Part shown: in pieces, positions 1 to 27,155 of the stretch
Layout of the letters: the number at the start of each line of letters is the position of its first letter
Position numbering within the stretch: position 1 is the first letter of the stretch
From: a virus
Strand: one strand, 5' to 3'
IMG/VR virus record: IMGVR_UViG_3300031758_000466
Span: 1 to 27,155 of that record
DNA length: 27,155 bases
The notes under the pieces: model-generated
What the model was told of the DNA's origin: nothing
The model's database searches: none
The model's input: only the letters and a program-made list of their open reading frames with translations
Position numbers and translations under genes: made by a program

Positions 1-215
1 GTTGTGTCTGACTTCATACGGACTGTACGTGCGACTTTACCTATTACGGTTGCATCGAACATATAATCAAGGAAGCGAGCAGACTGTTCTGGATTAAGCA
101 GACCACCGTTACCATTTTCTGATGCGGTGTGGATACCTGATCCACCTGATGTGGAAGCAAATGTACCTGTAGCTGTTGTTCCAGCTGCAATATCTTTTAA
201 TAATTCATTGCTCAT
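1..215 (-). CDS. Major capsid protein, N-terminal part (cut by window edge)
   Basis: The first 71 codons of a gene that continues beyond the left edge. It starts at the ATG at 215, behind an AGGTGA ribosome site. The peptide opens MSNELLKDIAAGTTATG and holds the stretch LLNPEQSARFLDYMFDATVI followed by a basic RTVRMKS segment. This NPEQ..RFLDYM pattern is typical of the N-terminus of HK97-fold major capsid proteins in actinobacterial phages. The position directly after a prohead protease/scaffold gene and a portal gene supports the call, because that is the usual head-gene order. The fold itself is not visible in so short a piece. Confidence 0.8.
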   Translation of the reverse strand, partial: MSNELLKDIAAGTTATGTFASTSGGSGIHTASENGNGGLLNPEQSARFLDYMFDATVIGKVARTVRMKSDT

Positions 216-233
216 ATTTTATTTCACCTACCC

Positions 234-1544
234 TTATTTGATTAAATCTGATACGGAACCGAGGAAAGAACCGTTCCATTTTGATTTTTTGATTGTTACT
301 TCCTGAGATCCGCCAAGATCCGAGGACTTCTTAATTGCAGTCTCACCTTCTACTGCATCGACACGCTTTTCAACGCCGTCAATTGTGTTCTTTATGTCTT
401 CTACAGCCTTGCTTAAAATAGCATGCTGTTCTGCCAACTCTGAAATTCTTACATCTACGCTCTTGCTGAATGACTCAACAGTATCTTGAATAGATGAAAC
501 TTGAGCTGCGTTTGTCTGTGCAGCTTTATTTAGAGTTTCTGAGAAAAAGCCCTTTAGGTCACCAAGCATCTTTGCAAAATCAGGTTCATCAACCATAACT
601 TCTGATACGTCGGCTGCTTTCTCCAGAGATTCGGCAGGAGCGTCTGCAACTGCATCTTCTGCAGGAGCTTCTTCAGCTGCTGGTGTTTCTTCAACGGCAA
701 CTGTTTCTTCAACAGCGGTCTCTTCAACCACTGCGTTTTCTGTGTTTTCTGACACTTCATTACCTCCTTCTGCGTTTGCCTGTTTTGCAATTGTTTGTGT
801 ATCAGGCAACGTAAATCTTGATTTCTTAAATGAATCAAGAATCTTCTGTACTTCGTTAGACTTATTAATGTCTGACTTTTCTACCCATCCAATAATAGAT
901 GCTGGCTTACCAGTAATTGGTGAATCAAATGTTTTTTCTGTAGAAAGAAATACTGAATTGCTTTCTTCACAATAAAAAATGTTTTCTGTTACAATCTCTG
1001 CAGCCATTCCCTTAAAGACCATAGCCCCATTTGATTTCTCAATTGAAAAAATATTGCATAGTTCATTAGCTGGAGAGTCTACAATAGATAGTTCAACTAG
1101 ATCATAGTCTTTAATAAATCTTACTGTTTCTCCTGTAGACTTGTTAACTTCATTATCTGAATCTTTAATTTTTCCGCCGATTGAAAATCCAGTAAGAGTT
1201 CCATCGAGAACCTTTTCCCAAGTGTCCTGTGCGCCCTTTGAAATGTATGATGTTACATAAACTCCATTATAAAACTTTTGTGAATCTTGATCGTAGTATG
1301 TCTCTGGCTTAAAAGAAACAACCTTACCTACAGCAATTGGCTGATGCATTTCTCTAAGATTACCTCTAAAGTTTTCAAACGCCTTTAGGCTTGCATCTGC
1401 TGTTACAACGTCTCCTGTTTGGTCAACATTATCTAGTGTCGCAAAACCAGACACTGTTCTTTTTTCTATGTTGACCTTTGTGAAAGGAACTGATAAATGA
1501 AGGTTCTCTCCACTTGATGACCAGTAAGATTTTTCGATATTCAT
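234..1544 (-). CDS. Prohead protease fused to scaffold-like coiled coil
   Basis: Head maturation protease of the XkdF/S78 kind, which cleaves scaffold and capsid during head assembly. Counting from the ATG at 1544, residues 1-165 form the protease domain, with the likely catalytic His67 (REMHQPIAVG) and Ser121 (LTGFSIGG). Residues about 250-320 are an Ala/Glu-rich acidic linker. Residues about 340-410 are a heptad-rich coiled coil (SIQDTVESFSKSV, then ISELAEQHAIL) that looks like a scaffold. So maturation and scaffolding appear to be one 436-residue polypeptide. An in-frame TTG at 1580 would add 12 residues; it has no better ribosome site, so the ATG is preferred. It lies between portal and capsid genes. 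Confidence 0.85.
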   Translation of the reverse strand: MNIEKSYWSSSGENLHLSVPFTKVNIEKRTVSGFATLDNVDQTGDVVTADASLKAFENFRGNLREMHQPIAVGKVVSFKPETYYDQDSQKFYNGVYVTSYISKGAQDTWEKVLDGTLTGFSIGGKIKDSDNEVNKSTGETVRFIKDYDLVELSIVDSPANELCNIFSIEKSNGAMVFKGMAAEIVTENIFYCEESNSVFLSTEKTFDSPITGKPASIIGWVEKSDINKSNEVQKILDSFKKSRFTLPDTQTIAKQANAEGGNEVSENTENAVVEETAVEETVAVEETPAAEEAPAEDAVADAPAESLEKAADVSEVMVDEPDFAKMLGDLKGFFSETLNKAAQTNAAQVSSIQDTVESFSKSVDVRISELAEQHAILSKAVEDIKNTIDGVEKRVDAVEGETAIKKSSDLGGSQEVTIKKSKWNGSFLGSVSDLIK

Positions 1545-1596
1545 ATGCTTAATTTTATAGGCATATATATAAAAAGGCAAATAACAGTCGAGTAGA

Positions 1597-3177
1597 TTAT
1601 TCTACCTGACTTCCGTCACCTTTTGGATTCCTGGCTTCCCCAGAAATATCTGGAGAATTATTTTGTCTTTCTTGATCCCTAGTTCTTGTCTGTCCAGCCT
1701 GAGCTCTAATTTCTGCCTGCTGCTGAGGCTTTAATTGAATAACTTCATCTCCGCCTTCAATTGCAATTTTACCCATTCTTAGACGAACTTCATTAGGGGT
1801 AATAACCTGCATTCTTAAATATCTCTCATCAATCTTTGACTGAGTATCTTCATCTGTAAGGCTAAGTTCATTAAATTTAATTTGAACGGCATCTGTTTTT
1901 TCAGCAATAATTAAATTAATTTTTTTCTCTAATCTCATTTGTGCTGGGCGACAAACCTGCTCTTTAAATGTTTTATCCGCATCTCTTGCTGCAGCTAAAT
2001 TAATTCCTTCTGGAATACCAATTTTAGAAATTGGAGTTCTGTGTGCTAAAAGAATTTCATCTCTATTTGCTTTACGATAAACATTAAATGATGATTCCTG
2101 TGCTCCAGCCTCAATTGGATCCATTTTAAATTCAACCTTTGAGTCAGGCGTATCTGGTGGAAGAGGGACATAAAGAGACCTATGGTTTTTGCCCTTTAGT
2201 CCAACCTGGAAAAACTCAAGCAATTTTCTTTCTGACTCTGGTGAAAGTTTGGCACCCTTAACAGTAATAATATATCTTGGAACAGCCTTGTTCTGGAAAT
2301 AGTCAAGGTTGTACTGACCAGAAAATTCATTTCCTGCAAGAGCTACTTGTGCAGCAATAATATCTGGAATACCGTAGTAATTATCCATAGGAGTATATTT
2401 CTTTAAATGAATAATTTCGTTTGGTCTATCTAGTCCGCCAGCAATTGGATTCGGTGTATCTTGATCGCCAAAGTTTCTGAAGAAAACAGCCTTTCCGTAA
2501 AGCAACTGAATAAAGCCATCACGTAATCTTCTTACACGCATTGTCTTTGCTGGAATATGTCCAATGTATCCAATATCTCCACGAGTTGTTCTGCCTATTT
2601 CAATAAAGCCATTACCAGTTGCTTCTAAATCTGTATACGCTTTAATAAGAGTTTCTGTAAATGTTTCTTCATCATTTACATCCTCTAGCCACTGCTCTAA
2701 ATCTTGTCTTAATTTGCCAAGCTTTTTTCTGGCTCTCTGTAATTGTTTTTCATCTGTGATTCCGTCAAGGGCATCGTTTGTTTTTCTTGTCTCATCGAAT
2801 TGATATCCTAGACCTACAATGTTTGCAACTTTTGCATTTATTGCTGCGTAGTTATATGTTGAAACTTCATAAATTTTTGATAGATACTCTAAGTTATATA
2901 TTGGCTGAACCAGATCAAACATGGCGTAACCAGTTATTGCCTGTGCTAGCAAGTTTTGCTGTGTTGATGTACTATCTATTCCAGTAAAGGCTTTAGAAAA
3001 TTCTCTGCCTATTTTTCTGCGAAATGCTGGGCTTAATCCGTTTAGCTTTCTAATGTCATCTAATTGAATATTAAATGGATCATCATGCTCTGTTTCTTTC
3101 TTAAAAGAAAACCAATCAGCAGCACTAGATAGCTGAATTTCTTCATTTACTTCTGGGGTTTCATCAACATGTTCCAT
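1597..3177 (-). CDS. Phage portal protein (HK97/PBSX type)
   Basis: A 526-residue portal, the dodecameric ring at the head vertex through which DNA is packaged and ejected. Typical portal features are visible: an N-terminal tyrosine-rich helix region with VANIVGLGYQF, a central GNGFIEIGRTTRGDIGYIGH segment, the NEIIHLKKYTPMDNYYGIPD motif and the late HRTPISKIGIPEG loop. The C-terminus is Gln-rich and low in complexity, usual for portals. The ATG at 3177 follows GGGAG, which overlaps the stop of the gene before it. The order portal, protease/scaffold, capsid is the standard head cassette. Terminase would be expected further upstream, but it is not in the adjoining sequence of this window. Confidence 0.92.
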   Translation of the reverse strand: MEHVDETPEVNEEIQLSSAADWFSFKKETEHDDPFNIQLDDIRKLNGLSPAFRRKIGREFSKAFTGIDSTSTQQNLLAQAITGYAMFDLVQPIYNLEYLSKIYEVSTYNYAAINAKVANIVGLGYQFDETRKTNDALDGITDEKQLQRARKKLGKLRQDLEQWLEDVNDEETFTETLIKAYTDLEATGNGFIEIGRTTRGDIGYIGHIPAKTMRVRRLRDGFIQLLYGKAVFFRNFGDQDTPNPIAGGLDRPNEIIHLKKYTPMDNYYGIPDIIAAQVALAGNEFSGQYNLDYFQNKAVPRYIITVKGAKLSPESERKLLEFFQVGLKGKNHRSLYVPLPPDTPDSKVEFKMDPIEAGAQESSFNVYRKANRDEILLAHRTPISKIGIPEGINLAAARDADKTFKEQVCRPAQMRLEKKINLIIAEKTDAVQIKFNELSLTDEDTQSKIDERYLRMQVITPNEVRLRMGKIAIEGGDEVIQLKPQQQAEIRAQAGQTRTRDQERQNNSPDISGEARNPKGDGSQVE

Positions 3178-3179
3178 TT

Positions 3180-3521
3180 TTATCTCCCTGGCACAGTGAG
3201 CTTTTTCATCTCATCCTTATAGTTTCCTACATCTAGTGGGTCTGGCACTAAACCTAAATTAAGTCTTGACTGCTGATACTGATATTCTTCATCATCAATC
3301 TTGCGTCTTCCCGACAAAAATAATGGCTGCCCTCTGTCTATACCATATCCAGAAACAGCTTTTCTCAAGGCTTCAATTCTTTCTTTGTTATCCTTCATTG
3401 ATGTTATTGATAGGTAGTTTCCTTCGTCGTCTCCGACCCACTTTCCATCAATTTCCCATACGTAAATTCCGAGTGTTGTTTCCTCGTCTAAAACTTTGGT
3501 GCCGATCTTATTGAAGTCCAT
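3180..3521 (-). CDS. Small hypothetical head-region protein
   Basis: About 113 residues, soluble, acidic and without a family I recognise. It carries IYVWEIDGKWVGDDEGNYL near the start and a basic GRRKIDDEEYQYQQ segment. It abuts the portal gene (2-nt gap) and probably shares its transcript. The start is uncertain: the ATG at 3521 is used here, but an in-frame GTG at 3527 is equally possible. A TATAAT box lies only 16 nt upstream of the ATG, so the leader would be very short. An out-of-frame ATG at 3531 sits exactly six bases after that box. The position suggests a head or packaging role; no function can be read from the sequence. Confidence 0.75.
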   Translation of the reverse strand: MDFNKIGTKVLDEETTLGIYVWEIDGKWVGDDEGNYLSITSMKDNKERIEALRKAVSGYGIDRGQPLFLSGRRKIDDEEYQYQQSRLNLGLVPDPLDVGNYKDEMKKLTVPGR

Positions 3522-3537
3522 AGACACTCATTCTACC

Positions 3538-3543
3538 ATTATA
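3538..3543 (-). promoter_or_regulatory. -10 box (TATAAT) upstream of the head genes
   Basis: A perfect TATAAT on the minus strand in the gap between the LamG-type gene and the head genes. The best -35 match upstream (GTGACA) is 20 bp away, so it is weak. Transcription would start near 3531 and could serve the portal-protease-capsid cassette. Confidence 0.5.
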
Positions 3544-3560
3544 TTTTGTTTAAGTCCAGC

Positions 3561-3583
3561 TTTTGTCACGATTGATGACAAAA
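3561..3583. repeat. Perfect inverted repeat TTTTGTCA / TGACAAAA
   Basis: Two 8-bp arms, 3561-3568 and 3576-3583, around a 7-nt loop. They lie directly after the stop codon of the LamG-type gene and just upstream of the TATAAT of the head genes. No T-run follows the stem on the minus strand, so an operator or a weak terminator are both possible. Confidence 0.5.
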
Positions 3584-5491
3584 TTAAACGTTTTGGATCA
3601 CAATCCAGTCATTATCGAATACTTCGGCTGTATTTTCTGTCAGGGAGAATGACGGTTCAGATATAACAGTAGGGTCTCCATTTATATAAATTTGATAATG
3701 ATCAGTAACTGTTGCAGAATCTAGCTCATAGCCGTATGTAGATATATATTGATATGAAGACTCTGAAGCCCCATCAAGGGAATATCCTAGCTTAACTGAG
3801 TTCATGATTTGATTATCAAAAACCAGGACTACGTGATAAATTTCACCAGCCTTAAAAACATTTGATATTGATGTTTGAGATGTTTTATCTACTCCGTTTA
3901 TATATATCTTTTTTATATTATTTTTAGTTATTGTTCCAGATGATGCCCATGTATATTCTACCCCTATGTCTGGACTTGCTGGCCCTGCGTCATAGGAGGC
4001 CGTATAAGAAGAATTATATAGCCCACCGTCTGCCACAGCCAATCCAGTGTATGAGGTGTTATATAGTCCTCCTAGGACCTCTATAAAAGTAATTTCTTCT
4101 CTGTATACAAGACCTCCGCCAGATAGATCTTTTGGAGTATAGAAAAACTCCATTGATGTGCAAAGTCTTCCTAGATTTAAATAGAATCCAGAGTTTTCTT
4201 TTACTCGTATTCCACTATGCATATTCCTTGATAAAGCTGAGTATCTTTTATTTCCCGCATATGCTTTTGCAAAATAGTCGGGGTCATCTGTCATTTGTGA
4301 TATGTAACTAGAAGAGTTTGTAGCATAAATAATCTGTGATTTATAAAACTTAATTGTAAGGCTTTCCATAAAAGGATTATTTGTTTTATCGTTTGCTGTC
4401 TCAAAAAGCACCTTTATATAAAGGCTATACGATGCATTAAAATCTTCTCCGCTAGTAGAATTTCCATACTGTGGTATTTTAGAGCCATTCTCACATTCAA
4501 CATAGGTTATTCCATCAACACTTGAGTATACGGATACTCCTTCTGTCGCAGACCATTCTATCTTGGAAGCGTCTATTCCATATTGTGATGGTATATATAA
4601 AAACTCAGTAAAAAATGCAGACTGAGAAGTTCCAGATCCAACAGGAATTTGTATTCTATTTTTTATAAAATCATACTCTAGTCCTGCTGTAGTTAAATCT
4701 TTCCAGGGTTTTCTTGCTGGGTAGGAATACTCAAACTTAGTTGATATATTTGTATCGTATATGTCAAACAGCTCTCCAAGGTCTGGAAAGGTCGTATTAA
4801 ATGCTGGTAGTGACTGAGCTAAATTATAATGATTTTGTATTTGAGATTCTGATAAAGAATATCTATATATAGCTACAGAATCAACTAAAAACTTATTTGA
4901 TGAATTAGAAGTGGGTCCGCATTTTAGTGACAAAGATGAATTTGTAAATTTAAAATCATTTAATGTTTTTGAAGCTTGTTTTTCTCCATCTATGTATATT
5001 GATATTTCTGACACCGAATAAACACATACAACATGTACCACACGGCTAAAATTAGATATGGCAAAATCTACTCTAGAATCAATATTAGATAAACCTTTTA
5101 GTGCAAATGCCACGCCATTATTGTTCACAAAAAGTCCGACTCCGTTTGATGCATCTGCAACTACTGGTTCCATTGTTGATGTTAAAGCTTTTGGATAGAT
5201 AAAAGACTCTATCGTAAATGGGTTAAAAGAATAGCTACTATTTGCTATTGGGGTACCTTTACTTATTCCATAATAGTTATATGTTAGTGGAAAAGTTATA
5301 CTTTGTGAGCTAGTTATTTCTACAGAATTTATTCCGCCATATGTGAGTGGCAGAGGAAAAGTAGAAACAGATTGTAAATATACGCCATTATTTCCACAAC
5401 CAGATATATCTATAGCAGTAGTTCCAGACTGTTCATCTAGAAACCAAAACCCAAGTGGATTATCTTTTATGACTGAGTATTTATAAGACAT
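3584..5491 (-). CDS. LamG/concanavalin-like virion protein
   Basis: A 635-residue protein with an N-terminal LamG-like sandwich domain. It shows the classic opening NPLGFWFLDEQSGTTAIDIS, then FTIESFIYPKAL, a VCVYSVSEISIYIDGEKQ strand pair and the closing VDSVAIYRYSLSESQI. A second, more divergent LamG-like region near the C-terminus has IYHVVLVFDN and YQIYINGDPT. Such domains bind sugars and occur in tail or appendage proteins that touch the cell surface. The ATG at 5491 lies exactly six bases after TATAAT with no ribosome site, so the gene is probably leaderless. The longer reading frame to 5539 begins with GTG inside the next gene and is unlikely. Confidence 0.8.
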   Translation of the reverse strand: MSYKYSVIKDNPLGFWFLDEQSGTTAIDISGCGNNGVYLQSVSTFPLPLTYGGINSVEITSSQSITFPLTYNYYGISKGTPIANSSYSFNPFTIESFIYPKALTSTMEPVVADASNGVGLFVNNNGVAFALKGLSNIDSRVDFAISNFSRVVHVVCVYSVSEISIYIDGEKQASKTLNDFKFTNSSLSLKCGPTSNSSNKFLVDSVAIYRYSLSESQIQNHYNLAQSLPAFNTTFPDLGELFDIYDTNISTKFEYSYPARKPWKDLTTAGLEYDFIKNRIQIPVGSGTSQSAFFTEFLYIPSQYGIDASKIEWSATEGVSVYSSVDGITYVECENGSKIPQYGNSTSGEDFNASYSLYIKVLFETANDKTNNPFMESLTIKFYKSQIIYATNSSSYISQMTDDPDYFAKAYAGNKRYSALSRNMHSGIRVKENSGFYLNLGRLCTSMEFFYTPKDLSGGGLVYREEITFIEVLGGLYNTSYTGLAVADGGLYNSSYTASYDAGPASPDIGVEYTWASSGTITKNNIKKIYINGVDKTSQTSISNVFKAGEIYHVVLVFDNQIMNSVKLGYSLDGASESSYQYISTYGYELDSATVTDHYQIYINGDPTVISEPSFSLTENTAEVFDNDWIVIQNV

Positions 5492-5497
5492 AATAAG

Positions 5498-5503
5498 ATT
5501 ATA
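5498..5503 (-). promoter_or_regulatory. -10 box of a leaderless gene
   Basis: TATAAT on the minus strand, followed by six bases and the ATG of the LamG-type gene. Transcription would begin at or beside the A of the start codon. It lies at the 3' end of the preceding hydroxylase gene. Confidence 0.6.
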
Positions 5504-5505
5504 CC

Positions 5506-6054
5506 TTAGAAAGGCTCCTTGAAACAAAATATAGGACACATATATTTAGTGCCTTTTGTTACTGGTTTTGGATCGTGGTAGTATGGTGGATATGAAGGAA
5601 ATATAATCATACTCCCAGCCTTTGGTTTAATATCAAGTCCTTGTTCTGGAAAGCATATGTTTCCACCTTCGTAGTCTTCATTTAAATACAAAACTATAGA
5701 TATAGTTGGTGATTTTAATGCTGTCTTATCTATTGAGTCTACATGTGGGCCCATATAAGCATTTGTAGAATATTTTTGAATTCTATAAAACTCTGGTATC
5801 CATCCAAAAGATAGGCCTGTATTTGCTGTGTAGTCTTTCAAGCATTTATATACTAAATCTTTAATTGGATTTAAAATATGATCTGATAACTTCGGGTTTC
5901 CTCCAATGGAGTGACCATAATGAATTAATCCATCGCTGGAGAACCAATCTTTCCAATCAAGCGAAGGGTCTTTTAATAAATCTATATACTCGTTTTTATT
6001 CTCAAAAAGTTCTGTATAATAATATATATTGTCCTCTAGCTTTTGAGTATTCAT
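5506..6054 (-). CDS. 2-oxoglutarate/Fe(II) dioxygenase (1 of 6)
   Basis: A 182-residue prolyl-4-hydroxylase-like enzyme. This family uses Fe(II), O2 and 2-oxoglutarate to hydroxylate a side chain, releasing succinate and CO2. The metal triad is visible as His104-x-Asp106 (GPHVDS) and His160 (YYHDPKP), and Lys170 ten residues later is the 2-oxoglutarate anchor. The family core LYLNEDYEGGNICFP lies between. It is the last of six such genes, 3 nt after the previous one, and the leaderless promoter of the LamG-type gene overlaps its end. The ribosome site is poor, so translation may depend on coupling. The substrate is unknown; a virion protein is my inference. Confidence 0.88.
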   Translation of the reverse strand: MNTQKLEDNIYYYTELFENKNEYIDLLKDPSLDWKDWFSSDGLIHYGHSIGGNPKLSDHILNPIKDLVYKCLKDYTANTGLSFGWIPEFYRIQKYSTNAYMGPHVDSIDKTALKSPTISIVLYLNEDYEGGNICFPEQGLDIKPKAGSMIIFPSYPPYYHDPKPVTKGTKYMCPIFCFKEPF

Positions 6055-6057
6055 TTG

Positions 6058-6765
6058 TTATTCGTTTTTGCCTTTATAGTTTGGTCTTAGACCCTTTTCT
6101 TTATCTTCTGCCCATAATTTATATTCTTCGTCTTGAGCTTTTCTTACTTCTGCCAATTCGTCAGCCCATTTTTTTCTCTGCTCATCAGTATAAACTGAAT
6201 CTGCATTATCCCAAAACGAGCCTATTGTATATCTTGTACCACTTTTAATTTGTGTAACTTCATGCTCATTTCCATGACCTCCCGCAAATACTGCAAGCAT
6301 GCCTATCTCTGGCTTTATACTAATATCATAATTTTTAAAGTTTAATATTCCTCCAGTAAAATCATCATTTAAATACATAAATGCTGCATACTTGCTTCTT
6401 TCAAATGCTGTTGGATTGCCTTCATCGTCTGAGTTATCTGAGTGAAATGAGGCAAATGCTCCTTCTATCCACTTCTGTGCATGATAACTAACCTCAGAAA
6501 GATCTTTACCTAAAACCTTTTCGCACGCATCTTTTATTCTAGAATTAAGTCTAGCAAAATAGTCTGGGGGCAAGTCAAACATCACCAGCTTTGGATCTGA
6601 CTCCCAGAATCCCATTGCATATGAGTCATAAAAAGATATTTGATTCCATTTTAAAAGATTTGACTCTGCTAAAAATTCTAAATATCTAATTATCTTATTA
6701 GCTTCTTCTTTGGTTACAACGTCTGACACATGGAAAACATCTTCTTTGTGCTTAGTAATTTTCAT
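6058..6765 (-). CDS. 2-oxoglutarate/Fe(II) dioxygenase (2 of 6)
   Basis: A 235-residue member of the same hydroxylase family. His108-x-Asp110 (ASFHSDNSD), His168 (NEHEVTQ) and Arg178 (SGTRYTIGSFW) make a complete active site. The core MYLNDDFTGGILNF is present. Unlike its neighbours it has Arg rather than Lys as the oxoglutarate anchor, and a charged C-terminal tail of about 45 residues rich in Glu and Lys. It has a strong GGAGG ribosome site and its start overlaps the end of the upstream hydroxylase by 14 nt. Sequence divergence from the other five suggests old duplication or separate acquisition and different targets. Confidence 0.88.
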   Translation of the reverse strand: MKITKHKEDVFHVSDVVTKEEANKIIRYLEFLAESNLLKWNQISFYDSYAMGFWESDPKLVMFDLPPDYFARLNSRIKDACEKVLGKDLSEVSYHAQKWIEGAFASFHSDNSDDEGNPTAFERSKYAAFMYLNDDFTGGILNFKNYDISIKPEIGMLAVFAGGHGNEHEVTQIKSGTRYTIGSFWDNADSVYTDEQRKKWADELAEVRKAQDEEYKLWAEDKEKGLRPNYKGKNE

Positions 6766-7534
6766 GCTTTTCCTCCATCTTATGATATCTCATGTTTTTA
6801 GGGTTTTCTATTTCAAGTCTTTCTTCTTCCATTTTAGCCCAACGAACCGCACCATAATGCCTTTGATTCTTTAACCATTCTTCCGAGCCAGCATATGGAT
6901 AAAAAACAAAGTTTCTTACAAAAAATTTTTCCCCTGATGTAATTGTTTTAACTCCATGGAAATAAGGTTCTCCTGATGGGAAAACCAAAATATCTCCAGA
7001 GTCTGGCTTATAAGGATACGTTTCCCCATCCAATAAAAACTCTATTTCTCCACCAGTATAATCGTCATTAAGATAGGTTGTGCATGTTAAAAAGAACTTA
7101 GGCCCTGGCATATCTTTTTCTGAAATCACATAATCTGTGTGATATTGCATGGACATATTATTATTCATTACATCAATATTCGTATCATATTTTGAAAATG
7201 ATGATGTAAGAAGTGAGGCACCTTCGGGAAGATTTAAATTATGTCTTTTTACATAATCAAATATTGCTTTTGAATAAGCCGCATAAACAGAGTCAGACAA
7301 ATACTTTTCGTCATCGTACATTTGACCGTGTTCTCTTGGTTCGTTTGGATCATGTTTTTGCTGAGTATAGGCTCCAAATATCGACCACTGGTCCCATTCT
7401 CTTAAATAATATTTACCTTTTGAAGATGCATAAGATTCTTTAACTATTTCTGCCATTTTTTTTGAATCTGGAAGTAGGTTTTTGTAAACATCAACCATCG
7501 GATAAATTTCAAAAAAATCAAATTCATTACTCAT
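6752..7534 (-). CDS. 2-oxoglutarate/Fe(II) dioxygenase (3 of 6)
   Basis: A 260-residue hydroxylase, the longest of the set. The triad is His132-x-Asp134 (MQYHTDYVI) and His193 (YFHGVKT), with Lys203 as oxoglutarate anchor. The core TTYLNDDYTGGEIEF precedes a double-stranded beta-helix stretch ending DSGDILVFPSGEPYFHG. The first 120 residues have no counterpart in the shorter paralogs and may hold substrate contacts. The ribosome site is AGAGAT, and the start overlaps the end of the next upstream gene by 8 nt, so translation is probably coupled. All catalytic residues are intact. Confidence 0.88.
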   Translation of the reverse strand: MSNEFDFFEIYPMVDVYKNLLPDSKKMAEIVKESYASSKGKYYLREWDQWSIFGAYTQQKHDPNEPREHGQMYDDEKYLSDSVYAAYSKAIFDYVKRHNLNLPEGASLLTSSFSKYDTNIDVMNNNMSMQYHTDYVISEKDMPGPKFFLTCTTYLNDDYTGGEIEFLLDGETYPYKPDSGDILVFPSGEPYFHGVKTITSGEKFFVRNFVFYPYAGSEEWLKNQRHYGAVRWAKMEEERLEIENPKNMRYHKMEEKHENY

Positions 7535-8237
7535 GCTTATCTCTTTCTAATTCCGTAACTGTCCAAAAAAGCGGGAATGTATACCTACATCCTTCTTTAA
7601 CAACATTAACTCCATGAATATAGTGCATGTCTCCAGGGAAAAAATATGCTCCCCTGGCCTTAGTTTTAAACACTATGCTCTGCTTAGGAAAATATAGTTC
7701 TCCTCCAACATAGTCATCATTAATATAGAATACTGTTCCTATGTCATACCAAGGAAATTCGTTTTCTGTTCCAGCGTCTGGACCTTCATGAAGTTCTTTA
7801 TCTGCGTGTGGGAATTGCATGGTTCCAACTGGCCATCTTACTATGGCTGGTGCAGCTGGTTGAACTGTAACATTAAATTTTTCTTCGATAATAGGCTGCA
7901 TTCTATTTGTTAAGTTCTCTAGTATTTCAATTACTTTTTCGTCAGCCTTTTTCAATGTTCCAACTGTTGCAACACGATTTTCCCAAACCCTGTGGTCGTA
8001 TATGATGTTGCCATTTTCATTCCATTGTGACTCCGTTATATCCCACAATGTGTTATTTTTAGCAAAATTTAAAAGGTATTCTTGCTCTTCAATTGTCATA
8101 AAATTTTCTAATTCTACGATATTATCTGAAGAGTTTCCAAAATAACCTGATGGAGTAATTGACTTCCTGGCGTACCTTACTCTCTCTTGAACCTTTTGAT
8201 TAGCATCTTGTATCATTCGTATACCTTTCTTTGCCAT
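7527..8237 (-). CDS. 2-oxoglutarate/Fe(II) dioxygenase (4 of 6)
   Basis: A 236-residue hydroxylase with His144-x-Asp146 (MQFPHADKEL), His208 (YIHGVNVV) and Arg218 (GCRYTFPLFW). The core VFYINDDYVGGELYFP is the family signature. The N-terminus is basic (RVRYARKSITPSGYFG) and is followed by NIVELENFMTIEEQEYLL, resembling the front helix of prolyl hydroxylases. The start at 8237 lies inside the end of the upstream gene, a 25-nt overlap, without a strong ribosome site. Met8 is an alternative start. As in gene 2 of the set, the anchor is Arg, so the array splits into Lys-type and Arg-type enzymes. Confidence 0.86.
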   Translation of the reverse strand: MAKKGIRMIQDANQKVQERVRYARKSITPSGYFGNSSDNIVELENFMTIEEQEYLLNFAKNNTLWDITESQWNENGNIIYDHRVWENRVATVGTLKKADEKVIEILENLTNRMQPIIEEKFNVTVQPAAPAIVRWPVGTMQFPHADKELHEGPDAGTENEFPWYDIGTVFYINDDYVGGELYFPKQSIVFKTKARGAYFFPGDMHYIHGVNVVKEGCRYTFPLFWTVTELERDKHE

Positions 8238-8944
8238 AATTTCTTTTTATATTGTCCGTTTTCAGTTGTTCTCAAAATTTTTGAAGCTTTATTTTTTATT
8301 TCATTCATTTCTTGTTCTTCTTTATAATCTAATTCCATATTCCAATCTTCTCTTTTAAATGGAAATATTTGAAGATATGGTGTTCCTGCTGGCAATAAAC
8401 CAGAAAAATCTTTTCTTAAAAAAAATGGAGTAAGGCCTGGTATTTCTAACATATCGCTATCTATTATACCAGCAGTAGTTATAAAAGGTAAATCATATCT
8501 ATTCATTGGAGACATAAAAATTGCACTATAACCCTTTTCTAATTTAACTCCCCAATTTGGATACCAATGAAAATGTTGTGCTTCGTATCCATAAGGAACC
8601 TCAAACCCTTCCATTGGAACCCTAGACCCAATAAAGCTTTCATATCCTGGCTCAGTTTTAGCCAACAATAAATTGTTTTGTGTATCCTTATAAAACATAA
8701 TGTCACAGGGTGTCGTTAAGTAGTATCCGCTTAAAAATATGTCTAGCAAGGCTGGGCAAGACTTAAACCCAAGTATTTCTGAGCCCCATTGGTGCCTTAA
8801 AACTTCTTCCTTTCCTTCTTCCTTCCAATACTTATTTGCAGAAGAAAACCATTTGGGAACTTGTCTTTTTCCTGGCTTGGGGGAAAGGTCTGGGTTATCA
8901 TTGTTGTATAATTGATGAGAAACAAATGTTATTTTTTTATTCAT
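8213..8944 (-). CDS. DUF6065-like hypothetical protein A
   Basis: A 243-residue soluble protein. Its landmarks are CPALLDIFLSGYYLTTPCDI, a HFHWYPNWGVKLEKGYSAIF segment, and LPFITTAGIIDSDM leading to PAGTPYLQIFPFKREDW. The order of these blocks matches the neighbouring gene at 8946-9641 (polar start, hydrophobic GW/GY turn, a strand pair, then a TP..(Q/S)I.P segment), so I read the two as distant paralogs. Similar hypothetical proteins lie near structural and oxygenase genes in marine phages. No catalytic motif is evident. The ATG at 8944 is chosen over an in-frame TTG at 8956. Its end overlaps hydroxylase 4. Confidence 0.65.
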   Translation of the reverse strand: MNKKITFVSHQLYNNDNPDLSPKPGKRQVPKWFSSANKYWKEEGKEEVLRHQWGSEILGFKSCPALLDIFLSGYYLTTPCDIMFYKDTQNNLLLAKTEPGYESFIGSRVPMEGFEVPYGYEAQHFHWYPNWGVKLEKGYSAIFMSPMNRYDLPFITTAGIIDSDMLEIPGLTPFFLRKDFSGLLPAGTPYLQIFPFKREDWNMELDYKEEQEMNEIKNKASKILRTTENGQYKKKLWQRKVYE

Positions 8945-8945
8945 A

Positions 8946-9641
8946 TTATTTTTCAATCACCTTTAATTTAATTGATTTTACTTCATGGTTACCTAATTTA
9001 TTTCCTTCTGGGTCTATAGCGTCTCTGTAAAAGTTTGTCCATAGTCCCTTAGAAGTTTTTTCTTTTACTATATCTAAATGTTTTTCACCATATTGACTGG
9101 GCTTTAATATCTCTATTCCAGAATAAGAAACACAAGACCCTTGAATTTCTGATAAAGATATTGGAATTATAGATGAAATTGGAGTATTTGCTTTAATTGT
9201 TATTATTTGATTTGGCTTTAATATTCTTAAAGCGCAGGGAAGTTCTCCTTGAAAAAATGAAGTGCTTATAAGAGTTGTAAATGATTGATATTCATCTGTA
9301 AATAAATTAGGTACGGGCATTTGCAACAAAGTAGTGTTTTCATTAGTTCTAAAAACCAAACCTGTCTTGAAGCTTATTGTTCCATTTGCTCTGCCTAAAT
9401 TACAATATTTATGCCCCGAAAGAACCCTAACGTGATGACTAGACGTATCTGATATTCCATCCCAGACAAAAGATATATCTTCTGGGTATGATATTCCCCA
9501 TCCCAGCGAATTTGTAAGTGTAACTGGAAAACATTTATAGGCATGGGCATCTACAGTATTATCCATCCAATCTCTTTTTACGGAAAGCTGAGATATATTA
9601 GCAGAATCTTCTGTATTTTTATAAACTAAAATATCATACAT
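8946..9641 (-). CDS. DUF6065-like hypothetical protein B
   Basis: A 231-residue protein that looks like the DUF6065 family, from VKRDWMDNTVDAHAYKCFPV followed by NSLGWGISYPEDISFVWDG. The biochemical role of that family is not known to me; members are seen in bacteria and phages, often near secondary-metabolism or oxygenase genes. The middle (FKTGLVFRTNENTTLLQMP) and the SIIPISLSEIQGS segment are beta-rich, compatible with a small double-barrel fold. The start overlaps the upstream hydroxylase by 8 nt. Its place inside a run of hydroxylases suggests a joint task, perhaps presenting or binding the same substrate; this is inference. Confidence 0.65.
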   Translation of the reverse strand: MYDILVYKNTEDSANISQLSVKRDWMDNTVDAHAYKCFPVTLTNSLGWGISYPEDISFVWDGISDTSSHHVRVLSGHKYCNLGRANGTISFKTGLVFRTNENTTLLQMPVPNLFTDEYQSFTTLISTSFFQGELPCALRILKPNQIITIKANTPISSIIPISLSEIQGSCVSYSGIEILKPSQYGEKHLDIVKEKTSKGLWTNFYRDAIDPEGNKLGNHEVKSIKLKVIEK

Positions 9642-10299
9642 AATTCTCTGTATATCTTTTTTCGATCTCTCTGTATTCTGGAGTATGTGGTGCTTCTAAA
9701 TAATCAAGCATGGTAACTATAGAGTATTTAGTGCCAGAAGTTACTGGCATCGCAGCATGAGAATATATAAATGATGAGGGGAATAAATAAAGATCTCCCG
9801 CCCTGGGCTTTATTTTTAAATTAAATTTGTCAAAAAATAGCTCGCCTCCTTCGTAGTCGTCATTAATATATCCAACTGAAGAAAGTACGCATATATAAGA
9901 ATATCCGTGATCTGAATGAATTTGAAAATGTTGATCTTGGCCATATTTAATAAAGTTAAATGATTCCCAATAGTTTAGAGGAGCCAAGCCAAACATTTGT
10001 CTATAGTCTTCTACTGGAGCTAACTGTACCTTGTACGAATCTTCCCAAATTTTTTCTAACTTTAGAGTAGACTCACTTTTACCAGCATCATCCCATGTAT
10101 TTTTTTTAATTTTAAAATCTGAACAATCTCTATATCTTTTATCTACCAAGGCATATCCAGTTTTTGCAGTTTTCCATTGATTTACATCAGAGCTATCTGA
10201 TAAAGTTTCTTCTAGTCTATTAATTAAATTCATTTCTGGCGTAAATACATTTCTATAGACAACAATACCTGGACCTAGAAATTCAGCATTACTTAACAT
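9634..10299 (-). CDS. 2-oxoglutarate/Fe(II) dioxygenase (5 of 6)
   Basis: A 221-residue hydroxylase with His128-x-Asp130 (FQIHSDHGY), His181 (YSHAAMPV) and Lys191 (SGTKYSIV). The core VGYINDDYEGGELFF is intact. Its N-terminus FLGPGIVVYRNVF closely matches that of the upstream paralog (IIGPGIVVYKNIF), and both share the VFPS/LFPS..IY.HAA.P ending, so these two are the most recent duplicates in the array. A GGAG site sits six bases before the start. Twelve nucleotides separate it from hydroxylase 6. Confidence 0.88.
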   Translation of the reverse strand: MLSNAEFLGPGIVVYRNVFTPEMNLINRLEETLSDSSDVNQWKTAKTGYALVDKRYRDCSDFKIKKNTWDDAGKSESTLKLEKIWEDSYKVQLAPVEDYRQMFGLAPLNYWESFNFIKYGQDQHFQIHSDHGYSYICVLSSVGYINDDYEGGELFFDKFNLKIKPRAGDLYLFPSSFIYSHAAMPVTSGTKYSIVTMLDYLEAPHTPEYREIEKRYTENYV

Positions 10300-10311
10300 T
10301 TATACTCCAAT

Positions 10312-10920
10312 TTATTTATATTGGTCACTTCTGTGACCCTTTTGTGTTCTATCGGTCATTAAGGCCAATACATATTTTGTTCCCGCTTTAATTGGATATG
10401 CTGCATGTGCATATATATAAGCAGATGGGAAAACTACTAAATCTCCAGACTCTGGCTGATAGTTAATGTCAAAGAATTTAAAGTGGAGGTTTCCTCCATC
10501 GTATTCATCATTTAGATATCCTACACAGGAGACAGTGTATCTAACATCTGGTCCGTCATCTGTATGATAATTAAAAAAATTATTTACAGAGTATTTAATA
10601 ACATTTAATGCTTCAAAATATTCTACTTTAACTGGATAATCTTTTTCATAGTCTAACAAACATTCTTTAATTTTTATCATTACTTCATCGTATAACTCTA
10701 ACAACTCTTTTGAGTTTTTTGCCTCTTTATCTAAAGAAATGTTGCTATACACAAAAGATTGACAAAATCTACCTTCACCTTGATATAGGGAACTTTCATT
10801 GGTTTTAGCTTTAGCCCAAGAATCTCCTATATTTTGCTCATATCTTTCTACTAAATTCATAGATTTTAAAAAAATATTTTTATATACTACTATACCTGGA
10901 CCAATTATATTTTTTATCAT
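10312..10920 (-). CDS. 2-oxoglutarate/Fe(II) dioxygenase (6 of 6)
   Basis: A 202-residue hydroxylase, first of the six in transcription order. The triad is His119-x-Asp121 (FNYHTDDGP) and His172 (YAHAAYPI), with Lys182 (GTKYVLALM) as oxoglutarate anchor. The core VGYLNDEYDGGNLHF and the strand GDLVVFPSAYIYAHAA are characteristic of prolyl-4-hydroxylase-like enzymes. It pairs with hydroxylase 5 as a close paralog. The start lies 1 nt after the stop of the small cysteine protein; the ribosome site is weak, again suggesting coupled translation along one long message. Confidence 0.88.
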   Translation of the reverse strand: MIKNIIGPGIVVYKNIFLKSMNLVERYEQNIGDSWAKAKTNESSLYQGEGRFCQSFVYSNISLDKEAKNSKELLELYDEVMIKIKECLLDYEKDYPVKVEYFEALNVIKYSVNNFFNYHTDDGPDVRYTVSCVGYLNDEYDGGNLHFKFFDINYQPESGDLVVFPSAYIYAHAAYPIKAGTKYVLALMTDRTQKGHRSDQYK

Positions 10921-10921
10921 A

Positions 10922-11167
10922 TTATTCTTGATCTTCTCTATGCCATTTACCTATAGGACACTCAGCATTTGAAAGAGTTGTTTTTGCAGGCATATAGCAT
11001 TTACATTTATCGCACTGTTTTGTCGGCAAAAAAAATTCACAGCCCATGCAAAGACTCATTCTTTTATCTATAATTGACTGCTCACGTATTTTTTTATTTG
11101 GGTCAATTAAGTGCCATGGCCTAGAATCACCTAAACTTTCTTTCCATTCTTTCCATTTAGACATCAT
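10922..11167 (-). CDS. Small six-cysteine protein, DUF6171-like
   Basis: An 81-residue protein with a polar, Trp-rich first half and six cysteines in the second half at 40, 43, 52, 55, 57 and 70: C-x2-C-x8-C-x2-C-x-C-x12-C, ending in CPIGKW. This matches small DUF6171-type proteins that travel with phage structural genes. The pattern suggests one or two bound zinc ions or an iron-sulfur site; which one cannot be told from sequence. It lies directly upstream of the hydroxylase array. An iron-related role beside Fe(II) enzymes is tempting but speculative. Start codons at 11167 and 11164 are adjacent; the first is used. Confidence 0.7.
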   Translation of the reverse strand: MMSKWKEWKESLGDSRPWHLIDPNKKIREQSIIDKRMSLCMGCEFFLPTKQCDKCKCYMPAKTTLSNAECPIGKWHREDQE

Positions 11168-11179
11168 TTATTCTTTCTA

Positions 11180-11602
11180 CTATTTTAATATTAAATTTTT
11201 GCTAGAGTCCCAGATATCTCCAAATCCAACGGAATCTTCTTTGGAAACATCTACTATAATCACATTGCCATCAAAAGCTGCTCTGTACTTTGCAGAATTG
11301 ATACTATCTTTATCCATAGATATGATACCAAAAATTTTATTGTTTGACAAGAACACGTAAGCAATATCATTGGGATTAAACTCTCTAACACCTTCTTGAT
11401 TATCAATCATAAATTTATTATCTACTAACGTGGCGCCTATCTTAATATTATTAAGGTCTGGGGCCATAATAGCCTTTGATCCCATAGCAATTGACTCCCT
11501 ATACCGTTTATCTATATCTGTATCTTTTTCAAAATACAATATATCAAATATTTCGTATAGACCTTCTTCTATTTCTATGCACAAAGCATATTTGCTTGTC
11601 AT
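11180..11602 (-). CDS. Hypothetical protein upstream of the hydroxylase array
   Basis: A 140-residue soluble protein of unknown family. It begins ALCIEIEEGLYEIFDILYF, has EFNPNDIAYVFLSNNKIFGI in the middle and ends WDSSKNLILK. The alternation of hydrophobic and polar residues suggests a beta-rich fold. The ribosome site is a weak AGAAAG about nine bases from the ATG. It lies between the FFGPP-repeat protein and the six-cysteine protein on the same strand, so it is probably co-expressed with the virion and hydroxylase genes. Confidence 0.7.
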   Translation of the reverse strand: MTSKYALCIEIEEGLYEIFDILYFEKDTDIDKRYRESIAMGSKAIMAPDLNNIKIGATLVDNKFMIDNQEGVREFNPNDIAYVFLSNNKIFGIISMDKDSINSAKYRAAFDGNVIIVDVSKEDSVGFGDIWDSSKNLILK

Positions 11603-11622
11603 ATTTTTTTCTTTCTACTATG

Positions 11623-11642
11623 CTTACACTATATTATGTAAG
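11623..11642. repeat. Inverted repeat CTTACA / TGTAAG
   Basis: Six-bp arms (11623-11628, 11637-11642) with an AT-rich 8-nt loop, starting right after the stop of the FFGPP-repeat gene. No T-run follows, so at best a weak terminator or RNA-end stabiliser. Confidence 0.35.
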
Positions 11643-12527
11643 TTAACCGATACATGAATTGCCTTCACAGTATGTTCCATATGGACACTGGAAAGAACAG
11701 AATGAAGGAGGAGAAAAGAACCCTGGCGGACCGAAGAACCCTGGCGGACCGAAGAAAGTAGGTGGACCGAAGAAAGTAGGTGGACCAAAGAAGTTTGGCG
11801 GACCAAAGAAGTTTGGCGGACCAAAGAAGTTTGGCGGACCAAAGAAAGTAGGTGGACCAAAGAAAGTAGGTGGACCGAAGAAGCTCGGTGGAGAGAAGAA
11901 TGTAGTAACTGGTCCAACTCTTTTTGCCACAGATGTACCGTTGGCATTAAGAGCATATATATCATAGCTTTGTGCAGATCCACCAGTTTCATCAATATTC
12001 TTTGAAGTTACAAGAATTCCAGTATACGAAGGTCCATCTGTAGAAGTCACTGTATAACTTGCTATAGCTTTTCCTCCAGTTGCTGGAGCATCCCATGTAA
12101 TATCATCTCTATTTGCAACTGTTGAAGTAACTGAAGCTGTCTGAATTGCTTGAGGAACAGTCGTTGCTGTTACTGAAGATGATGTTGTGGATGCAGAAGA
12201 CCCTACTGCGCTATTTGCAACAATTGTAAATGTATATGCTGTATTAGAGGCAAGGCCTTGGAATGTATATGGGCTTGAAGAAGCTGTTACAGTATATGTG
12301 CTTGGAGTTGTTGTAATTGTAAATGAGGATGCTGATGCAGATCCAGAAGGAACTGCAAATGTTAATGTGACAGCTCCACCAGTTCCAGCCGCATTTGCCT
12401 CAGAAGTTGTATTTGCTGTTGCTAGATATGGTCTTGATGTCCCAACATCTGTTGCGCTAGATATAACTACTGCTTCTGGCTGACTTATCTGACCTGAAAC
12501 TTTACCTGTTCTTTTACCTGCTGCCAT
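11643..12527 (-). CDS. Fibronectin-III-like virion protein with FFGPPx repeats
   Basis: A 294-residue protein, probably a fibre or appendage. Residues about 50-130 read as a fibronectin type III domain (VTLTFAVPSGSASASSFTIT, then YTFQGLASNTAYTFTIVANS), and about 130-205 as a second, poorer one. Residues 210-275 are eleven tandem six-residue units FF(G/S)PPx. The last 19 residues are cysteine-rich (CSFQCPYGTYCEGNSCIG), likely a small disulfide knot. The Gly-Pro-Pro units resemble the sequences that prolyl-4-hydroxylases act on, and six such enzymes follow on the same strand. It has an AGGAG ribosome site and lies 19 nt after the large fibre gene. Confidence 0.8.
   Translation of the reverse strand: MAAGKRTGKVSGQISQPEAVVISSATDVGTSRPYLATANTTSEANAAGTGGAVTLTFAVPSGSASASSFTITTTPSTYTVTASSSPYTFQGLASNTAYTFTIVANSAVGSSASTTSSSVTATTVPQAIQTASVTSTVANRDDITWDAPATGGKAIASYTVTSTDGPSYTGILVTSKNIDETGGSAQSYDIYALNANGTSVAKRVGPVTTFFSPPSFFGPPTFFGPPTFFGPPNFFGPPNFFGPPNFFGPPTFFGPPTFFGPPGFFGPPGFFSPPSFCSFQCPYGTYCEGNSCIG
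11703..11900 (-). repeat. Eleven tandem 18-bp repeats coding FFGPPx
   Basis: Exactly 198 bp of 18-bp units in frame. In translation order the sixth residue reads S, T, T, N, N, N, T, T, G, G, S, and the two end units have Ser in place of Gly. Neighbouring copies are identical or nearly so, with CCA/CCG alternation, which indicates expansion by slippage or unequal recombination. Confidence 0.95.
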
Positions 12528-12546
12528 TTTTATATCTCCTATTCTA

Positions 12547-14508
12547 TTATGCTGTTGCTAAATCGCCGATTAATACCCAAGTGTTTGCTGCACGTTTGAA
12601 AAGTGTTGCAGATGACCACTGGGCTCTTAAGAAAGCTCCTGGAGTCGCATTTACTGTAACCCCACCTGCTCCAACAATTCTAACTCCTCCAGTATTTGTT
12701 CTAAGAACATCTATGGCAGTGCCAATTGGGAAGTTTAGTGTTGAATCTGCTGGGATTGTTATATCTACTGCAGATCCACCTGTGTGTGAAACTTCAATTA
12801 GATCGTCTCTTTCTGTTAGAGCTGAAAGAGTATATGCTGCGGTCTTTTGAATAATTGTAGTCTGTGATGGTACGCCTTCTTTTGTTTGTGTTCCATCTGT
12901 AAAGACAACTCCTGCTGCGGTTAAGTTATTTAGCTGAAGGTTATCAAGTGATCCTTCAGTAAAATCAACCGTAGTTGTAGGTTCTGTTGTTACACCTTTA
13001 AATATCTTCCAAATATCAGCAGAAACATCTCTTACAAAACCTGAGTGTTTAGCTGTTCCGTCATTGTATCCAACCACAATACCAAGGTCAACTGTGTTTG
13101 CTGGATTTTGATGAGCTAACTGTACAAGACTGTCTTCGATTACAATAGATGTTGATGATGCGTTAAAGGATGTACCATTAACTGTTAAATTCCCATCAAC
13201 AACTACGTTGCCGTCAACTTCCATATTTCCAGTAAATGTTTGATTTGCTGCATTTAAATAAGCTAGTTGTGCTGTATCAGAGATTCCATGAATAGATGTG
13301 GTATCTGTTGCATGTGAGCTTAAATCAGAAGATAATGCTTTTGCATCTAGTTGAGTCTGAATTGCTGAGGTAACTCCGTCAACATAATTAAGCTCTGTGG
13401 CAGTTGCTGTTACTGCAACATCTTCATTAATCTTTGGGCTTGTTAAAGTCTTGTTTGTTAAAGTTTGTGTATTACTTGCTGTTGTTAAAACAGAAGTATC
13501 TGAAATTCCGTGAACGTTTGTAGTGTCATTCTCGTGATTTGTTACTGCTGTGCCAATTGCTGAAGCTGCTGCGATTCCTGCTGCTGTGATAGCATTTGTC
13601 TGAGCATCTGATGCTTTTCCATCTGCATAAGATTGTGTTGCTAATAAGGATGTATCTGCAATACCGTGAATTCCAGTTGTGTCCGAAGCGTGTGAGTCTA
13701 GATTAGCAGAAGAAGCTTTGGCATCTAACTGAGTTTGAATTGCAGAAGTTACGCCATTAAGATATCCAATTTCAGTATCTGAAACATTTGCAACAACTGA
13801 TTGTTTGCCATCTATCTGAGTTTGAATATTTGATGTGATACCTTGTAGGCGACCAATGTCAGTATCTGAGACACCAGCAACAAGTGGTTGCTTTCCATTT
13901 AGTTGTGTTTGAATTGCTGAAGATACTCCATTAAGATATCCAATTTCAGTATCTGAAACATCTGTAACTTTATCTTGCTTATTACTACCCAATGAGTTTA
14001 ATGCATTTGCAATTGTTACAGCATAATTTTGATCATCATTAATTGCTGCCGCTAATTCATTTAATGTATCTAATGCGCCTGGAGCACCATCAATTATTGC
14101 TGTAATATCTGATGTTAAAGCTACTGTACCTGTAGCATCTGGGAATGTAATTGTTCTGTCAGCTGTTGGGTTTGTAACAGTAAGAGTAGTTTCAAATTCA
14201 TTATTTGTAGAGCCCTCAACAATAATAGATGCTCCTGGAACTAGAAGGTTCTTGCTTGAATCTAGTCCTGCTACACCAGACACCGCTCCAATATCTGTTA
14301 GCTCTACATAATTAACTAACTGGTTTGAGAGATCAAGGAATCCTGGGTCATTGGCATAACCTAATGCTGACCAAGTTGCTGTTCCATCACCGAACTTAAT
14401 ATACTTTGTGTCTGTCTCAAGACCCATTTCTCCAGCTTCTAAAACTGGGTTGGCGGAAGTCCATTGAGCCGCTGTACCTCTTCTTACTTGAATTCTTACT
14501 GTTGACAT
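12547..14508 (-). CDS. Tail fibre protein with repeated modules
   Basis: A 653-residue fibre protein. It opens with STVRIQVRRGTAAQWTSANP and LEAGEMGLETDTKYIKFGDG, the short trimerising start domain found in many phage fibres and in the major tropism determinant. Repeats of the type VSDTEIGYLNGVTSAIQTQL recur at roughly residues 180, 210, 240 and 380, alternating with SHATDTTSIHGISDT units. The C-terminal region (about 420-653) holds a triple-stranded beta-type shaft and cap. An AGGAG ribosome site precedes the ATG at 14508. The protein probably binds the host surface. Its repeats are shared with the fibre at 14975-16798, so the two can recombine. Confidence 0.88.
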   Translation of the reverse strand: MSTVRIQVRRGTAAQWTSANPVLEAGEMGLETDTKYIKFGDGTATWSALGYANDPGFLDLSNQLVNYVELTDIGAVSGVAGLDSSKNLLVPGASIIVEGSTNNEFETTLTVTNPTADRTITFPDATGTVALTSDITAIIDGAPGALDTLNELAAAINDDQNYAVTIANALNSLGSNKQDKVTDVSDTEIGYLNGVSSAIQTQLNGKQPLVAGVSDTDIGRLQGITSNIQTQIDGKQSVVANVSDTEIGYLNGVTSAIQTQLDAKASSANLDSHASDTTGIHGIADTSLLATQSYADGKASDAQTNAITAAGIAAASAIGTAVTNHENDTTNVHGISDTSVLTTASNTQTLTNKTLTSPKINEDVAVTATATELNYVDGVTSAIQTQLDAKALSSDLSSHATDTTSIHGISDTAQLAYLNAANQTFTGNMEVDGNVVVDGNLTVNGTSFNASSTSIVIEDSLVQLAHQNPANTVDLGIVVGYNDGTAKHSGFVRDVSADIWKIFKGVTTEPTTTVDFTEGSLDNLQLNNLTAAGVVFTDGTQTKEGVPSQTTIIQKTAAYTLSALTERDDLIEVSHTGGSAVDITIPADSTLNFPIGTAIDVLRTNTGGVRIVGAGGVTVNATPGAFLRAQWSSATLFKRAANTWVLIGDLATA

Positions 14509-14527
14509 TTTGTTTCTCCTATTTTAT

Positions 14528-14536
14528 ATTATAGCA
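14528..14536 (-). promoter_or_regulatory. Extended -10 promoter (TGC-TATAAT) of the fibre gene
   Basis: Minus-strand TGCTATAAT about 20 bases before the ATG of the 653-residue fibre gene, in the short gap after the 120-residue gene. No good -35 box is visible, as expected for the extended -10 type. Confidence 0.5.
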
Positions 14537-14545
14537 TTTAATAAA

Positions 14546-14908
14546 TTATGACTGAAGTGCACCTGAATCAAATATATAGTCCACTGCTGAAGTTGTTGGT
14601 GACCCACCATCCATAAATTTAGATGTTGCAGAAGGTGTTACACCGTTACCCTGAATTATATATGTTGGCTCTCCATTATAATCAATAGAAAGGCCTACAT
14701 CCATAAATGTAAGGGATTGTGTTAAATCTGGTATTTCAGAGTATAAAGCAATAGGCTGCCAAGCGTTATCAATATAAACCTTGAGCCTTTTAGTATTTGT
14801 ATCAAAAGCAATAGGAGTTGTGCCAAGTACGATATCGGTATCAAATGTCGCTGTTCCAGCCACATTTAATCCGTTCTTGACCTTGAAATTCTTATTTGTT
14901 GTTGCCAT
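14546..14908 (-). CDS. Short fibre or appendage protein
   Basis: A 120-residue protein whose start ATTNKNFKVKNGLNVAGTAT closely matches the start of the 607-residue fibre at 14975 (ATVDKNFRIKNGLVVEGSTA). This looks like a shared attachment module for the tail. The rest (FDTNTKRLKVYIDNAWQPIA, then LYSEIPDLTQSLTFMDVGLS) is a small beta-rich cap. It may be a stub fibre or an alternative tip. The ATG at 14908 has only a distant AGGGGA upstream. A GC-rich hairpin lies between it and the long fibre gene before it. Confidence 0.75.
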   Translation of the reverse strand: MATTNKNFKVKNGLNVAGTATFDTDIVLGTTPIAFDTNTKRLKVYIDNAWQPIALYSEIPDLTQSLTFMDVGLSIDYNGEPTYIIQGNGVTPSATSKFMDGGSPTTSAVDYIFDSGALQS

Positions 14909-14940
14909 TTAAGTTCACATATCCCCTAATTGTTTTTGGT

Positions 14941-14959
14941 GGGGTTTTGAAAGGACCCC
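14941..14959 (-). terminator. GGGGT/ACCCC hairpin between fibre genes
   Basis: Five-bp GC-rich stem with a 9-nt loop in the 66-nt gap after the 607-residue fibre gene. No clear T-run follows on the minus strand, so it may attenuate rather than end transcription. Confidence 0.35.
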
Positions 14960-14974
14960 GTACCTTTTATTTAA

Positions 14975-16798
14975 TTATACTAACAGTGTACCAGTAATTA
15001 ATACTTCGGTATTGTTATTTGCAGGTGTTACGCGGATTCTTACATCTGTTCCGCTTATATCTGCTGTGATTGACTGAAGAGAAGTTCCGCTTGTTGATGA
15101 CATTCCATACTCTGTTAGATAAACATTATCTGAAGAATCTAGAGTCAACATAATTTTTGTAACTTCTGTGTGTGTTGAAGTCTTTGACTTAACAAGGAAC
15201 TCTGCGCTTCGGTATGAAGCCTTTGCCCATGAGTAAGCTGTAGTTGCTGCTGCGGTTACAATATTTCCTGTTGTTGCGGCAACTTGCTTGGCAACTGAAT
15301 TAACATTTATTGCTGTAAATGCTGTTGTAGCATCTAAAACATCGTCTAATGCGTTTTGTGCTGTAGTTGCTGCACCATATGGCTCATAAGTATTTTCTGT
15401 TACAGATATTGCACCTGTAGTATCATTATAAGAAAGTCCAGTTCCGACGTTATTACCAATGGCGTCCTGCGCTCTTTCATTGGTAAAGTAGAGGTTACTT
15501 CCTTCAGAAATATTTGTTGTTGAAGCATCTGCTGAAGCAAACTTAGAATTTAACTGTGTTTGAATAGCAGAAGTAACACCATTTAAGTAGCCAATCTCTG
15601 TATCAGACACATCTGCTACACGAGTTTGTGTAATTGTTGTATCAATACTAAATACTGTACCGTCAAGAGTTAATCCGTTGCCAGCAGTAAATGTGCCTGC
15701 ACCTGAGAACTGTGTGAATGATATTGGGTCTGTTCCAATTGTTGCTGGTTTAAGTGTTTGCACCCAACCTGTATTTGCATAAGTACCAGAACTTACGAAG
15801 ATAAAGTCTCCGCTATCTACTTCTGTTGCTGTATCAAAGTCTGTCGCACGAAGTGCTTGTCCTGAAGCCTGAACTACGTAAATACCATTTTCAGAGGCTG
15901 TGGACTGTCCATTGACAAGAACACGATCTCCTGTTGCAAGTGTTACTCCGCCAGCGGTATCTCCATTTTCAAGGCCAGTGGCAATTGCAACATTTGTAAG
16001 TATTGCTATTCTTGCTGCTGGATGAATATGAAGTCCTTCAGAAACTGCATCCACGTAAGCTTTTGTAGCAGCATCTGCTGAATCTGTTGGTGTTCCAAGA
16101 CCAGTGATCTTGTTTGCACCCATTGCAATTGCACCAGTCATAGTTCCGCCAGATAGTGCTAATTTAGCATCGAGGGCGGTTTGAGTTGCTGTAGAGACTG
16201 GCTTATTAGCATCTGATGTATTATCAACATTTGCAAGACCTACATCGGACTTTGTAATTCCAGTAGGAGTATTAATTACTGGTGATGTAAGAGTCTTATT
16301 TGTAAGTGTCTGAGTATTTGTTGTTCCAACTACAGCACCAGTTGCACCGTGTGCTTCTGTTGCGCCTGTGTGAGATGTAAGATCTGAAGAGGCTGCTTTT
16401 GCATCTAATTGAGATTGAATTCCTGAAGTAACTCCATCAAGGTATCCGATTTCGGTATCTGATACATTTGCAACCTTTGCCTGTATAGCTGTTGTATCAA
16501 CAGATATGGCACCAGTTGTATCGTTATATGAAAGACCAGTTCCTACTGCATTACCTACTGCATCCTGTGCCTGCTCATCAGTGTATGTAACTGCACCAAC
16601 TAAATTTAATGTACCAGTTGAGTCATTATATGTGGCGGTTATGTTTGTATGAGTTCCGCCTGTAATTAATGCAGCGGCGGTATCTTGTATGAACTCTGTT
16701 GAATTCTCAGTAAGGATATTAGATCCATTTACTGTAGCTGTTGATCCTTCAACAACCAACCCATTCTTAATTCTAAAATTCTTATCTACTGTTGCCAT
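14975..16798 (-). CDS. Long tail fibre protein
   Basis: A 607-residue fibre. Residues 1-25 are the attachment module shared with the 120-residue protein. VSDTEIGYLDGVTSGIQSQL at about 110 and a second copy at about 400 match the repeats of the 653-residue fibre. Between them lies ALSGGTMTGAIAMGANKITG and DAATKAYVDAVSEGLH, a hallmark of phage tail-fibre and collar proteins, followed by a DRVLVNGQSTASENGIYVV beta domain. GTGLSYNDTTGAIS occurs twice. The C-terminal 130 residues are beta-rich with WAKASYRSAEFLVK and could be the receptor-binding head. AAAGGGAT serves as the ribosome site. Confidence 0.88.
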   Translation of the reverse strand: MATVDKNFRIKNGLVVEGSTATVNGSNILTENSTEFIQDTAAALITGGTHTNITATYNDSTGTLNLVGAVTYTDEQAQDAVGNAVGTGLSYNDTTGAISVDTTAIQAKVANVSDTEIGYLDGVTSGIQSQLDAKAASSDLTSHTGATEAHGATGAVVGTTNTQTLTNKTLTSPVINTPTGITKSDVGLANVDNTSDANKPVSTATQTALDAKLALSGGTMTGAIAMGANKITGLGTPTDSADAATKAYVDAVSEGLHIHPAARIAILTNVAIATGLENGDTAGGVTLATGDRVLVNGQSTASENGIYVVQASGQALRATDFDTATEVDSGDFIFVSSGTYANTGWVQTLKPATIGTDPISFTQFSGAGTFTAGNGLTLDGTVFSIDTTITQTRVADVSDTEIGYLNGVTSAIQTQLNSKFASADASTTNISEGSNLYFTNERAQDAIGNNVGTGLSYNDTTGAISVTENTYEPYGAATTAQNALDDVLDATTAFTAINVNSVAKQVAATTGNIVTAAATTAYSWAKASYRSAEFLVKSKTSTHTEVTKIMLTLDSSDNVYLTEYGMSSTSGTSLQSITADISGTDVRIRVTPANNNTEVLITGTLLV

Positions 16799-16815
16799 TT
16801 TTTATCCCTTTCGCC

Positions 16816-17349
16816 TTAACTTTTTAAGGCGGTTCTATAATATCTAGCGGTTATAGATCCACTTGTTGGTGTTACTGACAAACTAATTATACCTGCATTT
16901 TCTTCTAATTGCACAGTATAAAGAGAATTATTTGTATTGGATGATATCTCATATCTATTTACATGTAGATCTGTTCCATCGTTAACTATGTCTAACTGAT
17001 CGGATACAAAAAGACTGTCTTTTTTAATCTGAAGCGTATATCTTACTGTTGAATATAGGGACTTAGAAAAAGTATCAATTGCTGTTTTGTTTTCTATTCC
17101 GCTTATTGTTGAATCGTTGTTTCCAGCAAGTCCCAGTTCTGTTCCTACCTGTCCTCCTGCTTCAAGAGTGCTTACTCTGTAGTCAAGAGATGTGGTTACT
17201 GAAGAGCCAGTAACTCCAACTTTAGCCTCAAGAGCTTCGATTGCATCGTTAGCATTTGAATGTTGTTGAGCGTGTGACGGAGAAGAAAGACTATCTGTTC
17301 CGCTTGGATTTGTTAAAGTATCCAGAGAGTTTGGATAATTGGTTGCCAT
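16816..17349 (-). CDS. Structural protein with short coiled coil
   Basis: A 177-residue protein beginning ATNYPNSLDTLTNPSGTDSL, then SSPSHAQQHSNANDAIEALE and AKVG. This start is common in phage virion proteins of the fibre region, where it forms a short trimeric coiled coil (AIEALEAKVG). The remainder is beta-strand-rich with VRYTLQIKKDSLFVSDQLDI and a closing SLSVTPTSGSITARYYRTAL. It has an AGAGGT ribosome site and its own extended -10 box 36 nt upstream. I infer a fibre or baseplate-tip component. Confidence 0.8.
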   Translation of the reverse strand: MATNYPNSLDTLTNPSGTDSLSSPSHAQQHSNANDAIEALEAKVGVTGSSVTTSLDYRVSTLEAGGQVGTELGLAGNNDSTISGIENKTAIDTFSKSLYSTVRYTLQIKKDSLFVSDQLDIVNDGTDLHVNRYEISSNTNNSLYTVQLEENAGIISLSVTPTSGSITARYYRTALKS

Positions 17350-17384
17350 GATTACCTCTAAATTTAAAGCCTTTGTACATAATA

Positions 17385-17393
17385 ATTATATCA
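17385..17393 (-). promoter_or_regulatory. Extended -10 promoter (TGA-TATAAT)
   Basis: Minus-strand TGATATAAT in the 63-nt gap upstream of the 177-residue structural gene, 35 nt before its ATG. No -35 box of quality. Confidence 0.5.
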
Positions 17394-17412
17394 TGTATTT
17401 TTAATAATTTTA

Positions 17413-17688
17413 CTATCTAACAACATCTCCATCATAAGTATGTGTATGATCTGGTACTGTTGAAGGTACTAGGGAAAATGATGATGCCCCAGACCAAGTT
17501 GTATCTGAAAGTTTTGGGCCATAGAAAGTTTTACTAACATTATCTATATAAAAATCGTTTGTTATTCCAAGATTTGATGATGGAGCTCCGCTTCCATTAA
17601 GTATTGTGTTTCCACGAATACCTTGTGGTCCAGGAGAAGAAACTATAACATTGTTTATAGTTTCTGTAACTATTATTTTTTCATTCAT
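17413..17688 (-). CDS. Small fibre protein with collagen-like motif
   Basis: A 91-residue protein. After TETINNVIVSSPGPQGIRGN comes a Gly-X-Y stretch (PGPQGIRGN), the short collagen-like signature often found in phage fibres. GAPSSNLGITNDFYIDNVSK and TFYGPKLSDTTWSGASSFSL follow, a motif usual downstream of such collagen stretches. The C-terminus ends HTHTYDGDVVR. The start overlaps the stop of the upstream gene by one base. The Gly-Pro-Gln unit could be another hydroxylase target, though it is very short. Confidence 0.75.
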   Translation of the reverse strand: MNEKIIVTETINNVIVSSPGPQGIRGNTILNGSGAPSSNLGITNDFYIDNVSKTFYGPKLSDTTWSGASSFSLVPSTVPDHTHTYDGDVVR

Positions 17689-18038
17689 TAAATAGTCACC
17701 GATCTTTTGAGAGCCATAAACCCTTCAAGGAGTTTAATTTTATTCCCAGCAGAATCGATGACCATAATATCATAGGCAGATTTTGGGTAGAACAATTTAT
17801 TTGTTTGTGTTGGAGTTAGTCTAATTGTTAAAGTTCCAGTTGCACCATTTATAGTGATACCACCAGATGGTGATGTTAATGAAACTGCTAACTTAGATCC
17901 GCCTGGTGTATCTCGGATCTGCATCTTTGCTGATGCACCAACTAAAGAAATTGGTGTTACTGCATCCTCTTCAGTGTATTGAACCTGAAAAGTAAATGTA
18001 GCATTTTGATCTACTTCGAAATTTTTTTGTACTGCCAT
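17688..18038 (-). CDS. Baseplate/fibre Ig-like protein (BppU-like)
   Basis: A 116-residue beta-sandwich protein: ATFTFQVQYTEEDAVTPISL, SAKMQIRDTPGGSKLAVSLT, GTLTIRLTPTQTNKLF and YDIMVIDSAGNKIKLLEGFM. This strand order is like the N-terminal domain of BppU-type baseplate proteins and similar small virion proteins in many tailed phages. It is translated just before the collagen-motif protein with a one-base overlap, which suggests that the two form a complex. AGGAG lies 11 bases before the ATG, a long spacing. Confidence 0.7.
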   Translation of the reverse strand: MAVQKNFEVDQNATFTFQVQYTEEDAVTPISLVGASAKMQIRDTPGGSKLAVSLTSPSGGITINGATGTLTIRLTPTQTNKLFYPKSAYDIMVIDSAGNKIKLLEGFMALKRSVTI

Positions 18039-18060
18039 TTGCCATAGTCTCCTAAATAGG

Positions 18061-18094
18061 AATACTCCTGTACCAATTTTAGCACAGGAGTATT
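18061..18094. terminator. Perfect 11-bp hairpin between holin candidate and baseplate gene
   Basis: AATACTCCTGT (18061-18071) and ACAGGAGTATT (18084-18094) pair perfectly over a 12-nt loop. It is the strongest intergenic hairpin in the left part. No pure T-run follows on the minus strand (TCCTATTT), so it may be a terminator, an RNA-processing site or both. Confidence 0.55.
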
Positions 18095-18107
18095 TCTAAT
18101 CTACTGA

Positions 18108-18344
18108 TTATTTGTTCTGAAATCCAAAGCTTTTATCGTTTGGATTTAGCGCCTTAAGGATAACTGGGGCAACTGCGGCTACGCCTGCTGCGATCAAATC
18201 CTTTGGATTTGTATTTCCAGTCATATATAGAGCCATAGCTGCTGCTAAGAATGCTCTTCCATATGTACCTAATGCGCTTAGAATTTGCTCTTGCATTGTA
18301 ACTTTCCCATCTTTGTTTAAATCGGCTTTATCGAATTTAGCCAT
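18108..18344 (-). CDS. EF-hand membrane protein, holin candidate
   Basis: A 78-residue protein. Residues 7-18 form a canonical calcium-binding EF-hand loop (DLNKDGKVTMQE: D-x-N-x-D-G-x-V-x3-E). Two hydrophobic helices follow (TYGRAFLAAAMALYMTG and AAGVAAVAPVILKAL), joined by TNPKD. Size, two membrane spans and a polar tail fit a holin, which would open the cell membrane for lysis; the lysozyme gene is 3 kb away. Calcium gating is a guess from the loop. The ATG at 18344 is chosen because GGAG lies nine bases upstream; longer readings start at TTG inside that site. Confidence 0.65.
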   Translation of the reverse strand: MAKFDKADLNKDGKVTMQEQILSALGTYGRAFLAAAMALYMTGNTNPKDLIAAGVAAVAPVILKALNPNDKSFGFQNK

Positions 18345-18359
18345 ATTTATCATCTCCAA

Positions 18360-18400
18360 TCAGGGCAGGGTGCCCTGAGAATTTGGGTATTAACCCAAAT
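18360..18400. repeat. Two adjacent perfect hairpins
   Basis: An 8-bp stem with a 3-nt loop (18360-18378) and an 8-bp stem ATTTGGGT/ACCCAAAT with a 4-nt loop (18381-18400). They fill the gap between the ribonucleotide reductase stop and the holin candidate start. Either terminators or a structured leader. Confidence 0.6.
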
Positions 18401-18403
18401 ACT

Positions 18404-18412
18404 ATTGTATCA
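18404..18412 (-). promoter_or_regulatory. Extended -10 promoter (TGA-TACAAT)
   Basis: Minus-strand TGATACAAT directly after the ribonucleotide reductase stop codon and upstream of the two hairpins and the holin candidate. The start of transcription would fall at the edge of the first hairpin. Confidence 0.4.
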
Positions 18413-20347
18413 CTAAGCTGATATATCTACTATCTCACAATTGCCATCTGATGTACAGGCAAGGGTCTGTGTTCCAGAAGTTCCGTCCTCTGTTTCGTAG
18501 AAAGACAAATCTTCCCAACGAATCGATTTTGGCATTTGTGCTAAAACTGCTTCGTATTCTTCTTTTGTAACTTCTTGGTATGGAGCCTGCTTATAAGTAT
18601 GATCAGAGTGTGGCAAGAATGAGATTCCAGAAACTTCATCAAAATGCTTGTATACCCAAGCTCCTACTTCCATCCATTCATCTTCTTTTACAGATACAGT
18701 GATTGAAGGCTTGTGCTCACACCATGCACGTTGATAAACAAGCCAAGTATTTAAATGCTCTATTGCTGTTAAATCATTTCTAACAATCGCACCCTCTGGT
18801 GCCTTAACTGGAAATGAAAATACGTATGTATCGTTTGGCTTCATAACATCATCTTCTACTGGAATTCCGACCTCCTTTAAAAATGTAGAGATTGGATCTC
18901 CTTTTGAGCCACGTACTGTACGAATATAATATGGTGAATGCCATGCATGCATTCCTGAAGACACCCCGACCAATTGGGAAACTGTTCCAGAAGGCTTTAC
19001 ACATGTGATAGCAGCAGACTCTTGAATCCCAATCTTCTGAGCCTCTTCTGAATTAATTGTTCTTGCGTATTCACGAAGTCCAACTAAAACTTCTTCTAAT
19101 TTCTTGATATCTTGTTTACCTGAGAAGAATTTATGTCCGAATTGTCCAGTTAAAGAAACTCCTAATAAACGCTCTTCTTCTGTGTTATCTTTCCAGATTT
19201 TACGAAGATACTTAAAGTCTGTTAGCGTTGATTGCCAAGTTCCAAGAATTGTTGCAAGACGTACTTTATTTGAAATATCCTCAACTGTATCCTTTTCACG
19301 TAATACGACTTCTGAAAGATTACAAAACTGATAAGGACGGAGAATAATTTCGGAACACGGGTTTGTTCCATAATGGATTTCAGGGTCTCTACGGCCATAC
19401 TTCGCTGCCTGCTTCTGCGCTGCCGCAACATTATAGATTCCACGTTCGCCAGACTTCGAGTCATAAAGAGATTTCCATTCTGCAATAAATTGCTCCATTT
19501 CTGGCTTACGTGAGTAAGCAACAGAGTTATTTGAAAGTGCACGTTGTGAATTGTTTTCCCACCAGTTCCCAGATTTTGCTTGAGCCATTTCAATGTCATT
19601 AATATTTGACAAAGAGATCATTGCTGATCTACGGACTCCTCCAACTACAACAATTTCTCCAATCTTACACATAATATCATGTGCTTCAATTGGTTTTAGC
19701 TGTCGTCCTGTTGCAGATTTAAACTTTGAAATAGTAAAGTCAAATAGGTTGATAAGTGGCTGTGGACCAGATGATCTTCCGCCCATTGTCTTAAGTCGAG
19801 CACCAGATGGGCGAAGTTTGCTTACATCAACAGAAGGAATATGTCCTGACCATAATAATGCAAGTAGCTCACGATATGCTTTAGCCCAACCCTGCTTTGA
19901 ATCTTCAACAGTAATTACAGTCGTAGACTTTTCTAAAGTTTCTGGAACGGGAGGAAGTTTATTAACATATTTATATTCAACAGAGAACCCTACGCCTGTT
20001 CCGCACATAAGAATATACATTGTTTCGTCAAATGAGCGTGGTGAATCTACTGGAACAAACGAGCAATTATAACCCGCAACATGATCTCTATCTAATGCAG
20101 CACCTGCAGTCATTACTGATCTCATTGATGGCATTACATCTCTATTATAAACCGCCTCTTTCATTTCTTGAAGAAGTTTTGAATCTGGAATATAATCTTT
20201 AGTTTCTTTAAGATGTTTTGTCATAAAGTCAAAATAGCGATCTACTGTCTCACCCCATGTTTCACGACGATTTTCTTCTGGAATCCATCTTGCATATCTA
20301 GACAATGCAATAAAGTTTTCATATGGGTTTTCAATAGTTCTTGACAT
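18413..20347 (-). CDS. nrdJ: Class II (B12-dependent) ribonucleoside-triphosphate reductase
   Basis: A 644-residue enzyme that turns ribonucleotides into deoxyribonucleotides with adenosylcobalamin as radical source, supplying DNA precursors. By comparison with the Lactobacillus leichmannii enzyme, Cys331 in NPCSEI is the thiyl-radical cysteine (Cys408 there), with Asn329 and Glu333 as partners. Cys342 (FCNLSE) and Cys95 (YNCSF) are the reducing pair; the 11-residue spacing from 331 to 342 is the same as 408-419. The C-terminal CTSDGNC pair (631, 637) reloads the active site. It is about 95 residues shorter than the L. leichmannii enzyme. No small subunit or activase is nearby, as expected for class II. 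The host must supply B12. Confidence 0.93.
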   Translation of the reverse strand: MSRTIENPYENFIALSRYARWIPEENRRETWGETVDRYFDFMTKHLKETKDYIPDSKLLQEMKEAVYNRDVMPSMRSVMTAGAALDRDHVAGYNCSFVPVDSPRSFDETMYILMCGTGVGFSVEYKYVNKLPPVPETLEKSTTVITVEDSKQGWAKAYRELLALLWSGHIPSVDVSKLRPSGARLKTMGGRSSGPQPLINLFDFTISKFKSATGRQLKPIEAHDIMCKIGEIVVVGGVRRSAMISLSNINDIEMAQAKSGNWWENNSQRALSNNSVAYSRKPEMEQFIAEWKSLYDSKSGERGIYNVAAAQKQAAKYGRRDPEIHYGTNPCSEIILRPYQFCNLSEVVLREKDTVEDISNKVRLATILGTWQSTLTDFKYLRKIWKDNTEEERLLGVSLTGQFGHKFFSGKQDIKKLEEVLVGLREYARTINSEEAQKIGIQESAAITCVKPSGTVSQLVGVSSGMHAWHSPYYIRTVRGSKGDPISTFLKEVGIPVEDDVMKPNDTYVFSFPVKAPEGAIVRNDLTAIEHLNTWLVYQRAWCEHKPSITVSVKEDEWMEVGAWVYKHFDEVSGISFLPHSDHTYKQAPYQEVTKEEYEAVLAQMPKSIRWEDLSFYETEDGTSGTQTLACTSDGNCEIVDISA

Positions 20348-20434
20348 TTTAAGTGTGACCTCTTCTTCCGCCTTACGGATTAATAAATTTTAATGAAACC
20401 TAAGTGTATCAAACTTTTTTTTAAGAGTCTAGGG

Positions 20435-21424
20435 CTAGCTAAATTTTTTGAATATGTGATCAAAAGAGTTCTTAGTCAACTCTAACCAATTATATTCTTC
20501 ATGTATTTTAGTTGACTGAGCATAGTAATATCCAGAATATGCATTAAAGTTAAAGACAACATCTCTCATAAGCTCAACTAGGTGTTGACGGTTTGGCTCA
20601 AAAACTTTGCCTTCGTGTGGAAATGGCCATGGAGAATCCACTAACTTTGATTTTAATTTTAATGGCCCTAAGTATTTTTCATAATGTGCCCAACTTGCTG
20701 TACATATAGTTGGCATTCCAGTAGCAAGAGCTTGAAGCGGAATAAAACCAAATCCTTCTCCATAACTTGGATACACTAAAACATCATGATCATGATATAG
20801 TCTAACTAACTCTAGATCACTTAGTTCTTCTGTTATAACCTTTACATTATTATAAATATTTTGCGGTAAACCTATTATCTCTTTATCTATGTAGTTATTA
20901 TAAACTCTGGTTGTATTATGATGATACGCTTTTATTGTAAGAGAATACTTAGGGTTATTTCCATAAAGTTCTCCAAACACATCCACCACCATTTGGCCAG
21001 CTTTTCTTGGTGCTGGTTCTCCAATGTGAAGAAACTTAATCTTATCTGATTCTCTTCTTCTTTTTGGCTTCCATATGTCTTGTATTCCATGTGGATAAAC
21101 CTTAATATTTTTATATCCATTATCTTCAAAAACATTAGCACACCAGTCTGATGTTGTCCAAATTTCATCGCAGTGATCTAGCATATTTTTCCATTTATCT
21201 GGAATTTTTGTAGATTCCCACGGAGTATATCCTATTTGATATTGACCTCTGTGCATTTTAAAATGTTCTGGCTGAGCAAAATTTAATTGTACTGGAGCTT
21301 TTGGATAAGAATATGGAACCTCATGGCCTAACTCTTTTAACGAAGTAGCTATATTTGATCCAGCATAACCATATCCATTAGAGTTCTTGAAGTTAATTGT
21401 AGGTGTAAAAAATGATATTTGCAT
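20435..21424 (-). CDS. GT4-type glycosyltransferase
   Basis: A 329-residue GT-B fold enzyme. The N-terminal domain holds YTPWESTKIPDKW and DEIWTTSDWCANVFEDNG; the C-terminal domain has FLHIGEPAPRKAG, LYHDHDVLVYPSYGEGFGFI and PLQALATGMPTI. The family usually has Glu-x7-Glu for the sugar nucleotide; here it is Glu223-x7-Gln231, a mild substitution. Phage enzymes of this kind decorate DNA, virion proteins or host surface sugars; which applies here cannot be read. The gene starts at 21424 with a weak AGAAAGA site and is divergent from the lysozyme gene across a 79-85-bp control region. Confidence 0.85.
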   Translation of the reverse strand: MQISFFTPTINFKNSNGYGYAGSNIATSLKELGHEVPYSYPKAPVQLNFAQPEHFKMHRGQYQIGYTPWESTKIPDKWKNMLDHCDEIWTTSDWCANVFEDNGYKNIKVYPHGIQDIWKPKRRRESDKIKFLHIGEPAPRKAGQMVVDVFGELYGNNPKYSLTIKAYHHNTTRVYNNYIDKEIIGLPQNIYNNVKVITEELSDLELVRLYHDHDVLVYPSYGEGFGFIPLQALATGMPTICTASWAHYEKYLGPLKLKSKLVDSPWPFPHEGKVFEPNRQHLVELMRDVVFNFNAYSGYYYAQSTKIHEEYNWLELTKNSFDHIFKKFS

Positions 21425-21446
21425 ATAATCTTTCTGGTCAACTGAC

Positions 21447-21467
21447 TTGACAGTAACTTACTGACAA
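21447..21467. promoter_or_regulatory. Imperfect 21-bp palindrome, operator candidate
   Basis: Half-sites TTG-A-CAGTAA and TTACTG-A-CAA around a single central C, with one mismatched pair. It covers the -35 box and most of the spacer of the lysozyme promoter, so a dimeric protein bound here would block it. It could also affect the divergent glycosyltransferase gene. Confidence 0.5.
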
Positions 21468-21476
21468 TGCTATTCT
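21447..21476 (+). promoter_or_regulatory. Sigma-70-type promoter of the lysozyme gene
   Basis: TTGACA (21447-21452) and TATTCT (21471-21476) with an 18-bp spacer, 33 bp before the lysozyme ATG. It is the best -35/-10 pair on the plus strand in this part and the only one in the divergent gap. Confidence 0.6.
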
Positions 21477-21509
21477 TATAGTTCGTTATCTCTAAAGGAG
21501 GAAATGCCA

Positions 21510-22070
21510 ATGGAGAATATAAAACAAAAGCTTAGTGATGTTGCCCATCACTGGACCGCAATAGTAATGATAACATTATTCCTATTCGGAAACAACACGG
21601 TTGTTCCAGTAATGCCAGCATCTCAAGCTATTGGGGTGGAAACACCTAAATCGACAGTACAAATAAAGAAAGAAACCTTAGAGAAGTACAGCACTACTGT
21701 ATACAAGCCTTCTGAGATGCTAACAGACGGAGAACTAAAAGAACTCCTATCAGCTGTTGGCTTTGAAGGAAAAGCCCTTAAACAGGCTTGGGCTATTGCA
21801 AAGGCAGAATCTAATTCTAGACCTATGGCTTACAATGGTAACAGGAAAACTGGAGACAGTTCCTACGGAATTTTTCAGATTAATATGTTGGGTGAACTCG
21901 GCATTGATCGTAAAGAAAAATTTGATCTAAAGTCAAACATTTTATTGTTTGACCCAGTAATTAACGCAGAGATAACGTATTATATGACTAAGGGCGGAAT
22001 TGATTGGTCATCATGGTCTTCCCTAAATGGGGTAAGATATAAAGAATTCTTAAAAGAATTCAAAAATTAG
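21510..22070 (+). CDS. Membrane-anchored lysozyme/transglycosylase (SLT-like)
   Basis: A 186-residue cell-wall enzyme. Residues 16-27 form a hydrophobic signal or signal-anchor (TAIVMITLFLFG). After a linker, residues 70-186 resemble the soluble lytic transglycosylase fold: Glu100 in AIAKAESNSRPMA is the likely catalytic acid, and SSYGIFQIN is the family motif, with Asn and Asp-rich helices after it. It would cut peptidoglycan at lysis or at entry. The ATG at 21510 has AAGGAGG eight bases upstream; the ATG at 21504 is too close to that site. First of a run of five plus-strand genes. Confidence 0.85.
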   Translation: MENIKQKLSDVAHHWTAIVMITLFLFGNNTVVPVMPASQAIGVETPKSTVQIKKETLEKYSTTVYKPSEMLTDGELKELLSAVGFEGKALKQAWAIAKAESNSRPMAYNGNRKTGDSSYGIFQINMLGELGIDRKEKFDLKSNILLFDPVINAEITYYMTKGGIDWSSWSSLNGVRYKEFLKEFKN

Positions 22071-22082
22071 AAAGGTAGGTAT

Positions 22083-22298
22083 ATGAAGATACAATACGTA
22101 TCCAAATATATAGCTCTTTCAGAAGAGGGCCTTGTATCGAAAATGGAATGTCCAATCGATCAAGGTTCTCTTCTTTCTAATCTTGACGCTGAAGATAATA
22201 TATTTTTATATTGCCTATCGTGTGATTATAGAAAAAATATAGGAACTAAATTATATGATGACATTGTAAGGATGGTAAATCATAATGAAAAAATGTAG
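22083..22298 (+). CDS. Small zinc-ribbon-like protein
   Basis: A 71-residue protein with Cys23 (MECPID) and Cys44-x2-Cys47 (LYCLSCDYRK). This looks like a zinc ribbon in which the second cysteine of the first pair is replaced by Asp26, a possible fourth ligand. The spacing between the knuckles is about 20 residues, normal for the fold. The ribosome site AAGGTAGG is six bases before the ATG. It follows the lysozyme gene by 12 nt and overlaps the next small gene by 14 nt, so the group is one operon. Function unknown. Confidence 0.7.
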   Translation: MKIQYVSKYIALSEEGLVSKMECPIDQGSLLSNLDAEDNIFLYCLSCDYRKNIGTKLYDDIVRMVNHNEKM

Positions 22299-22398
22299 CG
22301 AAAATGAATGCCAATGCGAATCTACTCCTATGGTAGTAACTGATAACATGGGAAGAGAAATATTTTGGGAAGACTTAGGTAGACCAGATGGACAATAA
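22285..22398 (+). CDS. 37-residue cysteine-containing peptide
   Basis: A tiny gene between two overlapping neighbours: it starts 14 nt before the end of the zinc-ribbon gene and ends 11 nt inside the next. It begins MKKCSENECQCESTP and ends REIFWEDLGRPDGQ. Three cysteines lie within nine residues (CSENECQC), a pattern able to bind a metal. The ribosome site is weak (GATGG), so translation probably depends on coupling. The stop-start overlaps on both sides argue for a real gene. Confidence 0.55.
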   Translation: MKKCSENECQCESTPMVVTDNMGREIFWEDLGRPDGQ

Positions 22399-22600
22399 TA
22401 TAGAAAATAATAATTTAGAAGATAATTTGCCTATGGTAAATTATATTATGCTAGCTAGAATATATGACGTTCTTTGTCTTTTAGCCAGCAAAGTTTGCGG
22501 TGATGAAGAAATTAGTAAGATGGTAAATTACCATGAGGAGGGCTACCTTTTAGGACCAAGCCCTTCATATAACCCAGTAAAGGAAAATGAAAATGGATAA
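22388..22600 (+). CDS. Small hypothetical protein
   Basis: Seventy residues, acidic at the start (NNIENNNLEDNLPM) with a helical middle (ARIYDVLCLLASKVCGDEEI) and a Pro/Ser-rich end. AGGTAG lies six bases before the ATG. It overlaps both neighbours by a few bases, in keeping with the tightly coupled operon. I do not recognise a family. The helix could be amphipathic and mediate dimer formation. Confidence 0.65.
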   Translation: MDNNIENNNLEDNLPMVNYIMLARIYDVLCLLASKVCGDEEISKMVNYHEEGYLLGPSPSYNPVKENENG

Positions 22601-22787
22601 AGAAAAAGTAGTAATGGCAATGTTGGAAAAAATAAATAATGATACTCGTGCAATGGGTGTTGCAAATGGTGTAGACCTTATGACTATTGAGCAGCAAGTG
22701 ATGCAGAATCAAAATAGCTTAATTTATATGCTATCTAACCTGCATGACTTTATCATTGAAAAAGGATTATTTAAAGATCCCTCTTGA
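22593..22787 (+). CDS. Small helical hypothetical protein
   Basis: Sixty-four residues from the ATG at 22593, which is eight bases after AGGA; an ATG six bases earlier is too close to that site. Almost entirely helical: DKEKVVMAMLEKINNDTRAM, then TIEQQVMQNQNSLIYMLSNL and DFIIEKGLF. This looks like a short coiled-coil protein. It is the last gene of the lysozyme operon; its stop codon lies inside the -35 box of the small RNA promoter that follows. Confidence 0.65.
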   Translation: MDKEKVVMAMLEKINNDTRAMGVANGVDLMTIEQQVMQNQNSLIYMLSNLHDFIIEKGLFKDPS

Positions 22788-22812
22788 CTTTGAAAAAGTC
22801 TAATATTACAAT
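22784..22812 (+). promoter_or_regulatory. Consensus-like promoter of a small RNA
   Basis: TTGACT (22784-22789), a 17-bp spacer and TACAAT (22807-22812). Only a non-coding stretch ending in a terminator follows, so this promoter seems to serve an RNA gene. Confidence 0.75.
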
Positions 22813-22817
22813 TAGTA

Positions 22818-22902
22818 AGTATTAGTCGTAGCATTCGTGCTCCTGATACTTGCACGAAAGTGCAGCAAGTCCCAATCGGATCCGCCTCTGGTTGGGATTT
22901 TT
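22818..22902 (+). ncRNA. Structured small RNA of about 85 nt
   Basis: No ribosome site or reading frame is seen between the promoter and the terminator. Three hairpins can form: AGCA-TTCG-TGCT (22830-22841, a UUCG tetraloop), TGCAC-GAAA-GTGCA (22851-22864, a GAAA tetraloop) and the terminator stem at 22870. In addition TTCGTGC (22834-22840) pairs perfectly with GCACGAA (22852-22858), which excludes the first two hairpins. The RNA may therefore switch between two folds. I do not recognise a known RNA family; a regulatory RNA against host or phage messages is the simplest reading. Confidence 0.65.
22870..22902 (+). terminator. Rho-independent terminator
   Basis: Stem TCCCAATC/GGTTGGGA (22870-22877 with 22890-22897, one G-U pair), 12-nt loop, then TTTTT. 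It ends the small RNA and shields the next gene from read-through. Confidence 0.85.
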
Positions 22903-22915
22903 GCTTGTCTAGGGG

Positions 22916-22921
22916 TATAAT
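22916..22921 (+). promoter_or_regulatory. -10 box of a leaderless gene
   Basis: TATAAT, six bases, then the ATG at 22928. No ribosome site fits in between. It lies 13 bases after the terminator T-run. Confidence 0.65.
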
Positions 22922-22927
22922 AGAAGA

Positions 22928-23197
22928 ATGATTAGGCAGGAAATTATATCCTTAAACTCTACCCCAGTTGATTTAACTACATCTGGCAACATTGATCCTG
23001 CAATAGTTATGTCAATTCAAAATATTATGACAGAAGGCTTCGCTTATCTTGGCAATGAAAGCGTTTCAAATTCTATCTACGGACATAAACTTTATCCTGG
23101 ACAATCATTTACAATTGAGCTTGCTCCAAATGATAGAGTTTTTGCAGTAGGGGATGCTGGAGTTTCAATAGCTAAGTTTATATTGGATCTAGGATGA
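22928..23197 (+). CDS. Small virion-associated protein (putative)
   Basis: An 89-residue beta-rich protein. QEIISLNSTPVDLTT at the start, then FAYLGNESVSNSIYGHKLYP and GQSFTIELAPNDRVFAVGDA. Small proteins with this YLG...PG.SF.IEL...D..FAV pattern occur next to capsid or fibre genes in many phages and may decorate the virion; that is family-level knowledge, and the call is tentative. The gene is leaderless (ATG six bases after TATAAT) and its end overlaps the next gene by 4 nt (ATGA). Confidence 0.65.
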   Translation: MIRQEIISLNSTPVDLTTSGNIDPAIVMSIQNIMTEGFAYLGNESVSNSIYGHKLYPGQSFTIELAPNDRVFAVGDAGVSIAKFILDLG

Positions 23198-23826
23198 GCC
23201 AGCCAAGAATACGGATAACTACACCGCCTTTTGACCCGCTAACAGTAGAGTTTGTTTCTACAATAAAACATTTGGTTAAAAGCGATTATAATGGAACTAT
23301 AAATAAAGGTCAGGCTGTTTATGTAACTGGGTCTACTGGAAACGATGGAACTAACATGCTTATAAATAGGGCAAGTAATGGTATAGAAATGACTTCATCG
23401 AAAACAATGGGGTTATTAGAAACTAGCCTTGCTAAAAATGGTATTGGATATGTTATTACTGAAGGTTTGCTTGCTGGGCTCAATACAAACGGGGCAAATC
23501 CTGGAGATCCTGTTTGGCTTGGAGTAGATGGCAACTTAATCTACGGGCTAACTAATAAACCAGTGGCACCTGCTCATTTAGTTTTTATAGGAATTGTAAC
23601 CAGGAAAAACCAAAACAACGGCGAGATATTCGTTAAGGTACAAAATGGTTTTGAGGTAGAAGAAATTCACAATGTTGTTCTTACAAATAAAGCGGCAGGA
23701 GACACAATAGTTTGGAATGGTGGTAACTGGATTAATAGAAATATTAATGGGGCTACTGGATCATTTACATCTAATGACGGTAAAACAATTACCGTTACTA
23801 ATGGAATAATTACATCTATAGTATAA
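23194..23826 (+). CDS. Virion/tail-fibre-associated protein (putative)
   Basis: A 210-residue beta-rich protein. Residues about 25-155 follow a pattern common in phage fibre proteins: NKGQAVYVTGSTGNDGTNML, SSKTMGLLETSLAKNGIGYV, EGLLAGLNTNGANPGDPVWL and APAHLVFIGIVTRKNQNNGE, then IFVKVQNGFEVEEIHNVVLT. The C-terminus ends in GSFTSNDGKTITVTNGIITS, a short strand cap. It is translated by ATGA overlap with the 89-residue gene. It is unusual that these virion-like genes lie on the plus strand, away from the main structural block, with their own promoter. Confidence 0.7.
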   Translation: MSQPRIRITTPPFDPLTVEFVSTIKHLVKSDYNGTINKGQAVYVTGSTGNDGTNMLINRASNGIEMTSSKTMGLLETSLAKNGIGYVITEGLLAGLNTNGANPGDPVWLGVDGNLIYGLTNKPVAPAHLVFIGIVTRKNQNNGEIFVKVQNGFEVEEIHNVVLTNKAAGDTIVWNGGNWINRNINGATGSFTSNDGKTITVTNGIITSIV

Positions 23827-23827
23827 T
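23822..23827 (+). promoter_or_regulatory. -10 box of a leaderless gene
   Basis: TATAAT overlapping the TAA stop of the preceding gene, six bases before the ATG at 23834. Confidence 0.5.
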
Positions 23828-23833
23828 ATATAT

Positions 23834-23977
23834 ATGACTAGAGATCATTTTAGCAAAGTTATGCACAGCCCATACTTTCAAACAGACCATTATGAGAATG
23901 AATCCGCAGGCGGTAAAATGGAAAAAAAAATTGAGGGCTGGTTTAAGCGTTTCTTTAAAAAAGAAAAGAAGAATTAA
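23834..23977 (+). CDS. 47-residue basic peptide
   Basis: A short gene starting six bases after TATAAT with no ribosome site. It begins MTRDHFSKVMHSPYFQTDHY and ends in an amphipathic, very basic helix (EKKIEGWFKRFFKKEKKN). The tail with alternating aromatic and Lys/Arg residues resembles membrane-active or nucleic-acid-binding peptides. An antihost or lysis-helper role is possible, but nothing proves it. It is the last plus-strand gene before a convergent minus-strand block. Confidence 0.6.
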   Translation: MTRDHFSKVMHSPYFQTDHYENESAGGKMEKKIEGWFKRFFKKEKKN

Positions 23978-24023
23978 TTATATCCCCGAATAAGTGCGAA
24001 AAAAGTGCGCCGTCGGTAGAGAA

Positions 24024-24341
24024 CTACCAAATTTCATCTTGATCATATTCAGGAATATGCAATACTGGCTTATATAGATCATCATTTGTTAAATCGTATA
24101 ATATTCTCATAATCGTCATACATGCCTCATGAGAGTCCATATACCACAATCTGCATAGTCCACTTTCAAAGTTTAAGCAACTTGCCTCTAATCGGCTCTT
24201 AAGACGGTCTACGACCCATTCTAGAGCGGCGGAGGCGATAAGATTATCATCTACATAATAGTTCTGCTCTCTATATCTAGAATCAGATATATACAAGGAC
24301 AATTCCTGTACTATTTGTTTATTTAATTGAGTATAGCTCAT
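24024..24341 (-). CDS. Hypothetical protein, leaderless
   Basis: A 105-residue helical protein: MSYTQLNKQIVQELSLYISD, DDNLIASAALEWVVDRLKSR, CLNFESGLCRLWYMDSHEAC, then MTIMRILYDLTNDDLY and an acidic end. I do not recognise it. The ATG at 24341 lies six bases after TATTAT with no ribosome site, so it is probably leaderless. It is the last gene of the minus-strand small-gene block and converges with the basic-peptide gene. Confidence 0.7.
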   Translation of the reverse strand: MSYTQLNKQIVQELSLYISDSRYREQNYYVDDNLIASAALEWVVDRLKSRLEASCLNFESGLCRLWYMDSHEACMTIMRILYDLTNDDLYKPVLHIPEYDQDEIW

Positions 24342-24347
24342 AGCGTG

Positions 24348-24353
24348 ATAATA
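24348..24353 (-). promoter_or_regulatory. -10 box of a leaderless gene
   Basis: Minus-strand TATTAT, six bases before the ATG at 24341; a second -10-like TATACT lies further upstream. Confidence 0.5.
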
Positions 24354-24404
24354 ACCAAGGCATAGTATATTACTAGCAAGATAGCCGACGATACGACGAA
24401 TGAA

Positions 24405-24554
24405 TTATATAGATTCGAATGTTTCTTTTTCATCTTCGTCCCAAGAGTCGAAATTAAATGCATCTTCGAATCCCGCCTTTTTTAATGTAAGAAATCCAAC
24501 AACTAAAGATAGTGTTGTTAAAAACACTGCCGCAAATCCAAGTTTCTTTTTCAT
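24405..24554 (-). CDS. 49-residue single-span membrane peptide
   Basis: A small gene with AGGA five bases before the ATG. It has a basic start (MKKK), one hydrophobic helix (LGFAAVFLTTLSLVVGFLTL), a KKAGFED turn and a strongly acidic, aromatic tail (NFDSWDEDEKETFESI). The charge pattern suggests the N-terminus in the cytoplasm or a signal-anchor. The ribosome site overlaps the stop of the zinc-finger gene before it. The leader GTCAACTAGGATAATT resembles that of the 29-residue peptide upstream, so the two may share an origin. Confidence 0.65.
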   Translation of the reverse strand: MKKKLGFAAVFLTTLSLVVGFLTLKKAGFEDAFNFDSWDEDEKETFESI

Positions 24555-24556
24555 AA

Positions 24557-24691
24557 TTATCCTAGTTGACTACAACTTATGTGTATCTCACATAATCTAA
24601 CAAGTGTACCATCTTTTAATATTTTACTTGTGTATCCATACTTATCACAGTATGAGCATTTCTTGCTTGGTTCAAATGTACAGCTTTCCAT
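24557..24691 (-). CDS. 44-residue zinc-finger peptide
   Basis: Starts MESCTFEPSKKCSYCDKYG and carries C12-x2-C15-x18-C34-x2-H37, a small zinc-binding pattern with KDGTLVRLCEIH as second knuckle. The reading frame is open up to 24769, but that upstream part is antiphase to the 23-residue peptide gene and lacks a ribosome site. The ATG at 24691 follows GAGG/GGGAAG and sits 11 nt after the stop of the 23-residue gene, so translation may be coupled. Function unknown; a DNA or protein adaptor is plausible. Confidence 0.6.
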   Translation of the reverse strand: MESCTFEPSKKCSYCDKYGYTSKILKDGTLVRLCEIHISCSQLG

Positions 24692-24702
24692 AGCTTCCCG
24701 CC

Positions 24703-24774
24703 TCAAAAAATCCAATAAGCCAATAACACTAAGGTTGTTGGTCCAAATATTAATAGTGCTTGTTCCCATGCCAT
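24703..24774 (-). CDS. 23-residue membrane peptide, leaderless
   Basis: MAWEQALLIFGPTTLVLLAY followed by WIF: one hydrophobic span and almost nothing else. The ATG lies exactly six bases after a perfect TATAAT, the same geometry as other genes here. Its stop overlaps the ribosome site of the zinc-finger gene. The reading could be chance, but the promoter position and the coupling favour a real gene. It might also act as a leader peptide for the gene after it. Confidence 0.5.
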   Translation of the reverse strand: MAWEQALLIFGPTTLVLLAYWIF

Positions 24775-24780
24775 AGATTT

Positions 24781-24786
24781 ATTATA
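24781..24786 (-). promoter_or_regulatory. -10 box (TATAAT) downstream of the tRNA
   Basis: Minus-strand TATAAT five bases after the 3' end of the tRNA and six bases before the ATG at 24774. Confidence 0.5.
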
Positions 24787-24791
24787 CCATG

Positions 24792-24866
24792 TAGGCCTAG
24801 TGAGATTTGAACTCACAGTCGATTGTATATAAGACAATTGCTTTCACCAGATTAAGCTATAGGCCC
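24792..24866 (-). tRNA. tRNA-Ile (anticodon UAU)
   Basis: A 75-nt cloverleaf: acceptor GGGCCTA/TAGGCCT (one G-U), D stem GCTT/AAGC, anticodon stem ATTGT/ACAAT with loop CTTATAT, T stem GTGAG/CTCAC with loop TTCAAAT. Loop position 33 is T, and the anticodon reads TAT, which decodes AUA. The discriminator base is A and CCA is not encoded. Most bacteria read AUA with a lysidine-modified CAU tRNA, so a UAU tRNA is an unusual phage choice. AUA codons are common in the genes of this window. Confidence 0.88.
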
Positions 24867-24941
24867 TAGTTTGTATTGCAGAATTAACCCACATATACAA
24901 ACAAGGATTGCTACTATGCCTATCCATGTTAATGTCTTCAT
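24852..24941 (-). CDS. 29-residue membrane peptide ending inside the tRNA
   Basis: MKTLTWIGIVAILVCICGLI followed by LQYKLGPIA. One membrane span with a basic end on each side. AGGAT lies six bases before the ATG at 24941. The last four codons and the stop lie inside the tRNA acceptor and D arm, so processing of the tRNA would cut the message. The leader is nearly the same as that of the 49-residue peptide gene. Small size limits confidence. Confidence 0.45.
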   Translation of the reverse strand: MKTLTWIGIVAILVCICGLILQYKLGPIA

Positions 24942-24948
24942 ATATATC

Positions 24949-24960
24949 CTAGTCGACTAG
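24949..24960. repeat. Perfect palindrome CTAGTCGACTAG
   Basis: Twelve bp without mismatch, overlapping the ribosome site of the 29-residue peptide gene. A related GTCAACTAGG occurs before the 49-residue gene. It could be an operator or hide the ribosome site in the RNA. Confidence 0.5.
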
Positions 24961-24978
24961 TATTTATAATATATATAA

Positions 24979-25113
24979 ATGTTAATAAAATTTTATTTTT
25001 CTATTATATATATTATATTTGTTTTTTACTGGATACTTCCAGATTTTAAGCATACAACCCCTATACCCCTTTTAAGATTTCTAAAAGAGAACCCCGAAAT
25101 TGTCCATTTATAA
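24979..25113 (+). CDS. Possible 44-residue membrane peptide
   Basis: MLIKFYFSIIYIIFVFYWIL followed by PDFKHTTPIPLLRFLKENPE. A membrane span and a Pro-rich tail. A -10-like TAATAT lies six bases before the ATG, the local leaderless geometry. But the surrounding DNA is so rich in A and T that both a -10 box and a hydrophobic reading can arise by chance, and the other strand is the leader of the small-gene block. Low confidence. Confidence 0.25.
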   Translation: MLIKFYFSIIYIIFVFYWILPDFKHTTPIPLLRFLKENPEIVHL

Positions 25114-25219
25114 GATAGCAATTCATCGGTTATAGCAGTTGCGTTTATTTAACTTCCGTCATCATCGCACTTGGAGTTTAACCCCTTGATATTATCTCCG
25201 AAAACTTTCCAAGATTAGA

Positions 25220-25249
25220 AGTATAACATTATGTTTTTCATGTAGTCAA
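25220..25249 (-). promoter_or_regulatory. Promoter for the minus-strand small-gene block
   Basis: Minus-strand TTGACT (25244-25249) and TATACT (25220-25225), spacer 18 bp. The leader to the first downstream gene (ATG 24941) is about 270 nt. That leader is AT-rich, holds a CTTTTA/TAAAAG inverted repeat near 25070-25090 and the palindrome at 24949, and shows no minus-strand gene I can support. Confidence 0.65.
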
Positions 25250-25356
25250 GACTTACAAGATTTTTTATGGTTAGCAAGTGTCATGTATGCAAAAGCAGAT
25301 CTTACTTCTAGCTCCCGCCCACATTGATCACATATAACGATTCTACTTGAGGCCAT
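25246..25356 (-). CDS. 36-residue CCHC zinc-finger peptide, leaderless
   Basis: MASSRIVICDQCGRELEVRS followed by AFAYMTLANHKKSCKS. Ligands C9-x2-C12-x17-H30-x3-C34 make a complete classic zinc finger with a basic end, so it may bind nucleic acid. The ATG is seven bases after TACAAT of a good promoter, and no ribosome site is present. Its stop codon overlaps the -35 box of the next promoter, showing how tightly this block is packed. Confidence 0.7.
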   Translation of the reverse strand: MASSRIVICDQCGRELEVRSAFAYMTLANHKKSCKS

Positions 25357-25363
25357 GTTAGAT

Positions 25364-25393
25364 ATTGTAGCAGTATCGTATAATTGTGGTCAA
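25364..25393 (-). promoter_or_regulatory. Promoter of the leaderless zinc-finger gene
   Basis: Minus-strand TTGACC (25388-25393), 18-bp spacer, TGC-TACAAT (-10 at 25364-25369). Transcription would start at the ATG at 25356. Confidence 0.7.
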
Positions 25394-25418
25394 CTGCTTT
25401 TTCAGATTTCACAAAATG

Positions 25419-25529
25419 TTAATAGAGATTTATTTTGTATGATCCACACTTTTGACATGTCCGATTTGTCCAGATAGTCCGCCCATATGACTGGTCAATG
25501 TGATGAGCATCACAAGGTATTTTTTTAAT
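25419..25529 (-). CDS. Possible 36-residue zinc-ribbon peptide without ATG
   Basis: A reading frame that gives KKIPCDAHHIDQSYGRTIWT and then NRTCQKCGSYKINLY. C6, H9 or H10 and C25-x2-C28 form a believable zinc ribbon. No ATG, GTG or TTG is in frame after the stop upstream; the only start-like codon is ATT at 25529. It covers the CRP-type box on the other strand, whose palindrome codes part of CDAHH. It may be a decayed gene, a gene with a rare start, or an accident of the regulatory DNA. Confidence 0.3.
   Translation of the reverse strand: MKKIPCDAHHIDQSYGRTIWTNRTCQKCGSYKINLY
25499..25514. promoter_or_regulatory. CRP/GlxR-type box TGTGA-N6-TCACA (1)
   Basis: TGTGATGAGCATCACA, a palindrome with 7-bp arms and a perfect match to the consensus of cAMP-receptor proteins, including actinobacterial Crp and GlxR. 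Its centre is 72.5 bp before the first base of the -10 box at 25579. Confidence 0.65.
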
Positions 25530-25562
25530 ATGTCTTAAATGTCCGAATTGCGACTTGCTATC

Positions 25563-25584
25563 TGTCGGATCCCGATGCTAAGAT
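25563..25584 (+). promoter_or_regulatory. Early-type promoter 1 (TGTC-N12-TAAGAT)
   Basis: TGTC at 25563-25566, twelve bases ending CGATGC, then TAAGAT at 25579-25584 with an extended -10 TGC. Start predicted near 25591, where an ATG lies in frame with the gene that follows. Confidence 0.6.
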
Positions 25585-25617
25585 CATTACATGAACTCAA
25601 CGAAAGAAGGTCAAAAC

Positions 25618-25716
25618 ATGAAAAGTATTTCATGCGCTGGATGCGATAAATTTATCATGGAGATGCCAGAGGATGAGGCAGAATTTCTCACCGCCTTGTG
25701 TCTGGATTGCTTTTAA
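25618..25716 (+). CDS. 32-residue four-cysteine zinc peptide
   Basis: MKSISCAGCDKFIMEMPEDE followed by AEFLTALCLDCF: C6-x2-C9-x18-C28-x2-C31, a minimal zinc knuckle pair with an acidic middle. AGAAGG lies seven bases before the ATG in a leader (AACGAAAGAAGGTC) also found before the gene at 26655. A second start is possible: the ATG at 25591 is six bases after the -10 box and in frame, which would add nine residues (MNSTKEGQN) and make a leaderless form. Confidence 0.65.
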   Translation: MKSISCAGCDKFIMEMPEDEAEFLTALCLDCF

Positions 25717-25717
25717 T

Positions 25718-25739
25718 TGTCCGAGCCTTATGCTACAAT
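25718..25739 (+). promoter_or_regulatory. Early-type promoter 2 (TGTC-N12-TACAAT)
   Basis: TGTC at 25718-25721, twelve bases ending TTATGC, TACAAT at 25734-25739. It lies two bases after the stop of the four-cysteine gene and drives the four-gene group at 25774-26397. Confidence 0.6.
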
Positions 25740-25773
25740 TCCAACTATAACCAACTAGAGAAAGAAGAACACT

Positions 25774-25962
25774 ATGATGAGTAAATGGGATACAATTCAG
25801 GCAGATGTTGCCGACGCATATGTTTATCTTGATGAACAAGATGAGCCAGATGAACAAGATGAGGACGGAGATATTTTCGGATTCTCTAAGGCTATGAGCA
25901 TTGACCACCTATCCGATCAAGAGATTGCAGAACTAGCACTTACGCTAGATTGGAAAGAATAA
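25774..25962 (+). CDS. Small acidic hypothetical protein
   Basis: Sixty-two residues (MMSKWDTIQADVADAYVYLD), with an acidic near-repeat DEQDEPDEQDEDGD and a helical end (LSDQEIAELALTLDWKE). The acidity might mimic DNA, as some phage antihost proteins do, but that is only a charge argument. AGAAAGAAG precedes the first ATG; the second ATG at 25777 is an option. The stop overlaps the next start (TAATG). Confidence 0.7.
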   Translation: MMSKWDTIQADVADAYVYLDEQDEPDEQDEDGDIFGFSKAMSIDHLSDQEIAELALTLDWKE

Positions 25963-26114
25963 TGAGCGAAGGTATTTTTACGATTGAACTAGGTCGCTAT
26001 GGATTCATGCTAGATACTGAATGGGCATATGTGTCTCTCTCATGGCCGTTGCTTATCTTGTCTGCGCTATCTGCTACAATTTACACTATCGTAAAACGAA
26101 TGAGGAGTAAGTAA
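25962..26114 (+). CDS. 50-residue single-span membrane protein
   Basis: MSEGIFTIELGRYGFMLDTE followed by a membrane helix (YVSLSWPLLILSALSATIYT) and a basic tail VKRMRSK, so the C-terminus should stay in the cytoplasm. It starts in the TAATG overlap of the preceding gene and ends in another one. A copy of the early-type promoter motif lies inside its coding region at 26059-26080. Confidence 0.65.
   Translation: MSEGIFTIELGRYGFMLDTEWAYVSLSWPLLILSALSATIYTIVKRMRSK
26059..26080 (+). promoter_or_regulatory. Early-type promoter 3 (inside a gene)
   Basis: TGTC at 26059-26062, twelve bases ending TATCTGC, TACAAT at 26075-26080, inside the 50-residue gene. It could add transcription of the two genes after it. 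Confidence 0.45.
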
Positions 26115-26212
26115 TGAATAGACTACTAACAACCGCCGTCCAACTATTGTTAGCAATTCCGACTATCTATCTAATTAGATGGATGATCGCCGACTATAAG
26201 GAGAACATGTAA
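26114..26212 (+). CDS. 32-residue single-span membrane peptide
   Basis: MNRLLTTAVQLLLAIPTIYL followed by IRWMIADYKENM. One membrane helix with Arg at each end. It starts in a TAATG overlap with the 50-residue gene and ends in the TAATG of the next. The AAGGAG near its end is the ribosome site of the next gene. Translation seems to be by re-initiation. Confidence 0.6.
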   Translation: MNRLLTTAVQLLLAIPTIYLIRWMIADYKENM

Positions 26213-26397
26213 TGAAAACGGAATTCGAAAAAGAATTAGAGATAAAAGAAGCATACGATGCAATGCTTGATGAAGTTTATACCGATGTAAAGATCGGTTA
26301 CTCTACATTCACCGCCTCAGAGATTCTTTTTAATTGTGATCCCGTCATGTATCATCAAGGTCTCTTGGACTATACCGACTCAATAGAAAAAGATTAG
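26212..26397 (+). CDS. Small acidic hypothetical protein
   Basis: Sixty-one residues, acidic and helical at the start (MKTEFEKELEIKEAYDAMLD), then VYTDVKIGYSTFTASEILFN and a Tyr/His-rich end. AAGGAG lies ten bases before the ATG. Last of four genes linked by TAATG. I do not recognise a family. A 9-bp hairpin follows the stop codon. Confidence 0.7.
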   Translation: MKTEFEKELEIKEAYDAMLDEVYTDVKIGYSTFTASEILFNCDPVMYHQGLLDYTDSIEKD

Positions 26398-26414
26398 GGG
26401 CGTGAGGGGCGTGT

Positions 26415-26436
26415 CAGCTTGACAAACGTCAAGCTG
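26415..26436 (+). terminator. Hairpin CAGCTTGAC/GTCAAGCTG after the four-gene group
   Basis: A perfect 9-bp stem with an AAAC loop, 17 bp after the stop codon, extendable by two pairs. No T-run follows, so it would be a terminator of the kind without a U-tail or an RNA-stability element. A direct repeat GGGGCGTG precedes it at about 26398-26412. Confidence 0.5.
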
Positions 26437-26503
26437 GCCCGCAAAGGCGTGGGGGACCAGTCACATTTAAGAGATGACCATTAAATCCCCTGAATCTACG
26501 GCG

Positions 26504-26529
26504 TGTCGATTTGACAGACAAATCGGACA
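26504..26529. repeat. Near-perfect inverted repeat TGTCGATTTG / CAAATCGGACA
   Basis: Ten-bp arms that differ by one inserted base, loop ACAGA. The right arm (26517-26530) is the reverse complement of a 14-base stretch at 25457-25470. Confidence 0.55.
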
Positions 26530-26536
26530 TATTGCG

Positions 26537-26552
26537 TGTGATGCTTATCACA
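26537..26552. promoter_or_regulatory. CRP/GlxR-type box TGTGA-N6-TCACA (2)
   Basis: TGTGATGCTTATCACA, perfect in the ten conserved positions. Its centre is 72.5 bp before the first base of the -10 box at 26617, the same distance as in the first copy. It is also nested in a larger GCGTGTG/CACACGC inverted repeat. Confidence 0.65.
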
Positions 26553-26600
26553 TAGCACACGCTCCATATATTGAGACAAACCCTTGCACAATTAACAAAA

Positions 26601-26622
26601 TGTCGGTGCCTAATGGTACAAT
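26601..26622 (+). promoter_or_regulatory. Early-type promoter 4 (TGTC-N12-TACAAT)
   Basis: TGTC at 26601-26604, twelve bases ending TAATGG, TACAAT at 26617-26622 (extended -10). It drives the gene at 26655 through a 32-nt spacer with the AACGAAAGAAGGTC leader. Confidence 0.65.
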
Positions 26623-26654
26623 ACTCTCATACAACAAACGAAAGAAGGTCGCAC

Positions 26655-26855
26655 ATGTCCGCAAACCTATACACAGTCCCAGCCCTACTAGTAGGCAAGA
26701 CATATCGCTCAGATAGTTTAGAGGGCGAGATCATCTCAGCCGAGCCTCACAATACGGCTTGGTATGACGGCGCAGAGGCTTACCGCGTAGAGGTAAAGTC
26801 CTACGATATGGGAATCGCAAAGTATTCTTATCGCACAGTAGCCGTTCAGGTATAA
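26655..26855 (+). CDS. Small beta-rich hypothetical protein
   Basis: Sixty-six residues: MSANLYTVPALLVGKTYRSD, LEGEIISAEPHNTAWYDGAE and AYRVEVKSYDMGIAKYSYRT. The alternating pattern suggests a small beta barrel. AGAAGG lies six bases before the ATG. The frame is open further upstream to 26571, but that part is promoter DNA. Its promoter module copies that of the gene at 25618, so both should be co-regulated. Confidence 0.72.
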   Translation: MSANLYTVPALLVGKTYRSDSLEGEIISAEPHNTAWYDGAEAYRVEVKSYDMGIAKYSYRTVAVQV

Positions 26856-26882
26856 CCTAGAATCGAAACAGGGGCAGTTTCA

Positions 26883-26894
26883 GAGAATGTTCTC
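26883..26894. repeat. Palindrome GAGAA-TG-TTCTC
   Basis: Five-bp arms. A second AT-TCTCT at about 26911-26917 can pair with AGAGAAT here instead, giving alternative stems between the 66-residue gene and the last promoter. Confidence 0.35.
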
Positions 26895-26934
26895 GCCCAA
26901 TGTCGTAAGTAAGAATTCTCTCCCTTCGGGGATA

Positions 26935-26956
26935 TGTCGGTACTATCTGATACAAT
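26935..26956 (+). promoter_or_regulatory. Early-type promoter 5 (TGTC-N12-TACAAT)
   Basis: TGTC at 26935-26938, twelve bases ending TATCTGA, TACAAT at 26951-26956. No CRP-type box lies at the corresponding upstream distance. Confidence 0.6.
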
Positions 26957-26986
26957 TCCAATAATCAACTAATGAAAGGTAAACTA

Positions 26987-27155
26987 ATGTACACACTAAG
27001 TATTGCATATGACGGAAAGAGAATTGCATCATGGGATTTTGCAGATGCTCTATCTGCCGTCCATGAATTCGATAAATGCGTAGATGCTGGCGACTCTAAA
27101 GAATACGCTACCTACAACTTGTCTGAGCCTAATGGTAAAATGCACACTAAGAACT
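26987..27155 (+). CDS. Hypothetical protein, N-terminal part (cut by window edge)
   Basis: Fifty-six codons up to the window end: MYTLSIAYDGKRIASWDFAD, ALSAVHEFDKCVDAGDSKEY and ATYNLSEPNGKMHTKN. It reads as a small alpha/beta protein with a strand start, a helix and a final NLS.P.GKM.TK motif that I associate with small early proteins of actinobacterial phages. AAAGG lies seven bases before the ATG. Driven by early-type promoter 5. Confidence 0.7.
   Translation, partial: MYTLSIAYDGKRIASWDFADALSAVHEFDKCVDAGDSKEYATYNLSEPNGKMHTKN

Follow-up and report, generated by a model that had tools for sequence, protein, structure and literature searches.

A row of three to nine enzymes beside a Phe-Phe-x-Pro-Pro gene suggests that uncultured phages modify one of their own proteins

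The window (the whole stretch of DNA that was analysed, 27,155 nucleotides of the IMG/VR record IMGVR_UViG_3300031758_000466) contains, among structural genes, a tight block consisting of six 2OG/Fe(II) oxygenase genes (H1-H6) and the genes D1 and D2, all arranged head to tail on the minus strand (Table 1). Neighbouring genes are spaced +12 to -25 nt apart, in agreement with an earlier, sequence-only reading of this DNA, according to which they overlap or touch each other. Just upstream, beyond the region which that reading described, lies the gene of a repeat protein (REP).

Table 1. Genes and repeat of the oxygenase block and its upstream neighbourhood (positions in the window)
Feature	Position	Strand	Description
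H1	5506..6054	-	2OG/Fe(II) oxygenase, Lys anchor; PF13640 4e-12; triad present
H2	6058..6765	-	2OG/Fe(II) oxygenase, Arg anchor; PF13640 3.2e-8; triad present; Arg in 35/35 of clade
H3	6752..7534	-	2OG/Fe(II) oxygenase, Lys anchor; PF13640 6.8e-9; triad present
H4	7527..8237	-	2OG/Fe(II) oxygenase, Arg anchor; phrog_61 2.7e-10; triad present; Arg in 26/26 readable clade members
D1	8213..8956	-	remote DUF6065 homologue; phrog_7084 3.7e-33; probably same fold as D2
D2	8946..9641	-	DUF6065, PF19541 2.1e-25; predicted dUTPase-like fold
H5	9634..10299	-	2OG/Fe(II) oxygenase, Lys anchor; PF13640 2.2e-12; dN/dS 0.05
H6	10312..10920	-	2OG/Fe(II) oxygenase, prolyl-hydroxylase type, Lys anchor; PF13640 5.5e-10; intact triad; lineage-specific H5 paralogue
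Small Cys-rich gene	10922..11167	-	DUF6171-like/phrog_13558; up to 22 related loci have a relative
Small unknown gene	11180..11602	-	between REP and the enzymes; family of 11 relatives holds that place in related loci
REP	11643..12527	-	FnIII domain(s) followed by a hexapeptide repeat, (F-F-[GAS]-P-P-x)n, and a Cys-rich C-terminus; proposed substrate
Tandem repeat, 18-bp period	11724..11883	-	codes for FFxPPx units; Tandem Repeats Finder

The six oxygenase ORFs are open and complete, and alignment confirmed what had been noted before, i.e. that each carries the H-x-D ... H triad and a Lys or Arg exactly ten residues past the second His. Five of the six match PF13640 (2OG-FeII_Oxy_3) above the curated cutoff (E 4e-12 to 3e-8), while H4 scores 18.9 bits against this Pfam family, below the 27-bit cutoff, and is matched by phrog_61 (the PHROG 2OG oxygenase family) at 2.7e-10. 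The triad positions are retained in 215-218 of 221 non-redundant relatives, and dN/dS relative to the close relatives L005 and L006 is 0.05-0.28 for H1-H6; in view of the conserved triad and the purifying selection, a reading as pseudogenes was rejected. The closest solved structures in the PDB are collagen prolyl 3-hydroxylase 1 (P3H1; 2.8e-12) and a bacterial prolyl 4-hydroxylase (3e-11), followed by PHD2 and LH3, and H1-H6 are best read, as judged from sequence, as prolyl-hydroxylase-type enzymes. Hydroxylation of DNA bases by H1-H6 was rejected, since these closest solved relatives are protein hydroxylases and the only match to the TET/JBP family (PF12851), that of H6, is far under the cutoff (E 0.071, 12.8 bits versus 34.9).

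The residue at position +10 is Lys in H1, H3, H5 and H6, and Arg in H2 and H4, which had been taken to indicate at least two lineages. This division is upheld by the clades of H2 and H4 (all Arg) and of H5 and H6 (all Lys), but breaks down in those of H1 and H3, which are mixed. Likewise, H5 and H6 are indeed the closest pair among the six, but with only 37% identity they are not the recent duplicates they were thought to be.

As for the two middle genes, described as DUF6065-like, D2 clearly belongs to this family (PF19541; 90 bits, curated cutoff 26.6), whereas D1 has no Pfam match and is a remote homologue (profile-profile comparison to D2 by hhalign: E 1e-4, but with a probability of 58%). 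Because a search of PDB sequences with both profiles gave nothing useful, the structures were predicted. Among the Foldseek matches listed for the D2 model (AF2, pLDDT 93) all are dUTPases (best E 5.9e-5, TM by target up to 0.72), and the D1 model matches a dUTPase less strongly, at 1.6e-3, so that a dUTPase-like fold is predicted for D2 and, more weakly, for D1. None of 50,697 phage records contains a match to D2, and no paper on DUF6065 was found in the literature searched. D1 alone is found in haloarchaeal viruses, in HF1 near a ribonucleotide reductase gene.

The frame of REP contains an fn3 match (E 3e-9), and the consensus of the repeat unit (1066 units) is FF[AGS]PPx; Gly-X-Y triplets were not found in these units, for which reason a collagen substrate was rejected. 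The dN/dS of REP is 0.18-0.19 relative to close relatives. In relatives the repeat protein adjoins the enzyme module too, often with a Hint/intein-like domain at the C-terminus in place of the Cys-rich end. We infer that REP is a phage protein that is probably virion-associated.

Retrieval via one DUF6065-type gene yielded 80 IMG/VR loci, each with 3-9 2OG/Fe(II) oxygenases whose order is mostly conserved, on the basis of which chance clustering was rejected. The conserved gene order in related phages, for which the sequence-only reading had proposed to search, is thus present, and these relatives do not show scattered, unlinked copies. The reverse scan of IMG/VR (whose contigs are redundant and fragmentary), performed with the repeat DNA pattern alone, gave 78 new loci, of which 65 contain one or more 2OG genes, 53 two or more and 54 D2 (DUF6065), compared to 4, 0 and 0 out of 80 for a control Pro-repeat, (PPT)n, with an equal amount of DNA. 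Of the 32 repeat genes followed by 4 kb or more of DNA, 30 have a 2OG gene on the same strand within 3.5 kb downstream, the two misses being second repeat genes on contigs with the module elsewhere. Across 257 Gb of genomes from bacteria and archaea, the repeat pattern was matched only 11 times, in no case with a 2OG gene in the fetched DNA.

In the phage clade anchored on the portal, 14 loci have both repeat and enzymes and 19 have neither; no locus is discordant, and four are cut off. In sister phages that keep the portal, enzymes and repeat are jointly missing from the same genomic slot. L256 was counted as cut off and rejected as a module lacking the repeat, because this locus begins only ~1.4 kb upstream of the first oxygenase, in AspH-/sulfotransferase-like genes. 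Since the portal tree requires only three state changes (1-3 independent contrasts), the portal-anchored test is not significant on its own. Overall, the association of enzymes and repeat is near-obligate and specific, and the loci of the relatives strongly support the earlier claim of a dedicated, conserved module, with protein modification as its putative role.

In a second lineage, which lacks this portal, the same repeat follows a short N-terminus of unrelated sequence, and here too H4-, H5- and D2-type genes are present; H4 and H5 are part of a core common to the two phage lineages. PF07230 (the T4-type portal family) was uninformative as a marker of the second lineage, having zero matches in the controls as well. 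Compared with L005, the head genes of the window are 95-100% identical at the nucleotide level; identity drops at the 3' end of H1 and amounts to 70-96% across the enzymes and REP, as though these had been swapped as a single block. The tail-fibre-like genes adjoining REP have likewise diverged. Some modules also contain sulfotransferase-, AspH- and GNAT-like genes.

The explanation that we consider quite likely is a cassette of substrate and modifying enzymes, in which the prolyl-hydroxylase-type array, with its DUF6065 partners of dUTPase fold, modifies the Pro-Pro repeat of REP. The reaction and residue that we infer are hydroxylation and proline, i.e. H1-H6 would hydroxylate the repeat, most likely at its Pro-Pro pairs. 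Different paralogues may act on different positions or at different stages, while D1 and D2 would be non-nucleotide partners, most likely oligomeric scaffolds for substrate and enzymes. Hydroxylation would make the repeat a stiffer, extended stalk of polyproline-like form, improve the solubility of a very hydrophobic, Phe-rich segment and provide attachment points for further groups. The sequence-only reading had suggested separate targets, which is not supported; with a repetitive candidate target encoded next door, one repeat with several positions is preferred. What counts against the cassette is that up to nine enzymes would serve one repeat, a number it leaves unexplained.

Alternatively, the oxygenases could act on other virion or host proteins, with REP co-travelling via a shared, recombination-prone tail-fibre region. 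The diverged tail-fibre-like genes beside REP would fit this, as would the phage 2OG genes that exist without REP (e.g. in cyanophages), but co-travel seems unlikely in view of the joint absence of enzymes and repeat from the same slot in portal-keeping sister phages, the recurrence of the repeat on differing N-terminal domains and with H4/H5/D2-type genes in the second lineage, and the control Pro-repeat, which lacks the association. The dUTPase/dCTP deaminase fold matches of D2 (and, weakly, D1), together with the haloarchaeal viruses that have D1 alone and its location in HF1, could instead point to nucleotide or DNA-base modification, where the 2OG enzymes oxidise a base or nucleotide and D1 and D2 hydrolyse or bind nucleotide. 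This is quite improbable, as the solved structures nearest H1-H6 are protein hydroxylases, the Tet_JBP match of H6 is the sole one to a base-hydroxylase family, the block sits among structural genes, and the association with the repeat protein would be left unaccounted for.

It is very improbable that the enzymes make a small molecule or surface glycan, to which REP binds as an adhesin: the constant components found in the module include neither a carrier protein nor a synthase or sugar-nucleotide pathway, and of the sulfotransferase-, AspH- and GNAT-like genes that would favour such a product, the AspH and sulfotransferase genes suit protein modification as well.

The cassette has partial counterparts in known systems. 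Chlorella virus PBCV-1 encodes a prolyl hydroxylase, as is predicted for the phages, although its enzyme is that of a eukaryotic virus. To our knowledge, it lacks an FFxPP repeat array, DUF6065 partners and a linked multi-paralogue operon. The presumed targets of this prolyl 4-hydroxylase are viral proteins that contain proline (Eriksson et al. 1999, cited in PMC9301287), and according to that survey of viral auxiliary genes, viral use of prolyl 4-hydroxylase "remains cryptic" (PMC9301287). The animal collagen prolyl 3-/4-hydroxylases and lysyl hydroxylases (P3H1, P4HA, LH3) share with the phage array the 2OG/Fe(II) family, the HxD...H motif and a Lys or Arg at +10. Several collagen hydroxylases act on one repetitive Pro-rich protein, as is proposed for the array, but collagen has Gly-X-Y where the candidate target has the hexapeptide FFxPPx, and the phage system has partners with a predicted dUTPase-like fold and is encoded by bacteriophages. 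In the literature searched, nothing matched phage prolyl hydroxylation of virions, or this system.

The system offers a defined set of enzymes and a specific, encoded candidate for their substrate, which makes the use of prolyl hydroxylases by viruses directly testable. If the cassette is real, bacteriophages perform elaborate multi-enzyme post-translational modification on their own proteins, DUF6065 gains a context, and a compact source of enzymes for hydroxylated Pro-rich biomaterials becomes available. More tentatively, and somewhat against our expectation, it could represent an undescribed class of phage protein maturation, in which a multi-enzyme prolyl-hydroxylation line with dUTPase-fold scaffolds makes a hydroxylated, collagen-unlike polyproline fibre, with one FFxPPx position per paralogue, and is moved between lineages as a cassette.

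By sequence, D2 and D1 belong to DUF6065 (PF19541) and phrog_7084, respectively, which in these loci are tied to prolyl-hydroxylase-like genes. The cyanophage 2OG-Fe(II) oxygenases (phrog_61, phrog_81, phrog_3531) are of the same sequence superfamily as H1-H6, but the best matches in annotated records have only ~25-33% identity, in one or two places of each listed record. Hydroxylase array, D2 and repeat are absent from the stretch examined in the Stanwilliamsviridae-type Streptomyces phages Muntaha and Jollison, whose portal is 56-59% identical and which have the same order glycosyltransferase - ribonucleotide reductase - ... - portal - protease - capsid.

Within the left half of the window, a phage contig of 27,155 bases, a minus-strand gene run leads from tail-fibre-like genes to the portal and the maturation protease and on to where the capsid gene begins, and between these lies a block of six 2OG/Fe(II) oxygenase genes (H1-H6, identified by Pfam or PHROGs) together with D2, a DUF6065 gene, and its remote homologue D1 (by Pfam, PHROGs and profile comparison). 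The sequence-only reading of six intact hydroxylases holds, as H1-H6 each carry the full HxD...H triad with Lys or Arg at +10. With an identity of 37%, H5 and H6 are not the recent duplicates it proposed; an additional H5-like copy, 68-70% identical to H5, is found in the relatives L003-L006. One of the neighbouring tail-fibre-like proteins has a Major tropism determinant N-terminal domain.

Features in the window and in related loci (L-numbers)
Feature	Location	Strand	Remarks
Repeat protein (REP)	11643-12527	minus	fn3 domain (E 3e-9), then FFGPPTFFGPPTFFGPPN..., then Cys-rich end
Block H6, H5, D2, D1, H4, H3, H2, H1	10920 down to 5506	minus	few-base gaps/overlaps
Tail-fibre-like protein	12547-14508		PF18454, 2e-17
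Ribonucleotide reductase and glycosyltransferase	18413-21424
Repeat proteins with Hint/intein-like end	L042:6521-7852, L080:2330-3673, L283:937-2142 and others		weak PF14890/PF13403 matches
Sulfotransferase-like	L009:6695-7426
Asp/Asn beta-hydroxylase-like	L157:2083-2691
GNAT-like	L076:4696-5244
D1-type genes (three) and one oxygenase	L261:2057-6858
Lone D1-type gene, Halophage HF1	L088:7911-8795
Ferritin-like/di-iron-type protein	L115:9367-10476		DEARH motif

In nearly all loci with sufficient upstream DNA, a gene for a Pro-Pro repeat protein (REP in the window) is located directly ahead of the block. The repeat unit is FF-[A/S/G]-PP-x, in which x is mostly G, S, A or R (1066 units from 111 distinct arrays), with FPPFFPPHFPP as an alternative form, while the N-terminal part of REP had zero matches among 50,697 phage records. 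Many relatives have a domain with Hint/intein features after the repeat (best match 4e-5, below the cutoff), in some cases with a C-terminal His-Asn, and this domain might cleave or attach the end of the protein.

The tie between repeat and enzymes was approached from the repeat side, using a DNA pattern of three FFxPPx units, which is neutral as to enzymes, to scan IMG/VR. Among the matches listed, at least 78 loci were new, of which 65 had a 2OG gene (53 of them at least two) and 54 had D2; the corresponding counts for a control repeat, (PPT)n, whose loci were similar in total length, were 4/80, 0/80 and 0/80. A same-strand 2OG gene lay within 3.5 kb downstream of 30 of the 32 repeat genes that had at least 4 kb of downstream DNA (D2 in 27/32), the two misses being second repeat genes on contigs with an oxygenase module elsewhere. 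At contig level, 16 of 18 records, mostly selected for few or no 2OG genes in the fetched DNA, contained at least one, the other two being fragments of 8.5 and 13.5 kb. Bacterial and archaeal genomes (257 Gb) yielded just 11 matches to the pattern, and the DNA retrieved around them contained no 2OG gene.

Loci were also retrieved via the portal gene (a trait-neutral choice) and kept if upstream DNA was sufficient, with two Streptomyces phages added; repeat and module were both present in 14, both absent in 19, never found one without the other, and cut off in 4. On the portal tree each trait requires three changes, and in each independent pair the two change alike, which, with only one to three such pairs, amounts to agreement rather than proof. 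D2 never occurred without the array in this set. D1-type genes do occur without the module (in L236, L261, L284 and haloarchaeal viruses), so that D1 is an optional partner. L261, from a sister phage within this portal clade, has three D1-type genes alongside one oxygenase and lacks the repeat; in Halophage HF1 and ~50 haloarchaeal virus records the D1-type gene stands without the array, in HF1 near a ribonucleotide reductase gene, and such lone genes may point to an earlier function of the fold that was linked to nucleotides. The ribonucleotide reductase and glycosyltransferase of the window follow the gene order of Stanwilliamsviridae-type phages that lack the array, and the glycosyltransferase is therefore not module-specific. 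Portal and gene order, which the window has in common with Streptomyces phages, do no more than suggest an actinobacterial host.

A scan of IMG/VR with D1 gave 80 loci with 3-9 2OG genes each (low counts mostly reflecting contigs cut short), D1 and, in almost every case, D2, arranged as [H6] - H5 - D2 - D1 - H4 - H3/H2 - H1; as the set was picked by D1, it cannot by itself demonstrate linkage, whereas order and copy number are unselected. The triad positions are retained in 215-218 of the 221 non-redundant oxygenases in the tree, where the +10 anchor is always Arg in H2 and H4, always Lys in H5 and H6, and mixed in H1 and H3 (the H3 clade being weakly supported). Collagen P4H has Lys at this position and P3H/LH have Arg, and hence both anchor types have precedents among protein hydroxylases. 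Against solved structures, the H1-H6 profile matched P3H1 first (2.8e-12) and bacterial P4H next (3e-11), followed by PiuC-type enzymes, PHD2 and LH3. Values of dN/dS were 0.05-0.28 for H1-H6 against the close relatives L005 and L006, some being higher against the more distant L008, where dS is close to saturation. D2 (model pLDDT 93) is predicted to have a dUTPase-like fold (best Foldseek match 5.9e-5) and so, weakly, is D1 (pLDDT 89, weak hits of the same kind). No D2 match was found in the 50,697 phage records.

Most likely, REP, D1/D2 and the H paralogues act in one scheme, of which we infer everything beyond the enzyme-repeat tie: REP would be produced along with the enzymes, oligomers of D1/D2 would bind either the repeat or the enzymes, and hydroxylation of the Pro-Pro pairs by the H paralogues would yield a stalk, stiff and more soluble, that links the FnIII part to the C-terminal domain. 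As many as nine enzymes for a unit of six residues would suggest steps that are specific to position or order. In some modules AspH-, sulfotransferase- or GNAT-like genes sit between repeat and array, which would fit further decoration.

A virus-encoded prolyl hydroxylase is known from a chlorella virus (cited in PMC9301287), and the same survey termed the viral use of prolyl hydroxylase cryptic. In the literature searched, with few subscription journals, no paper was found that describes such an array, DUF6065 or an FFxPP substrate, and priority is thus uncertain.

A second lineage, on contigs such as L111, L115, L117, L153 and L155, in which no match to the window's portal was found, has a short repeat gene with a distinct N-terminus (MAADSGKREKRK...), adjoined by H4-like, H5-like and D2 genes and a third, divergent oxygenase. 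Since this lineage keeps the repeat, H4, H5 and D2, these are the likely portable core, and the remaining genes of the block look like lineage-specific additions. Between the window and L005, identity is 95-100% on the capsid side and across the portal and the LamG gene. Over 5506-14000 it drops sharply at the 3' end of H1 and remains at 70-96% across the enzymes and REP, to recover past the adjacent tail fibre; this single sequence comparison fits a joint replacement of enzymes and repeat with part of the tail-fibre sequence. L115 also encodes a ferritin-like/di-iron-type protein along with other possible iron oxygenases, which lie a few kb away from its copy of the second-lineage module.

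Follow-up and report, generated by a model that had tools for sequence, protein, structure and literature searches.

At class I CRP promoters of the E. coli lac type, the palindrome lies well upstream of the -35 element and active positions recur with every helical turn, the E. coli register being -61.5, -72.5, -82.5 and -92.5. The GlxR and Crp (Rv3676) regulons of Actinobacteria use the consensus TGTGAN6TCACA and are chromosomal. In coliphage T1, cAMP-CRP is reported to influence lysis-lysogeny (PMC6737242). The closest cultured relatives, by portal protein, of the viruses considered here are the Stanwilliamsviridae (Streptomyces phages Muntaha, Gilson and BillNye; about 58% identity), which share whiB with the present family but whose three genomes, each about 127 kb long, lack its TGTCRG-N10-TANNAT promoter.

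The locus described here lies in a stretch of viral DNA of 27,155 nt, hereafter the window. Its boxes, and those of related contigs, have the same consensus as the GlxR and Crp regulons but sit in phage genomes and are nearly absent from 18 genomes of the presumed host type. Like class I sites, they lie upstream of -35 and repeat every 10-11 bp; however, at about -54.5, -64.5, -74.5, -84.5 and -95.5 (assuming the -10 hexamer spans -12 to -7) they fall about 3 bp further upstream than the E. coli register, so we describe the arrangement as class-I-like and not as a member of class I. The promoters further differ from the lac type in an extended -10, a TGTCRG motif in the spacer, and their use in front of phage genes of tens of families. 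As in T1-type coliphages, host metabolic state could thereby affect phage development, although the T1 report concerns the lysogeny-lysis decision (PMC6737242) and the present family has a whole promoter block with phased boxes. Our literature searches for CRP or GlxR sites at early promoters of phages found nothing on the present ones. CRP-dependent promoters are known, but phased boxes across dozens of phage gene families are, as far as our searches show, new.

We consider it probable, at roughly 0.78, that host CRP, positioned upstream on one face of the DNA, assists RNA polymerase at these phage promoters by class-I-like activation. If true, this gives a testable explanation for the start of the gene program in a widespread uncultured family of actinobacterial phages, in which the host's global regulator serves dozens of promoters under a helical spacing rule derived from comparative sequence alone.

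Two perfect boxes at promoters of one gene block

Exactly two perfect copies of TGTGAN6TCACA occur in the window: predicted CRP/GlxR-type box 1 at 25499-25514 (TGTGATGAGCATCACA), identified by pattern scan and conservation in 17 relatives with the same spacing, and predicted box 2 at 26537-26552 (TGTGATGCTTATCACA), identified by pattern scan and belonging to a type common in the downstream gene family. Dinucleotide shuffling yields 0.04 expected copies and none of 100 shuffles reaches two, while sites with at most two mismatches show no excess (8 vs 15.9 expected). At both sites, 48 bp separate the box end from TGTCGG and 72.5 bp separate the box centre from the -10, which places the centre at about -84.5 if the -10 hexamer occupies -12 to -7. 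These results bear out the observation in an earlier note on this DNA, which had reported the two perfect copies, an expectation of about 0.03 that made chance unlikely, and centres 72.5 bp before the -10 at about -84; its description of CRP/GlxR-type boxes at early promoters likewise holds in that the boxes accompany the promoters from which a block of phage genes would be read. The "identical distance" that it emphasized applies within the window, whereas relatives display several helically phased values.

The window contains six sites of the class TGTCNG-N10-TANNAT, all on the plus strand and all past 25.5 kb, four of them without a near-perfect box. Promoter 1 (25563-25584, plus strand; class scan and motif logo) reads TGTCGG-N10-TAAGAT, with TGC before the -10 at 25579-25584 and a weak -35-like TTGCTA at 25555-25560 on the same strand, an 18-bp spacer away, which is proposed from the sequence and from TTG enrichment in related promoters. 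It is followed by a small plus-strand ORF of 32 aa (25618-25716) with a CxxC...CxxC pattern and the ribosome-binding site GAAAGAAGG. Promoter 2 (26601-26622, plus strand; class scan) reads TGTCGG-N10-TACAAT, with TGG before the -10 at 26617-26622, and precedes a plus-strand 66-aa ORF (26655-26855) that has no Pfam or PHROG match and belongs to the commonest box-driven gene family (85 loci). The remaining plus-strand sites are a same-class promoter at 25718-25739, boxless here but with a box in 7 of 9 family members; a promoter-like TGTCTG-N10-TACAAT at 26059-26080, where no box was found; a class promoter without a box at 26935-26956; and a promoter-like class site without a box at 27120-27141. 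All four come from the class scan, with family counts added for the first and third. The boxed genes are small and presumably early, the latter judging from gene order.

Hundreds of TGTCRG-class promoters occur across related IMG/VR contigs, in the large ones mostly on one strand and in one block. The consensus from 686 TGTCNG-N10-TANNAT sites in related loci approximates AAATGTCAGTSS....TGNTAYAAT, and a ribosome-binding GAAAG usually begins 16-18 nt past the -10. At a distance of 7-8 nt before TGTCRG, TTG and hexamers similar to TTGACA are enriched (640 promoters), and the promoters thus resemble the sigma-A type: by their sequence they appear to combine a weak -35 and an extended -10 across a spacer of 17-18 bp that contains TGTCRG. 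TGTCRG itself was rejected as the -35, because the TTGAWA-like -35 precedes it by 7-8 nt and leaves TGTCRG in the spacer. In the presumed-host-type genome G612 the TGTCRG promoter matched once, with no intergenic match.

Several other features of the window were recorded. An inverted repeat, TGTCGATTTG-ACAGA-CAAATCGGACA (26504-26529), adjoins box 2 on its upstream side, recurs in relatives and looks like a further candidate operator. A tRNA-Ile with anticodon TAT (24791-24866) separates the structural genes from the promoter block, and an Rfam search found nothing beyond a tRNA. At 5506-10920, several paralogous proteins in a run read like putative 2OG-Fe(II) oxygenases of the prolyl-hydroxylase type.

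Boxes are phased by whole helical turns in related loci

Each of 24 large related contigs (48-115 kb) contains one to eight boxes, and a reversed-pattern control gave none in any of them. Related loci were collected in two ways: IMG/VR was scanned for a box followed by a promoter at gaps of 33-63 bp (at least 120 stretches), and 80 loci were taken via endolysin similarity, which makes the sampling of this second set independent of the box. The endolysin-chosen loci hold 153 promoters in 100 clusters with 45 perfect boxes upstream, against a single match to a scrambled box even when one mismatch was allowed. Chance origin of the boxes is ruled out by these two controls together with the shuffles of the window. 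Nearly all boxes of the endolysin set lie at gaps of 18, 28-29, 33, 37-38 and 47-49, with a period of about 10.5 bp (p ~2.5e-6). Across all loci the box-to-motif gap peaks at 18, 28, 38, 48/49 and 59 bp, again with a 10.5-bp period; half of all loci came from the gaps-33-63 pattern, so exact counts lean toward that range, the endolysin set being exempt.

The phasing persists when related promoters are collapsed. With 87 family-by-gap classes counted once each, the best period is 10.5 bp (R = 0.65, p ~1e-16), and the gap can vary among 18, 28, 38 and 48 inside a single gene family. Of the 75 gene families, 48 have a box with at most one mismatch. Allowing two mismatches, a box is present at phased gaps in 381 of 687 promoters and at sampled out-of-phase gaps in 4, a control that excluded the gap 32-34 family. 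A homologous group of boxes does lie half a helical turn out of phase, at gap 33/34; CGACACGCC is often found in this group, 17 bp before TGTCRG. Of 441 distinct boxes, 167 lack a promoter of the strict pattern within 10-65 bp, though a relaxed version is present at many of the 167.

Variation within the box is unevenly distributed, as the 111 single mismatches comprise 15 in the GTG/CAC core, 74 at the inner A and 22 at the outer T. An FNR-type site (TTGAT-N4-ATCAA) was rejected as the identity of the element, since the boxes and their single-mismatch variants keep the GTG core. Box plus whole-turn gap plus TGTCRG plus extended -10 could be read as a marker by which to find such phages, and their promoters, in metagenomes. 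Box and promoter together at gaps 18-48 gave 13 matches in prokaryote genomes totalling 257 Gb, and a promoter cassette borrowed from the host was rejected on this basis. Three of the 13 were inspected: two look like chance, and the third, L205 (VGXN01000109.1) in a Phycisphaerae MAG bin, has two phage-type promoters with a phased box and is probably a mis-binned phage contig.

Box and spacing are kept in sister phages

A search of sister phages for the box at the same spacing, which had been suggested as a check, showed that both are kept. For site 1, 17 relatives share the layout at an identity of at least 55%, and in them the box arms are conserved (1.82 and 1.78 bits) while the six-base centre drifts (0.70 bits); in the close relative L123, for example, the arms are intact and the N6 differs. 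For site 2, two relatives pass the same identity cut-off and both keep the box. The 66-aa gene that follows box 2 belongs to a family of 94 members, of which 81 carry a box (one mismatch allowed), 64 of the 81 at gap 47-49.

A matching CRP in presumed hosts and none found in the phage contigs searched

The presence of whiB in 13 of 14 related contigs tested, together with a portal closest to those of Streptomyces phages, makes Actinobacteria the most likely hosts on sequence grounds. A nucleotide search against cultured phages gave no match. The viruses form a widespread family of uncultured actinobacterial phages, probably from freshwater. As genomes of presumed host type we used 38 small rhodopsin-bearing genomes of the class Actinomycetes (GC about 40-50% where looked at), which appear to resemble freshwater Nanopelagicales in size, GC and gene content; the members of a first sample of the phylum included no small rhodopsin-bearing genome.

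A CRP-type cNMP-binding protein, mostly single and of about 230 aa, is encoded in 37 of the 38. Twelve were aligned, eleven from presumed-host-type genomes and one from Metallococcus, with 19 further loci left out, and all twelve share the GlxR-type recognition helix and a conserved PRTA-type cAMP-pocket motif. The solved structures closest to them are CRP/FNR-family proteins of Actinobacteria, among them 3d0s, 3i54 and 3mzh, which we take to be from M. tuberculosis, and 4byy, 3r6s and 4cyd, presumably Corynebacterium GlxR; in helix and nearest structures they are thus like GlxR and Crp (Rv3676). The earlier note had counted the lack of a cAMP-receptor gene in the host as evidence against its proposal, and the presumed hosts do carry such a gene, of GlxR type with the matching helix, in genomes of the type we infer for the host. 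The 24 related contigs of 48-115 kb yielded no cNMP-binding domain and the 2.06 Mb of related loci no match resembling CRP or a cyclase, ruling out a phage-encoded CRP for the sequence searched.

Boxes are scarce in the presumed-host-type genomes themselves. Perfect copies total one in 18 of these genomes, and any enrichment of intergenic sites with up to two mismatches is weak and confined to one genome; with little or no near-consensus excess, the specificity of host CRP is deduced from the protein and not from a regulon. This near absence from presumed hosts, set against box-rich phages, is what one would expect of an operator private to the phages, and a phage-encoded DNA-binding protein other than CRP might read TGTGAN6TCACA and drive or shut the promoters, the more so as our search of phage proteins covered the CRP family alone. 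We nevertheless judge this improbable: the motif matches the CRP/GlxR consensus exactly and varies least in its GTG/CAC core, a protein bearing the GlxR recognition helix is encoded by the presumed hosts, and a CRP-family gene is absent from the 24 contigs.

The proposed link between early expression and host cAMP status is not supported, and dependence on cAMP is made less likely by what the presumed host type encodes. A class III adenylyl cyclase query that recovers distant cyclases in PDB found no convincing match in two complete presumed-host-type genomes (G612 and G474), the best in G612 being a 70-aa ORF (E 0.014); consensus CRP sites are almost absent from both. CRP in the presumed hosts may therefore act without cAMP control. 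A bolder version, which we regard as possible but rather unlikely, makes CRP, in hosts seemingly devoid of a class III cyclase and with hardly any consensus CRP sites, the phages' borrowed activator, with the phages holding the cell's best sites and no cAMP signal drawn on.

Activation by host CRP as the most probable explanation

The computations show the boxes, their whole-turn phasing and retention in sister phages, the lack of a CRP gene in those phage contigs that were searched, and the presence of a matching CRP in the presumed hosts; CRP binding, activation over repression, early timing and any cAMP role are inferred. The boxes would be operators for a host GlxR/Crp-type protein, which would bind the palindrome some 54-96 bp before the transcription start, present itself on the same DNA face at each whole helical turn, and help host RNA polymerase onto phage promoters with a weak -35, a spacer TGTCRG and an extended -10. 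The whole-turn distances in particular suggest that the viruses switch genes on via the host's CRP/GlxR regulator.

Host CRP might instead mainly repress or silence the promoters, or have an architectural role, so that genes are delayed, for instance, or starvation of the host is sensed. CRP-family proteins repress too, the M. tuberculosis member approaches nucleoid proteins in copy number (PMC4117774), and the gap-33/34 boxes are half a turn off. Yet no box overlaps the -35/-10 region, the usual site of CRP repression (the closest common gap is 18), and whole-turn phasing upstream is a signature of activation; in M. tuberculosis, moreover, upstream binding goes with activation and near-start binding with repression (PMC4117774). 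Repression or architecture as the main role accordingly seems to us a poor prospect next to activation by host CRP. That the boxes are non-functional and their spacing the relic of one duplicated promoter cassette is highly implausible, for although some upstream modules are homologous between genes (the gap-33 family; the module at 26500-26560), the arms are conserved as the N6 drifts, the gap changes by whole turns within single families (18/28/38/48), and the phasing survives one count per family and gap class.

Further motifs around the promoters

DnaA boxes (TTATCCACA) number 391 in the 2.06 Mb of related loci, compared with about 25 expected by a hand estimate from base composition, and within 300 bp upstream of promoters they lie mostly in one orientation (193 forward, 48 reverse). 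An element GGCGTGTC(G) occurs in the window at 26408 and 26500, and related loci contain 687 copies of GGCGTGTCG, roughly 100-fold more than base composition would give by a hand estimate; a short hairpin such as AGCTTGACAAACGTCAAGCT and GGCCCGC often come after the element. Finally, the motif GAGCGTCTCA is oriented: of 97 copies in all loci, 88 lie within 300 bp upstream of promoters, none reversed, and 62 are at gap 32-33.
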